29,345 bases of DNA from a virus, in IMG/VR virus record IMGVR_UViG_3300044535_003454, positions 1-29,345 of that record; one strand, 5' to 3'. Numbering within the stretch: position 1 is the first letter of the stretch; each line of letters begins with the position of its first letter. Under the pieces are notes generated by a model. That model was not told the origin of the DNA and made no database searches. It saw only the letters and a program-made list of their open reading frames with translations. Both the position numbers and the translations under genes were made by a program. Of the stretch, positions 1-29,345 are shown piece by piece.

Positions 1-168
1 ATTCATAAAGCATTGGTAAAATTGGGGGTGATCTATAAATGTAATTGTGGTAAAATACATAAAATAGGAATAGAGCTATATTTTGAGATTATTAAGTATA
101 AGAAGTATTGCTATTGTCCCGTAATAACCTTGACGTACCCTCCAAAATCTGATACCATAGTCCTATGA
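1..168 (+). CDS. C-terminal end of an unidentified protein, possibly a decayed HNH endonuclease
   Basis: Frame 1 is open from the window edge to a TGA at 166-168, giving a 55-residue C-terminal piece. The stop shares an ATGA with the start of the next gene, the usual sign of a coupled upstream gene. The piece begins HKALVKLGVIYKCNCGK and ends near PPKSDTIVL. This loosely recalls HNH homing-type endonucleases, which have an LxKxGxxxxxC...C start and a CPNCHSQTDT end. The Asp-His-Ile core and the second CxxC are not present, so it would be degenerate or a different family. The 5' end lies outside the window. The open frame and overlap are seen; the HNH link is a weak guess. Confidence 0.4.
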   Translation: MHKALVKLGVIYKCNCGKIHKIGIELYFEIIKYKKYCYCPVITLTYPPKSDTIVL

Positions 169-581
169 CTATTACTAATTTTCAAGCAGAGTCTAAGCAC
201 TCTGGAGATCTTTTTGAATCACAGGTTCTTGAAGACCTTGGTAGATTTGGACAACAAAACATTAAAAAAAATGTTGTTGTTAAAGATGTTGGCTGTGAGG
301 TTGACTTTGCTTATAATTTTCGTGGCACCCAAGTTTATGTTGAAGCAAAGGGTGGACTACAAGGCGAAGGCAAAAGGCCAGGAGCTAAAAGAACTGACAA
401 CGTTAAGAAGGCAATTGCCAACGCTGCATTAATAAAATCTAGGTATCCAGAAACTCAGTATATAGTTTACTTTTCAGATTTGCCCAAGTATGGATCATCT
501 TCTCATAAGATGTTGAAGACTGCTGTAAGAGCTGGTTTTATTGATAGCGTTAGATATTTAATAAATATTCAGCAAAACTAA
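165..581 (+). CDS. PD-(D/E)XK-type nuclease, small
   Basis: This 138-residue protein has the layout of a PD-(D/E)XK nuclease: an N-terminal helix with Glu (LFESQVLEDL, about 17-26), then CEVDF with the metal-binding Asp (about 44-48), then VEAKGG (about 58-63) as the ExK motif after a beta hairpin. Phage members of this fold act as Holliday-junction resolvases, recombination exonucleases or host-DNA nucleases; the sequence does not say which. It starts in an ATGA overlap with the upstream frame. Its stop shares a CTAA with the convergent gene at 578-1738. Fold assignment is by motif reading only. Confidence 0.6.
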   Translation: MTITNFQAESKHSGDLFESQVLEDLGRFGQQNIKKNVVVKDVGCEVDFAYNFRGTQVYVEAKGGLQGEGKRPGAKRTDNVKKAIANAALIKSRYPETQYIVYFSDLPKYGSSSHKMLKTAVRAGFIDSVRYLINIQQN

Positions 582-1738
582 ATTAGTCTTGTAGCTGAAG
601 TATAATCTTTTCCAAAATCAGCAAACAATGCTTTGTCTGCCTCACGCTGTGCAATTCTACGAGACCATGAGTATCCAGCATCTCCACCCCAGGCTAACCA
701 CATGATGTATCCATTAGATGGATTTGCCTGGTTTCCCCAGTCTTTGCCCTTCTTGTCAACTTCGTGACGTGAAAAGTAAGAGTACATACGTTTTACAGTG
801 CTTAGCGAGAGTGTCTCTCCATTAGCCAATTGTCTAGCTCTAGTCCATCCAACTGCAGTTCCAGCTCCTGTGGCTTTTCCGTCTTCTTTGAACTTGATAG
901 CACGACGAGCAGCACTCCTAGCCCCAGCAGGAGGGCTGTAGCCTTCAGCTTTGTCCATGTATTCATCATAATCATCATCCTCATAATCTTCCATACTAAT
1001 GTTTGGCATGTTAATTCTTTCAACATCTGACATCAAAGCACCGATTGAATATGGTGTGTAGTAATAGACTTCATCGTCTTCTTCTAAAATTCTAATAGCT
1101 ACCGCTGGATTCTCTGGAGTAGACTCAACAGAGTAAGGGTTCTCTGGCTCACCATATCGACCACCTTCACGCATAACGTGTTCTACTTGACCAATGACCA
1201 TACCCTCTGTGGTCCTTGCACTTACGAAGTCTCCCTCAGTAATACGAGATTCTGCCTTAGAAACTGGAATACAGTTAGGGACCATGCGTCCGTTTTCTCC
1301 TGGCTTCATTCCCCTCTGAGTATATCCATCCCAGCAAGGAGCAACTTTTTCATCTACTTTAGTGCCCATAGAGGTTCCACCATTTGTAGTTGCAATTGCA
1401 CCAGAAGAATCTCCACCAACACCTCCAACTCTAGTCTTTGGTTTTTTCTTAGGATCTTTTAATGCAGAGGGTTTTGTAGAGGCTGGCTCTGGTTGTCCAA
1501 TCTTAGACCCCATGCCATTCCTATCTGTTTCTGACTTGATTGCTGTTTCTGGCCACTCTTCTGGGTTTTTAATTCCGACACCCTTGTCTGGAATATTTCC
1601 TTCAGATTCGTTGATTGCATAAATTTGATTAGCTGCCTCTTCGGCAGTCTTGTGGCAACCCATTACGGTTCCATCATCTTTAAGGGCTGGGTAGCCTGAG
1701 CAACCGTATGACCCCTTTTTTCCAACACTATATGGCAT
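578..1738 (-). CDS. Multi-domain phage protein of unknown function, probably virion-associated
   Basis: A 386-residue protein with three visible parts. Residues 1-45 form a small Cys/Gly-rich domain (YGCSGYP...GCHKTAEEAA). After a Pro/Gly/Lys-rich linker comes a CWDGYTQRGMKP...VPNCIPV segment often seen near capsid-protease regions of phages, then a probable SH3/tudor-like barrel (about 165-245, EGDFVSARTTEGMVIGQV). An acidic stretch (YEDDDYDEY) precedes a basic C-terminal domain (about 270-370) with Trp/Gly-rich WLAWGGDAGYSW. I recognise these pieces from phage structural modules but not a specific function. It appears leaderless: a TGATATAAT extended -10 lies 6 nt before the ATG with no Shine-Dalgarno. 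Confidence 0.6.
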   Translation of the reverse strand: MPYSVGKKGSYGCSGYPALKDDGTVMGCHKTAEEAANQIYAINESEGNIPDKGVGIKNPEEWPETAIKSETDRNGMGSKIGQPEPASTKPSALKDPKKKPKTRVGGVGGDSSGAIATTNGGTSMGTKVDEKVAPCWDGYTQRGMKPGENGRMVPNCIPVSKAESRITEGDFVSARTTEGMVIGQVEHVMREGGRYGEPENPYSVESTPENPAVAIRILEEDDEVYYYTPYSIGALMSDVERINMPNISMEDYEDDDYDEYMDKAEGYSPPAGARSAARRAIKFKEDGKATGAGTAVGWTRARQLANGETLSLSTVKRMYSYFSRHEVDKKGKDWGNQANPSNGYIMWLAWGGDAGYSWSRRIAQREADKALFADFGKDYTSATRLI

Positions 1739-1744
1739 ATTAAG

Positions 1745-1773
1745 ATTATATCATAGGTTATCTATGATATAAT
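1745..1773. promoter_or_regulatory. Symmetric divergent promoter for two leaderless genes
   Basis: The arms ATTATATCATA (1745-1755) and TATGATATAAT (1763-1773) form a perfect 11-bp inverted repeat around a 7-bp spacer. Each arm contains an extended -10 (TGA-TATAAT) facing outward. Each hexamer ends exactly 6 nt before an ATG: 1738 on the minus strand and 1780 on the plus strand. With initiation about 7 nt after the -10, both transcripts would begin at the start codon. No Shine-Dalgarno is present on either side. The repeat could also bind a dimeric regulator. Confidence 0.75.
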
Positions 1774-1779
1774 TCATTA

Positions 1780-2358
1780 ATGATTTTTAATGCAAAAACT
1801 TTAGATAATTTTTTAAGTTTAGAAGAATGCGAAGAAATTCTTTTTTTAGTAAAAAGTATTGAGCCTTGGGAGCATGACCCAGAAGACTCTCTTTGGAGCA
1901 ATAGAAGTTTAAGTGATTATAGAATTAAAACTGAATATAGTGAAGAAATAGGAAACAAACTATTTCAAATTAAAGATAATATTGGTAGTAAAATTAAAGA
2001 GCTTTATGGTCTTGAAGAAATTTACGCAGATCTTTTATCTGTCTCAAGATGGTTCCCAGGAATGGATCAAAAGCCACATGCTGACGATATGACTAATGTT
2101 GATCATGAAGACAATGAATGGTTTCACCATAGAGATTTTGGGTCTGTAATTTATTTAAACACAGATTACCAAGGCGGTCATACTTATTATCCAAACCACA
2201 ACGTTGAGATAGTTCCCAAAGCGGGAACACTAGTTATCCATCCAGCCAGCCCAGACCACCTACATGGAGTAACAGCGGTTATTGAGAACGTCAGATACAC
2301 GATTAATTCTTTTTGGACTAAAGACAAAAATTACGAAGATTCTGGAACTATATATTAG
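1780..2358 (+). CDS. 2OG-Fe(II) oxygenase, prolyl-4-hydroxylase-like
   Basis: A 192-residue single-domain dioxygenase. The iron ligands are visible as H100-x-D102 (KPHADD) and H162 (HLHGV), with R172 (NVRYT) in place to bind the 2-oxoglutarate carboxylate. The VIYLNTDYQGGHTYYP core is typical of the P4H-like group. Such enzymes hydroxylate protein side chains or small molecules using O2 and 2OG; the substrate cannot be read here. It is transcribed alone from the right arm of the divergent promoter and looks leaderless. It ends facing hsp20. Four further members of the fold occur in the window. Confidence 0.85.
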   Translation: MIFNAKTLDNFLSLEECEEILFLVKSIEPWEHDPEDSLWSNRSLSDYRIKTEYSEEIGNKLFQIKDNIGSKIKELYGLEEIYADLLSVSRWFPGMDQKPHADDMTNVDHEDNEWFHHRDFGSVIYLNTDYQGGHTYYPNHNVEIVPKAGTLVIHPASPDHLHGVTAVIENVRYTINSFWTKDKNYEDSGTIY

Positions 2359-2397
2359 TGTTAGGCCTTTTATCAACATGCCCAGGTTGTCTCCTAA

Positions 2398-2428
2398 GGT
2401 AGCGGCCTTTCGGAAACCTTAAGCTACC
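2398..2428 (-). other. Structured hairpin in the 3' region of hsp20
   Basis: Between the convergent ends of the 2OG oxygenase and hsp20 lie GGTAGC (2398-2403) and GCTACC (2423-2428). On the minus strand the inside can fold further: GG/CC, then CC/GG closed by a GAAA tetraloop, with UUAA and UUU bulges. The plus-strand version lacks the GNRA loop, so the minus-strand transcript is the better candidate. No T-run follows, so it is not an ordinary intrinsic terminator. An alternative stem TAAGGT/ACCTTA overlaps it. The function is unknown. Confidence 0.4.
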
Positions 2429-2446
2429 AATAGGATATCATCGTTT

Positions 2447-2836
2447 TTAGCGAATGCTAATTAATTTTGGTTTTTTCTCTTCTGGGATGTTTCTTACCAA
2501 ATTAACATACAGAATACCGTCCTCAAATCCAGCCGAATCTACCTCATGGTATTCGGGTAGTGAGAATGAACGAGTAAACTTACGAGCAGCAATACCCTTA
2601 TGTAGGTATTTCTTATCGTCAGCGTCTGGCTTTTCTGCTTTTATTGATAGGACGTTTTTTTCAGTAGTAATACTTATTTCATCCTTCTTAAATCCAGCCA
2701 CTGCAAACTCCATCACAATCTTATCATCGTCAATCCTGACAACGTTGTATGGTGGGTAGGTGTTTGCTGCTGGTGTTGTGCTAAAGAATTTGTCAATATC
2801 TAGACCAAATCCTGCAAATGGTGTTGTAATAACCAT
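2447..2836 (-). CDS. hsp20: Small heat-shock protein (Hsp20/alpha-crystallin)
   Basis: An ATP-independent holdase chaperone. The alpha-crystallin domain spans about residues 30-125: DDKIVMEFAVAGFKKDEISI at its start, VLSIKAEK in the middle, FTRSFSLPE, then GFEDGILYVNLVRNIPEE (the A-x-x-x-n-G-v-L type motif) and a C-terminal I-x-I-like ISIR tail. I start it at 2836, not at the ATG at 2845, because the earlier ATG lies inside the ribosome-binding site AAGGAG. This gives 129 residues, normal for phage Hsp20s. Such genes are well known in marine T4-like phages, where they may help virion assembly. The leader carries a candidate RNA thermometer. Confidence 0.95.
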   Translation of the reverse strand: MVITTPFAGFGLDIDKFFSTTPAANTYPPYNVVRIDDDKIVMEFAVAGFKKDEISITTEKNVLSIKAEKPDADDKKYLHKGIAARKFTRSFSLPEYHEVDSAGFEDGILYVNLVRNIPEEKKPKLISIR

Positions 2837-2845
2837 GTATATCAT

Positions 2846-2888
2846 CTCCTTATGTTAAGCGAGTTAATGCCCCCCAATTGGGCAGGCA
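2846..2888 (-). promoter_or_regulatory. Candidate ROSE-like RNA thermometer in the hsp20 leader
   Basis: Two hairpins fill the leader. The first (2888-2868) pairs UGCC with GGCA and CCC with GGG around an AAUU loop. The second (2863-2846) is CUC-G-CUUA / ACA / UAAG-GAG: seven pairs, an ACA loop and one unpaired G, with the whole AAGGAG ribosome-binding site in its 3' arm. The 5' arm contains UCGCU, matching the UYGCU signature of ROSE thermometers, and the bulged G (2860) sits opposite the SD guanines just as in ROSE. The start codon is 9 nt beyond the SD. Confidence 0.65.
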
Positions 2889-2893
2889 AATAT

Positions 2894-2904
2894 ATTATAT
2901 CATA
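2894..2904 (-). promoter_or_regulatory. Extended -10 promoter of hsp20
   Basis: The minus strand reads TATGATATAAT, identical to the arms of the 1745-1773 promoter and to the one at 22888-22898. Initiation about 7 nt downstream (near 2887) would place the first leader hairpin at the very 5' end of the transcript. Confidence 0.7.
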
Positions 2905-2906
2905 AG

Positions 2907-2935
2907 TTGGACAAAGCTCTTTTTAATGGTATAAT
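2907..2935 (+). promoter_or_regulatory. Promoter of the 2945-5252 operon
   Basis: TTGGAC at 2907-2912 and TATAAT at 2930-2935 are 17 bp apart, and TGG directly precedes the -10. The ATG at 2945 is only 9 nt past the -10, so the leader would be 2-3 nt. No Shine-Dalgarno is present. Confidence 0.7.
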
Positions 2936-2944
2936 ATAAACATT

Positions 2945-3535
2945 ATGAGTAATTTAAAGTCATTTAGAGAGAGACAAAAAATGCTTGCTGAAAGAGCGAA
3001 TTATACAAGTGGTGTAGAGGCTACTGTTAGGCGTGTAGAAGATACTAAACGTCAAAGATATGAACTTCAAGAATCTAAACGTGCCCCAAAAATTCAGGTT
3101 GATCAAAAGATTATACTTTGGTCCTGGCTTATTGGTATTGGCTTTGCTTTTATCTCTTCCGCAATTGTTTCTTTTAATGGAATTACAGCTGTAGCACAAT
3201 TTGTTGGACTGTCTCAAGTTTGGATGGCAGGACTGTTCTTCTTCTTTATTGAGCTTATGTACCTGCTGTTCTTAGTTGCTTATCTTGTTCTTGCATCTAG
3301 AATGAATGAATCTGGACAACCCGAAAAAACTTTCGGAGCTATTGTTGGAATGATTATGTTTGGTGGTATTGCTGTTCTTGCTAATGCTTTCCATACCTTT
3401 GACTTTTGGGAGTGGAACTATCTTGAGCCACGAATGTGGGCAGGAACTGTATTAAGCATCGCTGCTCCTATTGCAATTATTGCTGCATCTAAAATGGCTT
3501 CCAGAGTGGTGTTTGCTAAGGCCATTAAGCTATGA
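2945..3535 (+). CDS. Four-helix membrane protein, unknown function
   Basis: A 196-residue protein with a charged cytoplasmic-looking N-terminal 50 residues (many Arg/Lys/Glu, probably helical). Four hydrophobic segments follow, near 54-76 (IILWSWLIGIGFAFISSAIV), 88-112, 127-147 and 158-180. I do not recognise the family. It begins a three-gene operon and its stop overlaps the next start in an ATGA, so it is translationally coupled to two glycosyltransferases. A role in membrane anchoring or lipid-linked sugar transfer is possible, but this rests only on the neighbours. Confidence 0.7.
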   Translation: MSNLKSFRERQKMLAERANYTSGVEATVRRVEDTKRQRYELQESKRAPKIQVDQKIILWSWLIGIGFAFISSAIVSFNGITAVAQFVGLSQVWMAGLFFFFIELMYLLFLVAYLVLASRMNESGQPEKTFGAIVGMIMFGGIAVLANAFHTFDFWEWNYLEPRMWAGTVLSIAAPIAIIAASKMASRVVFAKAIKL

Positions 3536-4206
3536 GCGATTTTAAATTAGCGATTACAGTTCCTACACGTGGAAGACCTCACAATCTTGAAAGACTTGCC
3601 AAAGCTGTAAAAGAAACCTGCAAGCTAGAGTATGAGCTTTTTGCAAGAATTGATGAGGATGACTCATCGGTATATCCAGAATTAGATAATGTAACTTATG
3701 TTGTTGGCCCAAGAATTTTCTTCACTGCCTCACTAAACGAATTGGCTAAGATAGCATCTGAACAAGACTTTACTCACGTTGCAATTCTTGGGGATGATGT
3801 TCTTCCAGAAACAATTGGCTGGGATGAAATTATGGTGAAGGCTTTGCCTGAGCTTGGAGTAGTATACGGTAGTGATGGACTAGAGCATTTGCATGGTGAA
3901 GATCTTCCTACACACGTTGTAGTTCCTATGAAAATGTATCGCAGGCTTGGTTGGCTAGGAATGCCTACGAGCAGACACCTATTCCTTGATAATGCTTGGA
4001 GAGAACTTGGAAAGCTTACAGAGTTTATCTATCTTCCAGAAGTAAAGCTTAGCCATTTACACCGTTGGAATAAGGCAGCTCCTGATGATCAAACATATCA
4101 AGAAGCTAATGATAAAATAAAACGTGACTTAGACAGAATTGCTTTTGAGGAATGGCGTGACGGACCTGGATTGCAAGAAGCTAAAAGATTGCTAACTAAT
4201 AAATGA
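3532..4206 (+). CDS. GT2-like glycosyltransferase
   Basis: A 224-residue GT-A-fold protein. It opens with the nucleotide-sugar-binding beta strand LAITVPTRGRPHNLERL, followed by ELFARIDEDDSS and, near residue 85, HVAILGDDVLPE. The GDD would be the DxD-like metal site. It is shorter than full GT2 enzymes and has no membrane helix. It overlaps both neighbours by ATGA. The donor and acceptor cannot be inferred. Confidence 0.75.
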   Translation: MSDFKLAITVPTRGRPHNLERLAKAVKETCKLEYELFARIDEDDSSVYPELDNVTYVVGPRIFFTASLNELAKIASEQDFTHVAILGDDVLPETIGWDEIMVKALPELGVVYGSDGLEHLHGEDLPTHVVVPMKMYRRLGWLGMPTSRHLFLDNAWRELGKLTEFIYLPEVKLSHLHRWNKAAPDDQTYQEANDKIKRDLDRIAFEEWRDGPGLQEAKRLLTNK

Positions 4207-5252
4207 CCACTGTAGCTCTCTCTCACGGCTATCCACCGCTTTGGAATATGGGCGGAGAAGTATCTCTTCACAGATCAATGATGGCTGTTAAAGGCGAAAG
4301 AGTCGTACTAACAAATACTCAAGCTGAATATTACATTGATGGAATACGTGTTAGTCAAATAAATACTCCAGATGTTCTTAATATAAAAGCAGATCCTGCA
4401 CCAATTGCAAAGCAGCTCAAAGATCTTAATGCAAAAGTAGTTATTGCTCAAAATGAATTATCACTACCAGCTGTTTTAGCTGCACAAGAAGCTGGTGCAA
4501 TCTCAATCGTAAGCGTTCATACCCCGCCTAAATACGGTAAGGGAATCAGGGCTGGAGTTGTTTATGCTGACTATGCTGTTTATAATACAGAAACTTCTGC
4601 AAGACAGTGGGGTGAGCCTGAAGCAATTGTTGTTCATCCACCAATTAGCCCTCTTCCAGAAAAGACAGCCCCAACTGGAGATGCCTATACCGTTTTGTCT
4701 TCATTGCTAAATAAAGGAGTAGAGGTTGTCCTTGAGCTTGCTAAAATATATCCGCATAAAAGATTTATAATTGTAAGGTCTCCTGCAGAACCAACCCATG
4801 GTCTTTCTGACCTAGAAGAAAGGGCTAGCCTTCTTCCAAATGTCGAATTGCACCCAAGGGTTCACCCAAATGATGTACATAAGTATTTTGAGCAAACAAG
4901 GATTCTGTTAGTTCCATCTAAATATGAAACATATGGAATGTCTGCTATTGAGGCTGCAGGCTATGGAATTCCTACAGTTCATGTTGATACCCCGCACGTA
5001 AGAGAAGGTATTGGCGATGCAGCCGTTTTGGTTAAACCATTAAGCGTTCAAGAAACCGCAAGGGGTATTGCTATTATAGAAAGCAATTACGAAACTTATA
5101 GCGAAAGGGCAAGGGCTAGAGCAGAATGGATACAAGATCGACAGGTTATAGAATTAGATAAATTTTCTGAGTTTGTTAAAAATGTTCGCAAGCCAATAAA
5201 TAAAATGACAAGACAAAACACTGTTGCGAGAGCTTCTAGGGTAAACCACTAA
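4203..5252 (+). CDS. GT4-type glycosyltransferase (GT-B fold)
   Basis: A 349-residue protein with a full GT-B layout. The N-terminal domain begins with the acceptor-side loop GYPPLWNMGGEVSLH. The C-terminal domain carries the donor-binding stretch LLVPSKYETYGMSAIEAAGYGIP (about 237-259), whose two Glu form the E-x7-E motif, then a DTPHVREGIGDAAVLV helix typical of family GT4. Retaining enzymes of this family transfer hexoses to glycans or lipids. It is the last gene of the operon; its TAA is interlocked with the TAG of the convergent Stealth-like gene. Confidence 0.85.
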   Translation: MTTVALSHGYPPLWNMGGEVSLHRSMMAVKGERVVLTNTQAEYYIDGIRVSQINTPDVLNIKADPAPIAKQLKDLNAKVVIAQNELSLPAVLAAQEAGAISIVSVHTPPKYGKGIRAGVVYADYAVYNTETSARQWGEPEAIVVHPPISPLPEKTAPTGDAYTVLSSLLNKGVEVVLELAKIYPHKRFIIVRSPAEPTHGLSDLEERASLLPNVELHPRVHPNDVHKYFEQTRILLVPSKYETYGMSAIEAAGYGIPTVHVDTPHVREGIGDAAVLVKPLSVQETARGIAIIESNYETYSERARARAEWIQDRQVIELDKFSEFVKNVRKPINKMTRQNTVARASRVNH

Positions 5253-5935
5253 GCTTCATAAACTGTTTTATCTGCAAAATCAATATTTAATATTTTATCT
5301 TTTATCATTTCAAAAGAATCGTTATTGCTAGATAGGTAGTTATATTTTAAATTATTTATATCGTAAGATTTTTTAGTAAGTGCCCCAAAAGAATACACCT
5401 TTACATCATCCATTTCTATCCCCCCGACGTTGAAGGTATTACCGTATCTAGACCTCCACAAATCTGGAAGCTCTATTACGTTTAAAAGCTTTTCTTTTTC
5501 CATCACCATTGGGACGTGTAGTTCATAATCTAAAACATCTTTGTTTATTCTACGAGATAAGTTTGATAATGTTCTTTTTAGCATTAATACGTATCTTGTG
5601 TCACCAGTTAAATTTTTGTATTTTGCTATCTTGTCAGCTAACAAGCCGCCATGCATGTATGGAACATCATCAACTTTATTTATGATATAAAAATCATCAT
5701 TCATTAAAATAAATGAATCTGATATTTCTGTAGAATTGCAAATAGCTCTGAGATTATTTCTGGCATTTGCATACTTAGACTTATTCTGAATAACTTCTAG
5801 ATGATTTCCTACATACCAACCTGGTTTTCCACCAACTACCCAAAGATTATCAAACTTTAAATTTTTAACGGCAGATCGAATAGAATACCTTAGCTCTTCG
5901 TTGGGTCCTGATTTACAAATATAAACTAAATCCAT
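5249..5935 (-). CDS. Stealth-like sugar-phosphate transferase domain protein
   Basis: A 228-residue protein resembling the first part of Stealth/CpsY capsular polysaccharide phosphotransferases. It starts MDLVYICKSG, has ELRYSIRSA and LWVVGGKPGW, and around residue 75 carries SFILMNDDFYII, which matches the conserved NDD-F region 2 of that family. Stealth proteins transfer hexose-1-phosphate to make capsule repeats. This one is short and lacks the downstream regions I would expect, so it may have changed substrate. It follows the JmjC-like gene by 5 nt without a strong Shine-Dalgarno. Confidence 0.65.
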   Translation of the reverse strand: MDLVYICKSGPNEELRYSIRSAVKNLKFDNLWVVGGKPGWYVGNHLEVIQNKSKYANARNNLRAICNSTEISDSFILMNDDFYIINKVDDVPYMHGGLLADKIAKYKNLTGDTRYVLMLKRTLSNLSRRINKDVLDYELHVPMVMEKEKLLNVIELPDLWRSRYGNTFNVGGIEMDDVKVYSFGALTKKSYDINNLKYNYLSSNNDSFEMIKDKILNIDFADKTVYEA

Positions 5936-5940
5936 AACGA

Positions 5941-6528
5941 CTACTTATCAAAAAAAGATACAGATATTGCTGCACGGACATTCATGGACTCTACACTGTG
6001 GTTAATGCCCTTAGGGATATATAGTAGGTCCCCAGGATTAGTTGGATACTCATCAACATGGTCGTCATAGTATGCCCTCCAAGTTGTCTGCCCCTCACAC
6101 TGGATATAAAATCCATCTACTGCATCTGAATGAATGCTTGGTTTAAAAAGGCTAAAGTCAAAATTGGGTGGTAGTTTGATAGGATTAGCCTGCATAAAGT
6201 CTGTGTATAGGGCTTCTGCAGCTTCTGGGACCCTATTGTCATTAGCACTTAAAAAATGTACAATTGACAGTGCTGCAATTTTTGTTCCAGAATGAAAGGT
6301 TTGCAGTGTTTTAATGATTGGATCTATAGCTGTCGTATATTCCTCTGAATGATCAATTGTCAGAGTTCCTGGTGAAGAAAAATCTATTTGTCCCAAATCA
6401 AAGTTTTGTTTATAAATATCATAGAACATCTCCCAGCTTGGAACGTCTTCAAAGACTTTTCCTAAGAAAATAATTTGCCCATCAAGCTTTGCTTGCTTTA
6501 CCTTATTTGCAATTTCTGTTGTGTTCAT
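5941..6528 (-). CDS. JmjC/cupin-type 2OG dioxygenase
   Basis: A 195-residue protein with a C-terminal double-stranded beta helix. H133-x-D135 (SIHSDAVDGFYIQ) and H177 (GINHSVE) supply an iron triad, and the GQTTWRAYYDD...NPGDLLYIPKGINH arrangement matches JmjC-like protein hydroxylases. The start is taken at 6528: that ATG overlaps the upstream stop as ATGA, whereas the ATG at 6558 would overlap by more than 30 nt. Relatives hydroxylate protein side chains; no target is visible. It lies in a minus-strand run with a GDPD-like protein and a cupin. Confidence 0.7.
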   Translation of the reverse strand: MNTTEIANKVKQAKLDGQIIFLGKVFEDVPSWEMFYDIYKQNFDLGQIDFSSPGTLTIDHSEEYTTAIDPIIKTLQTFHSGTKIAALSIVHFLSANDNRVPEAAEALYTDFMQANPIKLPPNFDFSLFKPSIHSDAVDGFYIQCEGQTTWRAYYDDHVDEYPTNPGDLLYIPKGINHSVESMNVRAAISVSFFDK

Positions 6529-6971
6529 AGTGAAACCTTTTCTGGATAGTCTGTACAAATTCCAAAAGCTGAAGCCGTTGCTTTAGGAGAGTCAGTTAAA
6601 TCTACTATAACGGAGTGTTCTGTAACTTCTTTCCCTGGATAAGTCCAAATATATCCTTGGCTAGTTAATGTAAAATCGTCTGATTGATGCCAGAAAAAAT
6701 TGCTGTCTGGTAAAAAGTGTTTTAAAGACTCCAAAGCTTCAAGATTTTTACAGTGAATCCAAAGACGATCTTTGTTGTCTCTTAAAAAATCAATTGGTAT
6801 CTCATGCTGAGGATAGTCATGTCCTAAAAACAACCTATTGTCTTCTGACCAAAAATCTATCTCAACATCAAAACCTTTTTGGATTGCCAATAAAATTTGT
6901 GATGGAGTATTTTCATTATCACTGTCTGGTCCATAGATATTACCACGATGAGAAATTGTTTTTATGCTCAT
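6525..6971 (-). CDS. Miniature glycerophosphodiester phosphodiesterase-like protein
   Basis: A 148-residue protein with the front half of the GDPD/PI-PLC barrel: ISHRGN (catalytic His-Arg), ENTPSQILLAIQKGFDVEIDFW (metal-binding Glu/Asp), then LFLGHDYP (second His). It ends well before the usual 230-250 residues. Full GDPDs cleave glycerophosphodiesters to glycerol-3-phosphate and an alcohol. Small versions occur in polysaccharide gene clusters, where they may act on phosphoglycerol substituents. It is linked by ATGA to both neighbours. Confidence 0.65.
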   Translation of the reverse strand: MSIKTISHRGNIYGPDSDNENTPSQILLAIQKGFDVEIDFWSEDNRLFLGHDYPQHEIPIDFLRDNKDRLWIHCKNLEALESLKHFLPDSNFFWHQSDDFTLTSQGYIWTYPGKEVTEHSVIVDLTDSPKATASAFGICTDYPEKVSL

Positions 6972-7294
6972 CTTTTTACATCAATCTTGTCATTTGTTAT
7001 GTTAGGAGATTTAACACACACAATTTCGCAGTCTTCTAAAAATTCTGGATCTGCAATGTCATATGGCTCAAGAATAAAAATGTCTCCAGAACTAAATTCT
7101 TGTCCTTGAATTTTCATTTTACCAGAAATAAGCAAGTTTATTTCATCTAGATGTTGGTGATAATGCCACCCATACTTTTCTCCCTTTTTATGTAACTTAT
7201 AGGAGACTTCAAAAGAGTTTGTTTGATAGGCTGCTTTTTCAAAATTTCCAACATACCATCCGCCAATAGAATCAGAAATTTTGGCAGTTTTCAT
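6968..7294 (-). CDS. Small cupin protein
   Basis: A 108-residue single cupin. GWHYHQHLDEINLLISGKMKI holds the first metal-binding motif (His-x-His and Glu), and EFSSGDIFILEPYDIADPEFL the second, where the usual final His is replaced. Related cupins serve as sugar isomerases, epimerase-like proteins or sensors. The start is set at 7294, preceded by AAAGG and a -10 at 7327-7322. The longer frame to 7420 would run through the divergent promoter and into the opposite gene. Confidence 0.7.
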   Translation of the reverse strand: MKTAKISDSIGGWYVGNFEKAAYQTNSFEVSYKLHKKGEKYGWHYHQHLDEINLLISGKMKIQGQEFSSGDIFILEPYDIADPEFLEDCEIVCVKSPNITNDKIDVKR

Positions 7295-7314
7295 AATTTT
7301 GCCTTTCTTTCTTC

Positions 7315-7330
7315 TGATATAATTATAGCA
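7315..7330. promoter_or_regulatory. Overlapping divergent -10 elements
   Basis: The perfect palindrome TATAATTATA (7318-7327) gives a TATAAT on each strand, sharing two bases. Each is preceded by a TG extension: TGA at 7315-7317 on the plus strand and TGC at 7330-7328 on the minus strand. The two start sites would lie about 15 bp apart, serving the cupin (7294, minus) and the GT61-like gene (7350, plus). RNA polymerase could occupy only one at a time. Confidence 0.7.
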
Positions 7331-7349
7331 TATTAGAGAAAGCAAAAGA

Positions 7350-8363
7350 TTGAAAAAGGTTTTTGATTTAAAGTATAAAAACTTAAGCCTTATTCCTCTT
7401 AAAAATTTTGGATACCCCATTACAAAATTAGACAGCTTTTCAATTCAACCTGGGCCTGGGATGTTTTGGATTAATGATAGTTTAGACTTAAAGCAAGTTG
7501 AAATAAAAGAAGACACATTTGTTCTAGACTTTATGGGGTATGCTCACTTTCACTTTATATACGACAAGCTTCTTCAGTATGAATTTATTAAACAGTATGT
7601 TCCAGAACTTAAAATTTCTATTGTTGCAACCAAGGGCTATCTAGATCAATACAAAAACCTTATAGGTGAGCTCATAGATATCTATAACATTTCCAATAAA
7701 AATATTATTGCTATTGATGAAGAAATTGTTGTAAGATTTGAAAAAACATATTTTATTTTGCCCACACACAATAGCATTTTTTCAGATTATTTTGAAAAGG
7801 TTTGGTTTGATCCTTGGAAAAGACCTGATGATTTTAAGTTTTATATAGAAAAAGCAAGGCCGCTTTTATTAAAAAGTTTTAAGGGCTTCATCTCTACAAA
7901 AAAAGAAAATAATAAAATTTTTATATCTAGATATAAGCAAAACAATAAAGTGGTCAGAGATAATACAAAAGAAAGGTTTATCTCTATGGTCGATGAGCTT
8001 AAGCTAGAAGCTTTTTTTAAAAACATGGGGTATAAAATTATTTACTCAGAAGATTTTGGTTTAAAAGATCAGGTCTCTATTTATTCTAGTGCATCTCACA
8101 TTGCTTCGTTGAAGGCTTCTGGGCTTGTAAATATAATTTTTGCTAATGATGGAGCAAAAGTCACAGCAATAAACGTAGATGACAGATATCAAATTTGGTA
8201 TGACTACATTGCTAAGCACTCTAATTTAGATTTTTTTGCACTTCCAGAAATAATTATAAACGGCTCAGCTATGAGTTATTTTGAAGACGTGACAAAAGAA
8301 ATAAAGCATTTTTCTTTTTTAGAGATTAAAGAATCTTTAGAAAAGAATATTAAAAGACTATGA
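7350..8363 (+). CDS. GT61-like glycosyltransferase, paralogue 1
   Basis: A 337-residue protein of the DUF563/GT61 type. It has a central HFHFIYDKLLQYEFIKQY segment (the H-W/F-x-D-like substrate region), KIFISRYKQNNK (about 190-201), then FKNMGYKIIYSEDFGLKDQVSIYSSA (about 223-250), typical of the nucleotide-sugar domain. It matches the genes at 9118 and 22906 in order of motifs. The start is TTG, with GAGAAAG about 9 nt upstream; no ATG is close. Its stop overlaps the convergent nucleotidyltransferase by 6 nt. Confidence 0.7.
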   Translation: MKKVFDLKYKNLSLIPLKNFGYPITKLDSFSIQPGPGMFWINDSLDLKQVEIKEDTFVLDFMGYAHFHFIYDKLLQYEFIKQYVPELKISIVATKGYLDQYKNLIGELIDIYNISNKNIIAIDEEIVVRFEKTYFILPTHNSIFSDYFEKVWFDPWKRPDDFKFYIEKARPLLLKSFKGFISTKKENNKIFISRYKQNNKVVRDNTKERFISMVDELKLEAFFKNMGYKIIYSEDFGLKDQVSIYSSASHIASLKASGLVNIIFANDGAKVTAINVDDRYQIWYDYIAKHSNLDFFALPEIIINGSAMSYFEDVTKEIKHFSFLEIKESLEKNIKRL

Positions 8364-9110
8364 GTTTTCTTTTCTCCAAAGGGTACTGCCAGAATATTTA
8401 TCTAGATCTTCTGGAATCCCTAAAGGAATATACTGCCCCTCTTCAAAGTAAAAAGGCAAAATCTTATACTTGTTTTTTATTAATACGTTATAAGTTTCTG
8501 AAACATAAACTTCTCCATGCCCCTCTTGCCTTCTAGAATAGATATACTCATGAGAGTCAAAGAAATACCTGGCTTTTTTCCAATAATGAAATCCAACAAG
8601 AGCATCATTACTTATAACATCTTTTTCAATAACCTCAACTATTTTGCCTTTAATAATTTTTGCAAAACTATTTCTTGGGTCTGTGCTTTTATGAATAATT
8701 ACAGCACCATCTGGGTCTTCTTTTTCAATAAAGGATAAAAACTCTCTTGCGTCCCAATTTAAAATCTGATCACAATTTATAATTATTAATGGATTATCTA
8801 AACTTTGTTGTAGTTCTAGTTCAGATCTGGCTAAATTTGCAGTATAGGCTGGACCGTTGTGAGGATGATCCCCAAAGTTTATTTCTATAGCCCCAGCCTG
8901 TCTAATTTCATTTGCCATTTTTGTATCTAGCTCGTTATTTTCGAAAGTTCTTGTTAAAACCCTGTATTTGGCATTAAGAATTCCAACAGAATCTATTGCA
9001 TGTGCAATAAGAGTTTTTCCTTTTAAAAAAATTAAAGGTTTTGGAACCTTGATTCCTTCACTTTTAAATCTTGCTCCTTGTCCAGCTGCTAACACCAATA
9101 CGTTTATCAT
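8358..9110 (-). CDS. Sugar-phosphate nucleotidyltransferase
   Basis: A 250-residue GT-A nucleotidyltransferase. LAAGQGARF (residues 7-15) is the NTP-binding signature, KVPKPLIFLKGKTLI supplies the conserved Lys-Pro-Leu, and LIIINCDQILN carries the metal-binding Asp. Such enzymes join a sugar-1-phosphate to an NTP to form the activated donor used by glycosyltransferases, which fits the surrounding genes. The exact sugar is unclear. It appears leaderless: TGC-TATAAT at 9125-9117 ends 6 nt before the ATG. Confidence 0.85.
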   Translation of the reverse strand: MINVLVLAAGQGARFKSEGIKVPKPLIFLKGKTLIAHAIDSVGILNAKYRVLTRTFENNELDTKMANEIRQAGAIEINFGDHPHNGPAYTANLARSELELQQSLDNPLIIINCDQILNWDAREFLSFIEKEDPDGAVIIHKSTDPRNSFAKIIKGKIVEVIEKDVISNDALVGFHYWKKARYFFDSHEYIYSRRQEGHGEVYVSETYNVLIKNKYKILPFYFEEGQYIPLGIPEDLDKYSGSTLWRKENS

Positions 9111-9116
9111 ATGTAA

Positions 9117-9125
9117 ATTATAGCA
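9117..9125 (-). promoter_or_regulatory. Extended -10 of the nucleotidyltransferase, containing the upstream gene's stop
   Basis: The minus strand reads TGCTATAAT, then 6 nt, then ATG (9110). The TAA of the gene at 9118-10278 lies inside the hexamer (9120-9118), so a promoter was fitted onto the end of a coding region. Confidence 0.65.
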
Positions 9126-10278
9126 TGCCTAAAAATTCTGGGTTATTTCTTTTTACTTCGGATATAATGTGGTTTGAGGAGTTTGGCTTTTCTTTCCAAA
9201 GCTTTCTTCGAGGAGTTACAAATGAATTTTTTATACCAAAATATTTTACGTATGTTTCATGAGGAAAGCTGTAGGTGTCAACAGTATTTAACACTAAAAC
9301 GCTTGCATCTTCACTACAAAACATGGTATTTAAAAATGCTGCACCAGCTAGGCCAACAACATATTTTGCAGAATTAAAAAGTTTTGCCTGATCAAATAGT
9401 GATGGATAATTTGACAAATCAACTATTTCATATCCATTTTCTTTAAAAAACTTTTCTATCTTTTCTTCATCTTTTTTTGCAAGGACTCTGTCTGTCCATG
9501 CTAAGTAGTTGTACTGAGAAAGCAAATTTTTTGCTAAATTATTTTTTTCTGCATGCTCTTTAGTTTCATTCATGGGGTACCCATGAAATATTCCTTGAAT
9601 AGTTTCAGACAAAATCCTGGCAGAGTCATTGTGCTTCATTCTGCTAATAAAAATTTTTTTATCAGGAAGGCGGGTCTCTTCTTTTAAAAATTTTTTTCTC
9701 ATACTTTTTTGAACAATTTTAAGCAAAATTTTAGAAGAATCTTTTTCCCAATCTTTTTCTAAACTATCTACAAAAATTTTATACATTCCAGAGTTTCTAT
9801 ACTGTCCTATAAAAAAACAAGAAGATATTTCTATAGAGTCAAAATTACGTAAATCTATAATATCATTTTGATTTAATCCAAATGCTTCAAACAATCCTTT
9901 TTCTTTTAATATGTTTACAAAATGTTGAGCTGAATTAGCAAAGATAGTATTTTTTTTTGTAAAAAGATTTAACACCTTAATTTTTAATTGTGGAATTGCC
10001 AGCCTTATAGCCTCTGCTTCTCCAATTATGTCAATCATAAGCTCCCAAAATTGATAGAATGGGGCATCGGACAGAAAAACTATACAGGGTTCGTCAATCT
10101 TGTATACTTTTCCAGTACTTTTTCCGTGTTTTTTAGTTATCAATACATTGCTCAGTTTTACAAAAGAAGTGTGTAGATTTGGATCTTTTATTACTTCTGA
10201 ACTTTCATATGTTGCTTCAAAATTTTCATCATTATTTTTAACAACAACTGGTAAATTGGAAAAATAGTATTTAGTCAT
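9118..10278 (-). CDS. GT61-like glycosyltransferase, paralogue 2
   Basis: A 386-residue member of the same family as the genes at 7350 and 22906. Visible motifs are SDAPFYQFWELMIDIIGEAEAI (about 71-92), DKKIFISRMKHND (about 205-217), and the C-terminal NGYEIVDLSNYPSLFDQAKLFNSAKYVVGLAGAAFLN (about 292-328), where the glycine-rich GLAGAAFLN is characteristic of GT61. No strong promoter or Shine-Dalgarno is visible; TACATA lies 6 nt before the ATG. A terminator lies just upstream, so it probably starts a new transcript. Confidence 0.7.
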   Translation of the reverse strand: MTKYYFSNLPVVVKNNDENFEATYESSEVIKDPNLHTSFVKLSNVLITKKHGKSTGKVYKIDEPCIVFLSDAPFYQFWELMIDIIGEAEAIRLAIPQLKIKVLNLFTKKNTIFANSAQHFVNILKEKGLFEAFGLNQNDIIDLRNFDSIEISSCFFIGQYRNSGMYKIFVDSLEKDWEKDSSKILLKIVQKSMRKKFLKEETRLPDKKIFISRMKHNDSARILSETIQGIFHGYPMNETKEHAEKNNLAKNLLSQYNYLAWTDRVLAKKDEEKIEKFFKENGYEIVDLSNYPSLFDQAKLFNSAKYVVGLAGAAFLNTMFCSEDASVLVLNTVDTYSFPHETYVKYFGIKNSFVTPRRKLWKEKPNSSNHIISEVKRNNPEFLGML

Positions 10279-10296
10279 AATGGCTATGTAGATTAA

Positions 10297-10322
10297 AAGC
10301 GGGCCACTTTCGCAGCCCGCTT
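10297..10322 (-). terminator. Intrinsic terminator after the holin-like gene
   Basis: AAGCGGGC (10297-10304) and GCCCGCTT (10315-10322) form a perfect 8-bp, GC-rich stem with a 10-nt loop. On the minus strand the stem ends in a TTTT run. It lies 8 nt past the stop of the gene at 10331. Confidence 0.8.
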
Positions 10323-10330
10323 AAAAATCG

Positions 10331-10615
10331 TTACTTCTTTTTAGAAGCTACCTTTTTAGCTGCAGGCTTCTTAGCTGGAGCCTTCATAGGCTTAGCGGCC
10401 TTAGCAGCCTTGTCAACGGCCTCTGCTGATGGCAAAATACCAAAAGCTGGGTCATTTGGATTAACAGCTCGTAGGGCCACTGGAATCAGGGCTGCTACCA
10501 ATGAGTATGCCAAGTCTGCTGGATCAGTAACTCCAGCTAGGTATAGGGCAGATGCTGCTCCTAGAACGCTTCTTCCATAGGAAGCTAGCATATTCTTTAG
10601 GTGTTCTGTTTTCAT
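10331..10615 (-). CDS. Small holin-like membrane protein with Lys/Ala-rich tail
   Basis: A 94-residue protein: short charged N-terminus, hydrophobic region about residues 12-52 (VLGAASALYLAGVTDPADLAYSLVAALIPVALRAV, room for two helices), then a Lys/Ala/Pro tail (KPMKAPAKKPAAKKVASKKK). Two helices plus a strongly basic cytoplasmic tail suit a holin, but no lysis enzyme is directly adjacent, so the call is tentative. The start is at 10615, preceded by AAGGAG. The upstream in-frame ATG at 10666 has no ribosome-binding site and would cross an inverted repeat. Confidence 0.6.
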   Translation of the reverse strand: MKTEHLKNMLASYGRSVLGAASALYLAGVTDPADLAYSLVAALIPVALRAVNPNDPAFGILPSAEAVDKAAKAAKPMKAPAKKPAAKKVASKKK

Positions 10616-10634
10616 TTTTCTCCTTGTTTTGTTT

Positions 10635-10658
10635 TTTTCTATATTTTTATATAGAAAA
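10635..10658. repeat. AT-rich inverted repeat in the leader of the holin-like gene
   Basis: TTTTCTATAT (10635-10644) and ATATAGAAAA (10649-10658) are a perfect 10-bp inverted repeat with a TTTT loop. It lies between the stop at 10670 and the AAGGAG before 10615. No T-run follows on the minus strand. It could be a weak hairpin, an operator or part of a -10 region. Confidence 0.5.
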
Positions 10659-10669
10659 TCTATCAAATT

Positions 10670-11104
10670 TTATTTTATCATATTGTCTGCAGAGTCTTCG
10701 GGCATTACCTTTATAAGATCATCATAGGCATCGGATATCCTATCAATAATAATAGTGTGTGGAGATTCACCATTAGCTGAACCATAGGTTTTTGCATAAA
10801 GGATTTGTGGCTCTACCTTATTCTTAAACTCAAGAAGTGATGCTTGCACTTGTTCAATATAATCAAAAGCCCAATCTCTTGACTGAGATATAAACTTTAA
10901 GAATCCTTCGCTTTGCTCTATTGACTCAGATTCTTTTTTGTTTAGCTCTTCCTTTAATCTTTGAGAAATTACTGACTTGTCTAAAGCTATTTGAGTTATT
11001 TCAATATAAAGTTTTTTGTTTTTAGATCGAATAATTAAATTATTTATTAACAAAATAACAATTACCAGTGACAGCACTATAAACGCAATAGTATCTAAAA
11101 TCAC
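10670..11104 (-). CDS. Membrane-anchored coiled-coil protein
   Basis: A 144-residue protein with one N-terminal membrane helix (residues 3-26, LDTIAFIVLSLVIVILLINNLI). A basic stretch RSKNKK and a long charged helix rich in Glu/Lys/Ser follow, probably a coiled coil. The single anchor plus helical body recalls inner-membrane spanins, but no outer-membrane partner is expected in an actinobacterial host, so I leave it unassigned. The start is GTG, overlapping the upstream stop as GTGA. Confidence 0.65.
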   Translation of the reverse strand: MILDTIAFIVLSLVIVILLINNLIIRSKNKKLYIEITQIALDKSVISQRLKEELNKKESESIEQSEGFLKFISQSRDWAFDYIEQVQASLLEFKNKVEPQILYAKTYGSANGESPHTIIIDRISDAYDDLIKVMPEDSADNMIK

Positions 11105-11340
11105 TCTGCACCACCTTCTCTAACCAATAAAACTATTGCTCCATTATCTTCAAAAGCTTTTTTTACCCTTATCATATATTCTACTGCTTGGCGTTTGCCG
11201 TCATGAGAAAGAGACATAAAGGCCTTTTCACTTGCTTTAACAGTAATAAAATTATCATTGTCTATTATTTGAACTGCAAAATTTTGAGGTGCAAAATGAG
11301 ACAAAGATCTAAAGGCAGTCTTCATAGAATCAGTATACAT
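11101..11340 (-). CDS. Small protein of unknown function
   Basis: A 79-residue soluble protein. A short beta pattern (FAVQIIDNDNFITVKAS) is followed by a helix (SHDGKRQAVEYMIRVKKAFEDNG) and a final strand (AIVLLVREGG), a compact alpha/beta fold. I do not recognise it. It begins 2 nt after the HAD phosphatase stop and is coupled to the next gene by GTGA. Confidence 0.6.
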   Translation of the reverse strand: MYTDSMKTAFRSLSHFAPQNFAVQIIDNDNFITVKASEKAFMSLSHDGKRQAVEYMIRVKKAFEDNGAIVLLVREGGAE

Positions 11341-11342
11341 AT

Positions 11343-12014
11343 TTATATCGCTTTCTTTTTTAGCTCTACTAGTATATCAGAGTTGAAGCTCTTGTCAATT
11401 GCCCTAATTGAGTTTTCAATAAGACTTAAAGTTACATCTTTTCTACTGGTGACCTTCACTAAGTTTCCCCCACTTTTTTCTGCAGCCTCTTGACCAACTG
11501 GGCTATCCTCTATAATTAAAGCTTCTTTTGGATGCAGGCCAAAGTGCTGGATTGCTTTTTTATAAATTTCTGGGCTAGGCTTAGGATTTTTTACGTTATC
11601 ATTTCCTAGAAAAAGATCTACCATATCGTATACTCCAATATTTTTTAACACTGTTGTCACGGTTTTGCTTAAAGCATTTGACGCTACAGCAATCTTATAC
11701 CCTCTAGCCTTAAGGACTTCAAATATTCCAATAATGTCTAAGTCTTTATAAACCTTGTTTAAAAGTGCGGGAGTGTACAGCTGCTTGGCTGTGAGAATCT
11801 TTTCTTTAATTTTTAAGTCAGTTATAGAATATTTATTAAAAAGAATATCTAGCTTTTTTGAGCTTGGCAAGCCCTTATAGGTTATCTCGTGCTCGTGTGG
11901 AGATATAACCCATTTTGGATCAATATCGGACAAGGCTTTGTTAAAAGCCTCATAATGAAAAATTTCGGTGTCTGCCAACACTCCGTCTAAATCAAAAATA
12001 ATTAACTTAATCAT
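11343..12014 (-). CDS. HAD-superfamily phosphatase, beta-phosphoglucomutase-like
   Basis: A 223-residue HAD hydrolase. Motif I is LIIFDLDGVLADTE (residues 4-17), with the nucleophile Asp and the general acid two residues on. Motif II is IAVASNALS, and the Lys of motif III is in NPKPSPEIYKKA. Motif IV is LIIEDSPVGQEAA. The helical cap after motif I is of the beta-PGM/phosphatase type. It probably dephosphorylates or isomerises a sugar phosphate, in line with the glycan genes. The start is placed at 12014, just after the whiB stop, because the longer frame adds 13 residues with no HAD similarity. Confidence 0.85.
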   Translation of the reverse strand: MIKLIIFDLDGVLADTEIFHYEAFNKALSDIDPKWVISPHEHEITYKGLPSSKKLDILFNKYSITDLKIKEKILTAKQLYTPALLNKVYKDLDIIGIFEVLKARGYKIAVASNALSKTVTTVLKNIGVYDMVDLFLGNDNVKNPKPSPEIYKKAIQHFGLHPKEALIIEDSPVGQEAAEKSGGNLVKVTSRKDVTLSLIENSIRAIDKSFNSDILVELKKKAI

Positions 12015-12016
12015 GT

Positions 12017-12298
12017 TTAGTCCATAGTCAAATTTTTCCAAGTTTTGGCCCATTGCTCTTTAGTTTTATGTTTAGAAAACTCTCTAGAAATTTTTCCACC
12101 TTCAAGAAAAACTCCTCCCCAAACCCCCCACTCTTTTTGAGAAACTCCAACAGCAAAACATTCTCTAGCTACTGGGCAGCCAGAGCATAATTTTTCAACG
12201 GCTGGACGCAAAGACAAGTCTTCTTCATATTTATCAAAAAATATATTTGTGTCATACCCAGAACAAGACCCTAAGTCTTTCCATTCTTGTCTATGCAT
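12017..12298 (-). CDS. whiB: WhiB-family iron-sulfur transcription regulator
   Basis: A 93-residue Wbl protein. The four cluster cysteines are C12, C38, C41 and C47 (C-x25-C-x2-C-x5-C), followed by the family's GVWGG turn (58-62) and a basic C-terminal segment for DNA contact. Wbl proteins bind a [4Fe-4S] cluster and the primary sigma factor in actinobacteria. Phage copies such as that of mycobacteriophage TM4 can dominantly interfere with the host WhiB. This is the best host marker in the window. It overlaps the upstream small gene by 8 nt. Confidence 0.93.
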   Translation of the reverse strand: MHRQEWKDLGSCSGYDTNIFFDKYEEDLSLRPAVEKLCSGCPVARECFAVGVSQKEWGVWGGVFLEGGKISREFSKHKTKEQWAKTWKNLTMD

Positions 12299-12506
12299 TA
12301 TAGTTTATTTTTCCTGGAATTTCCCAGCCGTGGGCACTTGGCTCAAACCTTTGCTCTATATGCCAAACACCCTTTACCAAAACTCCTTGTTTTGAAGTCT
12401 TTGCTTTATCTGAAGGGTATCGCTTTACGACTGTCCAGCCATCCCAAGAAAGTTCCTTATTGGAGGAAACAATTTTTTCCATCTCATCAATTGTTTTTAT
12501 GATCAT
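12291..12506 (-). CDS. Small protein encoded next to whiB, unknown function
   Basis: A 71-residue soluble protein. An N-terminal helix (KTIDEMEKIVSSN) is followed by a Trp-rich beta region (LSWDGWTVVKRY, GVLVKGVWHIEQRFEPSAHGWEIPGK). I think similar small proteins occur beside regulators in actinophages but cannot name a family. AGAGAG lies about 8 nt before the ATG. Its end overlaps whiB by 8 nt, so the two are probably co-translated. Confidence 0.6.
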   Translation of the reverse strand: MIIKTIDEMEKIVSSNKELSWDGWTVVKRYPSDKAKTSKQGVLVKGVWHIEQRFEPSAHGWEIPGKINYNA

Positions 12507-12530
12507 TTTAGATTGCTCTCTATTTTTGCT

Positions 12531-12881
12531 TTAAAACCTGTAAACGCCCACACGAGTATCTTTGCTTTCTGCATACGATACTAATGACGATACTGGTTCT
12601 TTTGGTTTACTGAAAAAAGCAAAATATCCTATGCTATGAATATTTTCTTTAATCCAGCTTGGAGGAATCTTAATCATTTTAATACGAATTCCCCTTGCTT
12701 TTAAGCTTCTTTCTGAAACGTTTGAAAATTCCAAAGCCATAGAGTTTATATGTGATGGCCCTGCAGAATAAATATAAAACTCTTTGTCTTCATCTTTCAT
12801 TTCAGAAAGGGCAGTCCCCATAGCTCGCAAAAAAACGGAATAGTCGCTAAATGCCTTTGTTCCCTGAATGGCCACTATCAT
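12531..12881 (-). CDS. Rossmann-like small protein, possibly SLOG-related
   Basis: A 116-residue alpha/beta protein. It opens MIVAIQGTKAFSDYSVFLRAM, a strand, Gly loop and helix like those of SLOG/YspA nucleotide-binding proteins. EFYIYSAGPSHINSMALEFSN then has a Gly followed by a helix, as in that fold. The C-terminal half (FAFFSKPKEPVSSLVSYAES) has a further strand and helix. The SLOG link is by pattern only. AAGGA precedes the ATG, which lies inside the end of the upstream gene (35-nt overlap). Confidence 0.55.
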   Translation of the reverse strand: MIVAIQGTKAFSDYSVFLRAMGTALSEMKDEDKEFYIYSAGPSHINSMALEFSNVSERSLKARGIRIKMIKIPPSWIKENIHSIGYFAFFSKPKEPVSSLVSYAESKDTRVGVYRF

Positions 12882-13275
12882 CTTTACGTCCTTCCGCTAA
12901 GGCTTCAACTATATGAATTACCTTCTCTAATTGTACCCTATTCATACCCATTGTGTCAACTACTCTGGCAGTCTCTTCTGCAACAACTCCCTCTTCCATG
13001 TCTGCAACAAAAAGGGCATTGTTTTTAATCCAATAGGCTTCATTGTCTACAAAGACTACACGGGTATACATGCTTTTTTGATGAGCCATTGATTGAGTAT
13101 TTGCTTGTTTACCCAAAAAAAGGGATTCTGGCAAAAAATCTTTTATAATTTCATGAATATGGCTTTGACGATATGTTATTCTTATTTGAGAATTTTGAGA
13201 TAAAGTTTTGATAGCAAAAATGCGGAGCATAAAAATAGCTACAATGGCTACTATAAACCCTAAAAGAAATTCCAT
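12847..13275 (-). CDS. Single-pass membrane protein with soluble domain, unknown
   Basis: A 142-residue protein. Residues 2-21 (EFLLGFIVAIVAIFMLRIFA) form a membrane anchor. The rest is soluble, with an alpha/beta centre (TRVVFVDNEAYWIKNNALFVADM) and a C-terminal helix. The stretch VDTMGMNRVQLEKVIHIVEALAEG recalls proteins common in actinophages, but I cannot assign a role. AGGAG lies 5 nt before the ATG, and a TG-TAGAAT -10 lies at 13298-13293. Confidence 0.6.
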   Translation of the reverse strand: MEFLLGFIVAIVAIFMLRIFAIKTLSQNSQIRITYRQSHIHEIIKDFLPESLFLGKQANTQSMAHQKSMYTRVVFVDNEAYWIKNNALFVADMEEGVVAEETARVVDTMGMNRVQLEKVIHIVEALAEGRKDDSGHSGNKGI

Positions 13276-13315
13276 AATTACTCCTAATTAATATTCTACA
13301 CTGTTTTATAAAATA

Positions 13316-13558
13316 TTAAATGGTTTCCTTAAGTCTATTCTCAACTAGCTTATCTCGCTCATCAACAACTTGATATGCAAATTTCATCATTTTATCATAT
13401 CCAACTGCATTGTCCATTATGTTATTATAATGATGTGCACAAAACAATAAATCTCCTGTTACCCCAGAAACATAAACATAGGCTTGGGCACCGCATAAAT
13501 CACATCGATCTGAGGCATTTAGCTGCCAATCAGTTTTATCCTCTATTGTTTCTGTCAA
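13316..13558 (-). CDS. DUF7455-like zinc-binding small protein
   Basis: The core reads SDRCDLCGAQAYVYVSGVTG then LLFCAHHYN: a CxxC and a C-x-HH pair that would bind one zinc. This closely follows the actinobacterial DUF7455 pattern (DRCDxCGAQAYV...LLFCxHH). The role is unknown. I prefer the TTG at 13558, placed directly after the FmdB-like stop with AGGG upstream; it leaves an 18-residue lead before the zinc core, similar to relatives. An ATG at 13606 is the alternative and would overlap the upstream gene by 47 nt. Confidence 0.75.
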   Translation of the reverse strand: MTETIEDKTDWQLNASDRCDLCGAQAYVYVSGVTGDLLFCAHHYNNIMDNAVGYDKMMKFAYQVVDERDKLVENRLKETI

Positions 13559-13559
13559 G

Positions 13560-13742
13560 CTATCCCTTATTATCTGTTGAATAAAAGCCACCGCCATTAA
13601 AGGCAACCCCTATCGGATAGTATACACGAGTAAGTGATAAATTGCAAGTCTTACACTCATACCCTGGATCTTCTTCCATAATGCTTCTAGAAAAAGACTC
13701 TTTGGTTTTACACTTTGGGCACTCATACTCGTATATAGGCAT
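13560..13742 (-). CDS. FmdB-type zinc-ribbon protein
   Basis: A 60-residue zinc ribbon. MPIYEYECPKCKTKESFSR and YECKTCNLSLTRVYYP supply two CxxC knuckles in the FmdB/putative regulatory protein pattern, followed by a Gly-rich tail (AFNGGGFYSTDNKG). Cellular versions have loose links to regulation of amide metabolism; phage versions are uncharacterised. A TGC-TAAAAT -10 (13764-13756) would start the transcript only about 7 nt before the ATG. Confidence 0.85.
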   Translation of the reverse strand: MPIYEYECPKCKTKESFSRSIMEEDPGYECKTCNLSLTRVYYPIGVAFNGGGFYSTDNKG

Positions 13743-13778
13743 ATCTATCTATTACATTTTAGCATAAAGTTATAAAGT

Positions 13779-14453
13779 TTACAACTTTGACCAAGTAAGA
13801 GGTCCAACAATACCGTCAGCCTTTAGCTTGTGTTTCTTTTGGAAAGCAACAACAGCAGCATGAGTTTTTGGACCAAATGGTCCAGGGGGATTTATTCCTA
13901 ATTTGTTTTGTAAGTAAAGTACATCTGGTCCTGCTAAAGCACCTTGTTTAAGCTCTTTGCCAGGATAGGGTCTTAATCCAGCAATAGGTGCAGCAGGTGT
14001 AACACTTGGCTGTGCAGGTGCAGCACTTGTAGGTGCTCCACGGAAAGCTTCGTAGTCAATGTTTCCAGCTCCCATGGTCGGTTTGCCTCCAACTCGGAAG
14101 GAAAAGTGAAGGTGTGCTCCATATCCGTTTTCTTTTCCAAGACCTGAACCACCAACTAGGCCAATAACCTGACCTTGTTTTACTGCCTGTCCTGGCTGCA
14201 CATCAATGCGTGAAAGGTGTAAATAGTCTGCGTTGTGGCCTGATGGAAAGTTTAGGAATATCATTCGACCTCCAGAACCAGTGAAAGTAGTAACAGTGCC
14301 CGACACTGTCCCATCAGCAACTGCCTTTACTGGTGTTCCAGTAGCAACCGCATAATCTACTCCAGGATTTAGCGAAGGCTTTGTCCTATTTTTGTGTCCA
14401 TTAAAGCTATCTGAAATTGATCCGCCATCTACTGGCCTAATCCAAGTTGTCAT
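13779..14453 (-). CDS. Endolysin: M23-type domain plus peptidoglycan-binding domain
   Basis: A 224-residue lysis enzyme. The M23 fold spans about residues 5-135 (GTPVKAVADG, YLHLSRIDVQPGQAV, GAHLHFSF with H114/H116), and a PG_binding_1 domain about 165-224 (LYLQNKLGINPPGPFGPKTH...DGIVGPLTW). The first zinc ligand, normally His in HxxxD, is Asn here (N29-P-G-V-D33), so catalysis or metal binding may be altered or another residue such as H20 may substitute. It would cut peptidoglycan peptide cross-links. AGGAG precedes the ATG, and it has its own promoter. Confidence 0.85.
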   Translation of the reverse strand: MTTWIRPVDGGSISDSFNGHKNRTKPSLNPGVDYAVATGTPVKAVADGTVSGTVTTFTGSGGRMIFLNFPSGHNADYLHLSRIDVQPGQAVKQGQVIGLVGGSGLGKENGYGAHLHFSFRVGGKPTMGAGNIDYEAFRGAPTSAAPAQPSVTPAAPIAGLRPYPGKELKQGALAGPDVLYLQNKLGINPPGPFGPKTHAAVVAFQKKHKLKADGIVGPLTWSKL

Positions 14454-14461
14454 ATTAAATC

Positions 14462-14530
14462 TCCTAAGTTTTCCATAATTATTTGGAATGTGTGTTGTTA
14501 CCGCTTTTCAGCGTACATTTTATTATAACA
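14462..14530 (-). promoter_or_regulatory. Promoter and structured leader of the endolysin gene
   Basis: TGT-TATAAT (14530-14522, minus) should start transcription near 14515. The leader holds CGCT-GAAA-AGCG, a GNRA hairpin, then TTCCA/TGGAA around an 8-nt loop ending just before AGGAG (about 14462). The hairpins may stabilise the message or delay translation. Confidence 0.6.
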
Positions 14531-14571
14531 TTAATAAATGAAAAATACTTCATATGTTTATTTATAAATAC

Positions 14572-14608
14572 AAAAATGCCCCACACAGAAAATTAATTCT
14601 ATGTGAGG
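14572..14608 (-). terminator. Intrinsic terminator of the second M23 gene
   Basis: On the minus strand CCTCACATAG (14608-14599) pairs with CTGTGTGGGG (14588-14579), 10 bp with two G-U pairs and a 10-nt loop. A TTTTT run (14576-14572) follows. It separates the two peptidase transcripts. Confidence 0.8.
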
Positions 14609-14632
14609 ACACTTAAGCATTAAACTATTTTT

Positions 14633-15286
14633 TTACTTATTTTTCTTTCCACCAAAACCAGGAACTGGATTAACAAGTTTAGCATCCTTGCCTGGCTTCT
14701 TTTTTGCAGCAAGGTGGCTTACATCAAGGCTTGGTGCTGCAGTAGAAAGAACTCCGTCATCTGGAGTTGCAACTGGAGCAGAGTCTCTTAGCTTTTCCCA
14801 AGCCATTACAGCTTCGACAAACTCAATTGGACTAACGAATCCCTTGCCGTTTAGATCCCAGCGGTGTGTCTTACCCTCTACAATTTCAAAGTGAAGGTGA
14901 CGGCCTGCTGAGGCTCCTGTGTTTCCCATAATGCCTAGAATGGTTCCAGCCTCAACTTTCTGACCAGTTTTAACCTTCAGAGAACCCTCTTCCATGTGGC
15001 CTGAGCGTGATACATACCACTTGCCATTAATCTTTGAGCGAATGTCTACGTAGTATCCGATGCCACCTAGAGAGCCATCAGAGTTTTTCAACTTTGAGGG
15101 ACCTGCATATACCACCGTTCCGTCGTGCCATGCTTCAATATAAATCTTTGGGTTACTGCCCCAAAGGTCCGTGCCATTATGATGCTTTTTGATTTTCTCT
15201 ATAGGATGCACCCTCCATCCAAAAGGACTTGTAATTTTCCAAGCCTTACCTTTTTTCCCGTCAATCGGGTATTGTGATTTTGCCAT
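14633..15286 (-). CDS. M23-family peptidase, complete metal site
   Basis: A 217-residue endopeptidase of the lysostaphin/LytM type. H36-N-G-T-D40 and H130-L-H132 (GRHLHFEI) bind zinc, and H97 (SGHMEEG) is the catalytic base. The C-terminal 60 residues are linker-like and Lys/Pro-rich, without a recognised wall-binding domain. It has no signal peptide, so it needs a holin or is a virion/late lysis protein. A TGA-TATAAT -10 (15320-15312) and AAGGAGG give it strong, separate expression. A terminator follows. Confidence 0.88.
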   Translation of the reverse strand: MAKSQYPIDGKKGKAWKITSPFGWRVHPIEKIKKHHNGTDLWGSNPKIYIEAWHDGTVVYAGPSKLKNSDGSLGGIGYYVDIRSKINGKWYVSRSGHMEEGSLKVKTGQKVEAGTILGIMGNTGASAGRHLHFEIVEGKTHRWDLNGKGFVSPIEFVEAVMAWEKLRDSAPVATPDDGVLSTAAPSLDVSHLAAKKKPGKDAKLVNPVPGFGGKKNK

Positions 15287-15311
15287 ATTAATATGACCTC
15301 CTTAAGATACT

Positions 15312-15320
15312 ATTATATCA
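15312..15320 (-). promoter_or_regulatory. Extended -10 of the second M23 gene
   Basis: The minus strand reads TGATATAAT. Transcription would begin near 15305, just before AAGGAGG and the ATG at 15286. Confidence 0.65.
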
Positions 15321-15322
15321 GT

Positions 15323-17236
15323 TTAATTAGGGTTTATCTCTTTGTATTTTTTGTAGAAAATATCTGCCCAAACGTCGTGAAACGAGCTTCCTGGGTGATG
15401 CCCGTCCTTAGCAAGAAGAGAGTACTTTTTTTGATAATACCTTTTTTTAGAATGATATTCTAGAACTTGAGCATTCATAAAATCTTCTTCATAAAAATTA
15501 AAACTTTCAAAGTCAGAAAGTAGGTCTAGAGAAAAATTGAGGTCATCCCCCGCAGCGTTTAGCTGCCCCCGCCAGCCTGGCACAACCGTTAGCCCATCGG
15601 CCTTAGTCCGTTTTTTATCAACTGGAAATTTAGTATCTATTTTTGAAAACTTTTTTGCCCAAGAAGCGGATATAAGAATAATCCCACTTGCCTTGCAAAA
15701 CATATCAAGATAAAAATAGCTTTTGTAGAATAAGGTGTTTATTGCATCAACATGTCTAAAAATATCTTTTTCGTCAACCCCCTGAAAAGATCTTTGCTCA
15801 CTAACATATTTAAGATCTCGACCAACATTTGGCAATAGAATAAAGATTGCTTTTGGGTTCCCAAAATCATGACAATATTTAAAGACTTGATCAATAGACT
15901 CTGTTATGCTATTTCCAGAGCGAGCAACATTAAAAAATGTGCCATCACCTAAATTATTATCCCTTTTTAGGTTTTGATAAAGCTTGTAAGACCAGGTGTC
16001 TTCTTTTTCTAATCCATCACCAGCAGTTATAGAGCATCCAGAAAATAGAAAATGGTCCTCCTTTAAATTTTTTTGAGGCAGGTCAGAGGCTGGGGCAATC
16101 GATCTTAAATGTTTAGATAGGCTTATTCTAAACCAATGGTTTCTAACGGTTTGCAAACTAATATTCTTTGGTGCCATTTCTTCATGATGATAAATTAATG
16201 ATAAGTCAAGGTCTTCTTCATCATCAGAATGTTTTTGATATAGCCCTTTTGCATTTATAAAAGGATTTTCTCCATATTTTTGATTATGAATTTCTAGCTG
16301 TTGTTTAAAAGAATACTCTGCTCCTATTTCAGCATAAAAATCTTCAATTTTTCTTGATAAATTTTCTAAAGAGACAAAAGAATTTTTTCCATACAAGATT
16401 AAATTGCATACCTCTAAAAACATTACCTTATCATCAAAGGCAGTTTTTTTAATTGGCTTATTGTCAAAAACTACCCACCACCTAGGATTTTTAATGTCTA
16501 AATCTTTTTCGTTTTGCTTTTTAAAAAGAACCATATTGTTAAAGGTGGGAGAGGCAACATCATACCCATTACAATAGGTAACAACGGATAGCTCTAAGTT
16601 TCCAAAGGCCTCATTATGATAGTCTGGAAGCTGTATATCTTTTAAATATTCTGTAGAGGCAAATAAAAAATTTCCAAAAACGTAATAATTGTTAAAATAT
16701 TTTTGATTAATAAGCCTGTTTTTTGTTAGCCATCCAACCTCATCAATATATGGATTATGGCCCTCTGTTAAAGAATAGTCATCAAACTGATAATAATAAT
16801 TATTAAAAAGATAAATGTCTGCAATTATGTTATAGTTAGGAGCTTTGCTTTTTTCAACTAAGTCATTAGAAATTATTGTTTTTTTATTTTTTAACATTAA
16901 CTTTCTAAGATCAGAAATTAAAATTTTGTCCCAGCCTTTTAAAAATTTTGTATATGAGTCTATTTGCAAAAAGTAGTTTTCATTTTCAACCATCTTACTT
17001 AGCTTAGCCCTAATTTTAAGTGTCCCAGGAGTTTTGGCATTGTCTAAATTTGAAGAGTATTGAATAGTTTTTATTTTATTTTTAATTTCAGATAAGTCTG
17101 GATTTTTTTCATATTGTAAAGAAATTGCAAAAGAAATATTTTCTGGGGCCTCTGCATTATCCAAGCATTCCCTAATTGTGTCTAAAAGATTTGGATTTTC
17201 TAATGCTGTAATTGATACCAAGATTTTTTCAGACAC
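15323..17236 (-). CDS. Fusion of GT60-like glycosyltransferase and SGNH hydrolase
   Basis: A 637-residue two-domain protein. Residues 1-240 match the GT60/GlcNAc-transferase pattern: ILVSITALENPNLLDTIREC at the start, YFLQIDSYTKFLKGWDKIL (88-106, with IDS at the metal site) and FGNLELSVVTYCNGYDVASP (211-230). After a linker, residues 395-637 form an SGNH hydrolase: S402 in GCSITAGDG, G441/N442, N470 in LLPNVGRD, and D611/H614 in DGHHPG. GT60 enzymes add GlcNAc to hydroxyproline; SGNH enzymes add or remove acyl groups. Coupling both suggests a transferred sugar that is then acylated or deacylated. Confidence 0.75.
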   Translation of the reverse strand: MSEKILVSITALENPNLLDTIRECLDNAEAPENISFAISLQYEKNPDLSEIKNKIKTIQYSSNLDNAKTPGTLKIRAKLSKMVENENYFLQIDSYTKFLKGWDKILISDLRKLMLKNKKTIISNDLVEKSKAPNYNIIADIYLFNNYYYQFDDYSLTEGHNPYIDEVGWLTKNRLINQKYFNNYYVFGNFLFASTEYLKDIQLPDYHNEAFGNLELSVVTYCNGYDVASPTFNNMVLFKKQNEKDLDIKNPRWWVVFDNKPIKKTAFDDKVMFLEVCNLILYGKNSFVSLENLSRKIEDFYAEIGAEYSFKQQLEIHNQKYGENPFINAKGLYQKHSDDEEDLDLSLIYHHEEMAPKNISLQTVRNHWFRISLSKHLRSIAPASDLPQKNLKEDHFLFSGCSITAGDGLEKEDTWSYKLYQNLKRDNNLGDGTFFNVARSGNSITESIDQVFKYCHDFGNPKAIFILLPNVGRDLKYVSEQRSFQGVDEKDIFRHVDAINTLFYKSYFYLDMFCKASGIILISASWAKKFSKIDTKFPVDKKRTKADGLTVVPGWRGQLNAAGDDLNFSLDLLSDFESFNFYEEDFMNAQVLEYHSKKRYYQKKYSLLAKDGHHPGSSFHDVWADIFYKKYKEINPN

Positions 17237-17886
17237 TAAACTTCTCCAGTAGAATCAAACATATCTTTTCTATTGTGATACCAATGTGGCATAGAGTACC
17301 TAAACCCATCAGTTATTGGGTGTACCTCATGAATGTATAAAAAGTTTGATGGGAAAAATATAATGCTTCCCGATTCAGGCTTAATCTTTACCTTAGAGTT
17401 TACAAACTCAATCTCTCCGCCATCATAATTATCATTAAGATACATAACGCTAGATAAAACACGGCTGCTTACGCCCTGGTCTTGGTGTGCTGGCAAATGC
17501 CCAGTTTTTCCATATCTTAGCAAATGAATACTTTGTTCACGATTCTTAATGTTTTGCCCAGCATATGGATATAACATCTTAGAGTAGTGATCAAATGCAG
17601 AATCTAGAGCATCGTACATGGCTTGTGTAGCTTCAAACATTTCTTTGTAGTAATAGTCATTAGGGCTTATGTGTATTGGCTCTGGGAAAAATTTTTGATC
17701 ATTAAAGTGTAAATCTCCATAGGTCCATGGCGTCCAGCCCTCTACATCGGTAGGATTTTTCCCATGCTCACCTGCCAAAAATCTTTCATCAACTTCGTTT
17801 ACAAGATCTATAATTCTTTGAGGACTTTTAATTACATTTTTATAACAAACAAGACCTAGGTCTAAAACATCATAGGATAGCGACAT
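17236..17886 (-). CDS. 2OG-Fe(II) oxygenase, prolyl-4-hydroxylase-like
   Basis: A 216-residue dioxygenase with an intact site: H134-Q-D136 (LPAHQDQ), H186 (YIHEVHP) and R196 (GFRYSMP). The VMYLNDNYDGGEIEF core and SIIFFPSN strand are as in P4H relatives. The N-terminal 60 residues form a helical cap. It directly precedes the GT60-SGNH fusion, sharing a base (stop/start overlap), so the two are probably made together and may act on one substrate. Confidence 0.85.
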   Translation of the reverse strand: MSLSYDVLDLGLVCYKNVIKSPQRIIDLVNEVDERFLAGEHGKNPTDVEGWTPWTYGDLHFNDQKFFPEPIHISPNDYYYKEMFEATQAMYDALDSAFDHYSKMLYPYAGQNIKNREQSIHLLRYGKTGHLPAHQDQGVSSRVLSSVMYLNDNYDGGEIEFVNSKVKIKPESGSIIFFPSNFLYIHEVHPITDGFRYSMPHWYHNRKDMFDSTGEV

Positions 17887-17889
17887 TTT

Positions 17890-18498
17890 TTATTCTCCGT
17901 CTAAAATTGCGTATGGGTGACTCATTGCTTTCCACTCACGAGTTTCTTCTTTAGAGTGAAAGTCTGGATCAGCATGGTCAGGAATAGATGTGTGCATGTA
18001 AAGAGCTGTTTGTCTTTGCCCAGAAGTAATCTCTGTAATACCGTGGATATATTCTGAGCCAGCACTTGGGAAAAACACTGCAGAATATTTTTTTGGTTTG
18101 TATTCAAAGTTTTGGTTTGGGAAATATATAAGTCCCCCCTCATATTCTGATGGGTCGCTTAAGTAAATAATTGTGCTAAACTCAATAAATGATTCTGGAT
18201 CTTGAGCATCTAGGTGAAGACCACCTCTGCTTCCTGGTGTCCACAAAGATCCAAAAGACTTAAACACATAAATAGGATTTACAAAGCCATTTTGTTCTTG
18301 ATGAACAGTGTTTGATTTGTGACCATACTTAATTAATAAATCCATTACACGTTTGTTATATGGAAAGGCTGTTCCTCCAAACCTTTCTTTATAATATTCT
18401 GGGTATGGGTTGATTTCAGATGGAAACAACTGCTCTTCGATTAAGACTGAAGCATCTTCTGGCGTAATAAAATTATCAACAATATGGATTCTGTGCAT
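17890..18498 (-). CDS. 2OG-Fe(II) oxygenase, prolyl-4-hydroxylase-like
   Basis: A 202-residue dioxygenase with H95-L-D97 (GLHLDAQD), H152 (YIHGITE) and R162 (GQRQTAL). IIYLSDPSEYEGGLIYFPNQ is the family core. The start is set at 18498, which has AAGGAG in front of it; the ATG at 18546 lies in the upstream gene. A promoter on the end of the GT60-like gene can express it separately. It sits 3 nt before the next oxygenase, so the pair is co-translated. Confidence 0.85.
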   Translation of the reverse strand: MHRIHIVDNFITPEDASVLIEEQLFPSEINPYPEYYKERFGGTAFPYNKRVMDLLIKYGHKSNTVHQEQNGFVNPIYVFKSFGSLWTPGSRGGLHLDAQDPESFIEFSTIIYLSDPSEYEGGLIYFPNQNFEYKPKKYSAVFFPSAGSEYIHGITEITSGQRQTALYMHTSIPDHADPDFHSKEETREWKAMSHPYAILDGE

Positions 18499-18514
18499 TT
18501 TTCTCCTTAATAAA

Positions 18515-18523
18515 ATTATATCA
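18515..18523 (-). promoter_or_regulatory. Extended -10 built on the stop codon of the upstream gene
   Basis: The minus strand reads TGATATAAT, where TGA (18523-18521) is the stop codon of the gene at 18521-19339. Initiation near 18508 would give a 10-nt leader with AAGGAG before the ATG at 18498. Confidence 0.6.
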
Positions 18524-19339
18524 GAAAATGCCATTGACAGGATCAATAAATTTTCTAGAATCTATATCGTGAAAGCTTAATGAGGTATGGCTATAAGATA
18601 CGTCATTATTTTCATACGGAAGCCTGTGAATTGTTTCAGCATTTAGACCATAATGAGCTAGGAATTCTTTGGGTGCTTTTTTTAACTCATCTACAACAAG
18701 ATTGTAATTATGATCTAAAGAAAAAATAGTATACTTATTTTCTAAAGTTCTGGCTAATAGGTCTGTATAAAAATCTGATGGGGCAGAAAAAATTTTTACT
18801 CCTGTTTTAAATAAAGCTAAGGATGCTGCCTCTTCTTCTCCGTGATACTTTACGTCAATTGGGAACGCCTGCCTTAAAAAATCGGTCTTGCCAAAAACAA
18901 AATTTCTATCTATAAAGTTAGACTCTAAAAAATCCAAAGAAAATACTTTGTTTTGCTGGAGAAAGAAAAGATTTTTTTGAATTAATTTTAGCTGGCCAGC
19001 TCCAGAAACAACAGCTTTTTTGTCTTGCAAAAAATTAATTAAACACTTATCCCAATCTTTAGAAACAATTACATCATCAGAGATAAGCAAAAAATATCTA
19101 AAAGAAGACTGGCTAAGCTCAGAAGTTTTATACGATATAGGGCTAACAAGACTGTCCCAATAAACATGTTCGTATTTTACTTTATTTAAATATTTTTTAT
19201 CTTCAAAAAGGTTATCTCTTTTTAGATTGTGCTGATCTTTTATTGATATAAAAATATCGCTAACAGTGTTTTCAATTAAAGAATCTACAACCCTTTTTAA
19301 ATTTTTATTTTTGTAAGAATAGATCAGGGCGTGAATCAT
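18521..19339 (-). CDS. GT60-like glycosyltransferase
   Basis: A 272-residue single-domain protein. MIHALIYSYKNKNLKRVVDS matches the start of GT60/GlcNAc-transferase domains. SFRYFLLISDDVIVSKDWDKCL (about 78-100) corresponds to their YYLQIDSHMRFVPGWD, with SDD at the metal site. KYHGEEEAASLALFKTGVKIFSAP (about 166-189) matches the GEE-x-A-x-x-L-x-x-x-G-x-x-I-F-S-P segment. It is more distant from the fusion protein at 15323 than a recent duplicate would be. It sits upstream of two P4H-like oxygenases. Confidence 0.65.
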   Translation of the reverse strand: MIHALIYSYKNKNLKRVVDSLIENTVSDIFISIKDQHNLKRDNLFEDKKYLNKVKYEHVYWDSLVSPISYKTSELSQSSFRYFLLISDDVIVSKDWDKCLINFLQDKKAVVSGAGQLKLIQKNLFFLQQNKVFSLDFLESNFIDRNFVFGKTDFLRQAFPIDVKYHGEEEAASLALFKTGVKIFSAPSDFYTDLLARTLENKYTIFSLDHNYNLVVDELKKAPKEFLAHYGLNAETIHRLPYENNDVSYSHTSLSFHDIDSRKFIDPVNGIF

Positions 19340-20085
19340 TTAGAGTTTCTTTCTTTTGAAGCTCCAAAGAATTTTTTACGCCATGTGGTTTTTTTATAGT
19401 ATCCGTAAATTAAAGATCTTCTGTTTTCTGCCATAAGCTCTTGTCTGTCAAGGTCTTTTTCATTATTGATAACTTCAGACTCCCAGCTATCTCTTTTAAA
19501 TGGTATGATTTGCATAATGGGCGTTCCTTTTGGAATTGTGCCCTGAAAATTTCTTTTTAAAAAAAATGCAATAAAAACTGGTAAACCCCAGATGTCTGAT
19601 TCTACAATTCCAGACTGGACATAGAAAGGTAGATCATATCTGTTCATGGGGTGTGTAATCAAAACAGAGTATCCTGGCGGCGTTTCGTAATACCAGTTCA
19701 TTCTCCAGCCGTAGTGAATAGGGTGACAGTTATCTGGCACAACGATGTCTATGATTGGTCTTTTGTCAACCAACATAACGTCTCCGCCCCAAGAAAGTGA
19801 TGGCTTTCCGCTTTCATCTAGGCTAACATGCAAGTCATCTTCAAGCAAGTATAAATATCCTGCTGTGGTTGCATCAAAAAATGGCATACACATTTTTGTA
19901 GACACCTGAGCTCCATCAGTGCCAAGGTTGTTTGTTGGAGAAAGCGTTATTTCGTTATTAGATCTTTCAAACTTAGACAAGCTTTTATACCATTCTGGTA
20001 TATGCTTTACTGCTGGTTGGGGACTAGTTAATATACCCTCAGATCCTAAAAAAGCTGGGAAAAACTTAATTTTTAAAGGATTCAC
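19336..20085 (-). CDS. Phage protein of unknown function, tandem paralogue A
   Basis: A 249-residue protein clearly related to the next gene upstream. Shared marks are IPEWYKSL, a KMCMPFFDATTAGYLYLLEDDLHV block (about 65-88), the short SLSWGGD, a SVLITHPMNRYDLPF stretch, and a GTIPKGTPIMQIIPFKRDSWE end (about 195-215). I have seen similar proteins listed as hypothetical in marine phages; no function is known to me. The PKGTPIxQxIPxKR motif resembles a beta barrel edge of dUTPase or cupin folds, but that is only an impression. It overlaps both neighbours by ATGA. Confidence 0.65.
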   Translation of the reverse strand: MNPLKIKFFPAFLGSEGILTSPQPAVKHIPEWYKSLSKFERSNNEITLSPTNNLGTDGAQVSTKMCMPFFDATTAGYLYLLEDDLHVSLDESGKPSLSWGGDVMLVDKRPIIDIVVPDNCHPIHYGWRMNWYYETPPGYSVLITHPMNRYDLPFYVQSGIVESDIWGLPVFIAFFLKRNFQGTIPKGTPIMQIIPFKRDSWESEVINNEKDLDRQELMAENRRSLIYGYYKKTTWRKKFFGASKERNSK

Positions 20086-20801
20086 TTAAAAGTTTTCCTA
20101 GCTCTGTAAAAAAGTTTATATCCATTTGTAAAAACAGACCTTACGGAAAGTCTTTGTTTTGTAAAAATAGCTTCTGATTTTTCAACAGATGCAATTTCTT
20201 TTTGCCAAGAATCTCTTTTTATTGGGATTGCTTGAATAAGAGGAGTTCCTTTTTTAATTACACCCTTAAAATCTTTCTTTACCCAAAAAGAAAGATGCCC
20301 GTCAGTAATAAAGGCATCTGTATCAACAATTGCCTGAAGTGCAGTAAGTGGGCTAGAGTCAGTATAGGGAGGGTTTAAGAATATTGTGCTGTAACCCTTT
20401 GGAGTCCCTACTGCAAAAAATGGAAAAACTCTTAAAAGATCTTTGTGGTATAAGTCTTTGTCAAACGGCATATGCTCGTATTGTTGCTTATCGTGTGTTG
20501 CAAACATGTCTCCTTGGTGAGATAGCAGACCTGCTGGAATTGACCAACTTAGCCTTTCTGGATTAGTTGCATCAAGATAAATGTCGCAAGGTGCTGTAAT
20601 CATGTATCCAGCAGTCATCAAATCAAAAATAGGCATGCACTTTTTAACAGTGCTTCCAATTTGGCCAAATGCCAGTCCGCCAGTTTCTATAACGGATGGA
20701 GTCTTTTTATACCATTCTGGCAAAAACTTATAAGCTGGCTCAGGCTCCATAGAAAATGCCTTGGTCTCTTCGTTAAACGGATAAAACCTAATTTTCTTCA
20801 T
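20082..20801 (-). CDS. Phage protein of unknown function, tandem paralogue B
   Basis: A 239-residue paralogue of the gene at 19336. It shares LPEWYKKTP, TVKKCMPIFDLMTAGYMITAPCDIYLD (about 52-78), LSWSIPAG, STIFLNPPYTDSSP, and FKGVIKKGTPLIQAIPIKRDSWQKE (about 186-210). The spacing of motifs is the same, so they arose by tandem duplication and then diverged. AAGGAA precedes the ATG. Its start overlaps the end of the upstream gene by 14 nt. Confidence 0.65.
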   Translation of the reverse strand: MKKIRFYPFNEETKAFSMEPEPAYKFLPEWYKKTPSVIETGGLAFGQIGSTVKKCMPIFDLMTAGYMITAPCDIYLDATNPERLSWSIPAGLLSHQGDMFATHDKQQYEHMPFDKDLYHKDLLRVFPFFAVGTPKGYSTIFLNPPYTDSSPLTALQAIVDTDAFITDGHLSFWVKKDFKGVIKKGTPLIQAIPIKRDSWQKEIASVEKSEAIFTKQRLSVRSVFTNGYKLFYRARKTFK

Positions 20802-21438
20802 AAAAATTCCTTATCTTTTCTATAAGTATATCACTTAGCAGCATCTTTATGTCGAACATGGCGACCCCTTTATCAATTTTACCAAAAGACTCTTGCTTCA
20901 TATGTGGACCAATCTTTTTAAACCTAAAAGGAATAAAGTGAGGCTCTACGTACTTTGTGCTGCGGTCATGTTTATTATAAAAAACAGTATTTTCATAGAT
21001 CCTAAAAGGAGACCACTCGTCAGGCTGGCAAAAAGATGCCTCAATATTTTCGTCTAAAAACCAGGGGGCATAAAAAAGATATGGCTGGTCAAAGCACTCA
21101 GGGTCTTCTGGATACTCTTGTCTAGTTTGATAATACTGTCTCATATGTGGTCTATCAATATTAATAAAACCATCGGTAGAATCTAGCAAAAATATTTGTG
21201 CATGATTTCTTTGCCTTAAAGTAACAAGATTATCTTTTATTGATACTAGATCTGGTCTTGGGTATAGCTCTTGAACATATCTATTTATTGGCTTAATTAT
21301 TGATTCATTAAAGTTATCATGATTAATGGCTTGATAATTTTGCCACTTATCTGGGATAAGCGATGCCCTTCCTATTTCTAAAAAGTTAGGGTCATATGAA
21401 TTATACCAAACATTAAAATCATCATCTTCTATAGCCAT
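20788..21438 (-). CDS. Protein of unknown function
   Basis: A 216-residue soluble protein, rich in Tyr, Phe, Asp and Pro. It has an acidic start (MAIEDDDFNVWYNSYDP), a central IFLLDSTDGFINIDRPHMRQYYQ segment and a helical C-terminus (DIKMLLSDILIEKIRNFYEE). It shows no clear active-site pattern; H/D residues near 120-140 and the PHFIPFRFKK strand are compatible with a beta-barrel enzyme but prove nothing. AGGAG lies before the ATG. It is the first protein gene after the tRNA-Thr/Met pair, possibly on the same transcript. Confidence 0.6.
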   Translation of the reverse strand: MAIEDDDFNVWYNSYDPNFLEIGRASLIPDKWQNYQAINHDNFNESIIKPINRYVQELYPRPDLVSIKDNLVTLRQRNHAQIFLLDSTDGFINIDRPHMRQYYQTRQEYPEDPECFDQPYLFYAPWFLDENIEASFCQPDEWSPFRIYENTVFYNKHDRSTKYVEPHFIPFRFKKIGPHMKQESFGKIDKGVAMFDIKMLLSDILIEKIRNFYEEN

Positions 21439-21452
21439 TTTTCTCCTATCAG

Positions 21453-21524
21453 AGCCTCCTGTCAGGATTGAACTGACGACCTACGCATTACAAGTGCGTT
21501 GCTCTACCACTGAGCTAAAGAGGC
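21453..21524 (-). tRNA. tRNA-Thr(UGU)
   Basis: The minus strand folds into a complete cloverleaf. The acceptor GCCTCTT/AGGAGGC has one G-U pair. The D arm is GCTCAGTGGTAGAGC. The anticodon stem ACGCA/TGCGT encloses the loop CTTGTAA (anticodon TGT), and the T arm GTCAG/CTGAC encloses TTCAATC. No CCA is encoded. It lies 1 nt after tRNA-Met. Confidence 0.95.
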
Positions 21525-21525
21525 G

Positions 21526-21599
21526 TAGGGAGTACGGGACTTGAACCCGTGACCGACGGATTATGAGTCCGCTGCTCTAACCAGCTGAGCTAACTCCCT
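21526..21599 (-). tRNA. tRNA-Met(CAU), elongator type
   Basis: The acceptor AGGGAGT/ACTCCCT is fully paired. The anticodon stem GCGGA/TCCGT encloses the loop CTCATAA (anticodon CAT), and the T arm ACGGG/CCCGT encloses TTCAAGT. The A1-U72 pair argues against an initiator tRNA. A lysidine-modified Ile(CAU) tRNA cannot be excluded by sequence alone. No CCA is encoded. Confidence 0.92.
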
Positions 21600-21605
21600 T
21601 TATCT

Positions 21606-21770
21606 TTATTTACGGTGCTTTCCAGTACCTTTCTTAATTAAAGCATTTACTAAAATCATATAGGTTAGCCAAGCAAACGCTAATTCAAAACCAACATTCA
21701 TCAAAAAGTCTGCCAATATATGATGAGGGTCAGTTATTATTTCAATCCAGTTTTGCAAAGTTTTTACCAT
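21606..21770 (-). CDS. Small membrane protein
   Basis: A roughly 54-residue protein with one hydrophobic segment (ILADFLMNVGFELAFAWLTYMILVNALI) and a basic tail (KKGTGKHRK). The start is uncertain. The ATG at 21770 lies 16 nt past an AGGAG. A TTG at 21803 would follow GGGGGG and add 11 residues. Both overlap the end of the DUF2061 gene, so the two are coupled. The function is unknown; partnership with the DUF2061 protein is possible. Confidence 0.5.
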   Translation of the reverse strand: MVKTLQNWIEIITDPHHILADFLMNVGFELAFAWLTYMILVNALIKKGTGKHRK

Positions 21771-21999
21771 TCTTATTAGAGAGGTGCTCCTTAGTAGGCT
21801 CAACCCCCCACTTTATCTTTGTCCAAATACGTTCATGCCAAAAATAAACAAATACTTTTACTAAAACCTCAAGACTTACGATTGCTGTTGCCACATCTAT
21901 TTTACCAGTAACGATTAAGGAAATAATAAAAGTATTTAGACTTTGCCAAAACCTATAGGTCAACGCTTTTACTATTGATCTTTTGCCAGCCTCTTTCAT
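21742..21999 (-). CDS. DUF2061 membrane protein
   Basis: An 85-residue protein matching DUF2061: RSIVKALTYRFWQSLNTFIISLIVTGK, then AIVSLEVLVKVFVYFWHERIWTKIKWG. Two membrane helices (about 17-35 and 40-58) are followed by the family's HERxWxKIxWG motif. DUF2061 proteins are often found beside or fused to sulfate-assimilation genes, notably APS kinase. That is the case here: the next gene upstream begins with an APS-kinase-like domain and overlaps it by ATGA. The biochemical role is not known. Confidence 0.88.
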   Translation of the reverse strand: MKEAGKRSIVKALTYRFWQSLNTFIISLIVTGKIDVATAIVSLEVLVKVFVYFWHERIWTKIKWGVEPTKEHLSNKNGKNFAKLD

Positions 22000-22751
22000 A
22001 TCCCCATCTCCTTGCGTTTCTGGGTAGCAGAAATTGCCTGTATTTCTGCAGGAAGATCGATTTGCTCTATCTTATACCCAACATCACGTCCGTAAACTAT
22101 ATTAGTAATGTTGGGAACTCTCTTGACCAAATTAATATACCCAGAATTTTTATCCCAGATAAGTCTTTCAACCATGTCGTATGGAAGCGGATCCTTTTCA
22201 GATGTATTATACGTGTTTCTTACTGCAATAAAAACTTGATCAGTAATTTCTGCTGCTTTATCACGTAGCATTTGATGCCCCTCGTGCCAGGGCTGATATC
22301 GTCCTAACATAAGCGTTGTAGGGGCAGACCAATCAAATAAAGAAAATTCTTCTAGAATGCTTTCTACCATATTGTCTGGTGAAACAAAGTCATCAAACTC
22401 TACATCGTAAGTTTCTGGATCTTGCCATAGGATGTTAGTATTTATAAAACGCCCCTCTTTAATTGTATTCATCCAAATAAGAATATCTGGTTTTCCAAAT
22501 ACAAGCCTTGTTTCTTTAGTTGGGCATACAAAGTCTACAACAACGTCGTAGCCCTGGCTAGAAAGCAGTCTGGCCATAGCACCAAGTCTGCGGGATTGCT
22601 CTTTCCTATCAGCCTCAGAAAAGCTCAAATCAGAACTAATGTCCATACGCACTTCGTCTGCATTAAGATGAATAGCGTTAATCCGTTCTTTTAAAGCTTT
22701 TGCCAAAGTTGTCTTACCACTGCCTGGCAAACCTATAATCTGAACTATCAT
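21996..22751 (-). CDS. Fusion of APS-kinase-like domain and HxGH nucleotidyltransferase
   Basis: A 251-residue protein. Residues 1-140 resemble CysC: Walker A GLPGSGKTT (7-15), HLNADEVRMDISSDLSFSEADRKEQSRRLG (28-57) and a VVVDFVCPTKETR strand. Residues 145-251 are a cytidylyl/adenylyltransferase-like domain with W-HEGH (155-159, the HxGH motif) and ISATQKRKE (240-248, like ISxTxxR). CysC makes PAPS from APS. The second domain would transfer a nucleotide to a phosphorylated substrate such as NMN, pantetheine or a sugar/alditol phosphate. The combined reaction is unknown. Confidence 0.75.
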   Translation of the reverse strand: MIVQIIGLPGSGKTTLAKALKERINAIHLNADEVRMDISSDLSFSEADRKEQSRRLGAMARLLSSQGYDVVVDFVCPTKETRLVFGKPDILIWMNTIKEGRFINTNILWQDPETYDVEFDDFVSPDNMVESILEEFSLFDWSAPTTLMLGRYQPWHEGHQMLRDKAAEITDQVFIAVRNTYNTSEKDPLPYDMVERLIWDKNSGYINLVKRVPNITNIVYGRDVGYKIEQIDLPAEIQAISATQKRKEMGI

Positions 22752-22791
22752 TTTTATCTTTCATCGTGTATAATTTTAGTAGTATATGGTG

Positions 22792-22865
22792 CGACTCCAA
22801 CCAGACTTGAACTGGCGACCCCTACCGTGACAGGGTAGTGCTCTAACCAACTGAGCTATGGAGCC
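22792..22865 (-). tRNA. tRNA-Asp(GUC)
   Basis: The acceptor GGCTCCA/TGGAGTC has one G-U pair. The anticodon stem CTACC/GGTAG encloses CTGTCAC (anticodon GTC), and the T arm GCCAG/CTGGT encloses TTCAAGT. The discriminator is G, as usual for Asp. No CCA is encoded. A TGC-TATACT -10 lies just upstream. Confidence 0.95.
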
Positions 22866-22874
22866 TTTTAAACA

Positions 22875-22898
22875 AGTATAGCAGGTCTATGATATAAT
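22875..22898. promoter_or_regulatory. Divergent promoters: tRNA-Asp and GT61-like gene
   Basis: On the minus strand TGC-TATACT has its hexamer at 22880-22875 and would start the tRNA-Asp transcript near 22868. On the plus strand TATGATATAAT (22888-22898) ends 7 nt before the ATG at 22906, so the GT61-like mRNA looks leaderless. TCTATGATATAATT (22886-22899) is identical over 14 nt to 1761-1774. Confidence 0.7.
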
Positions 22899-22905
22899 TG
22901 CAACC

Positions 22906-24015
22906 ATGGGCGGCAGAGAAGCAAAACAAAACATTGAAGATATTTTGCTTTATGACATAATGGATAAAGGCTTTTCAGTTTTACAAGACTTAAATACAGA
23001 AATATCTTTTACGCAAAATAGTCCAGTAAAGGTCTATCGCACTAATGATATTAATATATATAAAATTAAAGACTTCTCCATTCAGTTTTTATATAGCAAT
23101 TCTAAAAAACATAAAACATTTTCTGAGAATGCTTTTATATTAGACTTAGACATGCTAGATTCTCATTATCACTTATTACTAGACTATGTTGGTCAATATT
23201 TTTTGCTAAAACAACGCTTTCCAAAAATAAAACCAGTTTTTATTACTTATCAGCACGGAGAAAAAAAGAAATTAATTAAAGATCATGGCAAGCTATCAAG
23301 AAATATGTATAGGGTTCTTGACCTTGCTGGGTTTAATTGTGAAGAAATTATTGATTTAAAAGAGTTTTCCTCAATAACTTTTAAGGAAACTTGCTTTATT
23401 AATGTTTTCCAAAATCAGTATTTAGCAAAAGTAGGGAATAAAGGTATTGCTTCCTCAGATATGTCTTATGCTTCTAGACCGCTTAAAGATTTGTTTTCTG
23501 TTAAAGAAAAGCTTAAAGGTAGTAAAAAATTTTTTATTACCAGAGTGCCAGAAAACTCTTATTTGAGAAAAATTATAGGGGAAACTGAAAAATATATAAT
23601 AAAAGAAAAGTTAGAATACTTAAGATCGACAACCTTTTATCATGAATCAGTTAAACATTGCAGAAGAATATCTTTAGATGATGAACTTTTTTTAGAAACA
23701 TTTTTTAGAAACAATGGCTATGAAATCATTAACCCATCTGACTATAAATTTGAAGAGCAGGTAAGAATATTTTCTTCTGCTACACATATTGCTGGCCTGG
23801 CGGGGGCTGGATTTATTAATGCCATTTTCCCTAATCAGAAAGCAAAAATTTTTATATTAAACCCCAACACGGGCTATAACTTTGATCATGGATCAATACC
23901 TAAAATTTTAGGACATGATGTTTATTATATTCCAGAACTTAAAAAAGAAAGTGAGAAGTCTTACACAGTTTCTGTAAAAGAAATGATTAAGTCTTTACCT
24001 ATGAACAAAATCTAA
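22906..24015 (+). CDS. GT61-like glycosyltransferase, paralogue 3
   Basis: A 369-residue protein of the same family as 7350 and 9118. Motifs in order: LDSHYHLLLDYVGQYFLLKQ (about 83-102), KKFFITRVPEN (about 206-216), FFRNNGYEIINPSDYKFEEQVRIFSSA (about 265-291), THIAGLAGAGFINAIFPNQKA (about 292-312). The HYHLLLD and GLAGAGFIN parts are diagnostic of the DUF563/GT61 group. It is alone on the plus strand in a minus-strand region, driven by its own leaderless promoter. Its stop interlocks with the convergent gene as CTAA. Confidence 0.75.
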   Translation: MGGREAKQNIEDILLYDIMDKGFSVLQDLNTEISFTQNSPVKVYRTNDINIYKIKDFSIQFLYSNSKKHKTFSENAFILDLDMLDSHYHLLLDYVGQYFLLKQRFPKIKPVFITYQHGEKKKLIKDHGKLSRNMYRVLDLAGFNCEEIIDLKEFSSITFKETCFINVFQNQYLAKVGNKGIASSDMSYASRPLKDLFSVKEKLKGSKKFFITRVPENSYLRKIIGETEKYIIKEKLEYLRSTTFYHESVKHCRRISLDDELFLETFFRNNGYEIINPSDYKFEEQVRIFSSATHIAGLAGAGFINAIFPNQKAKIFILNPNTGYNFDHGSIPKILGHDVYYIPELKKESEKSYTVSVKEMIKSLPMNKI

Positions 24016-24212
24016 TCTATAAGTCTTTCATATGCCCAGCCAAGAATACTGGCGGCAGAGTCGTCTTTATCATATTGCTTTTCATAAATAAGATTACGAA
24101 GCTTAGAGAAGATTTTAATTCTTTCAGACATTCTAATTAATTCAACGGTCATTGGATCAATGCCGTCGATACTTTTAGAGATATCCATATCTATTTCATT
24201 AGGATTATCCAT
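24012..24212 (-). CDS. Small helical protein of unknown function
   Basis: A 66-residue acidic protein, mostly helical (PMTVELIRMSERIKIFSKLRNLIYEKQ, then a final AASILGWAYERLID). There is no recognised family. GGAGG precedes the ATG. It follows the collagen-like gene by 15 nt and may be the last gene of that transcript, with a small virion or chaperone role. Confidence 0.6.
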   Translation of the reverse strand: MDNPNEIDMDISKSIDGIDPMTVELIRMSERIKIFSKLRNLIYEKQYDKDDSAASILGWAYERLID

Positions 24213-24227
24213 AAGGCGTTGCCTCCG

Positions 24228-24758
24228 TTAAGCAGCTATGTAAGTACCGTTAATGTATATTTTGCTAATAGTTGAAAGTGTTACTGGCGTACCCTGGAGA
24301 AACAGACCTTCTCTAATTGGAGCATTGGCACCACCTGCTGACTTAAGGTAGTGCAAATCTAAAACGTCAGTAACTCCTGCGGTATCAGCATTAATAATCG
24401 TGTGCCCAGTTCCAGTATCTGGGTCCACATCTGGGTCAGCCCATGCCCAACCAGTAAAGTGGTTAAATCCAACTGCTGGAGTAAACGGAAGCTGTAGTTT
24501 GTACTGTCCAGTTCCGAAATTTGTCACGGTAGACATGTTAACCTCAATAACAAAGCTAACTAGCTTACCTGCCTTAACATAATAAGAGTTGTATGTTGGA
24601 TAGGTAGAACCAGCACCAGTAAATGTTAGACCAGTTGCAGTAAAGACTGGGGAGTATCTTGTCGAAGTTTCTAGGCCAGAAGTTCCTGCTGGGCCCTGTG
24701 GGCCTGTTGGGCCTTGGGGGCCAGGAGTTCCGTCAGTATGATTATTAAATCTAGCCAT
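24228..24758 (-). CDS. Collagen-like virion protein (tail fibre or decoration)
   Basis: A 176-residue protein. Residues 10-28 are six Gly-X-Y triplets (GTP GPQ GPT GPQ GPA GTS), a short collagen-like stalk that can trimerise. The rest is beta-rich (about 40-176), ending in ISKIYINGTYIA, like phage fibre tips or head decorations. The Pro residues in the repeat are possible targets for the P4H-like oxygenases; this is inference. Its ATG overlaps the upstream stop by one base (TAATG). Confidence 0.8.
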   Translation of the reverse strand: MARFNNHTDGTPGPQGPTGPQGPAGTSGLETSTRYSPVFTATGLTFTGAGSTYPTYNSYYVKAGKLVSFVIEVNMSTVTNFGTGQYKLQLPFTPAVGFNHFTGWAWADPDVDPDTGTGHTIINADTAGVTDVLDLHYLKSAGGANAPIREGLFLQGTPVTLSTISKIYINGTYIAA

Positions 24759-25039
24759 TATACACCAGACTCAAGGTTGGTTTTTAAAACTGCCACCTTA
24801 GAATTGTTTGTATCAGTGATAGCATATAAAGCATCTTTTCCAGGAAGTTCCCAAGAAATAGCGTGTCCAGGAGCAATTCGGTATCCATAGCTTAATGCTG
24901 TTACTCCTTCACCACCTATATAAACGTAGGCAGTGTCATGAACATTTTGAACTGTAATATCCATTCCAGAGTGAACTCCATTAGGAGTTAAGCGGGTAGC
25001 AGCAGAACTGCTAAGGGTAGTTAGAGCATGAGAAGTCAT
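24758..25039 (-). CDS. Small beta-rich protein, probably virion-associated
   Basis: A 93-residue protein rich in Ser, Thr, Val and Gly. Beta strands (MDITVQNVHDTAYVYIGGEGV, HAISWELPGKDALYAITD) suit a head-fibre or tail-fibre subunit. Its coupling to the collagen-like gene by a 1-nt overlap supports a common particle role. It looks leaderless: TGT-TATAAT (25054-25046) lies 6 nt before the ATG. Confidence 0.65.
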   Translation of the reverse strand: MTSHALTTLSSSAATRLTPNGVHSGMDITVQNVHDTAYVYIGGEGVTALSYGYRIAPGHAISWELPGKDALYAITDTNNSKVAVLKTNLESGV

Positions 25040-25045
25040 ACGCTA

Positions 25046-25054
25046 ATTATAACA
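25046..25054 (-). promoter_or_regulatory. Extended -10 of the virion gene pair
   Basis: The minus strand reads TGTTATAAT, 6 nt before the ATG at 25039, with no Shine-Dalgarno. It fits the leaderless pattern seen at 1738, 1780 and 9110. Confidence 0.7.
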
Positions 25055-25061
25055 TTATTTA

Positions 25062-26495
25062 CTAATAGATAATCTTAGTGTTATATTGTTCTTCCCAAAG
25101 TTTAATATCACTATAGTCATTGAGTAGTGGTTGACCTTTTATATTAAGACTTGTATTTAACAATACTGGTACCCCAGTTTTTTCATAAAACTTTTTTAAG
25201 ACAGAATATAGTCCAGGATGCTGTTTAGCATTTACTGTCTGTACTCGTGAGGTACCATCTACGTGGACTACAGAGGGGATTAGGTCTGGCTTTAAACATC
25301 TAGGCGTATATTGCATATAAGGGCTTGTATAGTCCATATCGAACCATTCAGAGGCATATTCTTCCATCACTACTGGAGCAAATGGACGGAACAATTCTCT
25401 CTGTTTAATTAAATTAACTTTATCTTTTATGTCTGGATCTCTAGGGTCTGCAAGAATACTTCTATTGCCAAGTGCTCTTGGGCCATACTCTGCTCTACCA
25501 GCAGCTACTGCACAAATTTTATTTTTCATTAACTCTTTAAAAATTTTGTCTACTGGATATTCATTTCCTAAATCATAGCCTAAGTATGGACCTTGCCAAT
25601 CTAAATGTTTACCATATAATGCGGCAGCAGCACCAAGAGAAGAACCAGCATCTCCAGGATTTGGCATAATCCAAATATCATCAAAAAGATTCCAGAGCAA
25701 AGTATTTGCTTTGCTATTTAAAGCACAGCCACCCATAAAGACTAAGTTGTATTTTTTAGTTTTGTTAATTGCCATCTTCATAAATTCAATTAAACGATCT
25801 TCATATATCTTCTGAACTGCTGCAGCAATATCAAATCTTTCTTGTTCGTAAACCTTACATGGCCAATCAAAGATGCCCTTGTGAAAGTTATACCTTTGAT
25901 CTTTAATGCTAGGGAAATATTTATTTACAAGATCATAGTATTTATCTGGATTTCCATAGCCTGCCATGCCCATAAGGATGTACTCTTCTTGGTTTGGCTT
26001 CAGTCCTATGAGCTGAGTAAAGGCAGAGTAGAATAGTCCAAAGCTAAACGGATAGTTGTCTTTGTGTATTGGAATAATGTCATCGTCTTCTCCTATCCAG
26101 ATACTAGAAGTATTAAACTCTCCAATGGCATCTATTACTACAATTACTGCATCTTTAAATGGACTTGTGTAATACCCCGCAGCTGCGTGAGAATAGTGAT
26201 GAGAAAAGTTTTTACGTTTTAAATCTGCAAGCTGAGTGTTTTCAAAAAAAGGCTTTCCTCCACCAAAGCCTCCAAACATTTTGAGTCTAAGGTTTTTAAG
26301 CCAAGGTTTTTCATAATAAGCAAGGGCATTTGGAGATCCGTATTTAAGAGCATCCTCTAAGATATCTGGATTATTAAACCAATCATTTTTAGTTTTGCTG
26401 TATCTTTCAGCATGTCCAGCAAAAAGAATCTTATCACCGTCAATTAAAGATACGGATGCATCATGAGTTGTTTCGTTAATGCCAATTATTTTCAT
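25062..26495 (-). CDS. Carbamoyltransferase, NodU/TobZ family
   Basis: A 477-residue enzyme. The N-terminal Kae1-like domain shows NETTHDASVSLI (7-18) and HHYSHAAAGYY (99-109), the metal-binding His motif, then IDAIGE. GGCALNSKAN and GDAGSSLGAAA follow. The C-terminal YrdC-like part has GRAEYGPRALGNRSIL and PVLLNTSLNIKGQP. It ends soon after this motif, so the last segment of NodU relatives (about 570 residues) is trimmed. Family members move a carbamoyl group from carbamoyl phosphate to a hydroxyl on a sugar or antibiotic. It would decorate the glycan made by neighbouring genes. Confidence 0.93.
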   Translation of the reverse strand: MKIIGINETTHDASVSLIDGDKILFAGHAERYSKTKNDWFNNPDILEDALKYGSPNALAYYEKPWLKNLRLKMFGGFGGGKPFFENTQLADLKRKNFSHHYSHAAAGYYTSPFKDAVIVVIDAIGEFNTSSIWIGEDDDIIPIHKDNYPFSFGLFYSAFTQLIGLKPNQEEYILMGMAGYGNPDKYYDLVNKYFPSIKDQRYNFHKGIFDWPCKVYEQERFDIAAAVQKIYEDRLIEFMKMAINKTKKYNLVFMGGCALNSKANTLLWNLFDDIWIMPNPGDAGSSLGAAAALYGKHLDWQGPYLGYDLGNEYPVDKIFKELMKNKICAVAAGRAEYGPRALGNRSILADPRDPDIKDKVNLIKQRELFRPFAPVVMEEYASEWFDMDYTSPYMQYTPRCLKPDLIPSVVHVDGTSRVQTVNAKQHPGLYSVLKKFYEKTGVPVLLNTSLNIKGQPLLNDYSDIKLWEEQYNTKIIY

Positions 26496-26575
26496 TAGTA
26501 TAAAAAATCTTTTTTTCTATTTAAAACTTTTTTAATTTTTCTTTTTAAGAAAAACAGTTTAATTTTTTTAAACAT
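26495..26575 (-). CDS. 26-codon basic small ORF between the oxygenase and carbamoyltransferase
   Basis: An ATG at 26575 opens a 26-codon frame ending at TAA 26497-26495. It starts MFKKIKLFFLKRKIKK and contains 9 Lys, 2 Arg and 1 Asp. AAGGGG lies 4 nt before the ATG. The start overlaps the end of the upstream gene by 8 nt, and its stop overlaps the next ATG as TAATG, so all three would be translationally coupled. Hydrophobic and basic residues alternate as in an amphipathic helix. It may be a leader that feeds ribosomes to the carbamoyltransferase, or an AT-rich chance frame. Confidence 0.45.
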   Translation of the reverse strand: MFKKIKLFFLKRKIKKVLNRKKDFLY

Positions 26576-27158
26576 TGTACCCCTTTTTGATTTCCCAGTC
26601 GCCCAAAGCTTCGTTAATTACTGTATCTGGGTCATAGTCTGTGGTCCATTCGTTAGGATGAACATCAGAAAAAAATCCAACGATTGTAGATCTATTACCA
26701 GAAATTACAGGACGAACCTCGTGAATGGTGTCCTTAGATGGGAAAAGAACCAGGTCTCCTGCCTTTGGCTTATAGCTAATATTGTGTTCAGGAAAATCAA
26801 TCTCTCCGCCTTCGTAATCACTTGTTAAATAAATTATTGAGCTATAGGTAATATATCCAGAGTTATATGTATCTAGATGTGGGCCAGCTCCCTTCCCAAT
26901 GTCCCAAACACCCAACTGACTATCAACACAATAAATTTCATTAGGATTATTAAAGCTTTTGGCAATTTGTTTTGCGACTTTGTAAGCCTGCTTAGATATA
27001 GCTGCAAAAGATCCTACAATATATAAAGGAACAACTTTAACTGATGGGTTATCTTGCCAGGGCTCTGTTGGCTTTGATTCTAAAAAAAATAAAGCTTCTT
27101 TTATGTCTTTACTGCTAATAAAGTTATGGATTATTTTAATATCGTCTTTATGTGTCAT
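26568..27158 (-). CDS. 2OG-Fe(II) oxygenase, prolyl-4-hydroxylase-like
   Basis: A 196-residue dioxygenase. H94-L-D96 (GPHLDTY), H146 (TIHEVRP) and R156 (GNRSTIV) complete the site. The positions are the same as in the protein at 27540, so the two are paralogues. The start is at 27158: it follows TATAAT by 6 nt, while the upstream in-frame ATG at 27206 lies inside tRNA-Asn. A carbamoyltransferase follows through the small ORF at 26495. Confidence 0.88.
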   Translation of the reverse strand: MTHKDDIKIIHNFISSKDIKEALFFLESKPTEPWQDNPSVKVVPLYIVGSFAAISKQAYKVAKQIAKSFNNPNEIYCVDSQLGVWDIGKGAGPHLDTYNSGYITYSSIIYLTSDYEGGEIDFPEHNISYKPKAGDLVLFPSKDTIHEVRPVISGNRSTIVGFFSDVHPNEWTTDYDPDTVINEALGDWEIKKGYNV

Positions 27159-27164
27159 GGTTAC

Positions 27165-27170
27165 ATTATA
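27165..27170 (-). promoter_or_regulatory. -10 of the leaderless oxygenase gene
   Basis: TATAAT on the minus strand lies 6 nt before the ATG at 27158. It lacks the TG extension. The -35 region would fall within the tRNA-Asn gene. Confidence 0.6.
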
Positions 27171-27182
27171 CCTTATCGCCTG

Positions 27183-27254
27183 CTCCCCCTCGTGGATTCG
27201 AACCACGGACCTTAGAGTTAACAGCTCTCTGCTCTGCCGCTGAGCTAAGGGGGA
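27183..27254 (-). tRNA. tRNA-Asn(GUU)
   Basis: The acceptor TCCCCCT/AGGGGGA is fully paired. The anticodon loop CTGTTAA (anticodon GTT) is closed by AGAG/CTCT with a mismatched outer pair, and the T arm CGTGG/CCACG encloses TTCGAAT. The discriminator is G. No CCA is encoded. It follows the small gene at 27260 on the same strand. Confidence 0.92.
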
Positions 27255-27259
27255 TAGTT

Positions 27260-27508
27260 TTACAGTTTAAAATTAGAATTAGTTGCTCTCCATACAGATG
27301 GAGAGTGGTTTTCTTCTACGGCTAGCTTGGTTTCTCTGTCTTCATAGAGTCTTAGAATATGAATACATGGATCGCCTCCATCATCAAATTCTTTATCCTC
27401 TTCAACGGTTAATGGCAATCCATCGTGTGGATAACATATTGCTGGGCCAACAAAACCATTTGTTATTCCTTGCTGTAACCATTCATCAAAATTAATTTCA
27501 TTATTCAT
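27260..27508 (-). CDS. Small acidic phage protein, unknown function
   Basis: An 82-residue soluble protein rich in Asp/Glu. It shows FDEWLQQGITNGFVGPAIC, then DGLPLTVEEDKEFDDGGDPCIHILRLYED and a Trp/Asn end. The EExxEFDDGGDPCIHxxRLY block looks conserved, perhaps a metal-binding or protein-contact surface, and resembles small proteins in actinophages; I cannot name a family. It is leaderless by the spacing of its -10. tRNA-Asn follows in the same direction. Confidence 0.65.
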   Translation of the reverse strand: MNNEINFDEWLQQGITNGFVGPAICYPHDGLPLTVEEDKEFDDGGDPCIHILRLYEDRETKLAVEENHSPSVWRATNSNFKL

Positions 27509-27514
27509 TACTAT

Positions 27515-27520
27515 ATTATA
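27515..27520 (-). promoter_or_regulatory. -10 of the leaderless small gene and tRNA-Asn
   Basis: TATAAT on the minus strand lies 6 nt before the ATG at 27508. There is no TG extension. An AGGAG sequence lies just upstream of the hexamer, but it would not be in the transcript. Confidence 0.55.
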
Positions 27521-27539
27521 CTCCTATGTAGATATAATG

Positions 27540-28124
27540 TCAATTTTTATTTATTTGACTGTAGTAGTCTGCCGAGCCAAAAATACTAATTTCAGGCTTT
27601 GGATAAGTTTCCCAAGTATCTGGTGAAGCTTTAGTATAGAATCCCACAATAGTAGACCTGCTACCCGAAATAACAGGGCTGACTTCATGCCAGTAGCCTT
27701 TAGATGGGAAAAACAAAAGATCTCCAGCCTTAGGCTTTAAAGCAATATCAAGTTCTGGAAACATTATTTTTCCACCAGAATAATTATCATTTAAGTATAT
27801 TACTGAACTGAACTGTGTAAAGCTTGCCCCATAAGTATCATCGTGAATTTCAAGACCTTCTCCATTTTTCCAAGTTCCAAGATGACTTGTTAGACAATAA
27901 AGCTCTTCTTTTACATTAAATTTTTCTTTAATTATCTCAGAAGTCTTGTAAGCATATTTTGTAACAAGTGCAGACACTTCAAGTATTGTATTTGAAACAA
28001 TTTCTGTTGCTGGATTTTCTTCCCAAACAGTTTTTGGCTTAGACTCTAAAATTTTTAGTGCTTCATCAATTTCATTTTTATTTAAAAAATTTTTTACAAC
28101 AATGACGTTTTCTTTTTTTGCCAT
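27540..28124 (-). CDS. 2OG-Fe(II) oxygenase, prolyl-4-hydroxylase-like
   Basis: A 194-residue paralogue of the protein at 26568. H94-D-D96 (EIHDDTY), H146 (YWHEVSP) and R156 (GSRSTIV) are intact and at identical positions. KPKAGDLLFFPSKG and VIYLNDNYSGGKIMFPE are shared almost word for word, so duplication is the likely origin, with tRNA-Asn and a small gene now between the copies. AGGAA is the only ribosome-binding hint. It follows the Ntn hydrolase gene by 14 nt. Confidence 0.87.
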   Translation of the reverse strand: MAKKENVIVVKNFLNKNEIDEALKILESKPKTVWEENPATEIVSNTILEVSALVTKYAYKTSEIIKEKFNVKEELYCLTSHLGTWKNGEGLEIHDDTYGASFTQFSSVIYLNDNYSGGKIMFPELDIALKPKAGDLLFFPSKGYWHEVSPVISGSRSTIVGFYTKASPDTWETYPKPEISIFGSADYYSQINKN

Positions 28125-28138
28125 AATAAAAATATTTC

Positions 28139-28666
28139 CTAGGTGCTTAGAATGTCAACTGTACCTGAGCAAGTTGGAGAAAACTTTATAGCTGCCTTGA
28201 CTGCTCCCTCTACAATTTTTTCAGGGTTGTCAAAAGACGCAACCCCATATAAATAACCTAAAGCAAAATGGAAACCAGATCCTATAGAAAGGTATCCCAA
28301 AGAGTAATCATTTAAAGACATGTCAGAAGAGCTGTGCTCATAGAGTCTGTCTTTAATTCCAATAACCATTTCTAGCTCTGAATCTTTTGCCGTATCTATC
28401 CACCATTCGTCATAGAACTCTCTTAAATATTTTAAAAATGTGGTGTGCATAAAAACATCTAGATCTTCATCATCATGTGGTTTTGGTGGATTAAACGTGT
28501 AGGCTAATCTCTGCCCCTCCATAGTTCCAGCAAAGCCAATTACATATGGGCCAAAGCGATGGACTTTTGGTTTTGTTAAATGCATGATGCTATCGTCAGT
28601 AGAAGCTCCACGCTCCCCAGCAATATATACTTTATTATTAGCCTTTAGGCCAACTATGCATGTCAT
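28139..28666 (-). CDS. Ntn-hydrolase, HslV/proteasome-beta-like
   Basis: A 175-residue protein beginning M-TCIVGLKANNKVYIAGERG, parallel to HslV (T-TIVSV...VVIAGDGQ). After Met removal Thr1 would be the nucleophile. Lys33 (TKPKV) falls at the same number as in HslV; the usual Asp17 is Glu. VIGFAGTMEGQRLAY corresponds to HslV's GFAG helix. No ATPase partner is in the window. It might use a host ATPase or act on small peptides or amides. It is driven by the strongest-looking promoter here, with AGGGG before the ATG. Confidence 0.8.
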   Translation of the reverse strand: MTCIVGLKANNKVYIAGERGASTDDSIMHLTKPKVHRFGPYVIGFAGTMEGQRLAYTFNPPKPHDDEDLDVFMHTTFLKYLREFYDEWWIDTAKDSELEMVIGIKDRLYEHSSSDMSLNDYSLGYLSIGSGFHFALGYLYGVASFDNPEKIVEGAVKAAIKFSPTCSGTVDILST

Positions 28667-28698
28667 GACAAAACCCCTCGTAGATGATTTACTGTATC

Positions 28699-28727
28699 AG
28701 TATACACCATCCAGAGGGGGCTGTCAA
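28699..28727 (-). promoter_or_regulatory. Near-consensus sigma-70-type promoter of the Ntn-hydrolase gene
   Basis: The minus strand reads TTGACA (28727-28722), a 17-bp spacer and TATACT (28704-28699). This is the only perfect -35 I found in the window. Transcription would start near 28692, giving a leader of about 26 nt with AGGGG before the ATG at 28666. Confidence 0.8.
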
Positions 28728-28741
28728 CTAGGGTTTAAAGC

Positions 28742-29017
28742 CTATTTTTTACCTGATTTTTTGTCAACTGTAGCAAAAGCATCGTTGATTTCATCCATGG
28801 TTAGCTTGCCATCATCTAGGTAGGCACGTGCTAGCTTTTCAACTACCGCTGCCACTCCTAGGATTCCAGCCATCATTACAGCAGAGATTAGGTCTACGCC
28901 TACAACTGCACCTGCACCTAGGACGGTAAGTCCAGATGCTGCAAATACTGCTACAATCCTAAAGACGATGTTCTTAACTGTGGCCCAGCCACCAGTTACT
29001 CCATATTCTTCTTCCAT
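28742..29017 (-). CDS. Putative holin with an EF-hand-like tail
   Basis: A 91-residue protein with a hydrophobic region from about 14 to 64: IVFRIVAVFAASGLTVLGAGAVVGVDLISAVMMAGILGVAAVV, room for two helices. A helix EKLARAYL follows, then DDGKLTMDEINDAF, a calcium-loop-like DxxG...E motif. Size, two helices and charged ends are like r1t-type holins of actinophages. It would let the M23 enzymes reach the wall. AGGAA is upstream of the ATG. Confidence 0.65.
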   Translation of the reverse strand: MEEEYGVTGGWATVKNIVFRIVAVFAASGLTVLGAGAVVGVDLISAVMMAGILGVAAVVEKLARAYLDDGKLTMDEINDAFATVDKKSGKK

Positions 29018-29035
29018 TTTTGGGTTTCCTATCTA

Positions 29036-29221
29036 CTATTTATCTTCTTTTTCATAACGAAAAATCGGAAATGTTACAACCCATACTAATAAAGTAATTA
29101 GTATGAGGTTTCCTGTTAGCTCTTTAGCAGAACCTTCCAGGACAAGCCAAGCCACGACCATGCCAAGCAATGTCCATGCCTGATCTATGACGTCCTTAAC
29201 TAATGCTGTTAAAAATTTCAT
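29036..29221 (-). CDS. Small two-helix membrane protein
   Basis: A 61-residue protein: helix at about 14-29 (AWTLLGMVVAWLVLEG), helix at about 38-53 (LILITLLVWVVTFPIF) and a charged RYEKEDK tail. It may be a second holin or antiholin beside the holin-like gene 18 nt downstream. GGAG lies 6 nt before the ATG, and it follows the upstream stop by 1 nt. Confidence 0.6.
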   Translation of the reverse strand: MKFLTALVKDVIDQAWTLLGMVVAWLVLEGSAKELTGNLILITLLVWVVTFPIFRYEKEDK

Positions 29222-29222
29222 C

Positions 29223-29345
29223 TTATGCTCCGTTCCTTATGTTTACTGTTGTTGCTATACCACTTATAGAAATTGCTGATAGTGCAGCTTGCACTGCAAC
29301 AATTGCTGTAACTACTACCTTTTCTGAATCTTCTCTAACTTGTGG
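29223..29345 (-). CDS. C-terminal part of an unidentified protein, cut by the window edge
   Basis: An open frame enters from the right edge and ends in TAA (29225-29223). The last 40 residues include QVREDSEKVVVTAIVAVQAA then LSAISISGIATTVNIRNGA. The alternating Ala/Val/Ser composition suggests a helix followed by beta structure. Its position just before two small membrane genes and the GGAG-ATG spacing suggest it is the first visible gene of a lysis or late operon. Its family cannot be read from this piece. Confidence 0.5.
   Translation of the reverse strand, partial: PQVREDSEKVVVTAIVAVQAALSAISISGIATTVNIRNGA

Follow-up and report, generated by a model that had tools for sequence, protein, structure and literature searches.

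An important question raised by this locus is whether the leader of a phage small heat-shock gene can act as an RNA thermometer, and how widely such leaders are shared. The window, by which we mean the entire 29,345-base virus record analysed, encodes on its minus strand (2447–2836) a small heat-shock protein of the IbpA type, 129 amino acids long and identified by PF00011 (E = 5e-20), phrog_432 (Hsp20, E = 2.5e-37) and alignment. The start codon of this hsp20 gene is the ATG at 2836–2834, nine bases downstream of the Shine–Dalgarno (SD) sequence; an in-frame ATG at 2845 is an unlikely start, since it directly abuts the SD. A WhiB gene is also present (12017–12298; PF02467, E = 2.7e-11, above the family cut-off), and judged by this gene an actinobacterial host is plausible and indeed probable. 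Given that likely host, a weak proteasome-subunit match at 28139–28666 is worth noting (PF00227, 19.8 bits versus a cut-off of 22.4). We also note ORFs resembling 2OG-Fe(II) oxygenases at 1780–2358, 17236–17886, 17890–18546, 26568–27206 and 27540–28124 (Pfam was applied to the first only), which are surrounded by many glycan-type genes.

The leader had been described from the letters of the sequence as two hairpins, the second of which buries the SD, and this description of the minus strand (2834–2904) proved accurate to the base. An extended −10 promoter element, TGATATAAT, is read at 2894–2902 (minus strand), and most close relatives have TGnTATAAT in this position; no good −35 was found. 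Transcription is predicted to start at about 2889–2886, just 5′ of hairpin I, and from the position of the −10 site here and in the relatives we infer that both hairpins lie within the hsp20 leader. Hairpin I (2868–2888, minus strand) is a GC-rich element supported by predicted folding and covariation, UGCCU-G-CCC/AAUU/GGG-GGGCA, in which 2888–2884 and 2882–2880 are predicted to pair with 2875–2868, leaving G2883 unpaired. Four bases separate it from hairpin II (2846–2863, minus strand), the putative thermosensing hairpin, CUC-G-CUUA/ACA/UAAG-GAG, which is supported by predicted folding and conservation. Its outer pairs join C2863, U2862 and C2861 to G2848, A2847 and G2846, its inner pairs join C2859, U2858, U2857 and A2856 to U2852, A2851, A2850 and G2849, and its loop is A2855–A2853. 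The SD, AAGGAG (2846–2851, minus strand), is wholly paired in this predicted fold.

Can the leader be interpreted as a ROSE element? ROSE-like thermometers are defined by U(U/C)GCU, an unpaired G, an SD shut in the last hairpin, a stable hairpin before it and a small heat-shock protein (sHsp) gene (PMC3669281, PMC11342760). Here, UCGCU at 2858–2862 on the minus strand supplies the signature, lying opposite AGGA and pairing imperfectly with the SD, and G2860 is left unpaired in the predicted anti-SD strand. The predicted fold and the covariation agree in closing the SD in the 3′-proximal hairpin with a stable hairpin before it, and the gene that follows is an sHsp gene by PF00011. A fourU thermometer was rejected, as the anti-SD is CUCGCUU and not four consecutive U. 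The comparison with Rfam ROSE models that had been proposed together with the original prediction came out in its favour as to rank: among 4,227 families, ROSE_3 (RF02523; 28.6 bits, E = 3.1e-4) and ROSE_2 (RF01832; 19.7 bits, E = 0.065) are the top two matches to the window leader. As to score it did not, both values lying under the curated gathering cut-offs of 43 and 65 bits. At gathering level, only tRNAs were matched in the window and 20 relatives. ROSE_3 is also the best Rfam match for the leaders of phages Melnitz (34.1 bits) and S-N03 (31.5 bits), and a model trained only on phage leaders picks up the E. coli ibpB leader, ACUCGCUUCUUAGAAGGAG. The phage leader has its terminal hairpin in common with ROSE_3 and ROSE_2 and differs from them in its score. 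We file the leader as ROSE-like, as first proposed, because the signature, the unpaired G, the SD pairing, the GC-rich hairpin and the position before an sHsp gene coincide with best matches to ROSE families and with the conservation and covariation described below; on sequence grounds, the assignment by structure and motif is well supported, outside membership of the Rfam ROSE families.

The closest known architecture is that of the two-hairpin ibpA thermometers of Pseudomonas, which have been tested experimentally (PMC3669281). These short elements likewise have a leader of ∼60 nt, a stable GC-rich hairpin I, and a short hairpin II in which U(U/C)GCU pairs with the SD and the core is flanked by G-C pairs, with an sHsp gene downstream. 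They differ in serving bacterial heat-shock genes, whereas the phage genes have sigma-70-like or T4-late-like sites and other hairpin I sequences. The E. coli ROSE elements are also close, with UUCUCGCU..AGGAG in ibpA and ACUCGCUU..AAGGAG in ibpB, but the ibpA leader has additional upstream hairpins and belongs to a host operon.

The original prediction named a lack of conservation of the signature–SD pairing in homologous leaders as evidence that would count against it. We compared 512 viral hsp20 loci, drawn from a first protein search, from searches seeded by P-SSM2, HTVC115P and Mosig, and from loci selected by the motif. The pairing proved to be conserved, and the prediction passes this check: the motif is found at the SD in 448 of these loci or, counting distinct leaders, in 342 of 381. 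The motif itself served to choose some of the 512, and the 448 include a few AGGAA cases that call for the same caution in anchoring as GGAGGA SDs. When only protein-seeded leaders are counted, U-Y-G-C..GGA is present in 236 of 241 distinct leaders. In the first protein search (64 distinct leaders, with protein identity down to 47%), all readable relatives and the window have [CU]U[CU]GCU..GGAG directly at the hsp20 SD. The motif appears in 1.1% of shuffled upstream sequences and, for other genes, in 22 of 1,172 SD-led ORFs (1.9% or less), several of the 22 being hsp20-operon genes themselves. Within the window, ACTCGCTTAAN{0,5}AGGAG occurs once, with 0.00 occurrences expected; because of this and of the conservation across hundreds of phage leaders, the match is not due to chance. 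The fold energy of the window leader would, alone, have allowed a chance hairpin at a strong SD: at −15.4 kcal/mol (z −1.27, 25 of 200 shuffles equally stable) it is unremarkable, and we discarded it as proof of the element. Conservation refutes such a hairpin, with covariation and gene association adding to the case, and we consider its probability negligible.

The loci that lack the motif are informative. In 54 of the 64, hsp20 follows a small ORF (∼75 amino acids) whose own leader has the element, and such second genes of element-led operons are not counter-evidence; in the small-ORF family as a whole, the element is present in 52 of 52 distinct leaders. The remaining ten consist of eight re-registered hairpins, a variant in phage PA5oct (AUCUU-G-C/G-GAGAU) and one degenerate SD (L240). 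The eight share AUAAC-G-CU-UAACGG-AG-GUUAU, by inspection a re-registered hairpin with an unpaired G and a CU/AG step. This group (L340, L344–L349 and L369) comes from marine phages and provides a natural test of which features matter. A third type of operon, dnaK–hsp20, is found on one contig (L186:3291–5698, minus strand), with the element before dnaK; ClpS-like and heme-oxygenase-like ORFs, recognized by eye, come after the operon. Taken with the variants, the small-ORF operons and the dnaK–hsp20 operon indicate that the element goes with whichever gene comes first in the chaperone operon. On the sequences examined, the element is a general feature of phage hsp20 operons. The element is present in this probably actinobacterial phage as first suggested, but it is not peculiar to such a phage.

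The small upstream proteins (MLNNINTAIDSFQGIKTKFVETYVKNEELKKPL...; ∼75 amino acids) are probably helical and form a two-gene operon with hsp20 under the same ROSE-like leader at L100, L150, L155, L159, L343, L352 and about 90 other loci. They gave no significant Pfam or PHROG match and were not found in the isolated phages; a likeness to phasins seen by eye is unsupported by Pfam or PHROG. One contig, IMGVR_UViG_3300042445_001212 (L004 and L024), carries two diverged hsp20 genes with one copy of the element each. In one scan of cellular genomes bearing on a cellular origin, six weak relatives were found (best identity 37%), with the element absent at the hsp20 SD.

An approach free of protein information leads to the same gene. 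The pattern ACTCGCTTAAN{0,5}AGGAGN{5,12}ATG was run over 2.9 million viral contigs and matched at least 120 stretches. Among the 120 matches listed, 108 lead hsp20 operons, with hsp20 as the first gene in 94 and as a later gene within 3 kb in 14; five are cut by the contig end and seven are without hsp20. Among these seven are several small ORFs resembling those found in the operons, and two others, L091 (AhpC-like) and L101, may be chance matches to the motif.

The element or a variant of it is present in all 20 isolated phages read. It is found in P-SSM4, P-SSM2, S-PM2, S-N03, HTVC115P, Mosig (UUUGCU) and Melnitz (CUUGCU), as well as in S-H34, S-SM1, P-RSM4, S-CAM3, S-RIM44, ACG-2014d, ACG-2014f, S-RIM2, S-SSM6a, Syn10 and P-HM2, with variants in S-CAM4 and PA5oct. 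P-HM2 was considered as a phage without the element, a reading rejected on finding the element with an annotated start codon upstream of the likely true one. The GenBank entries for these genes vary: the annotated hsp20 ORF of P-HM2 (L545) begins upstream of the RNA element, that of S-CAM3 (L543) begins only after the SD-led ATG, and Syn10 (L539) has no hsp20 annotation at the match. Promoter types also vary around the same RNA element, with TTAAATA (T4-late-like) just before hairpin I in the marine cyanophages L082, L087, L541, L542 and L547 and TGnTATAAT at this place in freshwater relatives. In many cyanophages regA lies just upstream of hsp20 (it adjoins the gene in S-CAM4, S-PM2, S-RIM44, P-HM2 and ACG-2014f), so that the hairpin might be the site of another translational repressor, such as phage RegA. 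The window, HTVC115P and PA5oct-type phages, however, have the element although regA does not lie next to it, and we consider a repressor site of this kind very improbable.

The original prediction also looked to related phages for compensatory changes, and these are strong in hairpin I and limited in hairpin II. In an alignment of 55 distinct leaders, which was fitted to the structure model and so somewhat favours it, all five outer pairs of hairpin I show compensatory changes. The whole structure has 42 double-changed cells versus 9.6 in shuffles, none of 500 shuffles reaches 42, and slid registers have almost no double-changed cells. Of the 374 distinct regions that precede the anti-SD (mean z −2.1), 371 are predicted to form a hairpin, with 319 different sequences. 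Hairpin II varies little and covaries to a limited extent because the SD is constrained. Its variation consists of C/U alternation in the anti-SD, a double change from U-A to A-U common to L012, L035 and L036, and, in S-CAM4 (GUC-G-CU..AG-GAC), a G-C that is a real double change of the outer pair. Outer-pair U-A changes in the anchored count were discarded, as GGAGGA SDs had been anchored one unit late, and only the S-CAM4 G-C was kept.

We regard the hsp20 leader, with a probability of roughly 0.8, as a short ROSE-like RNA thermometer built of two hairpins. Transcription would begin just before hairpin I, which would stay folded and may cap or insulate the leader. Hairpin II, weakened by the unpaired G2860, would keep the hsp20 SD closed at normal temperature and, as the temperature rises, would open by degrees to let ribosomes bind and the chaperone be made. 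The same element would act before the first gene of each operon type, whether hsp20 alone, small ORF–hsp20 or dnaK–hsp20. In this way phages would probably hold back the chaperone until heat or damaged protein lifts the block. The melting, the control at translation and the benefit, a supply of chaperone during infection under heat or proteotoxic load, are drawn from these features and from known systems.

Calculated folding fits this mechanism in direction. At 37 °C the SD is unpaired with a median probability of 0.23 in phage hsp20 and 0.54 in other genes (p ≈ 1e-18); for the window, a nearest-neighbour model puts this probability at 0.01 at 20 °C, rising to 0.06 at 42 °C and to 0.35 at 60 °C. 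The predicted opening is shallow and neither proves nor refutes thermosensing, because this calculation gives an equally shallow response for the E. coli ibpA leader, a proven thermometer (0.08 at 20 °C, 0.18 at 42 °C); temperature sensing by the phage leader is putative. Leader structure tunes many phage genes, and the weak predicted melting, together with the small temperature changes seen by aquatic hosts, would also suit a constitutive hairpin that merely keeps hsp20 translation low or times it to infection, without sensing temperature. Such a hairpin would not explain why hundreds of diverged leaders have U(U/C)GCU with an unpaired G, or why the element is confined to chaperone operons, and we judge it unlikely.

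The signal may also be misfolded protein and not temperature itself. In E. coli, IbpA acts through the leader as a repressor of its own gene and of ibpB, a role for which its Arg93 is essential (PMC10474464). By analogy, phage Hsp20 might bind its own ROSE leader and repress translation until aggregated proteins draw it away, acting instead of or besides melting. The residue aligned with IbpA R93 is an arginine in the window Hsp20 and in 377 of the 379 distinct phage Hsp20s that could be aligned, and a glutamine in E. coli IbpB; the element also recurs before operons that hold other genes. This arginine may, however, just mark IbpA-type sHsps, and RNA binding by phage Hsp20 is putative. Titration is also compatible with melting, both acting on one leader in E. 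coli. We give titration a prospect not far short of even, and autorepression by the chaperone may be a serious companion mechanism to the thermometer on the same RNA.

Phage hsp20 genes have been catalogued for years in cyanophages and others, and in one cyanophage sHsp study the text examined mentions neither leaders nor thermometers nor temperature. In the open-access literature, we found no description of ROSE elements in phages or of RNA thermometers joined with phage hsp20. The phage thermometers found there comprise that of lambda cIII and two of the fourU class (PMC11182007). These elements, in lambda cIII, SPbeta blyA (fourU) and a sigma70 gene of a gut Caudoviricetes phage (fourU), are likewise phage-borne and translational, but they belong to other structural classes, are single cases and do not control heat-shock genes (PMC11182007, PMC10586365). 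The kind of thermometer is known; its presence across phage chaperone operons appears to be new.

We propose tentatively, as possible and not as probable, that aquatic tailed phages of unrelated bacteria (cyanobacteria, Pelagibacter, Methylophilales and probably actinobacteria) have in common a single mobile chaperone module. It would consist of an sHsp of the IbpA type, in some cases joined by the small helical protein or DnaK, and would be governed by a ROSE-like RNA that responds to heat as well as to the level of free chaperone. If this is true, no viral RNA thermometer known would be more widespread, and phages would have a proteostasis sensor of their own. The conserved leader gives a concrete rule for chaperone timing in phages that can be grown, such as P-SSM2, S-PM2, HTVC115P and PA5oct. 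RNA thermometers, known in phages from a few isolated cases, would become the property of a whole family, and ROSE elements would be seen at work beyond their known bacterial hosts. What part temperature and protein damage play when aquatic hosts are infected would become testable.
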